DNA from: Polyangiaceae bacterium
GTDB lineage: Bacteria; Myxococcota_A; Polyangia; Polyangiales; Polyangiaceae
Assembly (NCBI GenBank): GCA_947475525.1
Contig: CANJMI010000004.1
Span: 1 to 64,000 of the forward strand
DNA length: 64,000 bases
Reading direction: 5' to 3'
The position numbers and the translations under genes are program-made. The notes below the pieces were generated by a model that saw only the letters and a program-made list of their open reading frames with translations, was not told where the DNA came from and did not search any database. Below are positions 1 to 64,000 of the stretch, one piece after another (the first letter of the stretch is position 1; every line of letters starts with the position of its first letter).

Positions 1-500
1 AATTGCACACGTTTATGGCTGTAACGCTCGATTGTTACATTCCGGCCGGCGTGGTGCTCGTTCAAGGCAAGAACATGAAAGAACCATGGTGCCTTGCCAC
101 TTCACGTACCGACAGCACCGCCGCAGAGCTTGTTAAAATATACGGTCGGCGCTTCACGATCGAGGAGACCTTCCGTGACACCAAGGACATCCACTTTGGA
201 CTCGGGCTCTCGGCAACACACATCGGCGACGCTGCACGGCGCGACCGACTCCTCTTTGTCGCTGCGATAGCACAGGTCATGCTGACCCTCCTTGGCGCGG
301 CCGGAGAGCGTTGTGACCTCGATCGCATGTTGAAGGCCAACACGAGCAAAGAACGCACAATGTCGCTTTATAGTCAGGGGCTCTATTGGTATTCAGCGAT
401 CGCCGCGCTTTTCGAGGATCGTCTCGTCTTGCTCATGACGGCGTACGCCGATGTCCTAAAGAACCATGCGATTTCTTGCGAGCTTTTTGGGATTATTTGA
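1..500 (+). mobile_element. IS4-family transposase, 5'-truncated by window edge
   Basis: The reading frame is open from the left edge to a TGA at 498-500, so only the C-terminal part of a DDE transposase is present. The segment YGRRFTIEETFRDTK carries the IS4-family YREK spacing (Y-2-R-3-E-6-K), whose Glu is the third catalytic acidic residue. The downstream helical region is of ordinary length for the end of such a protein. Base composition here is lower in GC than the rest of the window, consistent with acquired DNA. The upstream catalytic Asp residues and the left inverted repeat lie outside the window, so it cannot be judged whether the element is intact. No matching terminal repeat could be assigned on the right. 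Confidence 0.8.
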
Positions 501-541
501 GGGGATGGGTCAGCCCATTGACATGAAGCAGTAAACGTGCT

Positions 542-562
542 ACGGGTGACCCGTCGTTTTTT
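542..562 (+). terminator. Possible Rho-independent terminator after transposase
   Basis: A short inverted repeat ACGGG-TGA-CCCGT (542-554) is followed by CG and six T residues. It lies 41 bases after the transposase stop codon. The stem is only 5 bp with a 3-base loop, so this is a modest call. It could instead be part of the insertion-sequence end. Confidence 0.4.
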
Positions 563-580
563 GCGCACAATCTGTGCGCA
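562..580. repeat. 8-bp perfect inverted repeat
   Basis: TGCGCACA-ATC-TGTGCGCA is a perfect 8-bp inverted repeat with a 3-base spacer. It sits between the transposase remnant and the start of the next gene at 609. It may be an operator, a second terminator stem or part of an IS end. No second copy was noticed elsewhere in the window. Confidence 0.5.
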
Positions 581-608
581 GAATAAGTTATTAAGTAAAA
601 GACGAACA

Positions 609-1253
609 ATGAAGCTATTTTTGCCGACATACGTGATTAAGTCTTGGCAGGTATCGGAGCAGGGGCCGTTTGACCAACATGGCACTCTGATTCACATCAC
701 CGGCCGAAAGGCTGGCCTGCTCGCATGGTTCATGTCTATCGCAGGCATAGACCCCACGTTTTCCCTTCGAGCTGATGCGCGTGGCGTTTATCACGAGGAA
801 GGCTCGTTATTTGGATATTACCAGAGAATGACCGTGTATCGCCACATTGCGGCGGTCGACAATGCACTGCTTCGCCCTATTCGGGGCGCGATCCTCGTCT
901 TCTCGCTCCTGTGCGTGCTGTTGGGGTTTTTTTTTGGTAAGCTCCTCGGAGAGGCGATGGGCGAGACCCACAAGTCATATTATGGTTCGTACACGGAGCA
1001 GTCGACGGGGGGCACACTGTTTGGGGTCTTGGTTGGAAGTGCGGTCGCTCTTGGGATCGCGATTCTCTACTACAAGTTCAACAAGCGACTCACCATCGGC
1101 TTCTCTGAGTCGAGTGGCGCTTCGCCTGCGGTTGCGTTCAAGCCGAGCCTCATCGAAGGGAATCAGATTAACGAGGCTGCTGCTCTCCGCGTTGCGACCA
1201 TTCTTCGTCAATTGGTGGTTTACGCCAACTCGGCCGGGCCCACCGGAAGGTGA
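609..1253 (+). CDS. Hypothetical two-helix membrane protein
   Basis: Unrecognised protein of 214 residues. The ATG at 609 (MKLFLPTYVIKSW) is preferred to the upstream in-frame TTG at 537, because the first 24 codons of the longer frame are basic and unstructured and run through the palindromes after the transposase. Two strongly hydrophobic segments are seen. One lies near residues 93-113 and contains a Phe run encoded by a run of T. The other is near residues 140-155. A soluble N-terminal region of about 90 residues precedes them. The gene lies directly behind an IS4 remnant and is less GC-rich than its neighbours, so it may have arrived with accessory DNA. No function is assigned. Confidence 0.55.
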   Translation: MKLFLPTYVIKSWQVSEQGPFDQHGTLIHITGRKAGLLAWFMSIAGIDPTFSLRADARGVYHEEGSLFGYYQRMTVYRHIAAVDNALLRPIRGAILVFSLLCVLLGFFFGKLLGEAMGETHKSYYGSYTEQSTGGTLFGVLVGSAVALGIAILYYKFNKRLTIGFSESSGASPAVAFKPSLIEGNQINEAAALRVATILRQLVVYANSAGPTGR

Positions 1254-1780
1254 TTCTGAGCCTGCCTTGGCGCTCTGGCGCTCGGCAAGAGTGACTCACC
1301 GGTGCTCGCGAAGGGTAACCCACGTGGTGGAGCATCTGGACCGCAACGGTCGGAGCAACCGGTACGTTTGGCTCGTGAGTGTTGATCTGCTTGATCGTCG
1401 GGATCACGGCGCTTCCGGTCCTTTCGTCAATCACGAGCACATCCATGCGGCTGAGGCGATTCAGCAGCGCGCGTGAGGAGCGGTCCACGAGCGAGGCATA
1501 CCTCTCGTCGAAGACCTCCTGCGGCTGCAGGAAGATCCGGTGGATGAGCGCACCCGCGGATCGTCCTAACGCTTGGACGCCGCGCACAGCAGCCAAGGCG
1601 AGTACCGCGAGGCCCGGTGAGCTGGGAGCTTCTGCGTCGCCCTCGGTCTTGCCAGCGGCTACACGCAACGACCACGCCGCCCCGACCCCGGCAACGTGAC
1701 TTGGGACGTCCTCACAGTGCGATGCTAGCTTCCGCTCGGCAGGTCGCCCTGACCTGCTTCCCCTGGCCCTTGAACCCAAG
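1254..1780. other. 527-bp gap with no convincing gene
   Basis: This stretch lies between the small membrane protein and glgB. A minus-strand frame crosses it (1168-1872), but it overlaps the 3' end of one neighbour and the 5' end of the other and resembles no family I know. A segment of it containing MDVLVIDERTGSAVIPT looks protein-like, so a degraded gene is possible. No clear promoter, hairpin or RNA gene was recognised. Confidence 0.4.
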
Positions 1781-3742
1781 ATGAGCACTGGCATTCGGCC
1801 GTTGAATTCGCTCTTCGGCGAGGACGATCGGCATCTCTTCCACGAAGGGACGCATCGGCGCGCGTACCGCACGTTCGGGGCTCACCGGGCCGTGCGCGAC
1901 GGGCAAGCCGGCATCGCATTTTCGCTCTGGGCGCCCAACGCCGCGGGCGTTTCCGTGGTGGGTGATTTCAACGACTGGTCACTCGGCGCGCATCCTCTCG
2001 CGTTGTGCTCGGCAGCGGGGATTTGGGAGGGTTTCGTTCCCGGTGCGGCGAACGGACACAAGTACAAGTTTCACATCGTGTCGAAGGAGCTCGGCTATGC
2101 GGTCTTCAAGACCGATCCGTATGGTCGCTACTTCGAGCCCGCACCGGGCACGGCGTCCATCGTGTGGGATCTCGATTACGAGTGGGGGGATCGAGCGTGG
2201 ATGTCGCGGCAAGAGCGGCCCTCGGCGGAGCGCGCCCCGATGTCGATCTACGAGGTGCACCTCGGCTCGTGGATGCGCGTCGCCAAAGAGGCGGCTCGCT
2301 CACTCGGTTATCGCGAGATCGCCAAACCGCTCGCGGATCACGTCAGCCGACTTGGCTTCACGCACGTCGAGCTCCTGCCCGTGATGGAGCATCCGTTCTT
2401 CGGCTCGTGGGGCTATCAAGTGACGGGTTATTTCGCACCGACGAGTCGCTACGGCACGCCGCAGGACTTCATGTACCTCGTCGATTACCTGCACCAACGC
2501 GGCATCGGCGTGATCCTCGATTGGGTCCCCGCCCACTTTCCAAGTGACGCGCACGCGCTCGGCTTCTTCGACGGAACGCATCTCTACGAGCACGCCGATC
2601 CGCGCAAAGGCTTCCACCCTGATTGGAACAGCCTGATCTTCAACTACGATCGCACCGAGGTTCGCTCGTTCCTCTTGTCGAGCGCGATGTTCTGGCTGGA
2701 CGTCTACCATGCGGACGGGTTGCGCGTAGACGGGGTGGCCTCGATGCTCTACCTCGATTACTCGCGCGCCGAAGGCGAGTGGCTCCCCAATGAGCTTGGT
2801 GGTCGCGAAAACCTCGGGGCGATCTCACTCCTGCGTGAGCTGAACGAGGCGACCGCCATCGACCGTCCGGAGGCCCACATGATCGCCGAGGAGTCGACCT
2901 CTTTTCCGATGGTGTCACGCCCTGTGGCGGATGGAGGCCTCGGCTTCGGGATGAAGTGGGACCTCGGGTGGATGCACGACACGCTCACATTTCTTGGACG
3001 CGATCCGATCCATCGCAAGTGGCACATGAGCGAGCTTACGTTCCGGGCGATGTACCAGTTCCGTGAGAACTTCGTCTTGCCGCTCTCACATGATGAGGTC
3101 GTTTACGGCAAGGGCTCGCTCCTCGGCAAGATGGCCGGCGATGATTGGCAGCAGCGCGCGAACTTGCGGTTGCTCTTTGCGTACCAGTTTGCGCTCCCCG
3201 GAAAGAAGCTCCTCTTCATGGGCGGAGAGTTCGGGCAGCGGACGGAGTGGAACCACGATGGCGTGCTCGATTGGGCGCTGATGGAGGACCCGCGGCATCG
3301 AGGGATAGCCGACCTCGTCTCGCGATTGAACGTGGTTTATCGCGAAACTCCCGCGCTTCACCAACTCGATTTTTCCCCCGAAGGCTACGAGTGGATAACC
3401 GGCGATACCGAGCATTGCGTCTACGTTTTCGCACGCTGCGATGCGGCCGGGCGGCGCGTGCTCGTCATCGTGAACCTCACGCCAGTGCCTCGCTACGAGT
3501 GGCTCGTTGGCGTCGACGAACCCGGGTTCTGGCGCGAGCTCGTCAACACGGACGCCGAGGAATACGGAGGCAGTGGTGTCGGCAACTTCGGGGGCAAAGA
3601 CACCTTCGCTTCGCCGCTTCACGGCAGGCTCCACTCCTTGTCGCTGACGTTGCCGCCGCTCGGCGCGCTCTACCTCCATGCGCCCGTGGTACCGCTCGTG
3701 GACCCGAAGTCTACGGCTCGAAAAAAGCCCCGGCGACGCTGA
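1781..3742 (+). CDS. glgB: 1,4-alpha-glucan branching enzyme GlgB
   Basis: Cytoplasmic glycogen-branching enzyme (GH13) that makes alpha-1,6 branches by transferring cut alpha-1,4 chains. The 653-residue product is shorter than E. coli GlgB (728) because the N-terminal N1 domain is reduced. A CBM48 module starts near residue 46 (GIAFSLWAPNAAGVSVVGDF). The barrel carries the expected catalytic residues: Asp317 in LRVDGVASML, the Glu370/Glu371 pair in AEEST, and Asp438 in LSHDEVVYGKGS. The C-terminal beta-domain is complete. The ATG at 1781 has no strong Shine-Dalgarno sequence. No other glg gene is adjacent, and the next gene (speD) is convergent with a gap of only 36 bases. Confidence 0.97.
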   Translation: MSTGIRPLNSLFGEDDRHLFHEGTHRRAYRTFGAHRAVRDGQAGIAFSLWAPNAAGVSVVGDFNDWSLGAHPLALCSAAGIWEGFVPGAANGHKYKFHIVSKELGYAVFKTDPYGRYFEPAPGTASIVWDLDYEWGDRAWMSRQERPSAERAPMSIYEVHLGSWMRVAKEAARSLGYREIAKPLADHVSRLGFTHVELLPVMEHPFFGSWGYQVTGYFAPTSRYGTPQDFMYLVDYLHQRGIGVILDWVPAHFPSDAHALGFFDGTHLYEHADPRKGFHPDWNSLIFNYDRTEVRSFLLSSAMFWLDVYHADGLRVDGVASMLYLDYSRAEGEWLPNELGGRENLGAISLLRELNEATAIDRPEAHMIAEESTSFPMVSRPVADGGLGFGMKWDLGWMHDTLTFLGRDPIHRKWHMSELTFRAMYQFRENFVLPLSHDEVVYGKGSLLGKMAGDDWQQRANLRLLFAYQFALPGKKLLFMGGEFGQRTEWNHDGVLDWALMEDPRHRGIADLVSRLNVVYRETPALHQLDFSPEGYEWITGDTEHCVYVFARCDAAGRRVLVIVNLTPVPRYEWLVGVDEPGFWRELVNTDAEEYGGSGVGNFGGKDTFASPLHGRLHSLSLTLPPLGALYLHAPVVPLVDPKSTARKKPRRR

Positions 3743-3778
3743 GGAAAGAGCGCCCGGTGGCATCTCGCAAAGGCGACG

Positions 3779-4180
3779 TCAGGAGCCGAAAATCACGACG
3801 TCCGAGGGCAACAGCAGCGCGCCTTCGGCCACGTGTTCGGGAAGTCCGCGCACGAGCTCTTGCATGCGGGACGCGGTCGCACCTACTGCGCGCCCGAGCC
3901 ACTCGAAGCCCGGCCGCGGATCGAGCCCGCCGCACGTGAAGATGTCAGCGGCGACATAGCCGTATTCGGGCCACGTGTGGATGGAGAGGTGCGACTCCGC
4001 GATAAGCAGCGTGCCGCTCACGCCTTGTGGAGCGTACCGGTGAAACGCACTCGAGACGACCGTGGCCCCGATCGCCGCCGCGGCCTCGAGCATCCACGCC
4101 TCGACCCGCGCGAGGTCGTCTATGGCTGCGCCCTCGCACCCGAAGAACTCAGCCACGATGTGGCGACCCAGGGTCTTCAT
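3779..4180 (-). CDS. speD: S-adenosylmethionine decarboxylase proenzyme SpeD
   Basis: Pyruvoyl-dependent AdoMet decarboxylase of the short prokaryotic class, supplying decarboxylated AdoMet as aminopropyl donor for spermidine synthesis. The 133-residue proenzyme has the self-cleavage site at Glu62-Ser63 (LIAESHLSIHTWPE), the processing His68 and the catalytic Cys83 in FTCGG. Ser63 becomes the pyruvoyl group. The gene follows livF after only 5 bases, so it looks like the last gene of the liv operon, an unexpected partner. No spermidine synthase gene is in the window. Confidence 0.95.
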   Translation of the reverse strand: MKTLGRHIVAEFFGCEGAAIDDLARVEAWMLEAAAAIGATVVSSAFHRYAPQGVSGTLLIAESHLSIHTWPEYGYVAADIFTCGGLDPRPGFEWLGRAVGATASRMQELVRGLPEHVAEGALLLPSDVVIFGS

Positions 4181-4185
4181 CGGCG

Positions 4186-4896
4186 TTACTCGCCGAGGTA
4201 AGCGCTTTGAACGCGCTCGTTCTTGAGGAGGTTCTCGCCCGTATCCGTCAGGGTAATGCGACCGGTCTCGAGTACGTACCCCCGGTGCGCGAGCTTCAGC
4301 GCCATTCGCGCGTTCTGCTCGACGAGGAGCACCGTTACGCCTTCGCGGTTGAGCTCGCGTATCACCTCGAAGATCCTGTGGACGAACAGCGGCGCGAGGC
4401 CGAGGGACGGTTCGTCGAGGAGGAGCAGCTTCGGCCGTGACGCCATCGCGCGGCCGAGTGCGAGCATCTGTTGCTCACCGCCAGACAGCGTCCCGCCGGC
4501 TTGGTGGCGCCGCTCGCCCAAGATGGGAAAGAGCTCGAAGACGCGGTTGATGTCCTTCTGGATCCCTTCTTTGTCGCTGCGACCAAACGCCCCGAGCTCG
4601 AGATTCTCGAGCACCGTCATGCGTGAAAAAATACGGCGTCCTTCGGGGGAGTGCGCGAGCCCGAGCCCGACCACCTCATGTGCCGGGACGCCGATGAGGT
4701 CTTTGCCGTCGAAGCGAATTCTCCCTGATTTTGCTCGCAAAATGCCCGACGTCGTCATCAGCGTGGTCGTCTTGCCCGCGCCGTTCGCGCCGATAAGCGT
4801 GACGATTTCGCCCGCCTCGACGTGGAGGTCGATGTTGCAGAGCGCTTCGATCGACCCGTAGGAGGCCGATACGTTTTCAAGCTCGAGGAGTGCCAT
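4186..4896 (-). CDS. livF: Branched-chain amino acid ABC transporter ATPase LivF
   Basis: The 236-residue cytoplasmic nucleotide-binding subunit of a LIV/HAAT-type importer, of normal length. Walker A is GANGAGKTT near residue 37, the signature is LSGGEQQMLALGRAM, and Walker B is LLLLDEPSLGLAP, followed by an H-loop with LLVEQNARMAL typical of LivF. Its ATG overlaps the livG stop as ATGA, implying translational coupling. In contrast to livG, there are no insertions. Confidence 0.95.
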   Translation of the reverse strand: MALLELENVSASYGSIEALCNIDLHVEAGEIVTLIGANGAGKTTTLMTTSGILRAKSGRIRFDGKDLIGVPAHEVVGLGLAHSPEGRRIFSRMTVLENLELGAFGRSDKEGIQKDINRVFELFPILGERRHQAGGTLSGGEQQMLALGRAMASRPKLLLLDEPSLGLAPLFVHRIFEVIRELNREGVTVLLVEQNARMALKLAHRGYVLETGRITLTDTGENLLKNERVQSAYLGE

Positions 4897-6284
4897 CAGC
4901 CGAGTTCCTCCTTACCGAGGTACGCTTCGATCACCAGTGGATTCTGGCGCACGTCTTCGGGTGAGCCTTCCGCGATTTTTTTGCCGTACTGCAAGACCGC
5001 GATGCGATCGCTGATGCCCATCACGACGCGCATGTGATGTTCGATCAGCAGCACCGTGACGCCGCGTTCGCGGATCGAGCGGATCAACTGCATGAGCGAC
5101 ACCGTCTCGCCGGGGTTCATGCCCGCCGCGGGTTCGTCGAGCAAGAGCAACTGGGGCTCGGTCGCGAGTGCACGCGCGATCTCGAGGCGGCGCTGATCGC
5201 CGTAAGGCAGGTTCTTCGAGGTGATGTCGCCTTTGCCTTTGAGACCGACGAACTCGAGCAACTCACGACCGCGGATGCGTGCGGCGCGATCGGCTTTGCG
5301 ACCCTTCGGCGTGAAGGCCCCGAGACTCGCGATGCGGACGAGAGAGAATGCGGCAATCCCGAGGCTCAGCGCCAACACGAGGCTTGGAAAAATTCCACTG
5401 CCCGATGAGAAGCGCACGGCCACTCCGCTCGCAAAAAGTCCAGCCGGCACGGCGAGTGGCGCCAACGCGAGGGATCGGTCCAAGGGTCGGTCCGAGGCTC
5501 GGCCCGCGTCCCCCGAACCAATGTGGCGGGTCATGCCGACGAGCACGTTGTCGAGCACGCTCATCTCTTGAAAAAGCCGGATATTTTGGAACGTGCGGGC
5601 GATCCCTTGGGCGGCGATCCATGCCGGCGTCTTTCTCGTTTGGCGTGCAATTGCCGCGCTTCCCGCGATCCCGAGAGCCGTCCCGATGACGAGCAGGAGC
5701 AGGTTCATCCGCGCGAGGGAGGACGCTTCGCTTGCGACCGCGGGCATCGTTGCCAGTGCCTCTTCGCGCAGCGCACGCGCGCCCGATTTTGAGTCGGCGG
5801 CCCCAAGGTTCCGGCCGCTTTGCGTCACGACGGCGTAGCGCCCAAAACGCAGTTGCACCAGTGGCTTGCCCGCGAGGTAAGCGGCGCCGTCCCGCCATGC
5901 TTCCGCGGTTGCAAAGCTCACGCCGCGGCTCGTGTAGTTCTGTTTGATAGACGCGGTCCACAACGTGTCGGCCCCGGCGCCGAACACCATCAGGAGCACG
6001 CCCGAGCAGAGCCCGGTTATGAGCCAGCGCAGTCGGTCGGCGCGGGTCGTCTCGCGCGAGAGGTTCTTTCCCCCGAGGCGGATGGTGCCCGAGGTGACAT
6101 CCGACACGCCGGCTATCGCGTTGAAGAGGGTCGTCTTGCCAGCGCCGTTCGGGCCGATGACGGCGAATATTTCACCCTTTTCGACGCGCAACTCGACGTC
6201 ATTGACCGCGGTGAGACCGCCGAATTTCACCGTGACGTGGTCGACCTCGAGCACTGGCGTTGGCTGCACCTCGACGGCGTTCAT
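4896..6284 (-). CDS. livG: LivG-type ABC ATPase with two inserted membrane hairpins
   Basis: ATPase subunit of the LIV importer, 462 residues where LivG is usually near 255. The ABC core is complete: Walker A GPNGAGKTT (44-52), Q-loop region GIARTFQNIRLF (227-238), signature-equivalent LPYGDQRRLEIARAL (359-373), Walker B LLLLDEPAAGMNP (379-391) and H-loop His416/417. Residues about 80-218 are extra: a hydrophobic helix (87-105), about 87 polar residues, and a second helix (194-212) followed by RQTRK. Residues about 254-335 replace a normally short loop with two more hydrophobic segments (271-290, 299-317) followed by PKGRK. Basic residues flank the cytoplasmic sides, as the positive-inside rule predicts. 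Start and stop codons overlap livM and livF by 4 bases, and the frame is intact, so this is not a frameshift artefact. Confidence 0.9.
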   Translation of the reverse strand: MNAVEVQPTPVLEVDHVTVKFGGLTAVNDVELRVEKGEIFAVIGPNGAGKTTLFNAIAGVSDVTSGTIRLGGKNLSRETTRADRLRWLITGLCSGVLLMVFGAGADTLWTASIKQNYTSRGVSFATAEAWRDGAAYLAGKPLVQLRFGRYAVVTQSGRNLGAADSKSGARALREEALATMPAVASEASSLARMNLLLLVIGTALGIAGSAAIARQTRKTPAWIAAQGIARTFQNIRLFQEMSVLDNVLVGMTRHIGSGDAGRASDRPLDRSLALAPLAVPAGLFASGVAVRFSSGSGIFPSLVLALSLGIAAFSLVRIASLGAFTPKGRKADRAARIRGRELLEFVGLKGKGDITSKNLPYGDQRRLEIARALATEPQLLLLDEPAAGMNPGETVSLMQLIRSIRERGVTVLLIEHHMRVVMGISDRIAVLQYGKKIAEGSPEDVRQNPLVIEAYLGKEELG

Positions 6285-7396
6285 GATTCATCCTCGCGGA
6301 GGTCAGCGGCCACCCGTTCACTCGGCCAGAGGCCTTTGGGGCGAAAGCGCATGATCAGCACGAGAGCCGTCCCGAAGATGAGCCAGCGCCAATTCGAGAA
6401 GGAGTAAAGAACGTTCGATGAGTCGCTCGTGGTTGCCCGCTGCAGGAGTTTCGTCACGAGTGGCGAGAGGACGTTGTCAAAGCCAAGCAACACGGCGGCT
6501 CCAAGGATCGCTCCACGCACGCTGCCGAGCCCGCCGATGATGATGCAGCAGAGCACCATGACGCTGTAGTTGAAATCGTAGGTGTTCGGCTCGGCGGTCG
6601 TCGTCAGGTTGCAGGCGTAGAGTGCGCCCGCGTAGCCGGCGATGGCGGCCCCAGCCGCGAACGCGATGAGCTTGGTGCGGGTGGGGTTTACGCCCATGCA
6701 CGCGGAGGCGAGCTCGTCTTCACGCAGCGCTACAAACGAGCGACCAAGCTTCGAGCGCTCGAGGGTTCGAAACGTGATGTAGAGCGCGACTACGGAGCCT
6801 ACCGCCAGGAAATAGACGGCGAGAAAGCGGACACGTTGCGCGTCGGCGCTGACATCGACTGCGCTCCTTAACCACGCGGGCAACCAGGGCTCGGGGATTG
6901 GATTCAAGCCGCGCGGCCCGTCGGTGATGCCTTCAAGATTGATCAACAAAACGCGCACGACTTCAGCGAAGCCGAGCGTGACGATCGCCAGGTAATCTCC
7001 GCGCAAGCGCAACGTGGGCGCCCCGAGGGCGAGGCCCGCAAAACCCGCCACGAAGGGTGCCGCGGCGAGCGCGCCCCAGAGCTCGAGCTGGAAAGGGTAC
7101 TTCGCGACGGTGAGGATCCCGGTCGTGTAAGCGCCGATCGCGAAGAACGCGGCGATGCCGAGCTGCAGCAGGCCCGCGTACCCGACCTGCAGGTTTAACG
7201 CGAGCGCGAGGACAGCGAAGATCGCGATGCTGACAATTTGCCGGTCGAGGCGAAGTGATTCACCCGTCACAAGCTCGACGGCGAGATCGAGGAATGGAAA
7301 AAATGGGTAGATAACGAGGAGCGCGAGCGCGACCCATGCGAGTCGAACGCGCGAGCCGCGGCCTCCTTCGTTTCGAATAGCCGGGGCGTTCTCCAT
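6281..7396 (-). CDS. livM: Branched-chain amino acid ABC permease LivM
   Basis: Inner-membrane permease of the LIV importer, 371 residues with about nine to ten hydrophobic helices. Family landmarks include LALNLQVGYAGLLQLG, GDYLAIVTLGFAEVVRV, a cytoplasmic loop with SKLGRSFVALREDELAS (the EAA-like coupling loop), and the C-terminal FRPKGLWPS. The ATG at 7396 overlaps the livKH stop by ATGA. The longer frame running upstream of it is the antisense-like shadow of the preceding gene and is not used. Gene order livKH-livM-livG-livF matches the usual LIV operon. Confidence 0.94.
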   Translation of the reverse strand: MENAPAIRNEGGRGSRVRLAWVALALLVIYPFFPFLDLAVELVTGESLRLDRQIVSIAIFAVLALALNLQVGYAGLLQLGIAAFFAIGAYTTGILTVAKYPFQLELWGALAAAPFVAGFAGLALGAPTLRLRGDYLAIVTLGFAEVVRVLLINLEGITDGPRGLNPIPEPWLPAWLRSAVDVSADAQRVRFLAVYFLAVGSVVALYITFRTLERSKLGRSFVALREDELASACMGVNPTRTKLIAFAAGAAIAGYAGALYACNLTTTAEPNTYDFNYSVMVLCCIIIGGLGSVRGAILGAAVLLGFDNVLSPLVTKLLQRATTSDSSNVLYSFSNWRWLIFGTALVLIMRFRPKGLWPSERVAADLREDES

Positions 7397-9636
7397 CAGA
7401 CCTTCTCCCGCGTGTGCGCGCCGAGCAAGCCGCTCGGACGGAATACCAAGATGACGATCAAGATCCCGAAGAGCACGGCGGGCTGCCACTGTGCGCCGAT
7501 CCACGCGTCGCTGAGCGCGCGCACGATGCCGATGACGATGCCGCCGAGCACGGCACCCGGGATGTTTCCGATCCCGCCGAGGACCGCGGCGGTGAACGCG
7601 TAGAGACCGTTCTGGTAACCGATTTGGTAGCTTATCGTGTTGATGTAGAGCGAGTAGACGACCGCTGCGAAGCCCGCGAGTGCACCGCCGATAGCGAAGG
7701 TCCAGGCGATCACGCGGTCGACGTCGATCCCCATCAGGCGCGCGGCGGTCGGGTCCTGCGCGGTCGCACGCATCGCCTTGCCAAGCTTCGTGTGGCGGAC
7801 GAGCACGTAGAGCGCGGCCATCATGATGAGCGAACTCGAGATGACGACGAGGTCTTTCACGCTGATGCTGAGCGTCGCGGAATCGAGGAGATTCGCTGAT
7901 GGAAGGAGGCTCGGAAACGCCTTCGGTGCGGCCGCAGCGGTGCCTCCGCCGAAGACCTGCATCGGGAGACCGCCCCAAAAGAGGCCGATGTTTTGGAAGA
8001 TGAAAGAGACGCCGATTGCCGAGACGAGTGGGGCGAGTTTGGGTGCGCCGCGCAGCCGCTTGTAGACCAAGCGATCGACAGTCACGTTCAAGCCTGCCGA
8101 AAACACCGCGCAGAGGACCACGATGGCGATGAGGCCGAGAGCGAGCGTTGCGCCCGTCGCGCCCGTGAGGCCGAGCAAACCAACGAGGGTCAGGGCGAGA
8201 AACGACGCCAACATGAAGAGGTCGCCGTGCGCGAAATTGATGAGCTCGAGGATCCCGTAGACCATCGTGTAGCCCAGCGCGATAAGAGCGAACACCATGC
8301 CGTTGGTGAGTCCCAAGATGAGCTGCTGAAGCAAGCGACCTGCGAGACTGCTGCGTGGCCCGCTCGCATTCTCGAGCGCGGGGCCGTTCGTAGCGGCGCT
8401 CTCGCTCACCGTTGGGGTCCCGCCCTCGAGCACGGTGACGAATGCGAATTTACCAGCCGTGACGGTGTTCCCGCTCATGGTCGCGAGCGTCGTGTCGCCG
8501 TTCGAGTCGAAGGTCCAACTGCCGAGCACGCCGTCGACCTCCTTCGTGTCGGCAACGGCGGCGCGGATGGCTGCGCGGTCGCGTTTGCCCGCACGGCGGA
8601 TCGCGTCGAGCGTGACCTTGGCGGCCATGTAACCGTAGACGGCGTACGCTTCGGGCTCCGCTTTGTAGCGCTCCTGGTACTTCTGCACGAACTCCGCACC
8701 TTTGCCCGAGAGCTTGGAGGCCGGAACGCCGCCGAAGGTGATGAATGCGCGGCGCTCGACGTTCTCGACGCCAGCCGCTTCGATGAACGCGTCCTCGAAG
8801 CAACCATCGGGGATCATCAAGTTTGCGCGCAGCCCGACCGCGACGAGATCTTTCGCGATTTGTCCCGCGTTCGTCTGCGTCGTGCCGCCGAAGTAAACGA
8901 AGTCAGGATCGCTGTCCTTGAGCTTCGCCATCACGCTTTTGTATTCTTGCGCCTTCGGATCGACCCCTTCGCGGCCGATCAGGCGCACGCCGAAGGCGCC
9001 GACGGAGGCGACAAACACGTCGGCTACGCCTTTGCCGTAGAGCGAGCGGTCGTCGAGCACGTAGACCGATTTACCGCCCATTTGCGAGAGCCACAGCGCA
9101 CCAAGGCGGCCTTGGATGTCGTCGGCCGGAACGACGCGGAAGTAGCTAACCTTCCCGGTCGGTCGGTAAATTTCAGGCTCGCCGGACTCACCCATGCCGG
9201 GCTTGGTCAGGCCAGAATACGTGTTGCCGGGTGACACCATCACGAGGCCAGCTTCGTTCAACACCGGCATCGAGATCTTCGCCGCGCCCGAGTTGTACGT
9301 GCCGATGTAGGCCATCACGTCGGGATCGTTGATGGCGCGATTGGCGTTCGACGCTTCGACTTCGGGATCCCAGTCGCCTTTCTTCGCGGAGGCGTCGTCC
9401 CAGTCCTCGTATTCGATCGTGTACTCGCCGAGTTTTCCGCCGACCTCATCCAACGCGAGCTTGATGCCGTTGACGATGGTCGTCGTCTGGGCGTTGGCGC
9501 TGCCGGTACGTGGCAAGCTCGACACGATCTTGATTGTGTTGCCGCGTGAACGAGCGTGACTCGGGGTGTCGCCGCCTTTCTTGCCGCACGCGAGCAGGAG
9601 CAGGCAGCAGAGGACCGAGCAAAATGTGGGTTTCAT
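7396..9636 (-). CDS. Fusion of LIV binding lipoprotein (LivK) and permease (LivH)
   Basis: A single 746-residue protein joins two normally separate subunits. Residues 1-17 form a lipoprotein signal ending in LLLLAC with Cys17. Residues about 35-395 form a periplasmic type I binding protein (IKIVSSLPRTGSANAQ at the start, GGTTQTNAGQIAKDL inside). A polar linker follows, then from about residue 430 a complete LivH permease (LTNGMVFALIALGYTMVYG, ELINFAHGDLFM, GLYAFTAAVLGGIGNIPGA, FRPSGLLG). The ATG at 9636 is chosen because it immediately precedes the signal peptide. The reading frame upstream of it has no protein character. The tether would keep one binding domain beside each transporter. The gene is divergent from the DedA gene, with a gap of 52 bases. 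Confidence 0.92.
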   Translation of the reverse strand: MKPTFCSVLCCLLLLACGKKGGDTPSHARSRGNTIKIVSSLPRTGSANAQTTTIVNGIKLALDEVGGKLGEYTIEYEDWDDASAKKGDWDPEVEASNANRAINDPDVMAYIGTYNSGAAKISMPVLNEAGLVMVSPGNTYSGLTKPGMGESGEPEIYRPTGKVSYFRVVPADDIQGRLGALWLSQMGGKSVYVLDDRSLYGKGVADVFVASVGAFGVRLIGREGVDPKAQEYKSVMAKLKDSDPDFVYFGGTTQTNAGQIAKDLVAVGLRANLMIPDGCFEDAFIEAAGVENVERRAFITFGGVPASKLSGKGAEFVQKYQERYKAEPEAYAVYGYMAAKVTLDAIRRAGKRDRAAIRAAVADTKEVDGVLGSWTFDSNGDTTLATMSGNTVTAGKFAFVTVLEGGTPTVSESAATNGPALENASGPRSSLAGRLLQQLILGLTNGMVFALIALGYTMVYGILELINFAHGDLFMLASFLALTLVGLLGLTGATGATLALGLIAIVVLCAVFSAGLNVTVDRLVYKRLRGAPKLAPLVSAIGVSFIFQNIGLFWGGLPMQVFGGGTAAAAPKAFPSLLPSANLLDSATLSISVKDLVVISSSLIMMAALYVLVRHTKLGKAMRATAQDPTAARLMGIDVDRVIAWTFAIGGALAGFAAVVYSLYINTISYQIGYQNGLYAFTAAVLGGIGNIPGAVLGGIVIGIVRALSDAWIGAQWQPAVLFGILIVILVFRPSGLLGAHTREKV

Positions 9637-9688
9637 GCGCAGGGGGCCGCATCCTACCGCCGCTTTCACTGCCGGAGGATGGCAAATT

Positions 9689-10378
9689 GTGGCCTGCGGC
9701 GGCGAGCCGCTGTACGTGCGGACCGTGCACTCGCTTCGCGAATTCATCCACATCATCCTGCATCTCAACGAGTACCTCGACGCGTGGTCGGCTTCGCTCG
9801 GGGCGGGGATGTACGTGCTCCTGTTCCTGGTCGTGTTCTGTGAGACGGGGCTCGTGGTCACGCCCTTCTTGCCGGGAGACTCGCTGCTTTTTGCGTGTGG
9901 TGTCCTCGCGGCCTCGCCGAAGTCGGGCATCAACCTGGGGCTCTTGATCGCCGTGCTGCTCGTGGCGGCGATCCTCGGCGACGCGGTCAACTACGCGATC
10001 GGCGCGGCCTTCGGTCGTAAAGTACTCGAGAAAAAACCGCGCTGGCTCAACATGCGGCATCTCGACCGCACGCAAGAATTTTACGAAAAACACGGTGGAA
10101 AGACGATCGTCTTCGCCCGGTTTGTACCCATCGTGCGAACGTTCGCCCCGTTCGTCGCGGGGATGGGCCGGATGGGCTACCAGCGCTTCGCCTTGTTCAA
10201 CGTAGGCGGCGCGGTGACATGGGTCGTGAGCCTCGTGCTCCTCGGCCACCACTTTGCAGGCACCGAGGTCGTGCGGAAAAACTTCCAGCTCGTGGTCCTC
10301 GCGATCATCGTGATTTCGGTCCTCCCGGCGGTCGTCGAGTACGTCCGCGCTCGCCGCGCTCCCCGAGAGCCGAGCTGA
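9689..10378 (+). CDS. DedA/SNARE-associated family membrane protein
   Basis: Integral inner-membrane protein of the DedA superfamily, whose members are linked to lipid flipping, membrane-potential maintenance and peptide resistance. Seen: an N-terminal re-entrant segment with ETGLVVTPFLPGDSLLF, a cytoplasmic loop FGRKVLEKKPRW, the family motif FARFVPIVRTFAPFVAGMGRM containing the conserved Arg residues, and C-terminal helices. The GTG at 9689 is chosen because GGAGG lies 10 bases upstream. This gives 229 residues, close to E. coli DedA members. GTG at 9716 is an alternative. It is divergent from livKH. Confidence 0.9.
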   Translation: MACGGEPLYVRTVHSLREFIHIILHLNEYLDAWSASLGAGMYVLLFLVVFCETGLVVTPFLPGDSLLFACGVLAASPKSGINLGLLIAVLLVAAILGDAVNYAIGAAFGRKVLEKKPRWLNMRHLDRTQEFYEKHGGKTIVFARFVPIVRTFAPFVAGMGRMGYQRFALFNVGGAVTWVVSLVLLGHHFAGTEVVRKNFQLVVLAIIVISVLPAVVEYVRARRAPREPS

Positions 10379-10472
10379 GCCAAGGCCTCGGAGCGACGTC
10401 GCCGCGGGGCTGACTCGCATTGCCCTCCCCTGACATTCCCGAATGGACTCGCGGGTGGTAGGGTGCGCCCCG

Positions 10473-13181
10473 ATGGCGACCCCGTCCCCGGAAAAGCGGC
10501 CCTTCAGCGCGTTTCGTTGGCTCGCGTCACTCGGCGTAACGCGGCCTTGGCACGTGCTCTCCTTCGTGGCTGTGCTCTCCGTCGCGGCGAGCGTTTCCAT
10601 CTACGGCATTCGCATCAGCACGTCGCGTTACGCGCTCGTATCGGCGGAGCAGAACCCGTATCAGGCGCGGCTTCTCAGCTTCTTCGAGCGATTCGGCGTG
10701 CAAGATCCCATGGTGCTCGTGCTCACGGGTTCGACGCCCGAGGAGCGGCAGCGTGTGCAACGCGAGGTGTGCGCAAAACTCGAAAAAGAGCCTGAATTCG
10801 CTGGTCGAACGTTGTGCCGCCTCGGCCCGAAGGAGCTCGCGGAAGTCGCGATGCTGTGGGATCCGAAAGCGGTCGGTGACGGGCTCGCGCAAGGCGGCAC
10901 ACGCGCCCTTGCCCCGATCGTCGAAGGTGGCTTGCCCGCCTGGCTCGGCGCGGTTGAGAAGGGTGTCACAAGCGCGCTCGAGGGTGGCGCACGTACGCAC
11001 GATCCCGAGCAGGCAACGAGGGGCCCTGCCATGCTCGCGAAGTTGCTGCGGTCGCTCGATGCCGAGCTCTCGGGCCGCGATGCTTTCGGCTCACTGGACC
11101 TCGGCCTAGCAGCGCGTAGCGGCGGCACCGCGGGACCGCGTGTCGATGCGGCGGGGTACCTCGTCGGCGCGAAGGGTGAGTTTCACATGATCGCGCTCTT
11201 TCCCGCACTGCCGGGGAGCGAAGGCTACGAGCTTGCGCCGCTCGTGAAGAAGATTCGCACGATCTACGGCGGCGTGGCGCTCGGTCAGGTGACGCCCGCG
11301 CTGACGGGCATTCCGGCTATCGCGAGCGATGAGCTCGACGCCATCGATCAAGGCCTGAACACCTCGACCATCGGCACGACCATCGGGATCATCCTCCTCT
11401 TGCTACTCGGCTACCGCTCGTTTCGCTACAGCCTGATGGCGCTCGTGCCTCTCGGGGTCGGCACCGTGATGACCGTCGCGATAGCGAAGCTGCTCTTTCA
11501 CGGGCTCAACATCATCACGTCGTCGTTCGTCTCGGTGCTGATGGGCGTCGGCATCAACTTCGCGCTGTTCGCGTTGTCGCGTTACTCCGAAGAATTGCGC
11601 GCCGGAGCACCCCAAGAGGAGGCGCTTCGCGGAGGCTTCGTTAAAACGGGCATGGGGATCGTCATCTCCGCGATGACGACGATCCTCGCGTTCGCGACGG
11701 TCTCGACCACAAACTTCACCGCCTTCAAAGAGCTCGGCCTCCTCGTGGGCTTGGGCCTCGTCGTCATGGTGCTGCTGACGATCGTCGTGTGCCCCGCGCT
11801 CGCGATGGTCCTGAACCGCGAAGGCAAACGTCAGGCGGCGCGGGAATTCATTGGTCTCCGCCTCATGGAGCCGCTTATCCGCCGAGCGAGGTGGCCGCTC
11901 CTCGCACTCGCGGCGCTCGTGTCGATCTTCGGTGGCGTCTACGCGTTCAAGCTGCGATTCAACGCGCGCTACTTCGATTTTTTGCCAACCGCGGCCGAGA
12001 GCGTGCGCGGATTGCTCGTCATCGAGGCCGACAAAGGCGCAACGCCGGTGCTCGCGAACATGTCCGCTCCCGACGTCGAGTCGGCGCGCGTGCTCGCCGC
12101 GAAGGTGCGCGCCCTGCCGACCGTTGCTGCGGTCGACACCGCGACGGACTTGTTGCCACCGCTGTCGCCCGAGAGGCTCGACGCCTTGAAGGCGACGGTC
12201 GCAGCCCTCGGAAAAAAACCGCAATTTGCGATGCTCCGCGGTCGCACCCGCTCGGCGAAAGCCCTCGTCGTATCCGTGACGCGTCTCGAGGACGCATTCG
12301 ACGAGGCGGCCTTCGCCATGCGTCAGGCCGAGCTTTCGACCGATGGCCTCGCCGACGCAAAAAAGGCCTGCGCCGAGCTTAAAAAAACCCTCGTCGCATT
12401 GCCCGACGACGGCCGCGAAGCTCTCGCTCTCGTCGAGTTGAATGCCGCCGACCTCCTCGAGCGCGCGTGGACCACGGCCGAGAACGTAGCCGCGCGTGGA
12501 AGCTACCTGCCTAGCGACCTGCCAAGTGTCTTTCGCGCCCGCTACGCAAGCAAAGATGGCACGGAGCTCGCGCTCTACGCGCAGCCGAGCATCGACATCT
12601 GGGATGAAGCGCGGGCCGCGCACTTCTCGAAGGAACTCCACTCGGTTGCGCCCGACGCGGTGGGCTTCGCGCTCGAGGTCGATGCTTATCAAACCGACAT
12701 CAAACGCGCGTTCACGTTGGCCTGCTACCTGACGACCGCGCTCGCGCTGCTGACCTGCTTTCTTGGTTTTCGCAGCGTAAAAGACTCGCTCCTCGCGATG
12801 CTGCCGGTCGCCGTCGGACTCGCAGCGATGATGGCCTTCATGGCGGTCTTCGACGTGCAAGTGAACGTCGCCAACATCGTCGCCTTCCCGCTCTCGCTCG
12901 GCATGGGCGTCGAGGCCGGGGCCCACATCATGAGCCGCTGCCGTCAGAGCGAATCGCTGGGCCACGGCGCCGCGCCACTAGGCGACATCATCGCGGGCAC
13001 CGGGACGGCCGTCATGCTCGCGTCGTCGACGACGATCGTCGGATTCGGTGCGCTCATCCTCGCGGATTACCGGGCGATGCGAGGCTTGGGCATCATCATG
13101 TGCGTCGGCATGACGACGAATCTCGTCGCGGCGCTCGTGTTCCTGCCGGCGCTCCTCGTGGTGCTAAAGCGAGCGGACTAA
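10473..13181 (+). CDS. RND/MMPL-superfamily exporter
   Basis: Predicted 902-residue inner-membrane transporter with two homologous halves, each an N-terminal helix, a large periplasmic domain and a cluster of five helices. The first cluster includes LLLLGYRSFRYSLMALVPLGVGTVMT and VLMGVGINFALFALSRYSEE. The second includes CFLGFRSVKDSLLAMLPVAVGL and FPLSLGMGVEAGAHIMSR. The layout resembles MMPL and hopanoid-exporter (HpnN-like) proteins and lacks the long domains of drug-efflux RND pumps. The ATG at 10473 is preferred to 10443 because the ten residues before it look non-coding. No adaptor or lipid-biosynthesis gene is adjacent, so the cargo is unknown. Confidence 0.85.
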   Translation: MATPSPEKRPFSAFRWLASLGVTRPWHVLSFVAVLSVAASVSIYGIRISTSRYALVSAEQNPYQARLLSFFERFGVQDPMVLVLTGSTPEERQRVQREVCAKLEKEPEFAGRTLCRLGPKELAEVAMLWDPKAVGDGLAQGGTRALAPIVEGGLPAWLGAVEKGVTSALEGGARTHDPEQATRGPAMLAKLLRSLDAELSGRDAFGSLDLGLAARSGGTAGPRVDAAGYLVGAKGEFHMIALFPALPGSEGYELAPLVKKIRTIYGGVALGQVTPALTGIPAIASDELDAIDQGLNTSTIGTTIGIILLLLLGYRSFRYSLMALVPLGVGTVMTVAIAKLLFHGLNIITSSFVSVLMGVGINFALFALSRYSEELRAGAPQEEALRGGFVKTGMGIVISAMTTILAFATVSTTNFTAFKELGLLVGLGLVVMVLLTIVVCPALAMVLNREGKRQAAREFIGLRLMEPLIRRARWPLLALAALVSIFGGVYAFKLRFNARYFDFLPTAAESVRGLLVIEADKGATPVLANMSAPDVESARVLAAKVRALPTVAAVDTATDLLPPLSPERLDALKATVAALGKKPQFAMLRGRTRSAKALVVSVTRLEDAFDEAAFAMRQAELSTDGLADAKKACAELKKTLVALPDDGREALALVELNAADLLERAWTTAENVAARGSYLPSDLPSVFRARYASKDGTELALYAQPSIDIWDEARAAHFSKELHSVAPDAVGFALEVDAYQTDIKRAFTLACYLTTALALLTCFLGFRSVKDSLLAMLPVAVGLAAMMAFMAVFDVQVNVANIVAFPLSLGMGVEAGAHIMSRCRQSESLGHGAAPLGDIIAGTGTAVMLASSTTIVGFGALILADYRAMRGLGIIMCVGMTTNLVAALVFLPALLVVLKRAD

Positions 13182-13203
13182 CGGCACGAGCCGGGCGAGG
13201 CTG

Positions 13204-14547
13204 TCACACCTTGTTGCGAGCTTGAACGATCGCGAGAAACGAGCGACCGCCGAGCTCGTCTTCGGTGAGACCGGTCCGTGCGAGATCGGCCGCATCGATC
13301 GCCCCCGCGGCGTAGGCACGCAAGAAATAGTTCAGCAGACCTTGGCCCGTAGCCGCATCGTCGAAGACGTTGCCGACGAGGGACGCGCGCGCGGCTTCGC
13401 CTACGAAGTGCTTGAGTCGTTCGGTCGAGAGTTCGAGGCCTTCGAGGAAAAACGCGAACGATGCGGCGTAGCGAATCGGCAACTGGCCGGGGTGCAAATC
13501 CCAGCCTTGGTAAAATCCTCCCGCGAGCGAGTGACGCACGTTGGCGTAATGAACCCGCCACGCCCCGTGCACGACGCGCCGATTTTCGGCGAGCTCTTCG
13601 GGCGTAAGCGAGTCGCCGCGATGAGGCGGGGTTGGCAGGATGTTCGTGGCGCCGTCGGAGAGTCGGATTCCGCTTCCCGAAAACGCGACGAGCATCAGTT
13701 GCTTCGCGAATTCGCAGGATGGATGCGTCATGTGCTGCGCGGGCGCTGCGATGCCGAGCGACGCCGTGTAGTCGTAGGTGCCGAAGTGCACCGCGACGCA
13801 GCGACCTTTCGCGGCTCGCGCGAGGAGCGGAAGTAGGCTTCTCCCTCTGTGGTCGAAGAGCGCTTGCCCAACTTCGATCATCAACTCGAGCTTGAGTGTG
13901 CCGGCGGCGAGGGCATTCACTTGCTCGAGTTGCTCGAGCACTCGGACGAGCGTCTTGACCTGCGCGACCGAGACGACCTTCGGCAGCGTCACGACGAACC
14001 CTTGGGGGAGCGTCCCCGAGTTTGCCTCGAGCAGCGTTGTCAGGAACAGATCGAGCGTGCGTACGGCGCGGTGTTTCTGCTGTTCACTCAGGCTCTTGAC
14101 GCGAATGCCGAGGAAGGCTGGCAGGCTTGCGGCGCGCATCCCAAAGGCGACCTCGCGGGCCGTACGCTCCGCTTCCGCGTCCTCTTCGGCGTCGCTACGA
14201 ATGCCGAAGCCGTCTTCGAAGTCGATGCGGAAATCCTCGACGGGCTCGCGTTCGAGTTTCGCGATCACCCGTGAATAAACAGCCTCCGCGAGATCGATGC
14301 CGCCTTCGAGGCCCACCGCCAAGGCGAGCGCGCGGGCATCCGGCGCGTACTCACGAAGGTGAGCGAGGGCGAGCTTTCCGAGCTTGCTCGGCGTCGTCGC
14401 TTTGAAGAGCTGCGCGCCGCCATACACGGTGTGGAGCGGTTGACGTGCGATGCGGTCTCCGGGGTACGCCGTCGTGAATCGTTGATTCGAGCGAACGAGC
14501 TTACCGAGGAGGGTGGCGGCGGCGCTGGGCGTGAGGGAGGTCGGCAT
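13204..14547 (-). CDS. DUF6986 aldolase/citrate-lyase-like protein of the purine operon
   Basis: The 447-residue protein looks like the DUF6986 family, which has an HpcH/citrate-lyase-type TIM barrel and is sometimes labelled 'phosphoenolpyruvate kinase' without clear basis. Metal- and acid-binding segments of this fold are visible: RIDFEDGFG near 110, LELMIEVGQALFD, and AVHFGTYDYTASLGI. It is the last of four minus-strand genes of uric-acid breakdown, 48 bases after hiuH. From my recollection such genes recur beside allantoin-degradation genes. A role in disposing of ureidoglycolate or glyoxylate carbon would fit but is inference only. Confidence 0.75.
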   Translation of the reverse strand: MPTSLTPSAAATLLGKLVRSNQRFTTAYPGDRIARQPLHTVYGGAQLFKATTPSKLGKLALAHLREYAPDARALALAVGLEGGIDLAEAVYSRVIAKLEREPVEDFRIDFEDGFGIRSDAEEDAEAERTAREVAFGMRAASLPAFLGIRVKSLSEQQKHRAVRTLDLFLTTLLEANSGTLPQGFVVTLPKVVSVAQVKTLVRVLEQLEQVNALAAGTLKLELMIEVGQALFDHRGRSLLPLLARAAKGRCVAVHFGTYDYTASLGIAAPAQHMTHPSCEFAKQLMLVAFSGSGIRLSDGATNILPTPPHRGDSLTPEELAENRRVVHGAWRVHYANVRHSLAGGFYQGWDLHPGQLPIRYAASFAFFLEGLELSTERLKHFVGEAARASLVGNVFDDAATGQGLLNYFLRAYAAGAIDAADLARTGLTEDELGGRSFLAIVQARNKV

Positions 14548-14595
14548 GATCGCGGAAGCTCGTCGCTCGGTCGCGGAACGTCGCTCGAGCGAGCT

Positions 14596-14946
14596 TCAGC
14601 TGCCTCGGTAAGTCGAGTAGCCGAACGGGCTGAGCAGGAGTGGGATGTGGTAGTGCTGTTCGAGGTCGCACACCTCGAAGACGATCTGCACGTAGGGGTA
14701 GAACGCAGGCGTCTTGTGCTCCGAGAAGTAGGCGTTCGTGTTGAAGCTCACACGGTAGCGGCCGGCCTCGAGCGTGCGCCCCGCGAGGAGCGTCGGGACG
14801 CGACCATCCTCGTTGGTGATCGTGCCGCCAAGCTTCTCCCACGAGCCACCGCGCTCGAACTCGATGCTGACTGGAACGCCGGCCGCAGGACAACCCCGGC
14901 TGGTGTCGAGGACGTGCGTCGTGATGGGACTGCGAGGTAGGGTCAT
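14596..14946 (-). CDS. hiuH: 5-hydroxyisourate hydrolase (transthyretin-like)
   Basis: Hydrolyses 5-hydroxyisourate to OHCU in urate breakdown. The 116-residue protein has the diagnostic features of the family: His11 in ITTHVLDTSRG near the N-terminus, Arg45-type residues in the strand DGRVPTL, and the C-terminal tetrapeptide YRGS. Length is normal for bacterial HIUases. The ATG at 14946 overlaps the stop of the upstream allantoicase/UraD gene by 4 bases. An in-frame extension further upstream is rejected because it lies wholly inside that gene. Confidence 0.95.
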   Translation of the reverse strand: MTLPRSPITTHVLDTSRGCPAAGVPVSIEFERGGSWEKLGGTITNEDGRVPTLLAGRTLEAGRYRVSFNTNAYFSEHKTPAFYPYVQIVFEVCDLEQHYHIPLLLSPFGYSTYRGS

Positions 14947-16499
14947 GGGGTGTCCATCGCTTCGTCGAGCCATTTTTTTAGACGTACGCTCGTGATTTTC
15001 ACGTGCTCGCCGGCCGCCACGCGGAGTTCGTTTTCGGGGGAATTGTCGATGCGTTCTTCGAGCAGCGCAAGCATCTCGGCGGCGCTTTTGCCCGTGGCGC
15101 AAACGAGGAAAACATGGCCGAACCTCTCTTTATACGTGCGATTTCCTTGGGCGAGCGCCTGCAGCGTGACCTCACTCGCCGCGGCGACGCCGGCTTGTTC
15201 GCCAGCCGACCACGTGGCCGTTGCCGCGTAACGCTCGCGGAGCAACGCGATGTCGGCGCCGATCTCCGGGTGGTGAGTGAACGCCTCGCGGTAGTCCCCG
15301 TCGCCGAGCTTCCACCATGTCTCCTCGGACGCGCCGAGCACGTGACCGAGGCTTGTGAACGGCCGGCGCTTTGCCATCGCCTTCGCCCAACGCGTGGAGC
15401 CGCAGCACCGCATCAACGCCGCTACCGCCTCGTCATTCGAAAGCGCATTGAGGACGCCGAGGCCGCCCCGTTTCGTTGCGGGATCGAGGCTCGCGGCGCG
15501 GCCCCATGCGCGCATGCGCGAGATACCTCCACAGGGAAAAATGCGCAGCCGCAGGTGGGTGAAGGGTCCACGGTTCGCGAGCTCGGCGAAGCTTTGCACA
15601 TTGTCCGCGCGGAGCTTCTGTGTCGTGAGCACCGGCTGCCAATCGAGCTCGGTCCCGTCGACGTTCGGCACGAGCGCGGTCACGGGCGCGTCCGGCCACG
15701 CAAGCCCGTCGACGGCCGCTCGATCGGGGTAATTGCCGTTGAAGAATGCGGTCGAAATCTCGAGCTCGTCGAGCAGGCCTGGCGTGCACAGCTTCACGAT
15801 GATCCACTCGTTGCCAGGTGCGCGCCGTCGTCGTGTCTCCCAGCCGCCGCCCATGTTTTCGGCGGGGGTCGGGAGGATCAGGTTCACCATCGGCGAGAAA
15901 AACATGTCGCTGCACGCGACCGAGCGGCCGCCGTTCGTGACGCCCATGAGATCGATGCGCCCTTCGGGGACCGCGACCGGCGCGGGAACGCCGAGGACCT
16001 TCAAGCGCGCGACGCCGCCGTCGGGGTAGATGCGCAACCGCACGTGCGTGAAGGGTCCGCGGTCCGACAGCGCGAACAAGTTCTGCGAGCCGAGCTTCAG
16101 CGGAGACGCCTCCAAGAGTTCGGTCCACTCGACCTGGTCGCGTAAGGCCTCGGGGCTCGTGTCGCAGTCGACATCGCAGGCCTCGAGGGAGGCGAACGGC
16201 GGGTGGTTGCCTAGAAAATGATTGGTGTCGATGTCGACGCCGTGGAGCTGTCCGCGCACGCCGAGTTGCACGATGCACCAGTCGTGTCCGGGCACGCGTT
16301 TTCGGCGGGACTCCCAGCCGTCCATCCATTTACCCCGCTCGGTGTACTTCTCGGGGATGAACACGCCGCGTCCCGGCTCGATCAGATTCTCCTTCTCGGC
16401 GAAGAAATCGTCGCTCGCGAGGAGCACCTTGCCGCCCACGGTTCGTGCCGCGAGATCCACCAGTCCCGCGAATGCCGCGGCGCCTTCTTGTGCGCTCAT
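14943..16499 (-). CDS. Bifunctional allantoicase / OHCU decarboxylase
   Basis: The 518-residue fusion covers two steps of the pathway. Residues 1-340 are allantoicase, made of two repeated jelly-roll halves (paired motifs WESRRKRVPGHDWCIVQLG and WETRRRRAPGNEWIIVKL; RGPFTHVRLRIYPDGG and RGPFTHLRLRIFPCGG), which splits allantoate to ureidoglycolate and urea. Residues about 348-518 are OHCU decarboxylase (UraD), with CGSTRWAKAMAKRRPF, HHPEIG at 409-414 containing the conserved His, and the GHVFLVCATGKSAAEML helix. Together with HiuH this gives stereospecific conversion of 5-hydroxyisourate to S-allantoin. Overlaps of 4 bases with allB and hiuH indicate coupled translation. The fused order is not the pathway order, since AllB acts between them. 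Confidence 0.93.
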   Translation of the reverse strand: MSAQEGAAAFAGLVDLAARTVGGKVLLASDDFFAEKENLIEPGRGVFIPEKYTERGKWMDGWESRRKRVPGHDWCIVQLGVRGQLHGVDIDTNHFLGNHPPFASLEACDVDCDTSPEALRDQVEWTELLEASPLKLGSQNLFALSDRGPFTHVRLRIYPDGGVARLKVLGVPAPVAVPEGRIDLMGVTNGGRSVACSDMFFSPMVNLILPTPAENMGGGWETRRRRAPGNEWIIVKLCTPGLLDELEISTAFFNGNYPDRAAVDGLAWPDAPVTALVPNVDGTELDWQPVLTTQKLRADNVQSFAELANRGPFTHLRLRIFPCGGISRMRAWGRAASLDPATKRGGLGVLNALSNDEAVAALMRCCGSTRWAKAMAKRRPFTSLGHVLGASEETWWKLGDGDYREAFTHHPEIGADIALLRERYAATATWSAGEQAGVAAASEVTLQALAQGNRTYKERFGHVFLVCATGKSAAEMLALLEERIDNSPENELRVAAGEHVKITSVRLKKWLDEAMDTP

Positions 16500-17854
16500 G
16501 CCGAATGTCCTCTTCCGAGCAGGGGGATGCCGCGCGGTCCGCCGATGTGGGAGCCGCGCTCGAAAATCTTTTGGCCAGCGAGCCAGGTGCCGTGCACGCG
16601 ACCGCGAAACTCGCGACCGAGGTAAGGCGAGATCGCGTGGCGCTGAAACAGGTGCGCGCTCGTCAGGGTAAAGCGCTCGTCAGGGTCCCAAAGTACGAAA
16701 TCGGCCGCGAATCCTGGGGCGATTCGACCTTTTCTCTCGCCGAGTCCCGCCAGCTCCGCGGGTTTTCGGCACATCCAGCGCGCGACGTCTTCGAGCGACG
16801 CGCCGCGTGCCGAGGCCTCCGTCCAAATCGCAGGCAAGCCCCACCCGAGCGAAGCGATGCCGCCCCACGCGTCCATGAAATCTCCGCGCTCGGGGACTTT
16901 CAGCTCGGGGGTGCAGGGCGAGTGATCGCTGACGACGAGGTCGATGATGCCGCTCGAGAGTCCACGCCACAGGCCCTCGCGGTTGTGCTCTTCGCGAATC
17001 GGCGGCGCGCACTTGAACGCGGTCGCACCGTCGGCGATGTCTTCGGCGCGTAGGCAAAGATAGTGCGGGCACGACTCGACGGAGAACGGCAAGCCCTCGC
17101 GCTTCGCGTCAGCGATCATCGGTAACGCGCCCGCAGCCGAGAGGTGAACGACGTGGACGCGGCACTCGGTTTCGCGGCACAGGCGCACCATCCTTGCGAT
17201 GGCCGCCTCCTCCCACGCGGCCGGACGCGAGGCCAGGTAATGCGCGTAGGTTGTGCGGGGCGACGAGGGCTCGGAGGTCGCGAGCTCGAGCTCCGCGTGC
17301 ACGAGGAGGGGCATGCCCGAATCGCGAAGCTCGGGCATCGCCGCGCGGAGGTGCTCTTCGCGGCAGTCCGGAAAATCATCGATGCCGGAGTGAACCATGA
17401 AGGCTTTGCAGCCGAGCGCGCCCGCTTTCGCCATGGCGGTCAGCTCCCCACCGCGTGAATTCGCGGGGACGACTCCACCCCAGAATCCGACGTCGACCCA
17501 TAGTTTTTGTTGGGTCGCCGCGAGTTTTTGTCGCAAGGCGTCGGCGCTCGTCGTCACCGGAATGCAATTGAGCGGCATGTCGACGAGGGTCGTCACGCCT
17601 CCGGCCGCGGCCGCGCGCGTTCCCGTCTCGAAGCCTTCCCACTCGGTGCGACCGGGCTCGTTCAGGTGCACGTGGCAATCGACGAGGCCCGGCATGAGCA
17701 CGAGGTCGCCGAGGTCTTCGACGTCGGCGGCGAGGGCGCGCGGGTCACTCGGCGCGAGGACCGCCGCAATCGTTCCGCCGTCGAGCACGACCACCCGATC
17801 GCTGAGGCCGTCGTCCCCGAGCACGCGCTTGCTTCGGATCGCTCGTTCGTTCAC
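16496..17854 (-). CDS. allB: Allantoinase AllB
   Basis: Cyclic amidohydrolase opening the allantoin ring to give allantoate. The 452-residue product carries the complete binuclear metal set: His61 and His63 (DCHVHLNEPG), Lys150 in GCKAFMVHSG as the carbamylated lysine, His186 (LLVHAE), His237 (HVVHLS) and Asp310 (VVSDHSPC). Length and order match AllB rather than dihydropyrimidinase. It starts with GTG at 17854, first gene of the minus-strand urate operon, and is divergent from the PuuD-like gene, with 101 bases between them that probably hold both promoters. No regulator gene is adjacent. Confidence 0.95.
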   Translation of the reverse strand: MNERAIRSKRVLGDDGLSDRVVVLDGGTIAAVLAPSDPRALAADVEDLGDLVLMPGLVDCHVHLNEPGRTEWEGFETGTRAAAAGGVTTLVDMPLNCIPVTTSADALRQKLAATQQKLWVDVGFWGGVVPANSRGGELTAMAKAGALGCKAFMVHSGIDDFPDCREEHLRAAMPELRDSGMPLLVHAELELATSEPSSPRTTYAHYLASRPAAWEEAAIARMVRLCRETECRVHVVHLSAAGALPMIADAKREGLPFSVESCPHYLCLRAEDIADGATAFKCAPPIREEHNREGLWRGLSSGIIDLVVSDHSPCTPELKVPERGDFMDAWGGIASLGWGLPAIWTEASARGASLEDVARWMCRKPAELAGLGERKGRIAPGFAADFVLWDPDERFTLTSAHLFQRHAISPYLGREFRGRVHGTWLAGQKIFERGSHIGGPRGIPLLGRGHSA

Positions 17855-17955
17855 AGACCGAGCTTTCTACCACTCCTTTGACGCCGCACGCACTCGCGAA
17901 AAACGACTCGATTCCTGTGCCTTTGGGGCCCGATCGAAGCGATACTCCGCGCCCC
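17855..17955. promoter_or_regulatory. Divergent control region of the urate locus
   Basis: This 101-bp gap separates the start codons of allB (minus) and the PuuD-type gene (plus), so the promoters of both arms must lie here or reach into the genes. I could not pick out a convincing -35/-10 pair or palindromic operator on either strand. The function is inferred from position only. Confidence 0.4.
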
Positions 17956-19560
17956 GTGAGTGACCTTATCGAGCTGCTAAGCGTTGCCCTCCGCTGGACG
18001 CATGTGTTCGCCGCCATTCTTTGGGTGGGCGCGACGTACCTGTTCAACTTCATGGAGAAGAGTCTCGAGCGCGATGCGTCAACGCCGGAGAATGTGCGGG
18101 GCCGCCTGTGGATGGTGCACGGCGGCGGCTTTTACTTCGTCGAAAAGCAGAAGCGGCTCGAGGGCAAGTACGGCACGCTCCACTGGTTCAAGTACGAGTC
18201 CGCCACCACCTGGGTCAGCGGCGCCATTCTGATAGCGGTGAGCTATTACCATGGCGGATTGCTCGTCGAGCCGGGGCAGAGCTTCAGCGCCGGCGCGATT
18301 GCCGGGCTACTGACGATCTTTGGCGGCTGGCTCATCTACGACCTCTTGGTTCGCTCGCCGATTGGACGAAACGAGCTGTTCGTCGCGGCTCTTGGCTGGG
18401 TCTCGTTCGTGGCTGCGAGTTATTTTCTGCGTGCGTGGCTCTCGCCGCGGGCGGTGCTGATCCACATCGGCGCGATGATCGGCACGATCATGGCCGCAAA
18501 CGTCTGGATGCGAATCCTTCCGACGCAGCGCAAGATGCTCGCCGCTCTCCTGGCGGGCAACGAGATCCCGCCCAATCTCTCCGCCACCGGACCGCTGCGC
18601 TCGAAGCAGAACAGTTACCTCGCGATCCCGCTCGTTTTGCTGATGATCACGAACCACGCGCCGATGATCGTCGGCAGTCCGCGGATGCATTGGTGGATCG
18701 GCGGCTTGTTCCTTATCGGCTTCGCTGTCGCGCGGGTGTTTCGCGGTCCGACTCACGCCGGCGAGGGCGCGCCCGCGAAGAACTCGGACGGGACAATGGT
18801 GCATGCGGCGCTCGCGCTCGGGCTGCTTGCGGCGTCGTTCGTCATCGGCTTCCGCGCGGCGGGCAAGACGGTGGTCGCGTCCCCTCCGGTCGCTCCGCCA
18901 AAGAAAGCGGCGACCGTAGGCGCGCCCGCAAAAAACGGCGTTTTTGGAGCGGCGACGCTTCGCGGCACGGTGACGCTCGTGGGTGCGGTGCCCGAGCCCG
19001 AGCCTTGGGGCGGCGCAAAGAACGACGAGTGCCGCTCCTTGCGCGAGGCCACGCTCGCACGCGTTCGCGCGCAAGGCGGCAAGCTCGCCGACGTGTTCGT
19101 CTACGTGTCGGCAGGCCTACCCGAGGGGACCTACGATGTGCCGAAAACTCCGGTGGTCCTCGACCAGAAGAACTGCGAGTTCACCCCGCGCGTCTTTGGT
19201 TTGGTCGCCGGGCAGGCGCTTCGCCTCGGCAACAACGATGCCTTCCTCCACAACGTGAGCTCACCCGAATTCAATCAAGCCTTCCTCCGCGGAGCCACGC
19301 GCGACGTTGAGCTCGAATCGCCGGGCGTCGTCACGACGATCAAGTGCGACGTCCACCCGTGGATGCGCGCCTACGCCGGCGTCGTCGAGCACCCGTTTTT
19401 TGCGGTGACGGGCGAAGACGGCTCGTTCGAGATAAGCACACTTCCCGATGGTGAACTTACCATCGCCGCGTGGCATGAAACACTCGGTACGACCGAAGCG
19501 CGGGTCCAAGCCACTGCGACCAAGCCGCGGACAATCGAGCTCACGCTCGCGTCGAAATGA
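17956..19560 (+). CDS. puuD: PuuD-type membrane urate oxidase with C-terminal cupredoxin domain
   Basis: The N-terminal part (about 300 residues from the GTG at 17956) is the integral-membrane urate hydroxylase domain of PuuD, which makes 5-hydroxyisourate: LRWTHVFAAILWVGATYLFN, GGGFYFVEKQKR, LHWFKYESATTWVSG, and about eight helices. Known PuuD proteins end in a cytochrome c domain. Here no CxxCH is present. Residues about 332-534 instead contain a cupredoxin-like fold with a type 1 copper ligand set, His432 (FLHNV), Cys464, His467 and Met470 (KCDVHPWM), then a short carboxypeptidase-regulatory-like strand unit (GSFEISTLPDGEL). The GTG is chosen because it starts just before helix 1. A TTG at 17878 would add 26 polar residues. 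Urate oxidation with electron transfer to copper is inferred. Confidence 0.88.
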   Translation: MSDLIELLSVALRWTHVFAAILWVGATYLFNFMEKSLERDASTPENVRGRLWMVHGGGFYFVEKQKRLEGKYGTLHWFKYESATTWVSGAILIAVSYYHGGLLVEPGQSFSAGAIAGLLTIFGGWLIYDLLVRSPIGRNELFVAALGWVSFVAASYFLRAWLSPRAVLIHIGAMIGTIMAANVWMRILPTQRKMLAALLAGNEIPPNLSATGPLRSKQNSYLAIPLVLLMITNHAPMIVGSPRMHWWIGGLFLIGFAVARVFRGPTHAGEGAPAKNSDGTMVHAALALGLLAASFVIGFRAAGKTVVASPPVAPPKKAATVGAPAKNGVFGAATLRGTVTLVGAVPEPEPWGGAKNDECRSLREATLARVRAQGGKLADVFVYVSAGLPEGTYDVPKTPVVLDQKNCEFTPRVFGLVAGQALRLGNNDAFLHNVSSPEFNQAFLRGATRDVELESPGVVTTIKCDVHPWMRAYAGVVEHPFFAVTGEDGSFEISTLPDGELTIAAWHETLGTTEARVQATATKPRTIELTLASK

Positions 19561-19570
19561 GCGCTCGAAC

Positions 19571-20821
19571 GTGACGACGAATGCGGCCGGCAGGCCCGGC
19601 ATCGCGCTCGAGAATCCAGCATTTCGCGCGTATTTGCTCGCGCGACTGTTCGGCATGCTCGGCTTTCAGATGCAGGGCGTGGCCGTCGGTTGGCAGGTCT
19701 ACGAGCTGACGGGCGACCCGCTCTGTCTCGGCTATGTAGGCCTCGCGCAGTTCGCGCCGTCGATCGTGCTGTCGCTGATCGCGGGAGATGTCGCCGACAG
19801 ATTCGAGCGCCGTCGCCTCTTGATGTTCTGTTACGGCATCCTCGCTGCGTGCACGGCGGCGCTCGCGTGGATCGCGCGATCGCCCTCCCCGGATGTCGCG
19901 TGGATCTACACCGTGCTCGTGGTCGTGGGGATCGGCCGCGCCTTCGCGGGTCCAGCGGCCCAGGCGCTCGTTCCGAATCTCGTGCCGCCCGAACAGTTCC
20001 CGAACGCGGTCGCGTGGAGCTCGTCCACGTGGCACATCGCTGTCGTCGCGGGGCCGGCCGTCGGCGGGCTGGTCTACGCGGCATCGAGCTCGGCCATCGT
20101 GTACGTGGTCGCCGCGGCCTTGCAGCTCGTCGCGCTCTTTGCCATCGGTGCGCTCCCTATCCCGAAGGTCCTGCCGCCGGCCGCCGGGCGTTCCGTGAAA
20201 CGGCTCCTCGCCGGGCTCGAGTTCGTTTGGCAAAAGAAGGTAATCCTGGGAGCGATCTCGCTCGACATGTTCGCGGTCCTCCTCGGCGGCGCGGTCGCCC
20301 TTCTGCCTGTCTACGCAAAGGACATCCTCCACACGGGCCCGACGGGCCTCGGGATCCTTCGCAGTGCACCCGCGCTCGGGGCCACGGTGATGTCCCTCGT
20401 GCTCGCGTTTCGTCCGATTCAGCGGCGCACCGGGCTCGTGATGTTCGGGGGCGTATTCGTGTTCGGTCTGGCCACGATCGTCTTCGGCTTGTCTCACAAT
20501 TTCGGCGTGTCACTCGCCGCGTTGGTCGTGCTCGGCGCGGCCGATATGGTCAGCGTGTTCGTGCGGTCGAACCTCGTGCAGCTCGCGACTCCCGACGAGA
20601 TGAGGGGTCGGGTGAGCGCGGTAAACCTCGCCTTCATCGGGGTGTCCAACGAGCTCGGCGAGTTTGAATCGGGCGCAGTCGCGGCCTGTCTCGGGACGGT
20701 GGCCTCCGTCGTGATTGGCGGGGTCGGGTCGTGCGTGATCGTGGGGCTGTGGATGGTGCTCTTCCCACAGCTTCGCCGCATCGACAAACTCGAGCCCGCG
20801 TCGCTCGCCTCCGGCGTCTGA
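19571..20821 (+). CDS. MFS exporter (EntS/MFS_3-like)
   Basis: Predicted 416-residue inner-membrane secondary transporter with twelve hydrophobic helices. The N-terminal MFS signature loop is GDVADRFERRRLLMFC, and the second-half loop DEMRGRVSAVNLAF is typical of the EntS-like subgroup, which contains siderophore and drug exporters. It starts at GTG 19571, only 10 bases after the urate oxidase gene, so the two may be cotranscribed. No siderophore genes are nearby, so the substrate is unknown. It ends 3 bases before the convergent outer-membrane channel gene. Confidence 0.88.
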   Translation: MTTNAAGRPGIALENPAFRAYLLARLFGMLGFQMQGVAVGWQVYELTGDPLCLGYVGLAQFAPSIVLSLIAGDVADRFERRRLLMFCYGILAACTAALAWIARSPSPDVAWIYTVLVVVGIGRAFAGPAAQALVPNLVPPEQFPNAVAWSSSTWHIAVVAGPAVGGLVYAASSSAIVYVVAAALQLVALFAIGALPIPKVLPPAAGRSVKRLLAGLEFVWQKKVILGAISLDMFAVLLGGAVALLPVYAKDILHTGPTGLGILRSAPALGATVMSLVLAFRPIQRRTGLVMFGGVFVFGLATIVFGLSHNFGVSLAALVVLGAADMVSVFVRSNLVQLATPDEMRGRVSAVNLAFIGVSNELGEFESGAVAACLGTVASVVIGGVGSCVIVGLWMVLFPQLRRIDKLEPASLASGV

Positions 20822-20824
20822 GCG

Positions 20825-22381
20825 TCAGTAAGCCGCGTCGGAAAAGACGCCGCTCGACGGTGCGCCTGCCGTCGCGAGTCGCGGTGCAAGCAGCGCCGCG
20901 TGTTGGTCGAGCAACCGGCCGGCGAGGTGGTCGCGGAGGAGCGCTTGCTGCAACCTGTCGACCCGCGCGCGAGCGACGCGCAAGGCCGCCGCTCGGAGCT
21001 CATCTTCGGCTTGCAGTACCTGAAGCGCGGTCGAAGAACCCGTCAAAAAGCGTTGTTTTTCCGCATCGAGCTGCTTCTCCGCGAGGGCAAGCGTGCGCTC
21101 GCCGAGGTCGGCTCGAAGGCGAGCACCGTCCTCCCGCAAGAGCGCCGTGCGCAGCTCACTCAGCACTTGTTGACGGCGCTCTTCGAGGCGCGATTCCGCA
21201 AGCTCGATCGCCATGTTCGCGCGACCGATATCCGCGTGACGGCGACCCGGATCGAGCGGCGCGTCGAAGGAGAGCCCCGCGTGCGCGCTCACGGCGCCGA
21301 AGGTCACGAGCTGTTCGAGTGCGGCACCTGCGTCCGCGCTCCCAAGCCCATCGACTTGCACGTAGGCGCTCGCGTCGAGGCGTGGTCGGTTCGCGTCCCC
21401 CGCCGATGCGCGTTGAACGCGGGCCGAGTCGATGGCGGCTCTGAGATCGCCGAGGTCAGGAGAGACTTCGAGTGCATCGCGTTCGAGAGTCGCGGGGGGA
21501 GTTGGCGGCGCGTCGGGGCCCTCTTCGCTCGGCGCTCCGAGGTCGGCGGCTCGCGCGAGCGTACCCATCCGTGCGGCGAGCGCGACGCGTTGACGTGCGG
21601 CCTCTGCCCTCGCCGTCACGACGTCTTCTTCGCGTGCAGCCACCCGAGTCTGGAAAGGGAGCGCATCGACGGGGGCGAGCGAGCCCGTGCGGACACGTTC
21701 TTCCGCTCGGTCGCGTTGTTCGATGGCGAGATCCCGCGATTGCGCTTGGATTCGGAGCGCTTCCACGCCGTACCAAAACTCCCAATAGGCGACGCGTACA
21801 TCGCGAACGAGCCCGCTTGCGATGCGTTCGGCGGCACGGCCCGTCTGGGTGACTTGGCTCCGCGCGATGTTCAAACCGGCAAGGGTTACGACCTCGCCCG
21901 AGCCCCGCAAAAGTGGCTGCGTGAACCCCGCGCGCGCCGATAGAGACACCGTGGGAGCGAACCCGTTAGGCGCGATCCCGATGAAGGAGAACGAGGAGGT
22001 CGGCGTGAACCCGCGTTGCCACGCGCTACGAACGCTGAAGTTGAGTTCGGTGCCGAATTGAAGTCGCTTCTGAAGTTGGGTTGTCTGGTCGACGCCATAC
22101 ACCTCACCTACGGTGTTCGCCCCGTTGACGAGTCGCGGCGAGCTTGTGCGGGTGGCTCCAGCGTCGACGGAGAGGGTCCACGGATAGCGCGCATGTTCGC
22201 CCGCGACGTTCCAGCGGGCATCTTTCACTTGCACGAGGGCCGCACGCAGCGCGGGGTTCAAGTCCACGGCTTGGGCCAGCGCGAACGCCTCGGTGAGGGG
22301 CGTTTGCGCAGCGTCATCGGCCTGGCTCACCCGGGGCGCGAACAGCACGATCGCTGATAAAACACAGGAAAATCTATTCAT
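20825..22381 (-). CDS. TolC-family outer membrane efflux channel
   Basis: The 518-residue secreted protein starts with MNRFSCVLSAIVLFAPRVSQA, a Sec signal. Two homologous halves each show long amphipathic helices with heptads (for example ARSQVTQTGRAAERIASGLVRDVRVAYWE and EKQLDAEKQRFLTGSSTALQVL), the hallmark of OEP/TolC channels. The ATG at 22381 overlaps the stop of the upstream permease gene by 8 bases. A start at 22393 is also possible. It is the last gene of a complete tripartite efflux operon and would form its outer-membrane duct. Confidence 0.92.
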   Translation of the reverse strand: MNRFSCVLSAIVLFAPRVSQADDAAQTPLTEAFALAQAVDLNPALRAALVQVKDARWNVAGEHARYPWTLSVDAGATRTSSPRLVNGANTVGEVYGVDQTTQLQKRLQFGTELNFSVRSAWQRGFTPTSSFSFIGIAPNGFAPTVSLSARAGFTQPLLRGSGEVVTLAGLNIARSQVTQTGRAAERIASGLVRDVRVAYWEFWYGVEALRIQAQSRDLAIEQRDRAEERVRTGSLAPVDALPFQTRVAAREEDVVTARAEAARQRVALAARMGTLARAADLGAPSEEGPDAPPTPPATLERDALEVSPDLGDLRAAIDSARVQRASAGDANRPRLDASAYVQVDGLGSADAGAALEQLVTFGAVSAHAGLSFDAPLDPGRRHADIGRANMAIELAESRLEERRQQVLSELRTALLREDGARLRADLGERTLALAEKQLDAEKQRFLTGSSTALQVLQAEDELRAAALRVARARVDRLQQALLRDHLAGRLLDQHAALLAPRLATAGAPSSGVFSDAAY

Positions 22382-23597
22382 GGCGCAGCGCATCGATGGG
22401 GTTCATGCGGGCGGCCCGACGCGCGGGAAAAAAACCAAACGCGACACCGACGACAAACGAAAACGCGAAGGCGATAACGACGATCTCGGGCATCACGCGG
22501 AACGGGAACTTCAACGCGCGCCCCGCCGCGTAGGAGCCGCCGAGACCGAGCACCATCCCGATGACGCCGCCGAAAAGCGAGAGCATCACGGCTTCCACGA
22601 GGAACTGCAGGAGCACCTCGTGGGCGCGCGCGCCGATGGCGAGGCGTATGCCGATCTCACGGGTTCGCTCGGTCACCGATACGAGCATGATGTTCATGAT
22701 GCCGATGCCGCCGACGACGAGGCTTACCGCGGCAACTGCGCCGAGCAGGGCGGTGAGCGCGCCCGTCACGCTGGAGAGCGTCTCCGAGATCTCTTTCATG
22801 TCGCGTACGGAGAAGTCATCCGGTGCGCCGTAAGGCAATTTGCGTCGCTCGCGCATCAGCAGCCCGAGTTGCTCTTTCACTTTAGGGATCGCCGCATCGC
22901 TCGTTGCCGAGAGCGAGATCGCGCCGACATCGTGGCTCCCAAGAATGCGCCGCTGGAACGTGGCGAGCGGAATGAGGACAAAGTCATCTTGGTCCATTCC
23001 GAACGTGTTCTGCCCTTTCGGTTGCGTCGTACCGATAACGCGGCAGGCGATTTTGCCGACGCGAACCGTGGCGTCGATCGGATCCTGCTGACCGAAGAGC
23101 TGCCGCTGAACCGTCGGCCCAAGGATGCAGGCAGGCGTGCCGCCCTGGCTTTCGACCTCGTTAAAGATGCGGCCGGTGCCGATCTTGAGATCGCGCACCG
23201 TGAAGTAGTCGTTCGTCGCGCCGGTGAGAGTCGAGCTCCAATTTTGGTTGGCGTAGACGACGAGCATCCCGCGACCCGATGAAGGGGCCACCGTCGCGAC
23301 CGAGGGAATTTGCGCGAGGATCGCCCGCGCGTCGTCGAGGGTGAGTGAGCTTGCGCCGACACTCGCGCCGCCGCGCCGCTCGGCGCCAGGGACCACGGTG
23401 AGCATGTTGACGCCCATCTTGGCTACGTCGGCTGTGACGCGGTCGGTCGCACCTTGTCCGAGCGTCACGAGCATGATCACCGCGCCGACACCGATCACGA
23501 TGCCGAGGGTCGTCAGCACCGAGCGCATCATGTTGCGACGAATTTCGCGGAACGCCATGACGAGCGTCGACGCGAACATCCAAAGGGCCTCCTTCAC
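22374..23597 (-). CDS. MacB-type ABC transporter permease
   Basis: The 407-residue FtsX/MacB permease has one N-terminal helix (SVLTTLGIVIGVGAVIMLVTLG), a large periplasmic domain (about 60-280) and three C-terminal helices with the conserved IGIMNIMLVSVTERTREIGIRLAIGA coupling segment. The ATPase is encoded separately, so this corresponds to the membrane half of E. coli MacB. The ATG at 23597 overlaps the ATPase stop by 4 bases. Such pumps work as mechanotransmitters that drive cargo from periplasm through a TolC channel. Confidence 0.94.
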   Translation of the reverse strand: MKEALWMFASTLVMAFREIRRNMMRSVLTTLGIVIGVGAVIMLVTLGQGATDRVTADVAKMGVNMLTVVPGAERRGGASVGASSLTLDDARAILAQIPSVATVAPSSGRGMLVVYANQNWSSTLTGATNDYFTVRDLKIGTGRIFNEVESQGGTPACILGPTVQRQLFGQQDPIDATVRVGKIACRVIGTTQPKGQNTFGMDQDDFVLIPLATFQRRILGSHDVGAISLSATSDAAIPKVKEQLGLLMRERRKLPYGAPDDFSVRDMKEISETLSSVTGALTALLGAVAAVSLVVGGIGIMNIMLVSVTERTREIGIRLAIGARAHEVLLQFLVEAVMLSLFGGVIGMVLGLGGSYAAGRALKFPFRVMPEIVVIAFAFSFVVGVAFGFFPARRAARMNPIDALRHE

Positions 23598-24310
23598 GCG
23601 GCTGCTCCGCGTTCGTCTTTTTCGATGCGACCATCACGAAACGTAACGGTGCGTGATGCAAATTGAGCGACGTCCGACTCATGGGTCACGACGATGATCG
23701 TGATGCCGCGGTCCCGATTGAGCGCACGGAGGAGGTGCATGATTTCGAGTTTTCGGGCGCTGTCGAGGTTGCCCGTTGGCTCGTCGGCGAGAAGCAGCGA
23801 AGGCGCGGTCACCATGGCCCTCGCGATCGCCACACGCTGTTGTTGCCCTCCGGAGAGCTCGGCGGGCGTGTGCAATTCGCGGCCTTGCAAGCCCACGTCG
23901 GCGAGGGCCTTGGCCGCGAGGGTCCGGCGTTCGGCGGTCGGTAAGCCGCGGTAGACGAGGGGCAACTCGACGTTCTCGAGGGCGGTCGTCCGCGCGAGCA
24001 GATTGAAGCCTTGAAAGACGAATCCGAGGTAGTGCCGGCGGATCAGCGCGAGCTGGTCGAGGGTCGTGTTGGCGAGGTCGACGCCGCGAAAATAATACGA
24101 GCCGCTCGTCGGGCGATCGAGGCACCCAAGGAGGTTCATGCAGGTGGATTTGCCTGAGCCGCTCGGCCCCATGACAGCCACGAAATCTCCGTTCGCGATC
24201 GTGAGATCAACTCCGTCGAGCGCGCGCACTTCCGACTCACCGCTGCCGTAGATCTTGAAGACGTCCCGCATCACGATGAGCGGCGCGCCTCTGTCGTCCG
24301 GCCCGCTCAC
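23594..24310 (-). CDS. MacB/LolD-type ABC ATPase
   Basis: The 238-residue ATPase partner of the MacB-like permease. Walker A is GPSGSGKST, the signature is LSGGQQQRVAIARAM, Walker B is LLLADEPTGNLDS, and the H-loop His is in VVTHE. The type VII ABC landmark FQGFNLL follows the Q-loop. The GTG at 24310 overlaps the adaptor stop as GTGA and is preferred to an internal ATG. Longer upstream starts fall inside the adaptor gene. Confidence 0.93.
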   Translation of the reverse strand: MSGPDDRGAPLIVMRDVFKIYGSGESEVRALDGVDLTIANGDFVAVMGPSGSGKSTCMNLLGCLDRPTSGSYYFRGVDLANTTLDQLALIRRHYLGFVFQGFNLLARTTALENVELPLVYRGLPTAERRTLAAKALADVGLQGRELHTPAELSGGQQQRVAIARAMVTAPSLLLADEPTGNLDSARKLEIMHLLRALNRDRGITIIVVTHESDVAQFASRTVTFRDGRIEKDERGAAA

Positions 24311-25581
24311 TTGGCCTCTTCGACGTCGATGACCACCGCGGCGTTGTCCCCGAGGTCGCCACCGGTGACTTCGGTGCGCGTGCCGTCGGTCGCGCCGAGC
24401 GTGACGCGTACGACGGCGGGTCTTCCGTCCACAAGGATCCACACGTGGGGCTCTTTCGGGACGTCGGTACGCGGCGCCTCACGCGAGGAGCCTCCGAAGA
24501 GCCCGCTGCGACGGCGGGACGCATCGTTCGGCGGGTTGAATCGCAGGGCGGCGCTCGGGACCGTAAGAACGCGCTCGTGCTTTTCGGCGACGATGGTAGC
24601 GGTCGCGGTCATGCCGGGACGCAGCTCGAGGCCCTTGTTCTCGACGGAGAGGATCGATTCGTAACTGACGACGTTTTGCTCGTTGCGCGGCTCATTGCGG
24701 ACGGAGAGCACGCCGGCGTCGAACTTCCGATTGGGGTAGGCATCGACCGTGAAGGTGGCGCGCTGGCCTTCTTTTGCGCGTCCGACGTCGGCTTCATCGA
24801 TGAAGGCCGTCAGCTGCATCCGCGTGAGGTCTTCGGTGACCTTGAACATCACCGGCGTCTGAAAGCCGGCCGTCACGGTTTGCCCAAGCTCGACCAAGCG
24901 GGCGAGGACGACGCCTTCGATGGGAGAGAGAATGGCCGTCTTTTCGAGGCGCGTGCGGGCCGAGGACAAGTTCGCTCCGGCCACCACGGCGGCGGCTTCG
25001 GTGCTCGCGACCTGGGCCTCGGCACGTTCGGCCGCTGCGCGCGCGGCTTCGAGTTCGCGTTCAGAAACCAGACCGAGCTTCGATTGCTCTTCGGCTCGGA
25101 GCCGCGCTTGGCGCATCTCGTCGCGAGTCGCTTTCGCGGTGCGAATCGCAGCCGCAGCTTCGGTCAATTGAGCGGCTGCTTGATCGACCGCGGCCTTCGA
25201 CGTTTGCGGGTCGATCACCGCGAGGACCTGGCCTAGCAACACGTGGTCGTTGAAGTCCGCGTGCAGCTCGATGACCTTGCCGGAGACCTCGGCGCCGACC
25301 TCCACCGTCTTGAGTCCGCTCAAGGTGCCCGTGGCGACGATCGTGACTTGAAGGTCGGTGCGCGTGACCTCGGCGGTTACCCATTTCGGGCCCAACGGCT
25401 TGGTGCTGCGACGCCACGCCGCGAATGCGCCTGCGACGCCCAGGAGGACCAGCAGCCATACCGTTCGCCGCATCCAGCGCCGCATCGGGGAGGACGCCGC
25501 CGATGCGAGCAGCGCCACAAGCTTCGGGTCGGGCTGGGGGATCGGGGGCGACGGCGGGGCGAAATCGGGCACCGTGCTCAC
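24307..25581 (-). CDS. MacA-type periplasmic adaptor (HlyD family)
   Basis: Membrane-fusion protein linking the MacB-like permease to the outer-membrane channel. It has one N-terminal helix (WLLVLLGVAGAFAAW), a biotinyl-lipoyl half motif (VEVGAEVSGKVIELHADFND), an alpha-hairpin rich in Ala, Glu and Arg, a second lipoyl half (ILSPIEGVVLARLVELGQTV), then beta-barrel and membrane-proximal domains. The start is uncertain. GTG 25581 and TTG 25623 both fit and neither has an ideally placed ribosome-binding site. It is the first gene of a four-gene operon (adaptor-ATPase-permease-channel) joined by overlapping codons. Confidence 0.92.
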   Translation of the reverse strand: MSTVPDFAPPSPPIPQPDPKLVALLASAASSPMRRWMRRTVWLLVLLGVAGAFAAWRRSTKPLGPKWVTAEVTRTDLQVTIVATGTLSGLKTVEVGAEVSGKVIELHADFNDHVLLGQVLAVIDPQTSKAAVDQAAAQLTEAAAAIRTAKATRDEMRQARLRAEEQSKLGLVSERELEAARAAAERAEAQVASTEAAAVVAGANLSSARTRLEKTAILSPIEGVVLARLVELGQTVTAGFQTPVMFKVTEDLTRMQLTAFIDEADVGRAKEGQRATFTVDAYPNRKFDAGVLSVRNEPRNEQNVVSYESILSVENKGLELRPGMTATATIVAEKHERVLTVPSAALRFNPPNDASRRRSGLFGGSSREAPRTDVPKEPHVWILVDGRPAVVRVTLGATDGTRTEVTGGDLGDNAAVVIDVEEAK

Positions 25582-25799
25582 GAAGGGTTCATGCGATTCC
25601 CTTGAAGCGAACGCAAGGGGCAACGGGAGTCGGGCCGCGGTCCCTTCGGCCCTTGGCGCATGAGTCGCTGGCGATCCACATGGATCGGCCTCTTGTCACC
25701 TGTACACCTACATAGGGACCTGATATCCGGGCCTTGCGTTTCAAGTGCGCTTGGCCCGAAAACTGCTCAGGGGCCGCCGACCCCACGGAGATGAAACCT

Positions 25800-27410
25800 A
25801 TGAAGCTTTTCAACCGATTCGCTCCCTTGTTGCTGATTGCCGCATGCACCGCCCCGATGATGACGGGCTGCGCGGCCGACGATGTCGCGCTCGAGGAGGA
25901 CGACCTCACGAGCGTCACCGCGCGTGAGCGTGCGCTGAGTTTCGAGGGCTACGTGGTCGTCGCGGCGAATGCGAGCGACAGCGCGATCAAGGCGGCCGTC
26001 ACCAGGGAAACACAGAGTGCGTTCGGCGCGCTCCGCACGGCCACCATCGGTGTCAACGACCGCGAGCTGAAGGATGTGGACTTCGCAACCTTCGTCAAAG
26101 AGAAGGTCACCGTCGTCGATCCGAACGGCGGAAAAACCCAGGCCCTCCGGGTGCGCTACCGCTTCAACGACCGCGCCGTCGTCCCTGTCTCGATGGCCAA
26201 GCGCAGCGCCATCCACCTCGGTTTGCTGCACGGCGACTACCAGTCGCAGTCGAAGAAAATCCTCGTGGAGTGCACCGAGAACACGAAGCACGACCAGGAG
26301 TTCGAGGGCAGCCTTTGGTACGTGTTCAATCCATCGTTGCCGAGCTGCCAAGACGCGATCAAGGTCGAAGATATCGCGATCCAGAATGCTCGTAAGGAGC
26401 TCACCGATCCCGCGAATGAAATCGTGACCGCCGAGCAGAAAAGGATCTACCTGCCCGTCACGTTCAAGCTCGAGGGCAAGTCGACGAGCTCCACGGCGAC
26501 CTATCCGGAGTACGACCGCCTGTGGCGCGGTGGCGTCGAGAAGGACAAGGTCGTCGTCTCACTCGTGTCGGGCGTGATGGCCGATTGGGCTGCGGGCGAG
26601 AAGCCCGAGCTCGCCGACGACGTCGGTTACTACATGTTTTACCAACAAATGGTCGAGATCGAGAAGCAGCTCACCGGTCTCAAGCTGACGAAAACCGACG
26701 GCCAGGACCTGACGACCTTCACCGCGAACGGCAAGACCGTGAAGGATGTCACCTGGAAGGATCTCAAGAATTGGGAGCTCTTCGGGACGGGCTACCCGGC
26801 AGCGTTCTCGAGCTACACGGATCGCAAAGCACTCAAGGTCGCCGTTGCGAACAAGCTCGCGAAGCACTGGCTCACTTTCGAGCAGCCCGTCAGCGTCTCG
26901 ATTGCCGGTGAAGCGCCGCGCGACGTCACCGTCGTCATCAAGACCTACTACGGCGCCGAGACTGGCGACGCACCGCACCGCACGGCGATGAAGACGAGCG
27001 ACGTCGTCGTCTACAACGGGCACTCGTACATTGGCTATGGCCCGCTCGATCCGTCGCGTTACAGCGCCAGCGATTTTCCCTCGACCTACCAGCTCTTCTT
27101 CTTCAACAGCTGCGTCTCGTTCAACTACTACGAGGCCGACTTCATCAAGATGCACCCGGGCGGCACGGCGAACCTCGACATGATCACCAACGGCCTCGAG
27201 AGCTGGGTGAACGGCTCGGGTCCGTCGGTCGGTCGCTTCGTCGCATCGCTTTTGAACGGCAAGCAGACGAGCTACCTCTCGCTCCTCAAGGTGACCGCGA
27301 AGGGCTCTCCTGCGACGGACGTCGGCATCGACGGCCTCCGCGTCGTCGACGGTGAGCTCGACAACAAGTTCAAGCCTTCGAAGACGTCGATCAAAGTCAT
27401 CCTGAAGTAA
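25800..27410 (+). CDS. Lipoprotein with caspase/gingipain-like His-Cys pair
   Basis: The 536-residue product starts MKLFNRFAPLLLIAACTAPMMTGC, a lipoprotein signal. The ATG at 25800 is chosen because GGAG lies 9 bases upstream. The C-terminal third has a hydrophobic strand ending in a His (VVVYNGHSYIG, His408) and, 30 residues later, a second ending in Cys (QLFFFNSCVSFNYYE, Cys438). This resembles the clan CD pattern of caspases and gingipains, although the usual His-Gly is His-Ser here. The first 330 residues match nothing I know. Whether it is a protease is inference. It is followed by a convergent permease gene. Confidence 0.6.
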   Translation: MKLFNRFAPLLLIAACTAPMMTGCAADDVALEEDDLTSVTARERALSFEGYVVVAANASDSAIKAAVTRETQSAFGALRTATIGVNDRELKDVDFATFVKEKVTVVDPNGGKTQALRVRYRFNDRAVVPVSMAKRSAIHLGLLHGDYQSQSKKILVECTENTKHDQEFEGSLWYVFNPSLPSCQDAIKVEDIAIQNARKELTDPANEIVTAEQKRIYLPVTFKLEGKSTSSTATYPEYDRLWRGGVEKDKVVVSLVSGVMADWAAGEKPELADDVGYYMFYQQMVEIEKQLTGLKLTKTDGQDLTTFTANGKTVKDVTWKDLKNWELFGTGYPAAFSSYTDRKALKVAVANKLAKHWLTFEQPVSVSIAGEAPRDVTVVIKTYYGAETGDAPHRTAMKTSDVVVYNGHSYIGYGPLDPSRYSASDFPSTYQLFFFNSCVSFNYYEADFIKMHPGGTANLDMITNGLESWVNGSGPSVGRFVASLLNGKQTSYLSLLKVTAKGSPATDVGIDGLRVVDGELDNKFKPSKTSIKVILK

Positions 27411-27430
27411 TCGCGCATACGCGCGGTGGG

Positions 27431-28786
27431 TCAGGCCACCTTGCGGCGCTTGAAGTACGGGTAGAGCACGGTCCCAAGACCGAGCAGCCCGAACGCTTCG
27501 AGCGCCGCGGTGTTTTTGTGGGCCACGGAGTCGTAGAGCGTGTTGCCCGTAAGGAAGAGCGCGCCACCGATGAAAATAAGGGGAACCGCGGGAAAGCCTG
27601 GAGTGCGGAATGGGCGCGTGGCGTCAGGGTTGCGCCGCCGCGAGACGAGCAGCGCGAAGACGCCGAGGCCATAGAAAATCCAGTAGATGAAGACCACGTT
27701 GTCCGTGAGGGCGTCGAAGGTCTTCCACCGCGTGAGGAGCACGAGCGCCCACGCGCACTGCAAAAAGATCGCGATGTGGGGCGTTCGGAATCTCGGGTGG
27801 ATCGATGCGACGCGCCTGAAGAGCAGACCGTCTCGCGCCATCGCGAAGAACACGCGCGGGCCGGAGAGCACCGAGCTGTTCAAGGTACCGAGGGAGCTTA
27901 TCGCGACGAGCACCGTCATCACGACCGCGCCCCCACCGCCAAGGAAGCGCATCGCAAGCTCGCGGGAGGGATTTTTCGCGGCCTGGATCACCGCCATCGG
28001 CAACACCCAGTGGTACGCGAAGTTCACGAGTACGTAGAGCGCCGTGACCACCAGCGTTCCGAGCAAGAGCGCACGCGGCACGTTGCGCTGTGGTTCCCGA
28101 ATCTCTCCCGCTACGAAGCTCACGTTTACCCAGCCGTCGTAGGCCCAGAGTGCGCCCACCATCGCGATGCCGAAGGCCGAGAACCACGAGGCCCCGTTCG
28201 CGGGAGAGCCTGCTCGCGCGAGGTTTTCACCTGAGCCCGTCGCGAACACGAATGCCCCAAAAATCAACCCCAAGATGCCGATGCTCTTGGCCACCGTGAA
28301 CACGTTCTGAATGCCAGCCGCGGCGCGCACACTGAGGACGTTGATGCATGAAAAGACGACGACGAGGCCACCTGCCGCGAGGGTCGATTGCCGTGGAGTG
28401 AGCGCAAACTGGGCCGCGAGCGCGCGCTCGACGACGCCGGCGGCGAGGCCTGCGATGGACCCCGTCTGCAAGATCGCAAGCAGCGACCAGCCAAAGAGGA
28501 ATGCGGCGAACGGGCCTATCTCGTCGTGCAAAATCGCGTAGAGCCCACCCGATTTTGGACGCATCGCACCCAGCTCGGCGAGCGAGAGCGCCCCGAAAAA
28601 CGTGAGCACGCCCGACACGATCCAGACGAGGACGACAAGGCGCGGATCCGGCAGGCGCGTGGCGATGCTCGTCGCCTTCAAAAACACGCCGGAGCCGATC
28701 ATGCTCCCGACGACAATGGTGGTAGCGTCGAAGGCCCCGAGGCGACGAGGCAGCTCGTCTTGATGAGGGGCGTTCGAGTCGTCCAA
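27431..28786 (-). CDS. APC-family amino acid permease
   Basis: The 451-residue inner-membrane permease has about twelve helices. The first helix carries the substrate-binding GSMIGSGVFL motif of the APC fold, followed by LSLAELGAMRPKSGGLYAIL, and helix 6 has GALWAYDGWVNVSFVAGEIREPQRNVP, which places it in the LAT/APA-like branch (amino acid exchangers). The TTG at 28786 is the only reasonable start in reach, and no ribosome-binding site is evident. The next gene upstream (msrB) ends 16 bases before it, so they may share a transcript. Confidence 0.9.
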   Translation of the reverse strand: MDDSNAPHQDELPRRLGAFDATTIVVGSMIGSGVFLKATSIATRLPDPRLVVLVWIVSGVLTFFGALSLAELGAMRPKSGGLYAILHDEIGPFAAFLFGWSLLAILQTGSIAGLAAGVVERALAAQFALTPRQSTLAAGGLVVVFSCINVLSVRAAAGIQNVFTVAKSIGILGLIFGAFVFATGSGENLARAGSPANGASWFSAFGIAMVGALWAYDGWVNVSFVAGEIREPQRNVPRALLLGTLVVTALYVLVNFAYHWVLPMAVIQAAKNPSRELAMRFLGGGGAVVMTVLVAISSLGTLNSSVLSGPRVFFAMARDGLLFRRVASIHPRFRTPHIAIFLQCAWALVLLTRWKTFDALTDNVVFIYWIFYGLGVFALLVSRRRNPDATRPFRTPGFPAVPLIFIGGALFLTGNTLYDSVAHKNTAALEAFGLLGLGTVLYPYFKRRKVA

Positions 28787-28802
28787 AACAGGAGGGGCCG
28801 AG

Positions 28803-29201
28803 CTAGGCTGCGGCCACGTGCTTGAGCGCGAGCGAGTTCATGCAGTAGCGGAGTCCCGTCGGAGGCGGACCGTCGGGGAACACGTGGCCCAGATGACCAT
28901 CGCAGCGCGCGCAGCGGACTTCGGTGCGTTCCATGCCGTAGCTCGAGTCAACGATCTCGGTCAGCGCGTCCGTCGTCACAGGCTCCGTGAACGAAGGCCA
29001 GCCCGTGCCTGACTCGAACTTGCGTCCCGCGACGAAGAGCGGATTATCGCAGCCAGCGCAGACGTAGGTGCCCGGCTCTTTGGTGCCGAGGAAACAGCCG
29101 GAGAAGGCGCGCTCGGTACCGTGGCGGCGAAGTACCTGGTACTGCTCGGGCGAAAGCCGGGCCTGCCAGTCTTCATCGCTGAGAATCAGCTTGTCCATCA
29201 T
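28803..29201 (-). CDS. msrB: Peptide-methionine (R)-S-oxide reductase MsrB
   Basis: Repairs methionine-R-sulfoxide in proteins. The 132-residue protein has the two zinc CxxC pairs (CAGC and CARC), the substrate motif SGTGWPSFTEP, GHLGHVFPDGP, and the resolving/catalytic site RYCMNSLAL with the nucleophilic Cys. No signal peptide, so cytoplasmic. The double ATG at 29201/29198 overlaps the stop of a small upstream gene. Confidence 0.96.
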   Translation of the reverse strand: MMDKLILSDEDWQARLSPEQYQVLRRHGTERAFSGCFLGTKEPGTYVCAGCDNPLFVAGRKFESGTGWPSFTEPVTTDALTEIVDSSYGMERTEVRCARCDGHLGHVFPDGPPPTGLRYCMNSLALKHVAAA

Positions 29202-29392
29202 CCCCGAGCAGACGACCGGGCCACGCGCACGGCCGTGAAGGCAGTCAGCGCGAGCACGAGGAGCAAACCGGCTGCGTGAGCCGGCTCGACGATCCAATGC
29301 GCGAGGGATTCGCCCGGGAGGGTGCCGTGGCCGGGGTGGGCCGACGCGAGGGCCGGGGTCAAGAACACGAGTGCGGAGACAAGGAACTTCAT
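29198..29392 (-). CDS. Small exported His-containing membrane protein
   Basis: A 64-residue product: Sec-type signal (MKFLVSALVFLTPALASA), a His/Gly segment HPGHGTLPGES right after the predicted cleavage site, then one hydrophobic helix (AAGLLLVLALTAFTAV) and a basic tail. Its stop codon overlaps the msrB start codons (ATGATG), suggesting coupled translation. I do not recognise the family. The histidines could bind a metal, but nothing shows this. The call rests on codon-level overlap and the clean signal-plus-helix layout. Confidence 0.6.
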   Translation of the reverse strand: MKFLVSALVFLTPALASAHPGHGTLPGESLAHWIVEPAHAAGLLLVLALTAFTAVRVARSSARG

Positions 29393-29535
29393 CACGAATA
29401 CCTGGGCCGGGTTGCTAGCACTTTCGCGCTCGGGACCCTAGCGTTCCGACATACCGCGGTGACGTAAACCGTTCGGGCGGCCCAGGGACATGCCGCTTGG
29501 TCGGCTTTACGGCCCGGCGCTCGCACGTCGCGCGA

Positions 29536-31404
29536 TCAGTTCGGGGCGGGGACCGCGCAGAATCCGTTGATGCACTCCGCGCCGGGGTCGCAGCAGTCGG
29601 CGGCGACGTTGCACTTCTCGAGCTCTTGCGAGCAGCCATTCGGTTTGGGCTGGCACTGCACCTTGCCGTCGACTTCGTAGCAGTAGCCGCCGCAGCACTC
29701 GTCGCCCGACGTGCAGCCCTTGCCGTTTTCCTTGCAGGGATTCAGCACCCAAAAGCCGCGGAGATTGTTGGCCTCGAGCTCCTGACCTTCGAGGTAGAAC
29801 GCGGGGTGGCTCGGGTCGATGCCATCGCTGGCGTCGATGTCGAGCGCCGCCACCCAAAGTTTTCCGTTCGTGCCCATGTTGTCGAGCGAACCGAGCGTAT
29901 TGCCGTAGGAGCGGTGGCTCGTAAAGATCACCCAGAAATACCCGCCGACGGCGATCGGCATGATCGTCGGAGCGAAGCTGAGATCGGGGTCGTTCGCGGG
30001 CAGGTAGGATTTGTTGTTCGCGTAGCCGTTGAGCTTATCGAGGCGCTGAATGTTTTTCGATATGGGGTTGACGATGAAGAGGTCACCGAACGCGCCATCG
30101 TTCGTCTCGAAGGTCTCTTTGGTCCCGGCTTGATAGACGACACGCTTGGCGTCGGGCGTGAACGCAGGCCAGCCGAGAAAGCGATCTGCGCTGGTCGCGA
30201 TGTCCTTCAGGCCTGAAAAGGTCTTGGTCGCGTTGTCGAAGGCCATCGTCGCGAGCGTGTGACCCATGCCGGTGTCTTCGTGGTTGAAGACGATGTGCTT
30301 TCCGTCGGGGGAAAATGCAGGCGTGCCACCGTTGGTGACCTTCGAGTCCCAGCTCGCGTTCGGGAGTGTGGCGCCGGTCTTCGGGTCCCAGAGACGCGAA
30401 GGCGCACCGAGCCAGGCGCGGTAGTTGGTCGACGACATGAGGAAGCTGCCGTCGGGGTAGAGGCCGCCGTACGTGAACGATTGGTTCGGCTGGACGACCA
30501 TCGTCGCGGCGCCTTTTTTCAGGTCATAGCTGACGCTGTTCAAGAGAAAGCCGGTCGCCGATACGAGCGTCGAGCCATCCGCGCTCGCGGTGTGGCAGGT
30601 GTTGCCGCAGCCGCTCTTCAAGATCGTGGGCTGGAGGTCGCCTGGTGAGAGCTTCATGATCGCTACCGACAACGGACCCCCCGCGAGCGGCGAGGCGTAC
30701 GTCTCGTAATAGACTGTGCCTTTGAGGCTTCCCTGCGCGACGGTCCACGTCTCGGTGACGGGCCCCGTGGCCTTGCCGCCGGAGAGCTTCGTGACCTCGA
30801 CCTTGAGGGCTTCTTTCGGTTGGGCGGCGAGGGTCATCGCGGTCCAGGCGCTCGCGGGGAGAGCGATGCGCGCGGGTGCCGAGCCGCCGTACCAGCCGGT
30901 GTAGTCGTAGCTCGAGCCGGTGATGCGCACGTACATCGAATCGGCGCCCGTTCCCCCGAATTGCAGCGTCGGCGGCAGGAGACCTCGCGCGAAGAGCGTC
31001 TTGTCGTACGGGTAGAGGAACTTGAAGTTCGCGTCTGCGCTCCCGCCTTTTTCGAGGAGAGATTGCGTGTTCGCGTCGAGCTTGCCGGCGTTGTCGACGA
31101 TGACGCAGACGCCATTGGTGCACATGCCACCTGCATCCACGCACGCCGAGCACGCGGTCTCTTCCGCCATGCCGCCGCCGGAGCCGCCCGTCGTCGTGCC
31201 GCCACCCGCGCCCGTCACGCCATTGACCCCGACGCTGATGTCCGCCGTGCCGTTCGTGCCGCTCGCGCCGCCGGCGGCTCCCCCGCCACTCGACATCCCG
31301 CCGCTCGACGAAGCCGTCGTCGTGCGGGTGGCCGAACATGCGGCTGCGGTTGCGAGCGCGACCGCACACGAGAGGGCGAACACGCCGAAGCTTCTTGCCT
31401 GCAT
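29536..31404 (-). CDS. Lipoprotein with TolB-like repeats and Cys-rich tail
   Basis: The 622-residue surface lipoprotein starts MQARSFGVFALSCAVALATAAAC. The Cys is followed by a Thr/Ser/Gly-rich linker with a run of Gly-rich repeats. A small cysteine motif (CSACVDAGGMCTNGVC) comes next, then a beta-propeller-like region with WD40/TolB strands (FSPDGKHIVFNHEDTG, FTPDAKRVVYQAG). A CGNTCH motif sits at 30592-30609, similar to cytochrome c sites but with three spacer residues. The C-terminus ends in paired cysteines (GDECCGGYC, ADCCDPGAECINGFC). The ATG at 31404 is preferred to the TTG at 31410. Function unknown. It is divergent from sixA. Confidence 0.7.
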   Translation of the reverse strand: MQARSFGVFALSCAVALATAAACSATRTTTASSSGGMSSGGGAAGGASGTNGTADISVGVNGVTGAGGGTTTGGSGGGMAEETACSACVDAGGMCTNGVCVIVDNAGKLDANTQSLLEKGGSADANFKFLYPYDKTLFARGLLPPTLQFGGTGADSMYVRITGSSYDYTGWYGGSAPARIALPASAWTAMTLAAQPKEALKVEVTKLSGGKATGPVTETWTVAQGSLKGTVYYETYASPLAGGPLSVAIMKLSPGDLQPTILKSGCGNTCHTASADGSTLVSATGFLLNSVSYDLKKGAATMVVQPNQSFTYGGLYPDGSFLMSSTNYRAWLGAPSRLWDPKTGATLPNASWDSKVTNGGTPAFSPDGKHIVFNHEDTGMGHTLATMAFDNATKTFSGLKDIATSADRFLGWPAFTPDAKRVVYQAGTKETFETNDGAFGDLFIVNPISKNIQRLDKLNGYANNKSYLPANDPDLSFAPTIMPIAVGGYFWVIFTSHRSYGNTLGSLDNMGTNGKLWVAALDIDASDGIDPSHPAFYLEGQELEANNLRGFWVLNPCKENGKGCTSGDECCGGYCYEVDGKVQCQPKPNGCSQELEKCNVAADCCDPGAECINGFCAVPAPN

Positions 31405-31533
31405 GTCCAACCCTTACACACTGACCTCGCTCGTCGGCAAGTCCGACCCTAAAAACGCAGCGTTTCCTTTCAGGCAAGCGTGCCGAGCACCTACGGCTTT
31501 CCGGGGTCGTGCCGGCTGTGCCACCATCACCGC

Positions 31534-31998
31534 GTGCCCATTCATCTGCTGCGCCACGCGAAGGCCGTCGACGAGTCGGCCGAACTCTCCGATGAGAGCC
31601 GCTACCTGACCCCGCGAGGTCGGGAGGATGCTCGCGCGATCGGGCGTGCGCTCGCCCAACTTGGCATCGTGCCTACGGCGATCGTGTCGAGTCCACTCGT
31701 GCGCGCCTTGCAGACGGCCGAGCTCGTCGCGGGATTGTGCGCTCCCGAGCTCGCGGTGACCATCGACGAGGCGCTGGCTCCGGGGCGCAGTTTGCGTCGG
31801 CTGCTCGCGGGGGTCGCCGAGTACGAAGGCGCGATTCTCGTCGGGCACGAGCCAAGCATCTCGGGCCTCGCCGCCGCCCTCACCGACCGGCTGCACTTCG
31901 CTGCCTTCAAGAAGGCGCAGTTGTTGCGGATCGAAGACGCGCAACCTCGTTGGGTGCTTTTTCCTGGGGATTCCGTGACGCGACCCTGCACGTCCTGA
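31534..31998 (+). CDS. sixA: SixA-type phosphohistidine phosphatase
   Basis: The 154-residue cytoplasmic histidine phosphatase lacks a signal peptide and matches SixA in size (161 in E. coli). The catalytic RHA motif is at the N-terminus (IHLLRHAKAVDES), the second Arg is in SSPLVRALQTAEL, and the second His is in ILVGHEPSISGLAAAL. SixA proteins dephosphorylate phosphohistidine in phosphotransfer or PTS proteins. The GTG at 31534 is chosen because it places the catalytic motif directly at the start, as in the family. Confidence 0.9.
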   Translation: MPIHLLRHAKAVDESAELSDESRYLTPRGREDARAIGRALAQLGIVPTAIVSSPLVRALQTAELVAGLCAPELAVTIDEALAPGRSLRRLLAGVAEYEGAILVGHEPSISGLAAALTDRLHFAAFKKAQLLRIEDAQPRWVLFPGDSVTRPCTS

Positions 31999-32368
31999 CG
32001 GCTGCGGCGTGCGGGTCTTCAGGATAAAACGAGCACCTTGCATTGGGAGGGCTCCGCGAGCCCTTGACGAGGCGCCGTCCGATCCCGTAAGTTTCAAAGA
32101 CGATGAATCGGCTGGCCTGCCTCTGTTGTTGCCGTTGCACGGTGGTGGGCCTTGGCCTGCCGATTGCGTAACGGCCATCGGTAGCAGCGTCGGAGAGCCC
32201 ACCCCCCTCGAGGAGCGGTGGGCTTTCGCGTCTTTGTACTTCGCAACTCCACCGTCGCCTCGTCCGTACGAACGAACGAATGGAGCGATGACACATGCGA
32301 ACGAACGAAGCGAAGTCGAGCAACGGCGAACTCACGACCACCCGCGGCCCGGCTGTGGAAGGTGCCCG
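31999..32368. other. 370-bp gap with hairpin and direct repeat
   Basis: No gene is convincing here. A frame runs through it into the DUF2325 gene but has no protein character. It holds an 8-bp perfect stem (AGCCCACC / GGTGGGCT, 32196-32203 and 32217-32224, 13-base loop) followed by TTCGCGTCTTT, which could be a weak terminator or the end of a small RNA. Further on, the 12-mer CGAACGAACGAA occurs twice (32269-32280 and 32298-32309). Confidence 0.45.
32196..32235 (+). terminator. Candidate hairpin terminator or RNA 3' end
   Basis: An 8-bp perfect stem with a 13-base loop that is itself partly self-complementary (CCTCGAGG) is followed by a T-containing tail. It lies about 200 bases after sixA and 145 before the DUF2325 gene, so it may end a leader or small RNA rather than sixA itself. 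Confidence 0.3.
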
Positions 32369-32692
32369 ATGAAGATCGGCATCGTCGGCGGGGTCGAGCG
32401 CAACGAGCCCCAGTATCGAAAGATCGCCGAGGACGCGGGGCACGAGCTCGTCTTCCACTCCGGGCATGTCAACGGGCGTTCCGGCGACAAGCTGGTTGAG
32501 GTCGCCCGCAGCGTGCAGTTGCTCCTCGTCCTCACCGACGTGAACAGCCACGGCGCGGTAGGTGTTGCGCGCAAGGCCGCCGCCAAGTTCGGCACCCCCG
32601 TGATGTTGATGCGCCGGCTTGGCCCGTCGCGTTTCGCCGCCGACTTGCCAAAGCTCGCTACGACCGCCGCGAACACTCGCCGTGTTGCGTGA
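32369..32692 (+). CDS. DUF2325 family protein
   Basis: The 107-residue protein matches the DUF2325 family by its start (MKIGIVGGVERNEPQYRKIAED), the DVNSHGAVGVARKAAAKFGTPVMLMRRLG core and its length. The fold is predicted as a small alpha/beta Rossmann-like domain. Biochemical role unknown. The ATG at 32369 is preceded by GGAAGG about 6-11 bases away. Longer in-frame starts are rejected because the added sequence is the non-coding gap. It ends 8 bases before a convergent M4 protease gene. Confidence 0.85.
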   Translation: MKIGIVGGVERNEPQYRKIAEDAGHELVFHSGHVNGRSGDKLVEVARSVQLLLVLTDVNSHGAVGVARKAAAKFGTPVMLMRRLGPSRFAADLPKLATTAANTRRVA

Positions 32693-32700
32693 GCGCGGGT

Positions 32701-34290
32701 TCACTTGACCTTCACCGCTTTCCAGGCGCTCGTCACGCGCGCAACGGCCGTGCTTTTTGCCCCGTAGAGATCCGTCGCCGCTTGGATCGTTGCCTGCCGG
32801 GCGTCCGCGAACTTCGCGTCGCTTGTGAGGTACACCGTCAAGGCGCGGTACCAAATCGCTGCGGCCTTGTCGGCGCCGACTCCTGTGAACGAGACCTTGG
32901 TGTTGCAGGTGTGGGTCGCCGCCGTCGTCCCTTCCGAGAGCAGGTAGAAAAAGTGGTTCGCGATGCCCGACGAGAAGTGCGGATCGAGCCCTTTGACGGT
33001 CGCCGACCAGCAGCCTTTGGAAAGCCCGTCACTTTCGGGATTCGGCATCGAGCGCAGGCCAAAAGGTGGCCGCACGCGCTCACCGACGAGCCAGTCGAAG
33101 GCGTCCTTCGCGTTGTTCGCTCGGCGCTCGACCATGCTGCCGAAGATGTCGCTCGTCCCTTCGTTGAGGGCGCCCGATTCTCCCGATGGGTAGAGGCCGC
33201 AGCTCGCCGCCGTGACCGCGTGCGTCACCTCGTGGGCGACGACGTCGAGGGACGCCAGCGGGCCGATCGCTCCGCCGGGCAAATACGGGTCGCCGTCACC
33301 GAGGTTGATGCACTCACAGAGGGGGTCGTAGAACGCGTTCACTAATGTTTTACCGTAGTGGGCACGCGCGAAGAGCCCTTGCCCCGCGCCGTCGATGCCG
33401 TCTCTGCCGTGTGCGTCGGCGAAGTAGTCCCACGTCTGTTGCATGGCGTAGTGCACGTCCGCGGCGATCGAGGCTCGGGAGGAGAGCGCGCCTGTCCCAA
33501 AGGTGCCGCTCGCGCTGTAGACGCTTTTGTCGAGCGCGCCGCTTCCGTTCATCGCGTCCAGCGTCTCGAGGTCCCCGCGGTTGGTGTCGACCAGCACGGC
33601 GCCGAGGCCCTTCTTCTTCGTCGAAAGCTCGATGCTCGCCGAGTAGAAGCCTTTGCCCTTGCCGGTCAGAGATTCAACGGCGTCCCAGTGGTCAAGCAGC
33701 GTCCCGTCCTGTGCGGAGACGAACGCGTGCTCCTCAAACGGCGGCGTCGCGTGGTCGTCCCGCAACACGACTTCGTAGGCGAGCACGCTCGCCCCATCGC
33801 GCGCATACACGACGAGCTCGGCTCGCTGAAGGTCACCGGGCCCTCGCCCAAGCGCTGCGATGGCCGCGACGATGGCTTCGCTCGCAAAGATCCGCGGCGC
33901 GTCGTCGACTCTCAGCTCGCGACGAAGTGAACCGCTCGGTGACGGGGCCCCTTCGCCGAAGTGAATGATGACGTCACCGCCGATGACCCGCAGGCCGCGG
34001 CGTCTGCGCTCGAGCCGCACGTGAGCGCGGGTGTCCTCCTCGAACACGCGTCGCACGCTGAATTGGGTGTCGCCGTCGGCGAATACGCGCGCGGGCTCCT
34101 CACGGACGAGAGCGAGGGCGCGAGCGGCGGGGCTTCCGTCGGTTGGTGGCGAGTGGTCGGGTGCGTCCGCCGAAGCCCCCTCGCTCGGCGGAGACTCGTC
34201 TTCGGTAGTCGGTGCGGCAGAGCAGGCCGCGAACATCGAAGCGAAGGTAAACGCGAGCGCACGTTGCGTGGTAGCGAAGGGCTTGGCCAT
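32701..34290 (-). CDS. Secreted M4 (thermolysin-type) metalloprotease lipoprotein
   Basis: The 529-residue prepro-enzyme begins with a lipoprotein signal (AFTFASMFAAC, Cys23), then a Ser/Asp-rich linker and an FTP/PepSY-type propeptide. The peptidase domain carries zinc ligands HEVTH (353-357), the third ligand Glu377 in NEGTSDIFG, and the catalytic His in DPHFSSGIANHFFYLLSEG. It lacks additional C-terminal binding domains. The ATG at 34290 has GGAGG five bases upstream. Expected to be a zinc endopeptidase of the outer membrane or exterior, for example in nutrient scavenging. Confidence 0.95.
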   Translation of the reverse strand: MAKPFATTQRALAFTFASMFAACSAAPTTEDESPPSEGASADAPDHSPPTDGSPAARALALVREEPARVFADGDTQFSVRRVFEEDTRAHVRLERRRRGLRVIGGDVIIHFGEGAPSPSGSLRRELRVDDAPRIFASEAIVAAIAALGRGPGDLQRAELVVYARDGASVLAYEVVLRDDHATPPFEEHAFVSAQDGTLLDHWDAVESLTGKGKGFYSASIELSTKKKGLGAVLVDTNRGDLETLDAMNGSGALDKSVYSASGTFGTGALSSRASIAADVHYAMQQTWDYFADAHGRDGIDGAGQGLFARAHYGKTLVNAFYDPLCECINLGDGDPYLPGGAIGPLASLDVVAHEVTHAVTAASCGLYPSGESGALNEGTSDIFGSMVERRANNAKDAFDWLVGERVRPPFGLRSMPNPESDGLSKGCWSATVKGLDPHFSSGIANHFFYLLSEGTTAATHTCNTKVSFTGVGADKAAAIWYRALTVYLTSDAKFADARQATIQAATDLYGAKSTAVARVTSAWKAVKVK

Positions 34291-34490
34291 AGGAACCTCC
34301 AAACGAACGGCGCACGTCCATCGTGCACTCGTCGCATGCGAGAGGCCCTACGCAGCCGCCGTGCCATCACGAACTGCAGTGATTTGCTGCGTAAACGTAC
34401 ACAGCGTGGTGGCGGCCGCTAACGGATGGGTGGCGGCCCGCCAGGTCACCTCACGTCGTGCGCGGGTACGGGCACCTCCGCGCCGAGCCG

Positions 34491-37400
34491 TTAGTTGACG
34501 GGCGTGAGCACGTACGCAAGCGAGCTTGCATCTCCGACCGCGACCGGCACGGACAGGTCGATTTCCACCCGACCGACCTGAAGTTCGGATCCGTAATACG
34601 AATAGCGCAGGCCATGAGGCATCACGGTCACGGTGCGTCCCACGGGCAGCGCGATATCGAGTCCGTGCGGCGTGGGGGTGGCCCCGTCGCGAACGTGCAA
34701 GAGCTGCTTGCCGAGGGTGAGATCCTCGGTGACCGTTGCGCCCTTCGACTTGCGATTCAGCAGGCCGCCATCGCCCGTGACCATATTGCAAATGGCTCGG
34801 GTGCAGGTCGGCACGGGGATGTTCTCGAACAGTCGCTCGAGGGCTCCGCCGGTCGATGGGGCGATGCGCTTGAGGACAATTCGCACTCCGATGTGGTCAT
34901 CGGCGAAGGTGTAGTGCCGCGCGTAACACAAGCCCTGGTAGACGAGCGCCTTCGTCTCTGTGGCATCCTGCGGCTCACCTTCGAGCCGTCCGTACACGGT
35001 GAACCCGGTCGGGAGAGTCAAATGCTCGTCGGCGGGAAAGAGCCGCGCGCAGTCGCCACCCGGGCTGACGTGCAAGCGGTCCGTGGTGACTTGCTCGTAG
35101 TCCTCCCAGAAGCGGCGGTGAGTGCCCGGGGTGACGAGTGAAGCTGTCTTCGCCACCAAGCCGTGATGCGTGAGGGGTGACCAATTGGTGGCTAGCACCG
35201 CGCTGCCATAACTCGGCGTGGTCAAGAGCGAGAGGCCGCCTCCGATCATGGGGCTCTGCTCGTAATAGTCGATCGCGTGGGGCGTCGTGCCGCCACCGAG
35301 GTAGCCCGTTTCGCCGGACGGGTTGTAATCCTCGATGTTTACCGAGCCCTTCAGCAGCGGGATCGCTTTGGTGGTGCCGAAGTGGCCGCTGTACGACGAG
35401 CGCGGCGCAGTATGGCCAATGTACAACGCTGCGTAGTACGCGCTGCGACGAACGGTCAAAAGCTCAGGCGGCTTGCCGGTGGCAGCGGCAGGCACCACCA
35501 GGTCGAGGTCGCCCGAAGCATTGGCGGGGAGCAGGGGTAGAGTGGGACGAAGCTTCGAGTCGAGCGAGAGCGCCACCTCCGCCTCACCATTGAGGGATTG
35601 GCGGGGGAGCCCATCGATTGGGCCACCGAAGCCATTTGCCAGCGATTTTACTGATTGATACGCTTGTGTGAGGGTCGGTCCGCTCTGCGGAAACTGCCAC
35701 GCCGACCACAACGCCACTTCGGGAATGCTCTCGGCGACACCGCGTGCGCCTCCCCATTGTTCCAGCTCGAAGCCGATGCCGATGCGGTGCGAGAAGTTGA
35801 ACCCCGAGGTGCGCTGCCCGTCCGGCTCCTCGGCGGTGAAGTAGGAGAAGAACCGATAGCTCGCGGCGAGCGCCTCACGCACGCCCTTATCCTCGCCTTC
35901 GGGATCCTTGGCGCTGCGGTGCAGATATTGGCCCATGTGCCAGTGCTGCATCCCCGCATATGAAAAGCTTGGTCCCGAGGCCTCCGGTAGCCAGCCGCCG
36001 GGGCTCGCTTCGGCGACGAAGCGCACGCCGTTTTCGCGCGCGACCTGGCGGTAGAGGGCCGCGAAGGGCAATCCGTCCGCCCCGTGCGCGAACTCCTCGG
36101 TGCCGAGGAGGAAGGTGCTCGACTGGTTCATCGTGGTGGTCATGTAGACCGGTTGATGGCGATCGACGACGCGACGGAGCCCCTCGGCCCAGACGCGCTG
36201 AACTCGCTGACCGAGATCGCCGTTTTTGCCATCGCCGGGTAGGAGCAGCGGAAGTTTTCCCCCGACAGCAGCGAAATTCTGGGTGAACTGGGATAGCTGA
36301 AATCCCGCCGAGCCCGGATAGGGATCGGTGTCCCCGACCGACAATTGCCGCTCGTCTTCCCCTACCACTAAGAGATCCGCGAGACCGATGGCGGCCGCTC
36401 GTGCGATGAGCTCCGGGTGTGTGATCGCTGCGTTCGCGCTCGGAGGCCCCCACGGATTGCAGGGGTGGCTGAGTGTCGCCGCGAGCATCAGCTGACGCGG
36501 CGCCCCGCTCGGCAGTGCGAGGCCGGTAAATGCATCGTAGTAGAGCGCGTTGTCGCGGACTTTGTAGCGCACCCCGCGCAACACATCCCAGCGATTCTTC
36601 AGGGGATCGAACGCCTCGACGCAGGTACCATCGTCGGAGCAAGCGCCGCCGGCCACGCACTCCATCGACTCTCTGCAACGTTGTCGTTCGAGCAAGGGGA
36701 GGCCTACTGCACCAGCGAAATGGCTCGTCGGAGATAGCTCGAGCATGGGCGTTCCAGCGCCGTACGAGACGGCACCATTGAGGTCGACGCTTGCCCGCGA
36801 GAGATACCAACGCACGGTCTTCAAGGGACTGTCGTAAGACTGCAGCAGATCGGAGTGACGCCACGCTTCGTCTGCGGATAGCGCTCCCATACCGGTAGCC
36901 GAACCTGTTCCAGCGCAGGCCGTTAGCGATGGCACTGACGTGTACGCGCTGCCGCCAAGCGTATCGGAGAGCGCGTCGGTACCGACGTTCGCCGCGGAGA
37001 GCAGTTCGGGGAGCAGCTCGAGAATCTCGCGCTGAAAACGGTGAGATACGAGTGTGCCTTTGTGGGGCCCCGAGAGCACCTGAACGGTCGAAGCGTGAAT
37101 GGCAGTGGCCGAGGCGACGCTATCGCAGAGAATGAGCGGTATGCCGGCCGCATCAAAGTGCATCACTTTGGTCGCTGCCGGAAACTCGAGCTCCCAGACT
37201 TCACCGGCATCGGCCGTGCCGGGAGCGAGGCCATAGCGTTGAGCCGTCCCCACCATCACCGGAACCAGCGCACTCGGCGCGCCGAGCTCGCGCACCGTGG
37301 GCGGCGGCAGCGGGTCAGGCTGCGGCGATTGGGGGTTCTGGACAAGGTCGAGAAACATTCGCGCCGTCGGGTGGCGCGGGATGAACGCGTAGAGCGAAGT

Positions 37401-38222
37401 CTTCTCGACTGGCAGACACGAGCCGAGGCAATAGGGCCAGCCGAAGGCCCCGTTCTGAAGCGACACGCCGTAGCCCACCGGCTCGGGCAGGCGAACGCTC
37501 ACCACCGTCTTGTACGAGTTGGTAGCGACGCGCACTTCGTAGATGCCAGGCTGACTCAGCGAGAAGCGATAGCCTCGGCTATTGCCGTTGTCGTCGAACT
37601 GAAAGCTCGCCGGAGGCGGCTCGGTCGCCGAAGCGATCAAGAGCGGCTTCGCCATTCCCGGTTCCTGCCGCTGATAGTGCCAGTGGCGCAAAACCTCGTC
37701 GGGCTCGAAGACCCGAACGAGCGCGATGTTGGCTTGAGTCGGGTAGGGATCGCCCACATCCTTTGGACCCACGCCGCCCGCGGAGCCAATGCGGTCGACC
37801 GCGAGCTCGGCTTGATAGGCGCCCCCAGGCGATACCAGGTAGATCGACACGACGGGCCGCCGCGGCGCGGGCTGCAAGAGAATCGGACCTACACTTTTGG
37901 TGAGCGCGGCCGGAGGCTGGCAACTGTTCATGCAATCGTCGGTGTCAACGGTGTTGCCGTCATCGCACGCTTCGCCGCTCTGCACGATGCCGTCGCCGCA
38001 AAAGGTCGATGTGCAACTCGGCGTGCACGCGTCGGTGTCGAGATCGTTGCCGTCATCGCACGCCTCGCCGCTCTGCACGATGCCGTCGCCGCAAGACGTT
38101 GGCGCGCAGTCGATCGTGCACGTCTCGACCGACTCGACCGGCGCGGTGCTACAACCGGCGAGCAGGAGCGCCACCAAACCGAGTAGCTTCGAGTGTCGAT
38201 GGCCCGAGCTCAGTGGTGTCAT
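34491..38222 (-). CDS. Very large lipoprotein with DUF4215 repeats, unrecognised body
   Basis: The 1243-residue product starts with a signal ending LLALLLAGC-type (LLLAGC, Cys24). Residues about 35-105 hold two Myxococcus-type cysteine-rich repeats (CGDGIVQSGEACDDGN), 31 residues apart. The following 1130 residues are not recognisable to me. They contain a beta-rich segment after the repeats, an extra Cys cluster (CRESMECVAGGACSDDGTC), and a C-terminal half rich in aromatic residues (HWHMGQYLH, FNFSHRIGIGFELEQWGG) that could be a carbohydrate-active or similar catalytic domain. No active site can be named. A cell-surface location is likely. Confidence 0.7.
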   Translation of the reverse strand: MTPLSSGHRHSKLLGLVALLLAGCSTAPVESVETCTIDCAPTSCGDGIVQSGEACDDGNDLDTDACTPSCTSTFCGDGIVQSGEACDDGNTVDTDDCMNSCQPPAALTKSVGPILLQPAPRRPVVSIYLVSPGGAYQAELAVDRIGSAGGVGPKDVGDPYPTQANIALVRVFEPDEVLRHWHYQRQEPGMAKPLLIASATEPPPASFQFDDNGNSRGYRFSLSQPGIYEVRVATNSYKTVVSVRLPEPVGYGVSLQNGAFGWPYCLGSCLPVEKTSLYAFIPRHPTARMFLDLVQNPQSPQPDPLPPPTVRELGAPSALVPVMVGTAQRYGLAPGTADAGEVWELEFPAATKVMHFDAAGIPLILCDSVASATAIHASTVQVLSGPHKGTLVSHRFQREILELLPELLSAANVGTDALSDTLGGSAYTSVPSLTACAGTGSATGMGALSADEAWRHSDLLQSYDSPLKTVRWYLSRASVDLNGAVSYGAGTPMLELSPTSHFAGAVGLPLLERQRCRESMECVAGGACSDDGTCVEAFDPLKNRWDVLRGVRYKVRDNALYYDAFTGLALPSGAPRQLMLAATLSHPCNPWGPPSANAAITHPELIARAAAIGLADLLVVGEDERQLSVGDTDPYPGSAGFQLSQFTQNFAAVGGKLPLLLPGDGKNGDLGQRVQRVWAEGLRRVVDRHQPVYMTTTMNQSSTFLLGTEEFAHGADGLPFAALYRQVARENGVRFVAEASPGGWLPEASGPSFSYAGMQHWHMGQYLHRSAKDPEGEDKGVREALAASYRFFSYFTAEEPDGQRTSGFNFSHRIGIGFELEQWGGARGVAESIPEVALWSAWQFPQSGPTLTQAYQSVKSLANGFGGPIDGLPRQSLNGEAEVALSLDSKLRPTLPLLPANASGDLDLVVPAAATGKPPELLTVRRSAYYAALYIGHTAPRSSYSGHFGTTKAIPLLKGSVNIEDYNPSGETGYLGGGTTPHAIDYYEQSPMIGGGLSLLTTPSYGSAVLATNWSPLTHHGLVAKTASLVTPGTHRRFWEDYEQVTTDRLHVSPGGDCARLFPADEHLTLPTGFTVYGRLEGEPQDATETKALVYQGLCYARHYTFADDHIGVRIVLKRIAPSTGGALERLFENIPVPTCTRAICNMVTGDGGLLNRKSKGATVTEDLTLGKQLLHVRDGATPTPHGLDIALPVGRTVTVMPHGLRYSYYGSELQVGRVEIDLSVPVAVGDASSLAYVLTPVN
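37953..38093 (-). repeat. Tandem 93-bp cysteine repeat inside lipoprotein gene
   Basis: Two near-identical units 93 bases apart (37953-38000 and 38046-38093) encode CGDGIVQSGEACDDGN. They correspond to the two DUF4215-type repeats of the large lipoprotein. Confidence 0.8.
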
Positions 38223-38443
38223 CCAGCCAGACTAACACGGCGCTGTCGTTGCTCTTGGATGGCAGCGGCGTCGCAGGCGGAACGGTCGCGGACCCCGCCC
38301 GCCACTCGTGCACGAAAGGTGCGTCGCCACTCGTGACGGCTTGTCCTCGTGCAAGGGCGCGCACTAAAGTACAGGGCCGGTCCGCTCGACCCGAGGGGGC
38401 ACGCAGCGTTTGTCGCGTTGTCATCGGAACCGAAGTGAAGCCT

Positions 38444-40348
38444 ATGAACAGATTGTCCTACCGCCTGCGATTCGCCTTCCATCTCGTGGCCGCGCTCGGA
38501 GGCCTGGCGCTTGCGGGCGGCGGCTGCCAGCTGATCGCGACGGTGGATCGCAGCTACGTTCCCGGCAGCGGTGGAATGGCCCCGACGACCACCTCCACCA
38601 GCGCGGGCGGAGGCGGCGCTGGCGGCGGCGGCATGACCGAGTGCACGACCGAGAACGTCACGGAGAAGTGCGGCGTCAGCACGACCTGCAACGCGGTTTC
38701 GTGCGACGCGGGCTCCTGCAAGGACGCGCCGGCGGCACTCGGTCTGAAGTGCACCGAGGACAACGGCACGGTCTGCGACGGCACCGGCGACTGCGTCGCA
38801 GCGCATTGCACCGATCTTACGCTCGATGGTGACGAGACCGACGTCGACTGCGGCGGCGCCTCGTGTGACCGTTGCGTCAACGAGCTGAAATGCGCGGTAA
38901 ATACCGACTGCGCGGGGGGCTATTGTGTGCTCGGCGCTGGCGGCGCTGGCGGCGCTGGCGGCGGCGCGGCGGCGCTCGGCATTTGCAAGGTGTGCACTCA
39001 AAGCAGCCAATGTGACGTCGCGCAATACTGTGACTCGACCGATGCGAAGGCGTGCGTTGACGACAAGGCCAACGGCGCCGCGTGTGGCGACGACGCCGAG
39101 TGCCCCGGCGGCACGTGCGTCGATGGCGTTTGCTGCGATAAGGCGTGCGAGGGCGCATGCGAAGCGTGCTCGGAGGCGAAGGGCGCGACGACCAACGGCA
39201 CGTGCGAGGTGGGGGCCATAAAAGGCAGCGCGGACACAGGGAGTTGCGACGCCACGAACAAGGCCGGCATGTGCGACACGTTGAGTTGCACCTGCGACGC
39301 CGCCGGCGTGTGCAAGAGTGATCTCGGCGCGACGCAAGCCGACAAAACCAAGTGCGCAAGCGGCCAGAGCGCGGACGGCTTGTGCTGCAACGTCGCTTGC
39401 ACCGATGGCTGCTCGACCTGCAAGGCGTCGCTCGGCGCGGACGCGGACGGCACCTGCAAGGTGGCCGCGGTGAAGGCAGGCCTCGACACCGGGAGTTGCG
39501 ACGCCACGAACAAATCGGGCATGTGCGACACCGCGAAGTGCACCTGCGATCCCGCGGGAGTATGCAAAGGAGACCTCGGCGCGACGCAGACCGACAAGAC
39601 CAAGTGCGCGAGCGGTCAGAGCGCGGACGGCTTGTGCTGCAACGTCGCTTGCACCGATGGCTGCTCGACCTGCAAGGCGTCGCTCGGCGCGGACGCGGAC
39701 GGCACGTGCAAGACCGACGGCGTTAAATCTCTCCCGGACGCGGGCGCGTGCGACGACTCCACCAAGTTTGGGACGTGCGAGAACTTCCCGTGCGCGTGCA
39801 GCTCGGCCGGCGTGTGCAAAGGCAAGCAAGGCTCGGTAACGGCCAGCGACAACACGCACTGCCTGAGCGGATTCGCGAAGGACGGTCGGTGCTGCGTCAA
39901 CGCTTGCACAGGCGGATGCCAGAGCTGCGCGAACGCCGCGGGTAACTGCAATGCCGTGGTGAACGTCGTGGACGCCGACACATGCGACAGCGACAGCTTT
40001 GCCTCTCCGGCAGGTAGCGCGCCCGCGAAGTGCGACGCCGTCGGCACCTGCAAAGGTGAGCTCGCGGCCACGTGCAACGCGACCAACCAGTGCAACAGCG
40101 GATTTTGCCCCGCCGACGACGGCAAGTGCTGCAATGCCGCGTGCACCGGCGTTTGCAAGACCTGCGCGAACGGCACTTGCGGCAACATCGCGGTCCTCAC
40201 CGACGACAACAGCTTGGTGACGCCGTGCACCGGCACCATGACGTGCGACGGGGCGGGCGCTTGCAAGCTGGACAAAGGCCAGGACTGCTCCGTGTCCGGG
40301 GCCGCGTCTTGCGCGAGTGGTACTTGCACGGGCGGTATCTGCGAGTGA
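38444..40348 (+). CDS. Cysteine-rich repeat lipoprotein
   Basis: The 634-residue lipoprotein starts MNRLSYRLRF with lipobox LAGGGC. After the Cys comes a Thr/Ser/Gly linker, then about 550 residues dense in cysteine: GDETDVDCGGASCDRC, CPGGTCVDGVCC, and repeated units with ADGLCCNVACTDGCSTC. Such pairs of cysteines at regular spacing form small disulfide-rich knots. Two units of 84 residues are nearly identical at DNA level (period 252 bases). Similar proteins are abundant in Polyangia, but their function is unknown. The ATG at 38444 is chosen because it starts the signal peptide. The long antisense frame over the same DNA is a composition artefact. Confidence 0.8.
   Translation: MNRLSYRLRFAFHLVAALGGLALAGGGCQLIATVDRSYVPGSGGMAPTTTSTSAGGGGAGGGGMTECTTENVTEKCGVSTTCNAVSCDAGSCKDAPAALGLKCTEDNGTVCDGTGDCVAAHCTDLTLDGDETDVDCGGASCDRCVNELKCAVNTDCAGGYCVLGAGGAGGAGGGAAALGICKVCTQSSQCDVAQYCDSTDAKACVDDKANGAACGDDAECPGGTCVDGVCCDKACEGACEACSEAKGATTNGTCEVGAIKGSADTGSCDATNKAGMCDTLSCTCDAAGVCKSDLGATQADKTKCASGQSADGLCCNVACTDGCSTCKASLGADADGTCKVAAVKAGLDTGSCDATNKSGMCDTAKCTCDPAGVCKGDLGATQTDKTKCASGQSADGLCCNVACTDGCSTCKASLGADADGTCKTDGVKSLPDAGACDDSTKFGTCENFPCACSSAGVCKGKQGSVTASDNTHCLSGFAKDGRCCVNACTGGCQSCANAAGNCNAVVNVVDADTCDSDSFASPAGSAPAKCDAVGTCKGELAATCNATNQCNSGFCPADDGKCCNAACTGVCKTCANGTCGNIAVLTDDNSLVTPCTGTMTCDGAGACKLDKGQDCSVSGAASCASGTCTGGICE
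39239..39742 (+). repeat. Two 252-bp tandem units in cysteine-rich gene
   Basis: Unit 1 spans 39239-39490 and unit 2 spans 39491-39742, offset exactly 252 bases. The stretch around 39359-39462 is repeated at 39611-39714 with only two differences noticed. This suggests recent duplication or gene conversion. Confidence 0.85.
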
Positions 40349-40393
40349 CATCCTGAGCGCAAGCCGCGCACGGCCCGCGTGACCGTGCGCGGG

Positions 40394-41173
40394 TCACCCC
40401 TGCACGATCTGCCAAACGAGCCGCACGATCAGCAGGCTGACGACGCCGATGAACACCGCGCGCACCCACGTACTGCCTTTGGCGAGCGCCATGCGCGCAC
40501 CCAAGAAACCGCCTACGCCATTGCCGACGGCCATCGCGAGCGCGACAGCGGGGACCCAGCTTCCCCTTGAGAGGAAGAGCACGACGGAGGTCATGTTCGA
40601 CGCCCAGTTGACGCTCTTCGCCAACGCCGAGGCGCGCAGAAAGTCGAAGCCTAGGACCGCGACGAAGAGAAAAATCAGGAGGCTTCCTGTGCCTGGGCCA
40701 AAGAGCCCGTCGTAAAATCCGAGCGTGAACGCGATCACCGCGGCGAGCAGCCGCTGGTGAGCGAGTCCGAATCGCGGCACGTGAAGCTGTCCCGCGTCGG
40801 GCTTCCAGAGGGTCCACGCGAGTATCGCCAGCATCATCACAACCATCGCCGGCCGCAGGTAATGTTCGAAACGACCCGCGAGAAAATAGGCCGTAGCCAC
40901 GCCGAGGCTCGCTCCTGTTGCCGATGCGCACACGGGGCCGACGAGCTCTCGCCAGTGAAGCGCCTTCGCACGGAGGAACTGGCCTGCGGCGATCGTGGTG
41001 CCCGTGCACGCGACAACCTTGTTGGTGCCCGCGATGACCGGCCACGCTTGGCCCGGTAACCCGAGGAGGAGCGCGGGGATCGTCACGAGTCCCCCTCCTC
41101 CGACCGCCGCGTCGATGAAGCCCGCGAGCGTGGCGGCGACGACAAGGAATGCGAAGACGGGCAGCGTCGGCAT
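40394..41173 (-). CDS. TauE/SafE (TSUP) family permease
   Basis: The 259-residue membrane protein has about eight helices. TSUP landmarks: AGFIDAAVGGGGLVTIPALLL near the N-terminus, GTNKVVACTGTTIAAGQFL, and the repeat FYDGLFGPGTGSLLIFLF in the second half. Members export sulfite, sulfoacetate or other organosulfur anions, or import them. The substrate here is unknown. An ATG at 41173 directly follows a GTG at 41176, and either may start the protein. It is convergent with the cysteine-rich lipoprotein gene. Confidence 0.9.
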   Translation of the reverse strand: MPTLPVFAFLVVAATLAGFIDAAVGGGGLVTIPALLLGLPGQAWPVIAGTNKVVACTGTTIAAGQFLRAKALHWRELVGPVCASATGASLGVATAYFLAGRFEHYLRPAMVVMMLAILAWTLWKPDAGQLHVPRFGLAHQRLLAAVIAFTLGFYDGLFGPGTGSLLIFLFVAVLGFDFLRASALAKSVNWASNMTSVVLFLSRGSWVPAVALAMAVGNGVGGFLGARMALAKGSTWVRAVFIGVVSLLIVRLVWQIVQG

Positions 41174-41203
41174 CACGTGGTCCCTCGGGCCGGAGCGCGG
41201 CGT

Positions 41204-42922
41204 TCAGTTTGCCGGGACGAGCACGAGCGCACCCTCGATGCGCGCGCGGTTCGTCTTCGGATCGAGCCAGAGCTTCGCCTCCTTCGAGACGGCTGCAACC
41301 GTGCCCGCGAGACTGGGCGCGAAGCTCGCGAGTGGTAGCGAAGGCAGCGGCAGCGCGAGAGGCGAGAGCAACTTCGGCACCTGGGTGACCGCCATCGCCT
41401 CAACCACCGCGCGGAGCGTTTGAGGGACGCCTTCGGCTTGAATCCACGTGATCGCAACTTCAGGCTTGCCCGACGGCGTGAGCGTGAGCTTCCCTGCCTC
41501 GCCATCGAGCGACGGCATCACGTCATCGACGATCGACACCGTCGCCAGCACGGGGCTGCCGCCAAAGTTACCGCGGACGAACACCTCGCCTATCGCAGCG
41601 CGGAGGTTCCCCTCCGGCGTCAACGTGACGACCGGCGGGAGCTTGGGCGTAAGCGTGACGGACCCGAACGACGGCACATCATCGATCGTACGCGTGAGTG
41701 CATCCTCGCCCCACACGGCAAAAAGCGCTTGATTCAGCACGTCGAGTGAAACCGAAAGCGCGTGCGGCGTCGTCGTCCCAAGCTCGACCGGCTTGGTGCC
41801 GAGCTCGAGCCACCCCGGCGAGCCGAGCGCCCGCTGTCGCTCACCCGGCGTGCCGCTGATGCGCAGCGCGGCCGACAAACTCGCCCCCGTCTTGGTGAAA
41901 GACGCCGCGTCGAAGGCATGGCTCACAGCGAGAGTCGCGGGGAAACCCGTGTCCGTGAGATCGATGACGGGCGGCAGGCCAAGGTCGTTCAGGGCGAGCG
42001 CCACCTTGCTCTCGAGCACCTCTGCCACCTTCTCTTGCATCGCCGCTTCGAGGTTGCTCTTCATGACGTCGGTGAGGATCTCGTCGACGCAACACGGAAA
42101 ACCCGCGTTGTTCGAGTCGTAGGCGAAGCCGTTCAACGTGGTGGTGATGTTTGCGCCATTGACCGCGAGCGCACCCTCCGCGAGCCCCGCCTCGATGTCG
42201 CCACTGACAATCGCGGAGTCGATGCGGATCGTCGCGGCGTCGGTCTGCGTGTAGCTAAAATCGATCGACAACACGCCATTGACCTCGACCTTCGAGAGCG
42301 AGGCTATGAAGGCGGCGCCGCCAGCCTTGGGGGTAAGGGTTGCCATCGAGTCGCCATAGGTCGCCTTCTTCACCGCGAACGACCACGAGCCGCCCTTGAA
42401 GGTGCCCGTGAAGGTCTTGCCCTCGAGCTGCGCGAGTAAGCCGATTCCATCGAATGCGAGCTCGGCGAGCCGCGACAACGACGCGACCTTGGGGTCGTTG
42501 CTCTTGAATCCCTCCGGGTTGATGCGCACCGTGACGGCGCCGGGGATCATCTTGTCTGGCGAGGCGAAACGACCGAAGAGGAACGCGTTCGCGATGCGGC
42601 CCGTCGGGTCCTCCGCGTGCACGACGTTCAAGCCTTCGTGCGCGACGAACGTGGTCGTGAACGAACCGTCGGCTGCCGGAGTGATCGGCACGCCCTCGAC
42701 GGTGAGACCGGGGGCCGCACCTGCGCCGCGCACCTCGACAACGTCGCCATTCGCCGATGAAATGAAAACCGCGCGACCGGGCGTCACGAGCTGAAACGGG
42801 ACCGGCTCGGAGGGCAGCGGCACGTCCGCGCTTGTACAGCCGAGCGCGGACAGTCCGACAGCGAGCGCAAGTGAGAGGGCACAGCGAAACGACGAGCGGC
42901 GAGAACGGGAAGAAGGCGTCAC
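41204..42922 (-). CDS. Lipoprotein with BPI/TULIP-like domains
   Basis: The 572-residue protein starts from GTG 42922 with signal LALAVGLSALGC. An Ig-like strand domain follows (VFISSANGDVVEVRGAGAAPGLTVEG). The region from about 125 looks like a BPI/LBP-type lipid-binding tube: amphipathic strands IRIDSAIVSGDIE, a NNAGFPCCVDEILTDVMKSNLE helix, and KVALALNDLGLPPVIDL, with a second, weaker half near the C-terminus. BPI-fold proteins bind lipids such as LPS. This assignment is by pattern only. It lies 30 bases upstream of the TSUP permease gene on the same strand, a possible two-gene operon. Confidence 0.6.
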   Translation of the reverse strand: MTPSSRSRRSSFRCALSLALAVGLSALGCTSADVPLPSEPVPFQLVTPGRAVFISSANGDVVEVRGAGAAPGLTVEGVPITPAADGSFTTTFVAHEGLNVVHAEDPTGRIANAFLFGRFASPDKMIPGAVTVRINPEGFKSNDPKVASLSRLAELAFDGIGLLAQLEGKTFTGTFKGGSWSFAVKKATYGDSMATLTPKAGGAAFIASLSKVEVNGVLSIDFSYTQTDAATIRIDSAIVSGDIEAGLAEGALAVNGANITTTLNGFAYDSNNAGFPCCVDEILTDVMKSNLEAAMQEKVAEVLESKVALALNDLGLPPVIDLTDTGFPATLAVSHAFDAASFTKTGASLSAALRISGTPGERQRALGSPGWLELGTKPVELGTTTPHALSVSLDVLNQALFAVWGEDALTRTIDDVPSFGSVTLTPKLPPVVTLTPEGNLRAAIGEVFVRGNFGGSPVLATVSIVDDVMPSLDGEAGKLTLTPSGKPEVAITWIQAEGVPQTLRAVVEAMAVTQVPKLLSPLALPLPSLPLASFAPSLAGTVAAVSKEAKLWLDPKTNRARIEGALVLVPAN

Positions 42923-42999
42923 AGCCGACAAGTGTAGCAAATCTGCGGGCCGGCGTGAGGACCTCGGCCATCCACGAGGCACGCGGCGTTTCGCGATGG

Positions 43000-44631
43000 C
43001 TACGCTTGAGGCTCGGTCCGCGGCTGGCGCTCGATGCGCTGCATCTCCGCGGAGAATCCGCCCATGTCGACATCACGGCGCCCCGTCACGTGGAGGCCGT
43101 GCTGACGTGCGAGAGCCTCGGTCTCCTCAGGCACCGGGGAGAGCCACACCATTCGACCGCCGGGGGGCAGCCACTCGGCCGCGCGCGCGATGACCTTCGC
43201 AAACACGTCGCGCAAGCTGTCGATATCGGCGACGCGCCGCCCCATCGGCGGGTTCGAAATAATGAGCGTCGGCTTTACGGGAGCGCGGAAGGCACGCGCA
43301 TCCATGCACGTCAGCGTGGCCTTCACAGAAGCGGCCGCGAGGTTCGTCCGCCCAGCCTCGAGCGCGGCGTCGTCGATGTCGCAGCCGTAGAGCTTTGCCC
43401 CGGGAGCGAGGCGCGCACACTCGATGAGCTCGGTCGCCGAACCGACGAACGGATCCCACACCACGTCCTGGTCCGTTACCCGCGCGGCACGTGCGAGCGC
43501 CGCCGCAATGGTCGGGTGTGACCCCGCAGGCAAGAGGGCTTGGCGATAAGAAAAACGCTCGTCCGTAAGGCCCCGCGGCCAGAGCTCGACTTGCACGAGC
43601 GGTCCGCGATCGTAGACGACCGCCTCCCACGCGGCGTCACGCGAATCATTGACGAAGTTGGGTCGCTTCTCGAGCACCGCCTCGGCAACACGCATGCTGC
43701 CACCGCGACGGCGACCGGCCTCGGCCCACTCCAGACGGTAACGGATCGCCCCATCGGTGAACTCACTCGTAAGCTCGGCCGCGGCATCCGAAGTCAGGGC
43801 GCGCACCACGGCATTGTCCACGCTGCCCGCCTCCTTGACGGACTGCTGCGGCAGGGGGAAGCCGAAGCGGAGCGCAGTCCGCGCGCTCGCAAGCTCACCG
43901 AGGGCGCCGCGCCACGTCGCGGCCACGAGCCCAGGAGCCACGAGGCGGCCACCGAGCTTCGAGGCGAGCAGCTCTTCGATGACAAACTCCTCGAGGCCGC
44001 GCCGCGTGTGGAACCACGTCTCGCGCGGTTTGGCTACGCGGACATTCACGCGGATTTTGCTCGGCGCGACGCGGGCTTCTCCGCGACGAACCTTGATAGT
44101 CGCTTCGGCGAGGACGCGATCGAGGCTCGGATCGCCGTGCTGGCGAGCGAGCTCGCGTAAGGCATCGAGCGCTTCACGGGCGCGCGGATCGTGGGTTTTG
44201 CCGAGCGCATCGGCGAGGGCACGATGGTGCTCGACGCGTGTCTCCACGCGGACGCGCGCACACAACGCGTCGACGACCTCACCTCCGCCAAGTCGCCCGA
44301 GCGCGACGATGGCCTGGCGCCGCACGACGGCGTCTTCATCTTCGAGGTGGCCGATGATGGCCACGCGAAGCCGACTTTGCGCATCCCCCTCGACCGCACG
44401 GGCAAGCCGGCCCGCGGTCCGAACGATGCGCGCGCGCTGGGCACCTTTCGTGCTCGAGAGCGCGCCGAGGACCTCGTGCACCGCCACCAGGCCGAGCTTC
44501 GCTACCGCCTTCTCTGCGCGATCACTCGCGACCTCGTTGTCGCCCATGACGATGGTCAAGAGACCGGGGAGCTCAGCGCGGGCCGGGGTGTAGCCAGGAT
44601 CGGCGAGACGCGCGTCGAGTTCAGAAGGCAT
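43000..44631 (-). CDS. HEAT-repeat / THUMP-type RNA methyltransferase fusion
   Basis: The 543-residue protein has N-terminal HEAT-like helical repeats (about 25-180: DNEVASDRAEKAVAKLG, EDEDAVVRRQAIVALGRLGG), then a THUMP-like region (WFHTRRGLEEFVIEELLAS, GALGELASARTALRFG) and a class I SAM methyltransferase of the RlmL/Trm14 type (DPFVGSATELIECARLAPGAKLYGCDID, and the catalytic NPPMG at about 455). Expected to make N2-methylguanosine in rRNA or tRNA. The HEAT extension is unusual for this family and may act in substrate or protein binding. The ATG at 44631 begins a normal N-terminus. A TTG or similar further upstream would only add a basic tail. Confidence 0.75.
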   Translation of the reverse strand: MPSELDARLADPGYTPARAELPGLLTIVMGDNEVASDRAEKAVAKLGLVAVHEVLGALSSTKGAQRARIVRTAGRLARAVEGDAQSRLRVAIIGHLEDEDAVVRRQAIVALGRLGGGEVVDALCARVRVETRVEHHRALADALGKTHDPRAREALDALRELARQHGDPSLDRVLAEATIKVRRGEARVAPSKIRVNVRVAKPRETWFHTRRGLEEFVIEELLASKLGGRLVAPGLVAATWRGALGELASARTALRFGFPLPQQSVKEAGSVDNAVVRALTSDAAAELTSEFTDGAIRYRLEWAEAGRRRGGSMRVAEAVLEKRPNFVNDSRDAAWEAVVYDRGPLVQVELWPRGLTDERFSYRQALLPAGSHPTIAAALARAARVTDQDVVWDPFVGSATELIECARLAPGAKLYGCDIDDAALEAGRTNLAAASVKATLTCMDARAFRAPVKPTLIISNPPMGRRVADIDSLRDVFAKVIARAAEWLPPGGRMVWLSPVPEETEALARQHGLHVTGRRDVDMGGFSAEMQRIERQPRTEPQA

Positions 44632-44711
44632 CGCCGCCGTATGACCCTCCTCGTCGCGCGCGGCCAATCTTTTCGTGCGCGTGAAGCGTGCAAGCTATGG
44701 TGCGCCTCGCA

Positions 44712-45650
44712 ATGAGCCCAAGAGAGAGCACCCCCGCGGCCGAGTTCGTCGTCGATGGCGCGCACAGCGGACGGCGCCTCGACGCGGTACTAAAGTCGCT
44801 CTCGGGCCTCAGCTGGGAGCGGGCTCGCCGGGCGATCGAGTCAGGCAAGGTGACCGTCAACGGTCAGCACGCAGGCGACGGCGCGGCGGAAGTCCGCACG
44901 GGAAACCGCATCCGCGTAGACGAGCGCGCCCAAGGGAAAAAGGCCGAAAAATCGAACGACATCGTCATCGTGCACCTCGACTCGGCGCTCGTCGTCGTGG
45001 AGAAGCCGGCCGGCGTCAGCACGATCCCTTTCGGCGACGAGACCTTGGAGCAGCAGCGCGAAACCCTCGACTCGCTCGTGCGCGCAAGACTCACCAAGAT
45101 GCTCGGCGGGCGCGGTCGCCCGGAGCTCGGCATCGTGCAGCGGCTCGACAAAGAGACGAGCGGCCTCATCGTCTTTCCGCGCACCGTGGACGCAAAAAAG
45201 CACCTCGGTCAGCAACTCCGCGTGCACACGATGCACCGCCGTTACCTCGCGCTCGTGCACGGCACTGTGATCGGCGGCACGATTCGCTCGCAGTTCGTCG
45301 CCAACCGCGGCGACGGCCTCCGCGGCTCGACCAACAACCCGACGCTCGGTCAGGTCGCCGTCACGCACCTCGAGCAAGTCGAACGCCTCAGCGGCGCGAC
45401 CCTCGTCGCCTGCCAACTCGAGACGGGACGCACGCACCAGATCCGCATTCATCTCTCCGAGGCGGGGCACCCACTGCTCGGTGAGCGCGTCTACGTGCGC
45501 CGCTTCGCAGGGCCGATTTTGCCGGCGGAACGCATCATGTTGCACGCGGCCGAGCTCGGCTTCGTGCATCCGACGACCGGGCAAGAGCTGCGATTCGAGA
45601 GCACACCCCCGGAGGATTTTCGCACGCGACTTGCCGCATTGCGGAAATGA
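44712..45650 (+). CDS. RluA-family pseudouridine synthase
   Basis: The 312-residue enzyme has an S4 domain (RLDAVLKSLSGLSWERARRAIESGKVTVNG), then the catalytic domain with GIVQRLDKETSGLIVFPRT, whose Asp is the nucleophile, and LETGRTHQIRIHLSEAGHPLLG. It fits RluD/RluC rather than RluB. Modifies uridines of 23S rRNA or other RNA. The ATG at 44712 is chosen over 44697. The divergent HEAT-methyltransferase gene starts only 80 bases away, giving a small RNA-modification pair. Confidence 0.93.
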   Translation: MSPRESTPAAEFVVDGAHSGRRLDAVLKSLSGLSWERARRAIESGKVTVNGQHAGDGAAEVRTGNRIRVDERAQGKKAEKSNDIVIVHLDSALVVVEKPAGVSTIPFGDETLEQQRETLDSLVRARLTKMLGGRGRPELGIVQRLDKETSGLIVFPRTVDAKKHLGQQLRVHTMHRRYLALVHGTVIGGTIRSQFVANRGDGLRGSTNNPTLGQVAVTHLEQVERLSGATLVACQLETGRTHQIRIHLSEAGHPLLGERVYVRRFAGPILPAERIMLHAAELGFVHPTTGQELRFESTPPEDFRTRLAALRK

Positions 45651-45657
45651 GAATACT

Positions 45658-45669
45658 GAACAGATGTTC
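45658..45669. promoter_or_regulatory. Palindromic SOS-like operator (GAAC-N4-GTTC)
   Basis: GAACAGATGTTC is a palindrome in both GAAC/GTTC arms, located 21 bases upstream of the dnaE2 start codon. It fits the LexA consensus CGAACRNRYGTTCG of Gram-positive and actinobacterial type in its core. As I recall, the Myxococcus xanthus LexA box also contains GTTC. DnaE2 is SOS-induced in studied bacteria, so a repressor site here is plausible. The repressor gene is not in the window. Confidence 0.6.
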
Positions 45670-45689
45670 CGTACACCCTCCCCCCCGTC

Positions 45690-48600
45690 ATGTCCGCCCC
45701 ACGCTTCGCGGAGCTGCTCGGGCGCTCGTGCTTTTCGTTCCTCGAAGGCGCGTCGCAACCCGATGAGCTGATTCGACGTGCGCACGACCTGGCGCTCGAG
45801 GCCCTCGCGCTTTGCGACCGAGACGGCCTCTACGGCTCCGCCCGTTTGCACGAAGCGGCACGCGAGCTCGCGGAGGCTCAGCCCGGCGTCGTCCTCCCTC
45901 GGGTGATCGTCGGCGCCGAGCTGACGCTTGTCGACGCTTCGACGGCGCAACCTCCTTACCGTCCAGGTCGCCAACCGAGCGTCGCTCTCTTGGTCGAAGA
46001 CGCCCGCGGCTACGCCAACCTCTGCCGCCTGCTCACCCAAGCGCACCGCACGCACACGAAGGGCACCGCCGGCATCACCGCGCACGCGCTCGCCGAGTCC
46101 GCGGCGGGACTCTTCGCCATCGTCCCGTTCGAGCCGCGCTGGCCCCTCTCCCCACGCGAGCTCGACATCCTCCGCGATGGTTTTGACGAACGCTGCGCCA
46201 TCGCGGTGTGGCGACACCTCGACGCCCACGACGCGCCGCGCCTCGATGCGGCGACCTCGCTCGGCCTACCGATCCTCGCGAGCGCACGCCCGCTCTACCA
46301 CCATCGCGCGAAGAAGCCGCTCGCCGACGTGCTGCACTGCATCCGCCAAGGCACGACACTCGACGCCGCGGGCAGTGAGCTCTCGTGCAACGCCGAAGCC
46401 GAGCTCGCGTCGTGCGAACGTATCGGGCGACTCTTCCCAGGCCATGCCGATTGGCTCGCGCGGAGCGTCACTGTCGCCGAGCGTTGCCGCTTCTCCCTAA
46501 GCGAGCTGCGTTACGCATTTCCGAGTGATTCCTATGGCGATCCATCACTCAGCCCGAACGAAAACCTGCGCCGCGCGAGCCTCGAAGGCACCCGCGACCG
46601 CTACCCCGACGGCGTCCCAGAGAACGTGCGCGAGCAACTCGAACGCGAGCTTGCTCTGATAGCCGAGCTCGACGTCGCGCCGTATTTTTTGAGCGTAAAG
46701 CAGATCGTCGACATCGCGCGCGAGCGACGCATTCTCTGCCAAGGCCGCGGGAGCGCCGCCAACAGCGTGGTGTGCTTCGTGCTCGGCATCACCGCAGTCG
46801 ATCCGGTGAAGGGCGCCCTGCTTTTCGAACGCTTCATGTCTGTCGCGAGGCGTGAGCCACCGGACATCGACGTCGACTTCGAGCACGAGCGGCGCGAAGA
46901 AGTGATTCAGGAAATCTACCGCCGCTACGGTCGTGAACGAGCCGCGATGGTCAGCGAGGTCATTCGCTACCGCGGCAAGAGCGCCCTCCGCGAAGTGGGC
47001 AAGGTCTTCGGCCTCGAAGCCGATCAACTCGACCGTCTGTCGAGCCTCGCCTCGTACCATCCGAGCGACGCCGCGACTCCTTCCGCCGACGATACGCAAC
47101 GAGAACCGAGCTCACGCCCCGTCGAGCCCAAGCGAGCCGAGCTCGCGCGTCGTGGCCTCGATCCGGATGACCTCCGTCTGCGCCAGGTCCTCACGCTCGC
47201 CCGCGAATTGAATGGCATCCCGCGCCACCTCTCGATCCACGTCGGCGGCTTCATCTTGTCCTCCGAGCCGCTCGAACACGTCGCACCGATCGAGCCTGCC
47301 TCGATGCCGAACCGCACCGTCATTCCATGGGACAAAGACGACATCGACGCGCTTGGCTTCTTCAAGGTCGACGTGCTCGGCCTCGGCATGCTGACCGCAA
47401 TCCGCAAAGCGCTCGCCGCAACCTACGAGCAAAAACACGGCTCACTCGAAGGTTTTGACCCCATCGGTGAGCTCGCTCGCATCCCACCGGAAGTGCCCGC
47501 CGTCTACGACGCTTGCTGCCGCGCAGACACCATCGGTGTCTTCCAAATCGAGAGCCGAGCACAGATGGCGATGCTGCCCATCTTGCGCCCACGTGAGTTC
47601 TACGATCTCGTCGTCGAGGTCGGCATCGTGAGGCCCGGCCCGATTCAAGGCGGGATGGTGCATCCGTACCTCAGACGGCGCACCGGCGAAGAAGCCGTAA
47701 GCTATCCACACCCGGTTCTCGAGCCGATCTTGAAGCGCACGCTCGGAGTGCCGCTCTTTCAGGAGCAGGTGATGCAGATCGCGATCAAGGGAGCTGGCTA
47801 TTTGCCCGGCGAAGCGGATCAGCTGCGGCGCGACATGGCCGCGTGGCGCAAGAACGGGCGCCTCCAAGCCCATCGCACAAAGCTCATCGAAGGTTTTCGA
47901 AAGCATGGCATCCCGGACGCGTTCGGCGAGGCGCTTTACCAGCAAATCATAGGCTTTGGTGAATACGGCTTCCCCGAGTCGCATGCGGCGAGCTTCGCTT
48001 TGCTCGTGTACGCCTCGGCGTGGCTCAAGGTGCATCACCAGGCTGCGTTCACGGCCGCGCTTCTCAATTCGCAGCCGATGGGCTTCTACTCGGCGTCGAG
48101 TCTCGTGCGTGACGCGCAAGCCCATGGCGTCCAGGTCGAGCCCGTTCGCCTCGAGTCGAGCGTTTGGGACTCGACCCTCGAACCTTCGGGCCCGTCGAGC
48201 GAGCCGCAAGCCATTCGACTCGGATTTCGGCAGGTGCTCGGCGTGAGCGAGCTCGGCGTCGCGGCGTTGCTCCGCGCGCGGTCTACGCGTCCATTCGACC
48301 GCGTGGATGACGTGGCGCGCCGCTCGGGGATGAAACGCCCCGAGCTCGAGCAGCTCGCGCGGGCCGGCGCCTTCGAGTCGCTCTGCCCCTCACGCCGCGA
48401 AACCTTGTGGCAGCTGCGCGCCCCCCGTGAAGGTGGGCTCTACCGCGAGCATGCCATCGAGCCCGCGACGCCGGCCGGGTTGCGTCCGCTCAGCGCCCCC
48501 GAACAACTGACGCTCGACTACGGAACGATGGGCCTCGCGCTCCACGACCATCCGATGCGTCACCTGCGAAAGGACCTTGCGCGACGGCGCGTGAAGGTGG

Positions 48601-48917
48601 CGAAAGATCAAACGCGTTGGCGGTCAGGCGAGCGCATCACCGTGGCGGGTATCGTGCAATCGCGGCAACGACCGATGACCGCAAAGGGCATCGTGTTCAT
48701 CACGCTCGAGGACGAGACGGGCGTCGTGAACCTCGTCATCTACTCGGACGTGTTCGACCGCCACGAGCTCGCTGCACGGCACGCGGGGATGCTGCTCGTG
48801 CATGGCCGCGTCGATCGCAAAGGCGAGGTCGTTCACGTGCGCGTCGAGTCCCTCGAGCGACTCGACCTGCCCGGCGGGGTGCAGCCTCTCGCCACGCGCT
48901 CGCGAGATTTTCACTAG
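45690..48917 (+). CDS. dnaE2: Error-prone DNA polymerase DnaE2 (ImuC)
   Basis: The 1075-residue C-family polymerase has the DnaE2 length and hallmarks: a PHP-like N-terminus (SCFSFLEGASQPDELIRRA) without the two HxH metal pairs, the polymerase catalytic acidic motif PDIDVDFEHERREEVIQEIY, GRGSAANSVVCF, GPIQGGMVHPYLRRR, and the C-terminal OB-fold ending in TRSRDFH as in other DnaE2 proteins. It takes part in translesion synthesis and induced mutagenesis, usually with ImuA and ImuB, neither of which is in the window. A palindromic SOS-like site lies 21 bases before the ATG. Confidence 0.95.
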   Translation: MSAPRFAELLGRSCFSFLEGASQPDELIRRAHDLALEALALCDRDGLYGSARLHEAARELAEAQPGVVLPRVIVGAELTLVDASTAQPPYRPGRQPSVALLVEDARGYANLCRLLTQAHRTHTKGTAGITAHALAESAAGLFAIVPFEPRWPLSPRELDILRDGFDERCAIAVWRHLDAHDAPRLDAATSLGLPILASARPLYHHRAKKPLADVLHCIRQGTTLDAAGSELSCNAEAELASCERIGRLFPGHADWLARSVTVAERCRFSLSELRYAFPSDSYGDPSLSPNENLRRASLEGTRDRYPDGVPENVREQLERELALIAELDVAPYFLSVKQIVDIARERRILCQGRGSAANSVVCFVLGITAVDPVKGALLFERFMSVARREPPDIDVDFEHERREEVIQEIYRRYGRERAAMVSEVIRYRGKSALREVGKVFGLEADQLDRLSSLASYHPSDAATPSADDTQREPSSRPVEPKRAELARRGLDPDDLRLRQVLTLARELNGIPRHLSIHVGGFILSSEPLEHVAPIEPASMPNRTVIPWDKDDIDALGFFKVDVLGLGMLTAIRKALAATYEQKHGSLEGFDPIGELARIPPEVPAVYDACCRADTIGVFQIESRAQMAMLPILRPREFYDLVVEVGIVRPGPIQGGMVHPYLRRRTGEEAVSYPHPVLEPILKRTLGVPLFQEQVMQIAIKGAGYLPGEADQLRRDMAAWRKNGRLQAHRTKLIEGFRKHGIPDAFGEALYQQIIGFGEYGFPESHAASFALLVYASAWLKVHHQAAFTAALLNSQPMGFYSASSLVRDAQAHGVQVEPVRLESSVWDSTLEPSGPSSEPQAIRLGFRQVLGVSELGVAALLRARSTRPFDRVDDVARRSGMKRPELEQLARAGAFESLCPSRRETLWQLRAPREGGLYREHAIEPATPAGLRPLSAPEQLTLDYGTMGLALHDHPMRHLRKDLARRRVKVAKDQTRWRSGERITVAGIVQSRQRPMTAKGIVFITLEDETGVVNLVIYSDVFDRHELAARHAGMLLVHGRVDRKGEVVHVRVESLERLDLPGGVQPLATRSRDFH

Positions 48918-49345
48918 GCGACGGCGCGGATCCCCTCGATGCGCGGCGCGATGCCTTTGAGGCTCGCGGCCATCATCGTGCGCTGCTCGGAGCTTAAATC
49001 GCGAAACTCGATCGCCATGCCAAGACGCCCGCGGTCCCCACGCCGACGGCCGGTGACGACGCGCGTCACGGTGCCGAACACGAGCATCTCATCGCCTTCG
49101 TAATGCGGCGGACGGAAGCCGAGAACGACCTCCGAGCCCGGGTGCAACGGCATCGCCGTGTCGACCCACAAGCCGTACGGCGAGACGTCACTCGCGACGT
49201 GAACTTCGGGGACGTCGCCGTAGTGGCTGACGAGGTCGCATGACAACTCGACCGCACGGCGCAGAGCGCGGCGCGAATCTCCGTGCGTGGTGACGACGTG
49301 GAGCGACGCATCGGTCGGGGTCTTTGTGTGCCAGCGAGGATCCAT
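48914..49345 (-). CDS. PilZ domain protein
   Basis: The 143-residue soluble protein carries a PilZ-like beta-barrel: an N-terminal RRALRRAVEL basic motif and ASDVSPYGLWVDT, which stands for the (D/N)xSxxG motif that binds c-di-GMP. Later strands (GSEVVLGFRPP, FGTVTRVVTG, RLGMAIEFRDLS) complete the fold. The Arg pair and the Ser are present, but the spacing of the Arg motif is not ideal. The ATG at 49345 is preferred to GTG 49351. It is convergent with dnaE2 (overlap of 4 bases) and divergent from the SDR gene. Confidence 0.8.
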   Translation of the reverse strand: MDPRWHTKTPTDASLHVVTTHGDSRRALRRAVELSCDLVSHYGDVPEVHVASDVSPYGLWVDTAMPLHPGSEVVLGFRPPHYEGDEMLVFGTVTRVVTGRRRGDRGRLGMAIEFRDLSSEQRTMMAASLKGIAPRIEGIRAVA

Positions 49346-49414
49346 ACCCACAAGAACCTACACACGAACTGGAGGCTGGCCAAGAAAGCCCCCAAAGCGT
49401 GGTATGCCGACGCG

Positions 49415-50200
49415 ATGGTGTTCCGAGATGACATCCTCGCCGGCAAGGTCGCCTTCGTCACCGGCGGCGGCTCGGGGATCTGCCGCGGGATCGCCGAGGC
49501 CCTGATGAAACACGGGGCAAACGTCGCAATTGCGGGCCGCAAAGCCGAGCGCCTCGAGGCCACCGCGCGCGAACTCGAAACTTCCACCGGCAAGCGCTGC
49601 CTCGCAACACCGTGCGACGTGCGCGAACCCACTGAAGTCGAAGCGGCCCTCGACCGAACGCTCGCCGAGTTCGGGCGGCTCGACATCGTCGTCAACGGCG
49701 CGGCCGGCAACTTCCTCGCGCCGGCATCGCAGCTCTCGTACAACGGGTTTCGCACGGTGATGGCGATCGACGCGCTCGGCACCTTCAACGTGTGCCGCGC
49801 CGCGTTCGACCGGTACCTGCGCGACCACGGCGGCGTGATCCTCAACATCAGCGCGACGCTTCACTACACCGCGACGCCGCTGCAAATCCACGCATCCGCC
49901 GCGAAGGCCGCGATCGACTCGATGACCAAGAGCTTCGCGCTCGAGTGGGGCAGGCTCGGTATCCGCGTCAACGGCATCGCCCCGGGCCCGATCGAGGGCA
50001 CCGAGGGGATGAGCCGCCTGGCTCCGGGCGACGTCGCGGAGAAACACCGCGCGAGCGTGCCCATCGGCCGCTACGGTCGCATCGACGAGATTGCGAATGT
50101 CGCCGTTTTCATGGCCTCCGACGCAGCTTCGCTGCTCCATGGAACAACCGTGGTGGCGGACGGCGGCGCGTGGCTGACCGGGACGCCGCTCGAATGGTGA
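49415..50200 (+). CDS. SDR, 2,4-dienoyl-CoA reductase-like
   Basis: The 261-residue Rossmann oxidoreductase has a GGGSGICRGIAEAL cofactor motif and R43-type basic residues indicating NADPH. The SDR core NGAAGNFLAPA and the ISATLHYTATPLQIHASAAKAA region are characteristic of peroxisomal-type DECR2, in which the usual catalytic Tyr is shifted. DECR-like enzymes reduce 2,4-dienoyl-CoA in breakdown of unsaturated fatty acids. The ATG at 49415 is the family start. It is followed by a lipoprotein gene after 77 bases. Confidence 0.88.
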   Translation: MVFRDDILAGKVAFVTGGGSGICRGIAEALMKHGANVAIAGRKAERLEATARELETSTGKRCLATPCDVREPTEVEAALDRTLAEFGRLDIVVNGAAGNFLAPASQLSYNGFRTVMAIDALGTFNVCRAAFDRYLRDHGGVILNISATLHYTATPLQIHASAAKAAIDSMTKSFALEWGRLGIRVNGIAPGPIEGTEGMSRLAPGDVAEKHRASVPIGRYGRIDEIANVAVFMASDAASLLHGTTVVADGGAWLTGTPLEW

Positions 50201-50277
50201 GCGGAGCGCACCGCCCAAGACGCGGCAGCCCGCTCGAGATTGGTCAACTCCCCCGCAGCACTGCTATCCTCGTGGCC

Positions 50278-51930
50278 ATGCTTCGCATGTTGCTGCCTTT
50301 AGGCGCGCTGACCCTCGCCGCCTGCCACCTCGTTGTCGGACTCGACGAATACAGGACGCGACCCGGCCCCGCGGGTGGCCCAGGCGGTGGCGCGGCGACG
50401 ACGAGCAACAGCAGCGCGGGCGGTGGCGCGGGCGGTGGCGCGGGCGGTGATGGTGGTGGCGCGACAGGACCCGTAATCTGGGCGTCAACGTTCGACAAGG
50501 CGGATGCCAAGGTCGACCCGGTCGTGGGACTCGGTGATGACTTTCTCGTCCTTGGTGCCGCGTTCGAAAAGACGGCGGCGTTCTCATTCCTTGGGGACGA
50601 ACACCAATTCGGTGCCGCCTACGACGGGCCAAGCGCGTACGCCGCGGCGCTCAGTGCGACAAAGACCGCAACCCCGAAGGTCAGCGGCGAGGCGTGGAGT
50701 AAAAGCCTAGGCACGACGAGTAGCCCCATCGCAGCGGTGGCTTCGCGAGACGGCAAGAAGGGCTACGTTGTGACGCTCGAGGCTACCGGAGTGGAGTCGC
50801 AGCTGAGACTTCGGGAGTTCACCTCAGGCAAGCCCGCGAGCGAGCCCCTCCTGCTCGCCACGGCGGTCACAGCCGTGTCGATGCGAGGCCTGCAGCTCGC
50901 GCTCTCGCCGGACGGCGAGTCGGTCTACGTCGGCTTCACCTTCGAGCTAGGTTCGGTCACCTACGGCCTCGACCTGCCGACGTACAAATTCGCTCACGCT
51001 CCGATGCAGAGCTCCATCCTCGTGCTGAAATGCGACACGCACGCCGACACGCCACCGACGTACGCGTGGGGCTACGGTTCCGATCTCGCGGAGAGCAGCA
51101 AAGGCTTCGGCGATGAGCTCCACGGCCTCGCGGCCACGGACCAACGCGTCGTCCTCGCGACGCAGATCGGGAGCAACCTTGCTGGCTTCGGCCTCACCAT
51201 GCAGGTGTTCAACTCAACCAAGGGCCTCGCGCTGGTCTCGATCGGCACGGTGGACGGCGAGGCCGCATACGACAAGTCAACGGACTCTCGCGTCCTCCAA
51301 TGCCCATCGGGAACGCCGAGCGGCCTCGAGGTCCGGCCCGTGGCGATGGCGCCGAGCGCCGCGAACGACACCGACGTGCTTGTGGCGTTCCGATCGACCT
51401 GCGCGTTCAAGGACACGTACTCGGCCGGCCCCACGCCAAGCATCAATCACAAGGCCATCGCGGCGGGCACATTCGGGATCGCCTCGATCGACGCCGCGAC
51501 GCTGAACGCAGCAAAGTTTTCAAGCTACATCTCGCTCGATACGGGGCACGACAGCAACGACGTCGGAGGCACGCTGACAACGCTCGCGCGGGGCCCGAAG
51601 GGCACGGTTCTCGTCGGCGGCCAACACGTCACCGGAGTTTGGGAGTTGGGCGGAACGACACGCAAGGAGCCGCCCGCCGTTCCGGGCACTGGAACCACAC
51701 GCCGCGGCTTCATCGTCCCAATCAAGCCCGGCTTCACGGGGCTCGGCACGGGGATCTCCACGACGGGGATGGGCAGCGCCTCGGTGACGTCGCTCAGCTT
51801 TTACAATGGGTTTCTCGCGTTCGGCGGCACCACGGCGGGAGGAGCCGTAACCTTGCTAAACGCACAGCTCACCTCGAACGGCCCGGCGCAATTCATCGCC
51901 GTCGCCACCCAAGACGCGCTCCCCCAATGA
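50278..51930 (+). CDS. Hypothetical lipoprotein with Gly-rich linker
   Basis: The 550-residue product begins MLRMLLPLGALTLAAC, a lipobox with Cys16. A Ser/Thr/Gly-rich linker follows (about residues 32-62), then a beta-rich domain that reads like a repetitive propeller (strands spaced 40-50 residues: VVGLGDDFLVLGAAF, GESVYVGFTFEL, TVLVGGQHVTGVWELGG, NGFLAFGGTTAGGAVTL). No catalytic motif recognised. The layout matches other lipoproteins of this window. The next gene encodes a PEGA-type protein on the same strand, possibly the same operon. Confidence 0.75.
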   Translation: MLRMLLPLGALTLAACHLVVGLDEYRTRPGPAGGPGGGAATTSNSSAGGGAGGGAGGDGGGATGPVIWASTFDKADAKVDPVVGLGDDFLVLGAAFEKTAAFSFLGDEHQFGAAYDGPSAYAAALSATKTATPKVSGEAWSKSLGTTSSPIAAVASRDGKKGYVVTLEATGVESQLRLREFTSGKPASEPLLLATAVTAVSMRGLQLALSPDGESVYVGFTFELGSVTYGLDLPTYKFAHAPMQSSILVLKCDTHADTPPTYAWGYGSDLAESSKGFGDELHGLAATDQRVVLATQIGSNLAGFGLTMQVFNSTKGLALVSIGTVDGEAAYDKSTDSRVLQCPSGTPSGLEVRPVAMAPSAANDTDVLVAFRSTCAFKDTYSAGPTPSINHKAIAAGTFGIASIDAATLNAAKFSSYISLDTGHDSNDVGGTLTTLARGPKGTVLVGGQHVTGVWELGGTTRKEPPAVPGTGTTRRGFIVPIKPGFTGLGTGISTTGMGSASVTSLSFYNGFLAFGGTTAGGAVTLLNAQLTSNGPAQFIAVATQDALPQ

Positions 51931-51998
51931 AGGCGATGAGCCCTCGCGAGGCCCCCTCCGCCATTGGTTGCCGGCCTCGAAGCCGCCACCGTTAGCCC

Positions 51999-53069
51999 AT
52001 GAAAAAACCGACGATGCAGAACCCCACTCGCACGGCCGCGACCACCGCCATTCTCGGCGCGCTCACGTTCTTCACGGTCACCGCTCGTGCCCAGGCGCCC
52101 GTCGCCGAACCGAGCGCGGAGGACAAAGCGACCGCCCGCGCCCTGCTCGACGAAGGCGACGCGTTGACGAAGAAAGGCAGCCTCGAGGCCGCGCGCGACA
52201 AGTACAAATCCGCCGATGCCATCATGGGCGTGCCGACGACGGGGCTCTCGCTCGCCGACGCACAGGTCAAGCTAAACCTGCTCGTCGAAGCGGCCGACAC
52301 CTACGCGCGCGTGCAGCGTTTTCCTTCAAAAGCTGGCGAACCCAAGGCCTTCACCCAAGCACGTGCACAGGCCGAGAAGCGCCTCGCCGAGCTCACGGAT
52401 CGCATCCCGAGCGCGACGGTGAAGCTTGCGCAAGGCGAACCCAGCGACGTGATGCGAGTGACCATCGACGACCGCGAAGTCTCGGCAGCCGCGCGCTTCC
52501 TTCCGCGTAAGCTGAATCCGGGCAAGCACCAGGTCGTCGTCGATTCCGGCGAATTTCGGGGCACGCAGAGCTTTGATCTCCCCGAGCGCGCCAACCAGAC
52601 CGTCACCGTGACGCTCGCAGCCACGGGCCAGCCCGCGTTCAAAAGCACGTCAACCACGCAGACCCCGGCAGGCGGCGGTGGCAGCGAATCGAGCGTCGGC
52701 ACCGTGCCCCCAATCGGAGGCGACCGCGCGACGGGCTCCACTGTCCACCCCGGCGTCTGGATCAGCGTCGGCGTCGCGGGGGTAGGTGCGCTCGTCGGGA
52801 CGATAAGCGGACTTGGTGCATTCGGTGCGAAGCGGGACCTCGAGACGCAGTGCCCCGGCGGCGTGTGCGTCACCAATGAAGCCAAAGACACCTACGCTCG
52901 CGCGACCGGACTTGCGAACGTCGCGACGGCAAGCTTCGTGCTCGCGGCAGCAGCCGGCGGAACCGCGGGACTCGTGTATTTCCTGACGAGCGAGCCTGCG
53001 CCTGCGGCGAGCGCCTCGATCATGCCGGTCGTCGGGCCGGGTTACCTCGGCGTGGCCGGAAGCTTCTAG
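51999..53069 (+). CDS. PEGA/TPR-type secreted protein
   Basis: The 356-residue product has a Sec signal ending in TARAQA. An Ala/Lys/Glu-rich N-terminal region with TPR-like helices (KGSLEAARDKYKSADAIMG, LVEAADTYARVQRF) is followed by a PEGA-like beta domain (VTIDDREVSAAARFLPRKLNPGKHQVVVDSG) that probably packs near the envelope. Two hydrophobic segments (GVWISVGVAGVGALVGTISGLG, and one near 305-325) then anchor or cross the membrane. The C-terminus is alanine-rich. Such proteins are common in Polyangia. Their role is not known. Confidence 0.75.
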   Translation: MKKPTMQNPTRTAATTAILGALTFFTVTARAQAPVAEPSAEDKATARALLDEGDALTKKGSLEAARDKYKSADAIMGVPTTGLSLADAQVKLNLLVEAADTYARVQRFPSKAGEPKAFTQARAQAEKRLAELTDRIPSATVKLAQGEPSDVMRVTIDDREVSAAARFLPRKLNPGKHQVVVDSGEFRGTQSFDLPERANQTVTVTLAATGQPAFKSTSTTQTPAGGGGSESSVGTVPPIGGDRATGSTVHPGVWISVGVAGVGALVGTISGLGAFGAKRDLETQCPGGVCVTNEAKDTYARATGLANVATASFVLAAAAGGTAGLVYFLTSEPAPAASASIMPVVGPGYLGVAGSF

Positions 53070-53096
53070 TCGGTTCGCGCTCGGCTGACGACGCGC

Positions 53097-53930
53097 TCAG
53101 CTGACGACGCGCAGCGAGCGACCGACGAGCAGCTCGTTTTGGCTGCCCATGCGGTAGCCGGCCAGGTCCACCGTCACGAACTTGAAGCCATGCGCGAGAC
53201 CCGCGTCGACGATGCGCTCGCGCACCCCGGCCTCGAACGCCCGCGGCAACTCACCGAGCTCGACCTCCACACGCGCGACAGCGTCGTGGTAACGCACGCG
53301 CACCTGGCGAAACCCGAGCTCCGCGCGCAAGACCCGCTCGAGGCCACCGATTTGGGCGAGGCGCTCACGTGTGACGCTCGTTCCGTAAGGGATGCGACTC
53401 GACAAACACGCGGACGCGGGCTTGTCCCAGATACCAAGGCCAAGTGCCAGCGCCCCTTCGCGCACGTCCGCCTTCGAGAAACCGAGCTCGACGAGTGGGC
53501 TCAGTACACCGGCCTGCGCCGCGGCTTCGAGCCCCGGGCGGTAGTCACCGAGGTCGTCGACGTTGGTACCATTGAGGATGTGCTCGAACTGCCACTCGCG
53601 CCGCTTGGCCACGGCGACGCGGTAGAGTTCACTCTTGCAGTGAAAGCAGCGGTCGGCGTTGTTCGCAACGTACGCGGGGTCATCGATTTCGCTCGAGTCG
53701 ACCAGCCGATGATCGGCCCCCATCGCCCGGGCAATCGAGCAGGCTTCCTCGCGCTCGAGCTCGGGCAAGCTCGGTGAAACGGCCGTCATCCCGACTGCGC
53801 GCTCTCCGAGTTCGGCGTGCGCCACGGCCAGTACGAAGGCGCTATCGACCCCGCCGGAATAGCAGACGAGCACGGAGCCGAGCTCCCGCATTCGCTGCCG
53901 CAGTGCATCGAGCTTTGCTGTCGAGCTCAC
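53097..53930 (-). CDS. larE: LarE-type sulfur transferase
   Basis: The 277-residue PP-loop enzyme has the ATP site SGGVDS (25-30), the CxxC of NADRCFHCKSELY (Cys95, Cys98) and PASACLSSRIPYG with Cys175, which matches the sacrificial Cys176 of Lactobacillus plantarum LarE. Cys95 and Cys98 together with Cys175 could instead hold a [4Fe-4S] cluster as in other LarE variants. LarE inserts sulfur into the nickel-pincer cofactor of lactate racemase. LarB and LarC are not in the window, so the pathway is incomplete here. Confidence 0.93.
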   Translation of the reverse strand: MSSTAKLDALRQRMRELGSVLVCYSGGVDSAFVLAVAHAELGERAVGMTAVSPSLPELEREEACSIARAMGADHRLVDSSEIDDPAYVANNADRCFHCKSELYRVAVAKRREWQFEHILNGTNVDDLGDYRPGLEAAAQAGVLSPLVELGFSKADVREGALALGLGIWDKPASACLSSRIPYGTSVTRERLAQIGGLERVLRAELGFRQVRVRYHDAVARVEVELGELPRAFEAGVRERIVDAGLAHGFKFVTVDLAGYRMGSQNELLVGRSLRVVS

Positions 53931-53978
53931 GCCGCGAGGTCTAGCACGACCACCGTGGCGCCGCGCGCAGGCACGCGC

Positions 53979-54575
53979 TCACAACCTGCGGGTAATCTTC
54001 AAGACCGCGAACGTGGCGACGAGCAGCATGAGCGCCACGATACCCACGACCGCGAGTGCGCTCCGCTTGCCCACTTGAGCGGGCGGAGCCGTGAGCTTGC
54101 CGTCTACCGCCGGCGTGAGCTCCGGTGCGCGTGCCTCGACTTCCATCGCCAGGCTGTAGTTCGACAAAAACTTATGAGCCGCGTCAAAGAACAGCTGATA
54201 CGCAGCCGCGTCGAGCGGGAAGAGCTTCTTTGGAAACCGCATGGCGTGCAGCTGGTTGAGGCACTCGTGGGTGCGAAGCTTCGCAGAATGCGCGGTCAGG
54301 TTGACGTGCCCTACGGTCACGGCCGATTCACCGGGAGTCTTCGATTCGAGCACGATGTGCTGCAGCGCCTGCCTGCCGCCTTCGGTGCTGACGCCCATCG
54401 GCGGGCGCATGGTCGGAGCGTAGCCGCTGACGTCCTGCTTGCTGAATCTCGCAACGAACAGCTGAGCCACATCGAACGCCACTTGCGCGTTCATGGTTCG
54501 GCCTGCCTCGCCGCGCGGTCGGGTTGGTTTGCTGATCTCACTCATGATGACGTTTGGCGAAGTTTGCCCAGACAT
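53979..54575 (-). CDS. Hypothetical C-terminal tail-anchored protein
   Basis: The 198-residue protein has a soluble N-terminal region of about 170 residues (start MSGQTSPNVIMSEI) and one C-terminal helix (ALAVVGIVALMLLVATFAVL) followed by a basic KITRRL tail, so it is tail-anchored with its bulk on the cytoplasmic side. The soluble part, with TVGHVNLTAHSAKLRTHECL and FPLDAAAYQLFFDAAHKFL, is not recognised. The ATG at 54575 has GGAG about 8 to 12 bases upstream. It lies between larE and nhaA on the same strand. Confidence 0.6.
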   Translation of the reverse strand: MSGQTSPNVIMSEISKPTRPRGEAGRTMNAQVAFDVAQLFVARFSKQDVSGYAPTMRPPMGVSTEGGRQALQHIVLESKTPGESAVTVGHVNLTAHSAKLRTHECLNQLHAMRFPKKLFPLDAAAYQLFFDAAHKFLSNYSLAMEVEARAPELTPAVDGKLTAPPAQVGKRSALAVVGIVALMLLVATFAVLKITRRL

Positions 54576-54626
54576 CTCCCAATCTCCAAGAGAATGACAC
54601 ACTCCCACGTCGCCCAGCGAAGACCC

Positions 54627-55856
54627 TCAGGCCTCTCTTCGCACAACCCCGAGGACGCGTACGCCGATGAAGACGAGCGGCGCCGCCACGACTGAGAAGA
54701 GAGCCCCCATCTTCGCCGCCGCTTCGACCGCGGGGTCGCTGAACGCCGCGCCCGCCACGAAAAGCGCGACGGTCAACCCGAGCGCCGCGGTCATGCCCAC
54801 GAGCGGGAGCTCCTTCGACGAGAGACCATCGGGGAGCGCAAAACCCAATCTTTTACCGAGCAAAGCGAAGGTCGTCACGCCAAGCGTCTTGCCCACGAGC
54901 AACGCTACGAACACCGCCCACGTCGCAGCTCCAACCGCGCCGAACGCAACGCCCGCGTTTGTAAGGCCGAACCCGAACATGCCGAAATCAACCCACTGTC
55001 GCAGCGCTTGCTCGAAGCGCCGCATCGTGTCGGTCACGTCCGCGGCCCCGTCACGCTCGACGAAAAGGCCTTCATCTTGCACCGCGTGCGGCATGAACGG
55101 CACGACGAATACGAGCGCCAGCGCGGGATGCAAGTGCGCCTTCGCGAGGCCGAGCCAACACATCGCCCCCGCGACGAAAATGTAAGGCCACGGCGAGAAG
55201 ACCGACCGGCGTCGCATTACCCACGCAAGCCCCATCCCAACGCCGACGAGTGCAAGCCAAGCGGGCGCGAAGGGGATCGCGGAATTCGAGTAAAAAACCG
55301 CAAGAATCAGAAGGCCGATGCCGTCGTCGGCTACCGCGAGCAGCAAGAGGTAGCTCACCGCCGGATGCCGCGAGCCAAAAGCCGCGCGCGCAACGAGCCA
55401 TGCGAGGGCGATGTCGGTCGCGGTCGGTACGCCCCAACCGCGTGCGATGCCGGGCGCGTCGAGCCAGCCCACCATCGCCTTGTAGACCACGATCGGCCCG
55501 ATGACCCCTCCGAGCGTGCCGAGCAGCGGGTTGACCGCGCGACGGAGTGGAGACAGCGGCCCCCCGGGTAGGCAAGCCTCCGTGATTTCCTTCGCGGCGA
55601 TGCCGAAAAAGAACACCATGAACACGTCGCTCACGAGCCAATGAAACGTGCAGACCTCGGCGACCCACGCTCCGGGCTTACAAAAAGCCGCAAGCGGCGA
55701 CCCGTGGATCGCCGCTCGGTAACCAGAGTTGTCGAGGTTCGCCCAGACGAGCGCCGCGACAACCCCCGCAATCAGCGGCAGCGAGAATTCGCGTAGGAGC
55801 GAAACCCCGCTTTTCCGCTCAGCGACGACGACGTGAGTCGTTTTCGCCGCCACCTT
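54627..55856 (-). CDS. nhaA: Na+/H+ antiporter NhaA
   Basis: The 409-residue antiporter has about twelve helices, ATDIALAW as in NhaA, and AVADDGIGLLILAVFY with the adjacent Asp pair (D163/D164 of E. coli) that binds Na+ and H+. No Met codon occurs before the second helix. GTG 55856 (or 55850) fits best, with GGAGG about 11 bases upstream. This puts its start 38 bases inside the 3' end of pnp. The frame upstream of that GTG is shifted coding sequence of pnp and is not used. It exchanges sodium for protons at the inner membrane. Confidence 0.88.
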   Translation of the reverse strand, partial: KVAAKTTHVVVAERKSGVSLLREFSLPLIAGVVAALVWANLDNSGYRAAIHGSPLAAFCKPGAWVAEVCTFHWLVSDVFMVFFFGIAAKEITEACLPGGPLSPLRRAVNPLLGTLGGVIGPIVVYKAMVGWLDAPGIARGWGVPTATDIALAWLVARAAFGSRHPAVSYLLLLAVADDGIGLLILAVFYSNSAIPFAPAWLALVGVGMGLAWVMRRRSVFSPWPYIFVAGAMCWLGLAKAHLHPALALVFVVPFMPHAVQDEGLFVERDGAADVTDTMRRFEQALRQWVDFGMFGFGLTNAGVAFGAVGAATWAVFVALLVGKTLGVTTFALLGKRLGFALPDGLSSKELPLVGMTAALGLTVALFVAGAAFSDPAVEAAAKMGALFSVVAAPLVFIGVRVLGVVRREA

Positions 55857-58362
55857 CACCACCGGAGCCGCCTCCACCAACGGTACCGCCTTCACCACCG
55901 GTGCCGCCTTCACCACCGGCGCTCGACGAGCGGCGGGCACGGCGACGACGCTCGGCGTCCTCACTGCTCTCGCCGGCAGGGCCGCCAGGCGAACCGCCAA
56001 CCGAAGGCGCGTCGCTGAAGCTGACCTGCGGGAGGTCATCTCCACCGCCGTGACCGCTTTCACGGGGCGCCACGTTGCCCGAAGGCCCAGTCGGCGCGGG
56101 ACCACGGTCATCGCGGCGTGGGCCACGATCGTCGCGGCGCGGGCCACGGTCGTCGCGGCGCGGGCCACGATCGTCGCGGCGCGGACCACGATCACGGTCA
56201 CCGCCGGGGGCGGGGCCACGATCGCCGCGCTCACGCTCCGGAGGTGCTTGGAAGCCTTCGGGCTTCGGCAATGTCTCGCGGTGGCTCAAGCGAACCTTGC
56301 CATCGTTGTCGACGCTGAGGACCTTGACCCTGAGCGGATCGCCCTCCTTGCAGATGTCGTCGACGCGCTCGGTGCGGCCCCACGCGAGCTCGGACACGTG
56401 CACGAGGCCATCCCAGTTCGGGAGGATCTCGACGAACGCACCGAAGTCCGCGAGGCGGCGAACGATGCCGTCGTAGATCTTGCCGACCTCGGGCTCGGAG
56501 GTAAGGCCGTTGACGATGTCGATCGCCTTGCGGAGCGCCTCGGCGTCGGCCGACGCGATGTTGACCGTGCCGTCATCCTCGACATCGATGCTGACGCCGG
56601 TCTGATCGACGATGCCCTTGATGGTCTTGCCACCGGGCCCGATGATGATGCGGATCTGCTCGGGCTTGATCTTGATCGACACGATGCGCGGCGCGTACTT
56701 GCTGAGCTCGGGGCGCGGGGCCGGGAGCGTCTCGAGCATTTTGCCGAGGATGTGGAGACGGCCTTCGCGCGCTTGGTTCAACGCCTGGAGCATCAACTCG
56801 CGGGACAGGCCCTTGATCTTGATGTCCATCTGGATCGCGGTGATGCCCTTCTCGGTGCCGCAGACCTTGAAGTCCATGTCGCCGAGGTGGTCCTCGTCAC
56901 CGAGGATGTCACTGAGGATGATGCTGCGATCGCCGTCGGTGATAAGGCCCATCGCGATGCCCGCGACCGGCGCCTTGATCGGCACGCCCGCGTCCATCAG
57001 CGACATGCAGCCACCACACACGGCCGCCATCGACGAGGAGCCGTTCGACTCGAGCGTCTCGCTGACGATGCGCACGGTGTAAGGGAACTGCTCCTTGGTC
57101 GGCATGATTTGGGCGACCGCCCGCTCGGCGAGTGCGCCATGACCGATCTCGCGGCGAGCTGGGCCACGCATCGGCTTGGTCTCGCCCGTGGAGAATGGCG
57201 GGAAGTTGTAATGCAGGAAGAAGCGCTTCCAGCTCTCACCGGTGAGCGAATCGATCTTCTGCTCGTCGTTCGACGTGCCGAGGGTGGTCGTCGCGATCGC
57301 TTGCGTCTCGCCACGCTGAAAGAGCGCGCTGCCGTGGGTGCGGAAGAGCACGCCGGCCTCGGTCACGATCGGGCGAATGTCGCGTGGGCCTCGACCGTCG
57401 ATGCGGCGCTGCTCGGCGAGCATGAAGTTGCGGACGACGTGGTATTTGCGCTCGTCGAACTCGTTTTTTACAAGCTTCTCGAGGGCCGCATACCGGTCAT
57501 CACCGAGCTCGGCCTTCATGGTCGCGAGCAGCTTCGTCTTGAGGACCGCATAGCCCTCGTAGCGCGCTTGCTTCTCCTTCACGCGCGAGGCGCGGTCGAG
57601 GTCCGCATCGACAATGGCGCTGACGCGTGCAGCCACGTCCGCCGGGAGCGCGTCGGGCGACCACGCGATTTTCGTTTTGCCTACGGCGGCGCGGATTTCC
57701 TCGATCAGCGTGAGCACCGGCTGGGCCGCAGCGTGGGCGAACTGAAGCGCGTCCGCGACCTCCTGCTCGCTCGCCTCGGCGGCTCCGCCTTCGACCATCA
57801 CGATCGCGTCGCGCGTGCACGCAACCATCAGGTTCATGTCGCACTTCTCGAACTGGCTGTTCGTCGGATTGATGACGAACTCACCATCGATGCGACCGAC
57901 GCGAACGCCGACGATTGGGCCGTCCCAAGGGAGGCCAGACATGTGGCAACAAAGGCTCGCGCCCGTCAGGGCAAGACCGTCACCGCGGTTCTCGCCGTCG
58001 GCCGACATCACCGTCGCGACGATCTGCGTGTCCATGCGGAACCCCTCGGGGAACAACGGACGCAGCGGGCGATCCATGATGCGACAGCAGAGGATTTCTT
58101 CGTCGCGGAGGCGCCCTTCACGCTTGAAAAATCCACCGGGGATCTTGCCTGCGGCGTAAGTCTTCTCGACGTACTCGCATGTCAGCGGGAAGAAGTCGGT
58201 GCCGGGGCGCGGGGGCGCGTAGCACAAAGTAACGAGGACCTGGGTCTCCCCATAGGTCACCAGAACGGAGGCATCGGCGAGCTTCGCGAGCTTGCCGGTC
58301 TCGAAGGTGAGCGGGCGACCGCCCAGCATGACGGATTCACGCACGATTTGACGAACGGACAT
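55819..58362 (-). CDS. pnp: Polynucleotide phosphorylase with repetitive C-terminal tail
   Basis: The 847-residue protein is longer than the usual 700. It has two RNase PH domains (LFQRGETQAIATTTLGTS, SDILGDEDHLGDMDFKVCGT with the catalytic Asp residues), a KH domain (RIIIGPGGKTIKGIVDQTG) and an S1 domain (VRRLADFGAFVEILPNWDGLVHVSEL). About 145 residues follow the S1 domain: an RG-rich tail with four GPRRDDR units, then Gly/Glu-rich repeats. PNPase degrades RNA from the 3' end and is a degradosome member. The tail suggests extra RNA or protein contacts. The ATG at 58362 has AGGAG 9 bases upstream. The order rpsO-pnp is conserved. Confidence 0.96.
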   Translation of the reverse strand: MSVRQIVRESVMLGGRPLTFETGKLAKLADASVLVTYGETQVLVTLCYAPPRPGTDFFPLTCEYVEKTYAAGKIPGGFFKREGRLRDEEILCCRIMDRPLRPLFPEGFRMDTQIVATVMSADGENRGDGLALTGASLCCHMSGLPWDGPIVGVRVGRIDGEFVINPTNSQFEKCDMNLMVACTRDAIVMVEGGAAEASEQEVADALQFAHAAAQPVLTLIEEIRAAVGKTKIAWSPDALPADVAARVSAIVDADLDRASRVKEKQARYEGYAVLKTKLLATMKAELGDDRYAALEKLVKNEFDERKYHVVRNFMLAEQRRIDGRGPRDIRPIVTEAGVLFRTHGSALFQRGETQAIATTTLGTSNDEQKIDSLTGESWKRFFLHYNFPPFSTGETKPMRGPARREIGHGALAERAVAQIMPTKEQFPYTVRIVSETLESNGSSSMAAVCGGCMSLMDAGVPIKAPVAGIAMGLITDGDRSIILSDILGDEDHLGDMDFKVCGTEKGITAIQMDIKIKGLSRELMLQALNQAREGRLHILGKMLETLPAPRPELSKYAPRIVSIKIKPEQIRIIIGPGGKTIKGIVDQTGVSIDVEDDGTVNIASADAEALRKAIDIVNGLTSEPEVGKIYDGIVRRLADFGAFVEILPNWDGLVHVSELAWGRTERVDDICKEGDPLRVKVLSVDNDGKVRLSHRETLPKPEGFQAPPERERGDRGPAPGGDRDRGPRRDDRGPRRDDRGPRRDDRGPRRDDRGPAPTGPSGNVAPRESGHGGGDDLPQVSFSDAPSVGGSPGGPAGESSEDAERRRRARRSSSAGGEGGTGGEGGTVGGGGSGGEGGGENDSRRRR
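56099..56182 (-). repeat. Four 21-bp tandem repeats in pnp tail
   Basis: Four consecutive units (56099-56119, 56120-56140, 56141-56161, 56162-56182), differing by a few bases, each encode GPRRDDR on the minus strand. A fifth degenerate copy follows. The array lies in the region after the S1 domain. Confidence 0.9.
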
Positions 58363-58532
58363 GGTGCAGTCTCCTGCGCAAGACGCCTAGGGCGCTGCGC
58401 ATTCTGGCCGCGCCGCAACAGGGTCTTCTTCCTCGGTTCCTAACCATGACCCTGGGTCATGAGTACGAAACGAAGACGAAGAGGGACTTGCTGGGTTTGG
58501 CGGATGGCGGGTGGCGGTTTGGGACCGGCCGC

Positions 58533-58563
58533 GAAGCCGAGACAGACTCTCAGCCTCGGCTTC
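58533..58563 (-). ncRNA. Hairpin in the rpsO-pnp intergenic RNA
   Basis: A perfect 9-bp stem (GAAGCCGAG / CTCGGCTTC) with a 13-base loop starts 18 bases after the rpsO stop codon. No U-run follows, so a simple terminator is unlikely. In E. coli the rpsO-pnp gap holds an RNase III hairpin controlling pnp. This could be the counterpart, by position only. Confidence 0.45.
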
Positions 58564-58581
58564 CACGGCGCGGTCGATGAA

Positions 58582-58848
58582 TCACTTGCGAAGGCCGAGT
58601 TGGCTAATCAGCGACTTGTAGCGCTCGTAGGCAACGCGCTTGAGATAGTCGAGTTGGCGACGACGCTGGCTGACCAGCTTCAAGAGACCACGGCGCGAAT
58701 GATGATCCTTCGTGTGGGTCTTGAAGTGCCCGGTGAGTTCCGAGATACGCGCCGAGAGGATTGCGATCTGGACCTCGGGAGAACCCGTGTCTGTCTCATG
58801 GGTTCGGTATTGAGCGACGATTTCAGCTTTTTTTAACGGATGAAGCAT
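58582..58848 (-). CDS. rpsO: 30S ribosomal protein S15
   Basis: The 88-residue ribosomal protein binds 16S rRNA and protein S6/S18. Its motif [49 protein letters not shown] is typical. It is the first gene of the rpsO-pnp unit, 219 bases before pnp. A convincing promoter lies upstream. Confidence 0.98.
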
Positions 58849-58923
58849 GTGTTGAGCTCCGACGCCTGACCGCGAGCCGCCCGGATTTGGGTCGGCCTGC
58901 AGGGAGGCCCTATTGGGTCGCGC

Positions 58924-58951
58924 AGTATACGCGTCGTTAGCGGAGGGTCAA
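58924..58951 (-). promoter_or_regulatory. Sigma70-type promoter of rpsO-pnp
   Basis: Reading the minus strand, TTGACC (58946-58951) and TATACT (58924-58929) are separated by 16 bases, each matching its consensus at five of six positions. Transcription would start near 58917, giving a leader of about 70 bases before the rpsO ATG. In some bacteria an S15-binding leader regulates this gene. The leader here can form a small GGCCT/AGGCC stem, but no more can be said. Confidence 0.75.
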
Positions 58952-59014
58952 CCCTAGGTATTCCGCGTGCAAGGCTTGCGGGAGGGCCCCGTTCCGTTGG
59001 ATGCTCGCGCCCTG

Positions 59015-59428
59015 ATGCGCCAAGGTCGGAGTGAAATTCTGCGTGTGGGGGCGGCAGCCTTGCTCGCCCTCGCTGGGACGGGCTGCAGCGCGGCTATCGA
59101 GCGGGACTGGGAGTCGCTCGCTCCCCTCGGCAATGGAGAACTGAACCGCTTGTCGGCGTACACCGATAAGACCGCTGACGCGACCATCTACGCGACCCAC
59201 GCGAACGCCCCGAACACCTGGATCGGGTTCTACTTCGAGGGGACCTGGGTCGAACAGAACGATGCCTTTTTCTTCACCTTCAGCTGCAAGAAGGGACCGT
59301 GCGACGGTGACGACTTCGAGTTGAGGTGCGAGATCGTCGACGAAAACAACGGCGAGACGTTCAAGCTCGACTGCGGCGCCACAGGAAAATGGAAAAACTA
59401 CCCGTTCAGCTGGCAGGAGGTCCTTTGA
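59015..59428 (+). CDS. Small lipoprotein, unknown function
   Basis: The 137-residue product starts MRQGRSEILRVGAAALLALAGTGC. After the Cys come a short linker and a compact domain with four Cys in two pairs (SCKKGPCDGDDFELRC, KLDCGATGKW), possibly disulfides in the periplasm or outer leaflet. No known family recognised. Its stop overlaps the start of the next gene, so it is the first of three cotranscribed genes with the two amidohydrolases. A longer start at 58967 is possible but only adds polar residues. Confidence 0.7.
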   Translation: MRQGRSEILRVGAAALLALAGTGCSAAIERDWESLAPLGNGELNRLSAYTDKTADATIYATHANAPNTWIGFYFEGTWVEQNDAFFFTFSCKKGPCDGDDFELRCEIVDENNGETFKLDCGATGKWKNYPFSWQEVL

Positions 59429-61050
59429 GGCCGCACGGTCGACTCCTTGGCGCAGTGATGCTCTTCAGCATCGGTTGCCTTCCCGCGCCCGGGACGCCCC
59501 GCACGGCGGCCGCATCGGGGCCTCACCCCTACGGCGAAACGAACGAGCCTGCATCCGCTACCGCGACGTTGGGCACATGGGCTCCATTGCCAACGGCGCC
59601 GTGGCGAATCGGCCGACCAAGTTCCAAGGACCACCCCAACTCGCGCGCCGATGCGCCGACGATCCTCCTCCAAAATGCCCGTATTTTACTGGGTAACGGC
59701 GGAGAACTTGCGCGCGGACACGTGCTGCTCGAAAAAGGCCGGATAGCCTCCATCGGCGAAGGCCCCGGCGACCCACCGAAAGGCGCGGAGGTCATCGATG
59801 CCAACGGCAAGACCATCACCCCCGGCTTCGTCGACACGCACTCGCACATGGGCGTCTACCCGATGCCCTCCGCACACGCGCACGAAGACGGCAATGAGCT
59901 GTCCGCCCCACTCTCGGCGGGCGCGCGAACCGTGGACGCGATCTGGCCATTCGACCCCGCGTTCGAGCGAGCCGTCGCCGGCGGGACGACCACCGTTCAG
60001 GTGCTCCCCGGCTCTGCAAATTTGATTGGCGGGCGCGCGACGACGATCAAGCTGCATCCCGCGAGCACCGGCGCGGAACTCGTTTTTCCGGGGGCACCTT
60101 ACGGGCTGAAGATGGCCTGCGGCGAAAACCCGAAGCGTGTGCATGGCCGCGAGAAAAAAGGGGCGCCCGCCACGCGAATGGGCAACCTCACGCTGCAGCG
60201 CGGCGCGTTCTTGAAAGCACGGCGGCACATCGAACAATGGGACGCATGGCGAGCCACCGAAAGCGAACGCCGGGCGAGCTTTGACCGAAAAGTCGCCGAC
60301 CTTGCAAAAAAACAAGGCGGCCTCGCCGACGCGCGCGCCGCCTGCGGAAACCACCCGAGCGAGCGCTGCCTCGCGCGAGCCGAAGACAAGCACCCAACCC
60401 CAGTGCTCGAGCCGTTCGAACCGCGCCTACCACCCGAGCGCGACCTCGACTCCGAGACGCTTGCCGGGGCCCTCGAAGGTTCGCTCCTCGTGCACGTGCA
60501 CTGCTACCGCTCGGACGACATGGGCTCGATGCTCGCGCTCTCCGACGAAGTCGGCTTCAAGGTGGCTTCCTTCCACCACGCGCTCGAGGCGTACAAAATT
60601 CGCGACGAACTTACGCGCCGCGGAATCGCGGTCTCAACGTGGGCCGATTGGTTCGGCTTCAAGCTCGAAGCCTACGACGGCATCCCCGAAAACCTCGCGC
60701 TCGTGCATGCGGCGGGCGGCTCGGCGGTCGTTCACACCGACTCATCGGAAGGCGTCCGGCGGCTGAATCAAGAAGCCAGCAAAGGGATGTGGTCGGGCCG
60801 CAACGCCGGCATCCAAATCACCGAAGCCGAAGCGATTCGCTGGGTGACCGAGAATCCGGCGAAAGCCCTGGGCGTCGATCGGTGGGTCGGCACGCTCGAG
60901 GTCGGTAAAGACGCCGACGTCGTCGTATGGGGCGGCAATCCCTTCAGCGTGTACGGCCGCGCCGAGCTCGTATTCGTCGACGGCATCCTGCGTCACGATC
61001 TGAAGAATCCCCCAAAGCGGAGCTGGAGTGATTTCGAGGTGAAGCCATGA
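59425..61050 (+). CDS. Amidohydrolase lipoprotein (imidazolonepropionase-like)
   Basis: The 541-residue lipoprotein (LFSIGC) starts with a TTG at 59425 placed four bases after AGGAGG, overlapping the stop of the previous gene by 4 bases. It carries the amidohydrolase metal motif HSH (DTHSHMGVYP), followed by the family segment GGTTTVQVLPGSANLIGGRA, HVHCYRSDD, SFHHALEAYKI, VHTDSSEG and ENPAKALGVD. It therefore looks catalytically complete, with a charged insertion near residues 245-360. Substrate unknown. It acts outside the cytoplasm. Confidence 0.85.
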   Translation: MRPHGRLLGAVMLFSIGCLPAPGTPRTAAASGPHPYGETNEPASATATLGTWAPLPTAPWRIGRPSSKDHPNSRADAPTILLQNARILLGNGGELARGHVLLEKGRIASIGEGPGDPPKGAEVIDANGKTITPGFVDTHSHMGVYPMPSAHAHEDGNELSAPLSAGARTVDAIWPFDPAFERAVAGGTTTVQVLPGSANLIGGRATTIKLHPASTGAELVFPGAPYGLKMACGENPKRVHGREKKGAPATRMGNLTLQRGAFLKARRHIEQWDAWRATESERRASFDRKVADLAKKQGGLADARAACGNHPSERCLARAEDKHPTPVLEPFEPRLPPERDLDSETLAGALEGSLLVHVHCYRSDDMGSMLALSDEVGFKVASFHHALEAYKIRDELTRRGIAVSTWADWFGFKLEAYDGIPENLALVHAAGGSAVVHTDSSEGVRRLNQEASKGMWSGRNAGIQITEAEAIRWVTENPAKALGVDRWVGTLEVGKDADVVVWGGNPFSVYGRAELVFVDGILRHDLKNPPKRSWSDFEVKP

Positions 61051-62345
61051 AGCGCCGCCAAATGCTGGGTCTCGTTGGCGTCGGTGCGTTGCTCCTCGCG
61101 GGCGACGCGCTCGGACAAGAACGCAAGCCCGCCGCGAAGAAACCCACCGGCCCCGCGGAACAACCGAGCCCCAAGCGCTTGGCGATCGTCGGCGCAACAC
61201 TGCACCGCACGGGCGCCGAGCCGCTCGCGGACGCGGTCATCGTGATCGAGAACGGACGCATCGTCAGCATCGGCACCGACCGCGGCGCGGCCGCCAATGC
61301 GACAACGCTCGACGTCCGAGGAAAGCTCGTGACTGGCGGACTCATCGATCCGTTGACCCGCGTCGGCGTGACGGAGGTCGATCTCGAGGCGCAGGGCCGC
61401 GACGATGCGTTCACCGGCGAACGCGCGATCGCCGCGGGGTTCGCGGTCGCCGACGGCTACGATCCGGTCTCGCCGATCGTGGCCATCACCAGGCGCGAAG
61501 GACTGACCTCGGTCGGCGTCATCCCGGTCAGCGGACTCGTGACGGGCCAGAGCGCGTGGGCCGATCTCGCCGGCGAATTGCCCGACAAAGCACTCGGCAG
61601 TCGCAGCCTCGCACTCCACGTTCTCTTCGACGACTTCCAGCTCGGCAGCGGGCCGGTCAATCACGCGACCGCCTTCTACCTCCTGCGTGAGCTCTTCGAC
61701 GACGCGAACATCTTTCGAGCAAAGCGCGGCGACTTCGAGAAGCGCCAGCTCCGCAGCCTCGCGGCGAGTCGGCTCGATCTCGACGTCGTGACCCGCGTAC
61801 TCGAAGGCAAGTTGCCGGTCGTGTTCCACGCCGATCGCGCCGCCGATATTTCAAACGTCATCACGTTCGCGAAAACTTACAAGCTTCGCGCCATCATCGC
61901 TTCCGCCGCGGAAGGATGGAAAGTGGCGGGCGAGCTCGCGGCCGCGAAGATCCCCGCGATCGTGTACCCACTCGACGAAGGTCCGCGCGATCTCGTGGCC
62001 CGGGGCGCGCGTGAAGACAACGCCGCCCTGCTCGTGAAAGCCGGCGTCAGCGTCGCGCTCTCCTCGGGCGAGAGTCACAACGCGCGCAAATTACGGCAAG
62101 TCGCGGGCAACGCCGTCCGCGCGGGACTACCCCACACAGCCGCACTCGATGCGCTCACCGACGCGCCCGCCCGCATATTCGGCCTCGAAGGCTACGGCTC
62201 GCCGAAGGAGAAGCGCGTCGCAAACCTGGCCGTTTGGTCGGGCGATCCCCTCGAACTCTCGAGCCGCTGCGAGCACCTCATCATCCGCGGACGGCAAGTC
62301 TCACTGGCGAGCCGGCAGACGGCGCTGCTCGAGAAATACCGCTGA
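61047..62345 (+). CDS. Amidohydrolase-like protein lacking HxH metal ligands
   Basis: The 432-residue exported protein (signal MKRRQMLGLVGVGALLLAGDALG) is homologous to its upstream neighbour and starts within its stop codon (ATGA). At the place of the HxH motif it has GLIDPLTRVG near residues 98-107, so both metal histidines are absent. Only the later VVFHADRAADI His is kept, and the final Asp region reads SSGESHN. It ends with the beta-sandwich remnant VANLAVWSGDPLEL. It probably does not act as a hydrolase on its own and may be a structural or regulatory partner of the active neighbour. Confidence 0.8.
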   Translation: MKRRQMLGLVGVGALLLAGDALGQERKPAAKKPTGPAEQPSPKRLAIVGATLHRTGAEPLADAVIVIENGRIVSIGTDRGAAANATTLDVRGKLVTGGLIDPLTRVGVTEVDLEAQGRDDAFTGERAIAAGFAVADGYDPVSPIVAITRREGLTSVGVIPVSGLVTGQSAWADLAGELPDKALGSRSLALHVLFDDFQLGSGPVNHATAFYLLRELFDDANIFRAKRGDFEKRQLRSLAASRLDLDVVTRVLEGKLPVVFHADRAADISNVITFAKTYKLRAIIASAAEGWKVAGELAAAKIPAIVYPLDEGPRDLVARGAREDNAALLVKAGVSVALSSGESHNARKLRQVAGNAVRAGLPHTAALDALTDAPARIFGLEGYGSPKEKRVANLAVWSGDPLELSSRCEHLIIRGRQVSLASRQTALLEKYR

Positions 62346-62356
62346 AGCGAAGCTGA

Positions 62357-63106
62357 CTAGGCGGCGAGAGGCGGCGCTTGCGCGGGGGGCTCGGAGTCTG
62401 CTGCCGCGGGCAGCCCCGCTTCCGGATGCACGAGGCAGTAGCCGACGCCACCAACGAGGTACACGAGCGCGAGACAGAGCATGTACTCAGGGAAGAGGCG
62501 CATCGGGGCCGCAACGTAGGCCGCCGCGACGTTGGCGAATTGGAACGCGTTCAGCGCCTTGTTCTTGCGGGCTTTGAGCTTCGGGAGCCGCACGGTGCTC
62601 ACCATGCCGATCGCGCCGACGACGAGCACGAATGGGAGGTAGCCGAGCACCGACACTGGCAACGCGTACTTCTGCGCCGTGAGAAATGCCGACGCGACGA
62701 GCGCCCCCATGAAGGTTCCCGGAATGCCGAAGAACACACCCTCATCGCCCGTCGTGATGTTGAACCGCGCGAGACGGACCGACAACGCGAGCGCATAGAA
62801 CGCCGCCGCGGCCGCAAGGAAAAGGGGCGAGGAGCTCTCGTTCGCGAACCGGAAATACACCAGCGCGGCCGGGGCGATGCCGAACGACACGAAGTCCGCG
62901 AACGAATCGAACTGGACGCCGAACTCGCTCGTCGCGTTGCACAGTCGTGCGACCGTTCCGTCCGCCTTGTCGAACAACGTACCCCAGAGAATCATCCATG
63001 CCGCGAGCTCGAAGTGGCCACGTGTGCTGCACACGACCGACGCGAGACCGAGAACGAGCGACGCCGCGGTGAGACTATTGGGCGCGAAATACTTGAGTGG
63101 CGGCAT
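62357..63106 (-). CDS. pssA: CDP-alcohol phosphatidyltransferase (phosphatidylserine synthase-like)
   Basis: The 249-residue membrane enzyme has the CDP-alcohol phosphotransferase motif DG-2-AR-8-G-3-D-3-D, from ADGTVARL through SEFGVQFDSFADFVSFG, at the start of helix 2 or 3. Several further helices follow. Short length and N-terminal MPPLKYFAPNSLTAASLVLG fit class II phosphatidylserine synthase, which makes phosphatidylserine from CDP-diacylglycerol and serine. A related head-group cannot be excluded. The ATG at 63106 is chosen. Upstream codons in frame have no protein character. Divergent from the ggt gene. Confidence 0.88.
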   Translation of the reverse strand: MPPLKYFAPNSLTAASLVLGLASVVCSTRGHFELAAWMILWGTLFDKADGTVARLCNATSEFGVQFDSFADFVSFGIAPAALVYFRFANESSSPLFLAAAAAFYALALSVRLARFNITTGDEGVFFGIPGTFMGALVASAFLTAQKYALPVSVLGYLPFVLVVGAIGMVSTVRLPKLKARKNKALNAFQFANVAAAYVAAPMRLFPEYMLCLALVYLVGGVGYCLVHPEAGLPAAADSEPPAQAPPLAA

Positions 63107-63214
63107 GGGGCTCCGGGGTGCAAAGCGCAACGACGACGGTGCCAGCACGCTCCCCGAAGGCTGATAACACGATTCGGCGACGCGGCGCAGCAAGGACGGA
63201 CTAAAGTGCGCGCC

Positions 63215-64000
63215 ATGCACGGTGTGATTGCAGCGGGCTCGGCGCCAACGGCGGAAGCAGGTGCGGAGATTCTCGCTCGCGGGGGCAACGCGGTCGACGC
63301 CGCGGTCGCCGCATGTTTCGCCACTTCGGCCGGCGAGCCCACCTTGACGAGTCTCGCCGGTGGCGGCGTTATGATTCACCGCGACGCAAAAACCGGCGAG
63401 GTGACAATCTGCGATTTCTTCGCGGATGCGCCGCGTGTCCGTCCGCAAGAGGTAAAAAACCTCGATTTTCGCGGGGTGGACATCGACTTCGGCCCGGCGA
63501 AGCAGCAGTTTCACATTGGGGCCGGCGCGGCGGGTGTGCCAGGCGTGCTCCCTGGCCTTTGCACGGCGCTCGAGCGGTGGGGTTCGTTGCCGCTACGCGA
63601 GGTGCTCGCTCCGGCCTGCCGCTTTCTCCGCGAAGGCGTCGTCCTCGGCCCTTTCCAGGTGCGCGCCGCCAAGCTTCTCGAAGCGATCCTGACCGACACG
63701 GCGCAGGGCCGCGCGATCTACGCACCGCACGGCAAGCTCTTGGGGCCCGAGGATGTGTTCGTCCTTCCGCAACTCGCGGACGCGCTCGACGAGCTCGCGG
63801 AAACGGAGTGGCGCGTTTGGTACCGGAAGCTGTGCAGCCAAATGCTCGCGCAGTTCTCACCCGAACAAGGAGGCCTCCTCACCGAAGCCGACCTCAGCGG
63901 CTACCGCGTCGAGTTCCGCAAGCCGCTCGAGCGCCGCTACCGCAATGTCCGCGTGCTGACGAATCCGCCGCCGGGCGCGGGCGGCTCGATGATTTCGCTG
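63215..64000 (+). CDS. ggt: Gamma-glutamyltransferase, N-terminal part (cut by window edge)
   Basis: The reading frame is open from the ATG at 63215 to the right edge, covering 262 codons. GGT landmarks: SAPTAEAGAEILARGGNAVDAAVA, SLAGGGVMIHRDAKTG, and ALERWGSLPLREVLAPACRFLREGV. The autoprocessing Thr and small subunit lie beyond the edge. No signal peptide is visible at the start, unlike periplasmic E. coli GGT, so it may be a cytoplasmic or atypically exported member, or the start may lie differently. Role: hydrolysis or transfer of gamma-glutamyl groups, for example from glutathione. Confidence 0.85.
   Translation, partial: MHGVIAAGSAPTAEAGAEILARGGNAVDAAVAACFATSAGEPTLTSLAGGGVMIHRDAKTGEVTICDFFADAPRVRPQEVKNLDFRGVDIDFGPAKQQFHIGAGAAGVPGVLPGLCTALERWGSLPLREVLAPACRFLREGVVLGPFQVRAAKLLEAILTDTAQGRAIYAPHGKLLGPEDVFVLPQLADALDELAETEWRVWYRKLCSQMLAQFSPEQGGLLTEADLSGYRVEFRKPLERRYRNVRVLTNPPPGAGGSMISL

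Follow-up and report, generated by a model that had tools for sequence, protein, structure and literature searches.

The window analysed here, a stretch of 64,000 nucleotides of DNA from a Polyangiaceae bacterium, very likely encodes a membrane-bound urate oxidase, a relative of PuuD in the Urate_ox_N family, in which a fused periplasmic blue-copper acceptor of the amicyanin type replaces cytochrome c; copper loading and urate turnover are inferred, as is the downstream acceptor. Computation established the domains, the fold, the conservation of the ligands, the gene context and the recurrence of the architecture. A sequence-only reading of the same DNA had proposed that a cupredoxin stands in for the cytochrome c of a membrane urate oxidase, and the fold, the ligand alignment and the recurrence in urate clusters now support the proposal; the role of copper as the relay for electrons remains inferred.

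In its one detailed description, PuuD (COG3748) was defined as DUF989 joined to cytochrome c, with a C-terminal CxxCH called strictly conserved, a topology of eight transmembrane helices with both termini outside (N-out/C-out), and oxidation of urate on the cytosolic side (Doniselli et al. 2015, PMC4562309). With the PuuD cytochrome c urate oxidase, the fusion protein shares an eight-helix Urate_ox_N domain, the N-out/C-out arrangement, a C-terminal periplasmic one-electron carrier, and a location in a urate gene cluster with no other uricase found; unlike PuuD, it has no CxxCH, and its carrier is a cupredoxin with a carboxypeptidase-regulatory-like sandwich instead of a cytochrome c. By the features tested it belongs to the PF06181 family and probably works like PuuD, its urate oxidation activity being inferred. 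No description of a copper form of PuuD was found in a literature search that could not reach most subscription papers, and the fusion is apparently an undescribed, recurrent form of a known urate oxidase.

Architecture of the fusion gene

The gene is an uninterrupted frame with a GTG start at 17956 and a stop codon at 19558-19560, and has the following features:

17956..19560, + strand: PuuD-cupredoxin fusion gene, 534 amino acids, GTG start; the start matches the N termini of relatives
17965..18813, + strand: Urate_ox_N (DUF989) domain, residues 4-286 (PF06181, E 5.9e-71)
18868..18945, + strand: flexible Pro/Ala-rich linker, residues about 305-330 (pLDDT <50 at 298-321)
18946..18981, + strand: first strand of a predicted carboxypeptidase-regulatory/transthyretin-like sandwich, residues 331-342 (structural alignment to carboxypeptidase D, span 333..534)
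19030..19032, + strand: Cys359, conserved non-ligand cysteine (alignments), with a possible disulfide to Cys407, a putative pairing
19087..19389, + strand: cupredoxin domain, residues about 378-478, core 397-478 (profile matches to amicyanin/blue copper proteins; Foldseek and VIA-align; pLDDT 93-98)
19174..19176, + strand: Cys407, conserved non-ligand cysteine (alignments)
19249..19251, + strand: His432, predicted copper ligand (76/76 cupredoxin rows; aligns with the amicyanin His of HNV)
19342..19365, + strand: ligand loop KCDVHPWM with Cys464, His467 and Met470 (each in 76/76 cupredoxin rows; amicyanin C-x2-H-x2-M spacing)
19393..19557, + strand: carboxypeptidase-regulatory-like tail, residues 480-534 (PF13620, E 4e-5, under the Pfam cut-off; structural match with Z 11.8)

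The PuuD motifs previously attributed to the N-terminal half, GGGFYFVEKQKR and LHWFKYESATTWVSG, are both found in the frame, and the four ligands His432, Cys464, His467 and Met470 lie in its translation exactly where they had been placed. The whole 534-residue frame contains no CxxCH, as had also been claimed, and by this criterion the fusion falls outside the cytochrome c PuuDs as described. One detail is added to the type 1 copper domain described earlier: the last ~55 residues are a second piece, carboxypeptidase-regulatory-like and not cupredoxin. A search near the gene gave no promoter consensus, and the terminator-like sites show no clear excess over chance. No match in plasmid records spans 80% of the query; those listed cover the membrane domain only, at <60% identity.

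The membrane domain

The match to PF06181 scores 239.7 bits, against a curated cut-off of 26.9, and covers profile positions 3-290 of 295. Eight transmembrane helices are predicted, counting one that follows the Urate_ox_N domain, in an N-out/C-out orientation, and the loops contain 16 lysines and arginines inside versus 5 outside; since the eight helices and the inside excess of Lys/Arg fit the published topology of PuuD, the copper domain is predicted to be periplasmic. At 37 sites that are near-invariant across 76 cytochrome c PuuDs, the fusion keeps 30 residues, including His16, His55 and His234, and less divergent fusions keep 34-37. The genus to which the window belongs departs from the cytochrome c PuuD invariants in having Gln for His218, Thr for Ser27, Ala for Thr223 and Tyr for Pro72, and the loss of these residues means that substrate or rate may be altered. 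Residue 218 (18607-18609) is His in all 76 cytochrome c PuuDs and in a split relative (L052). The structural model has low confidence in the N-terminal part (block values of about 38-78 in pLDDT), and a path for electrons between urate and copper can therefore not be traced.

The copper domain

Pfam finds only sub-threshold carboxypeptidase-regulatory matches at the C terminus of the fusion. When nine C-terminal halves (the window's and those of eight relatives) were aligned, the four ligands as well as Cys359 and Cys407 were invariant, and the resulting profile matched solved structures of a blue copper protein (5fc9, 3e-8), amicyanins (4e-8) and CuNiR (2e-6). The first two matches, at 3e-8 to 4e-8, bear out the copper domain that had been postulated, and in the profile alignments the HNV histidine and the C-x2-H-x2-M loop superpose on amicyanin's own. 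His432, Cys464, His467 and Met470 align one-to-one with His53, Cys92, His95 and Met98 of amicyanin. Each of the four ligands is kept in all 76 aligned cupredoxin rows. Taken together with the PF06181 match, the profile matches and the ligand conservation put the observation far beyond chance. NCBIfam, searched at E up to 1, gave no match for the fusion, the amicyanin equivalog TIGR02657 included, and the genome's stand-alone cupredoxin paralogue scores 19.7 against the TIGR02657 cut-off of 110.2.

A structure model built on an 82-row alignment has pLDDT mostly of 92-98 over residues 331-534 (93-98 in the cupredoxin region; block means of 75 and 86 near 351-370); a single-sequence prediction of the entire fusion protein (pLDDT 38.5) was set aside. 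The top Foldseek matches of the modelled domain include CuNiR (5e-6), amicyanin (2e-5), purple cupredoxin and plastocyanin, and VIA-align superposes about 80 residues (397-478) on cupredoxins with Z of 9-11.5 and rmsd mostly of 1.2-2.1 Å. The cupredoxin fold inferred earlier for the C-terminal region is thus predicted with confidence by the model, Foldseek and VIA-align. The site itself is amicyanin-like rather than plastocyanin/azurin-like, plastocyanin and azurin being the proteins with which a comparison had been suggested. The flanks (about 329-342 and 480-534) jointly match the transthyretin-like domain of carboxypeptidase D (Z 11.8), and the cupredoxin therefore appears, in the model, to be inserted into a carboxypeptidase-regulatory-like beta sandwich. 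Common to the fusion and amicyanin (PDB 1aac, 1id2) are the cupredoxin fold, the His, Cys, His and Met ligands and the short C-x2-H-x2-M loop, whereas only the fusion is joined to a membrane oxidase and set in a second beta sandwich, and identity is about 16-20%. Membership of the cupredoxins is met both by the fold of the predicted structure and by the conserved His, Cys, His, Met set. Judged by alignment and model, the C-terminal region is a type-1 copper cupredoxin of the amicyanin type; copper binding itself is inferred, there being no metal data.

Urate degradation genes in the window and the genome

The fusion gene is divergent from four genes of the window, and Pfam and NCBIfam searches agree with the earlier recognition of urate-degradation genes there:

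16496..17854, - strand: allantoinase AllB (TIGR03178, 554.9 bits)
14943..16499, - strand: allantoicase fused to OHCU decarboxylase (PF03561, PF09349, TIGR02961, TIGR03180)
14596..14946, - strand: 5-hydroxyisourate (HIU) hydrolase (TIGR02962, E 2e-41); the start is the ATG just ahead of the conserved domain, and the open frame extends to 15102
13204..14547, - strand: DUF6986 protein (PF22484, E 3e-169)

A single open frame matching both allantoicase and OHCU decarboxylase is also found in L036 and several other relatives. The DUF6986 protein, which is aldolase/malate-synthase-like, recurs in the urate clusters of L036, L186, L196, L198, L201 and L203; a role in purine breakdown is therefore probable, with glyoxylate or ureidoglycolate as conceivable substrates.

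PF06181 occurs only once in the genome (5.15 Mb, 98.9% complete), in the fusion itself, and there is no second PuuD. The uricase Uox (PF01014) is absent genome-wide, in keeping with the earlier remark that no soluble uricase was visible, and nothing in the genome exceeds the cut-off for HpxO; an alternative urate oxidase, which would have refuted the proposal, was accordingly not found, although the search did not extend to HpyO. The genome thus has HIU hydrolase and OHCU decarboxylase without Uox or an above-cut-off HpxO, HpyO again being left aside. Proteins with FAD_binding_3 domains are present. The only molybdopterin hydroxylase found, which is of the xanthine dehydrogenase type, scores below the equivalog cut-offs, and a search of the genome for a xanthine/uracil permease gave nothing. 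Cytochrome_CBB3 domains are present, which rules out an organism without c-type cytochromes.

Recurrence of the fusion

PF06181 matches occur in 187 of the 379 genomes sampled from the phylum, and many of these matches are short forms. At the loci examined, the tree counts 76 distinct membrane domains with CxxCH, and the cupredoxin fusion is encoded in nine genomes of the sample: the window's, G313 (L036), G251 (L043), G347 (L047), G047 (L063), G077 (L064), G015 (L077), G030 (L078) and G074 (L082). A tenth fusion came from a scan of public genomes, in a Bdellovibrionales MAG (L186), with five urate-cluster genes downstream on the same strand. Urate genes are near eight of the ten: those of the window, L036, L186, L196 (G047), L198 (G015), L201 (G251) and L202 (G347), and that of L200 (G074), which has allantoinase only. 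No urate genes were seen in the stretches examined of G030 and G077, the latter on a short contig. At L203 (G374), two divergent neighbouring genes inside a urate cluster encode the parts separately, one a PF06181 protein without a fusion partner and the other a cupredoxin that bears a lipoprotein signal, and separate trees place both as close kin of the window's two parts. The swap of haem for copper is recurrent, in fused and in adjacent-gene form, in urate clusters. In G015 and G030, an SCO1/SenC gene lies 20-30 bases upstream of the fusion on the same strand (the G030 copy being confirmed by Pfam); the other PuuD loci examined gave no match to the SCO proteins of G015, G030 or the window's genome.

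Cupredoxins and PF06181 proteins outside urate clusters

Relatives of the copper domain are encoded in 582 genome stretches, 80 of which were fetched (L116-L195). They are mostly stand-alone exported proteins from many phyla, and at 58 of the 80, genes for cytochrome oxidase, CtaB or SCO lie no more than 6 kb away. The genome of the window has a stand-alone paralogue of its own within the operon of its only detected COX1, in the order unidentified protein, paralogue, UbiA (CtaB-type), SCO, COX3, COX4, COX2, COX1, COX3, cytochrome c. Because the relatives and this paralogue sit among cytochrome-oxidase genes, the usual role of the stand-alone family is probably respiratory electron transfer, an inference from context. 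The stand-alone proteins (e.g. G000:C15:115531-116148 (L217), L117, L120) have the same full-length pair of domains as the fusion, invariant ligands and mostly 37-46% identity to the window's, but they are separate secreted or lipoprotein genes, and none of those fetched is near the urate genes searched for. Pfam detects the copper part of this exported cupredoxin/carboxypeptidase-regulatory-like family poorly.

Loop-less or short PF06181 genes directly adjoin cupredoxin genes at L129, L040/L204, L140, L150, L151, L166 and L175, in Myxococcota, Binatota and Omnitrophota, with no urate genes nearby. Short four-helix DUF989 proteins and loop-less PF06181 proteins have the membrane core and the type of cupredoxin partner in common with the fusion, but lack the WMVHGGGF loop, are unfused and have no urate genes in view. 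Since loop-less forms pair with cupredoxins away from urate genes, such pairing alone is no proof of a urate substrate.

Predicted electron transfer and alternatives

Urate would be oxidised within the membrane domain, and electrons would cross one by one to the type-1 copper on the periplasmic side, which may hand them to the respiratory chain, either through cytochrome c or directly to the COX-type terminal oxidase of the genome; the oxidation product would be processed by the cytosolic HIU hydrolase, OHCU decarboxylase, allantoicase and allantoinase. Copper loading, urate turnover, the direction of electron flow and the downstream acceptor are inferred. The copper domain might instead scavenge superoxide or radicals or be an accessory, with the membrane part itself reducing oxygen or quinone. 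A scavenging role for the PuuD cytochrome c domain was discussed as an alternative and left open (Doniselli et al. 2015, PMC4562309), and the PF06181 proteins that are short or loop-less have no fused redox domain. However, haem c has been exchanged in related urate clusters for another one-electron carrier and not for a non-redox domain, and the stand-alone relatives sit with terminal oxidase genes; the recurrence of the swap in the same gene context argues for an electron relay, and scavenging has only a small chance of being the function. The substrate may also have shifted in the window's protein, with urate oxidation left to an enzyme that has escaped recognition, for instance a flavoprotein of the HpyO type. 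The divergent clade of the window and L036 (with L052) outside other PuuDs, the replacement of His218 by Gln, the FAD_binding_3 proteins and the loop-less paralogues that accompany cupredoxins away from urate genes would all be compatible with such a shift, for which the chance is nevertheless slim: the fusion retains the loop motifs and is divergent from a urate operon, its split relative is inside one, the less divergent fusions retain 34-37 of the 37 residues, uricase is absent, and HpxO is below cut-off.

In the absence of metal data, and with a carboxypeptidase-regulatory-like tail of a kind that commonly serves as a structural module, the cupredoxin fold could conceivably be a structural domain retained without copper or with another metal. 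This is highly improbable in view of four ligands that are invariant in 76/76 rows with amicyanin spacing, and of the copper-insertion gene that adjoins the fusion in two relatives. As many of the genomes are draft assemblies, an artefact of assembly or annotation was also considered, but it has practically no chance of accounting for an uninterrupted frame whose architecture is repeated in nine other assemblies, one of them of the same genus with a largely common gene order, and this recurrence refutes it.

The swap also offers a clean test of the relay, because a blue copper site signals its own redox state near 600 nm. Recognition of PuuD by CxxCH overlooks likely members of the family. The fusion links purine breakdown to the exported cupredoxins, a widespread family whose genes adjoin those of cytochrome oxidases, and a urate oxidase expected to release no H2O2 and to have no need of its own for cytochrome c maturation would be of practical interest.

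History of the fusion

In the tree of membrane domains, the window, L036 and L052 form a clade (support 100/99) outside the other true PuuDs, and beyond it are the loop-less and short PF06181 proteins, mostly paired with cupredoxins and not linked to urate genes. The tree of cupredoxins again groups the window, L036 and L052 (support 99); because both trees do so, the membrane and copper parts share a history in this clade. The remaining fusions branch among the cytochrome c PuuDs or near their base, and the best tree requires three exchanges between copper and cytochrome c. An AU test does not reject a single clade of all cytochrome c PuuDs (p 0.42), so a single exchange is possible. It is conceivable, but rather doubtful, that the copper-coupled form is the older one, with PF06181 oxidases and exported cupredoxins, at first the products of separate adjacent genes, becoming fused, cytochrome c then being swapped in within a spreading lineage, and the clade of the window representing the pre-cytochrome stage; this copper-first history is attractive but unproven. 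Five PuuD relatives in the tree (L039, L088, L092, L097, L105) have two CxxCH motifs, apparently through a second cytochrome c domain.
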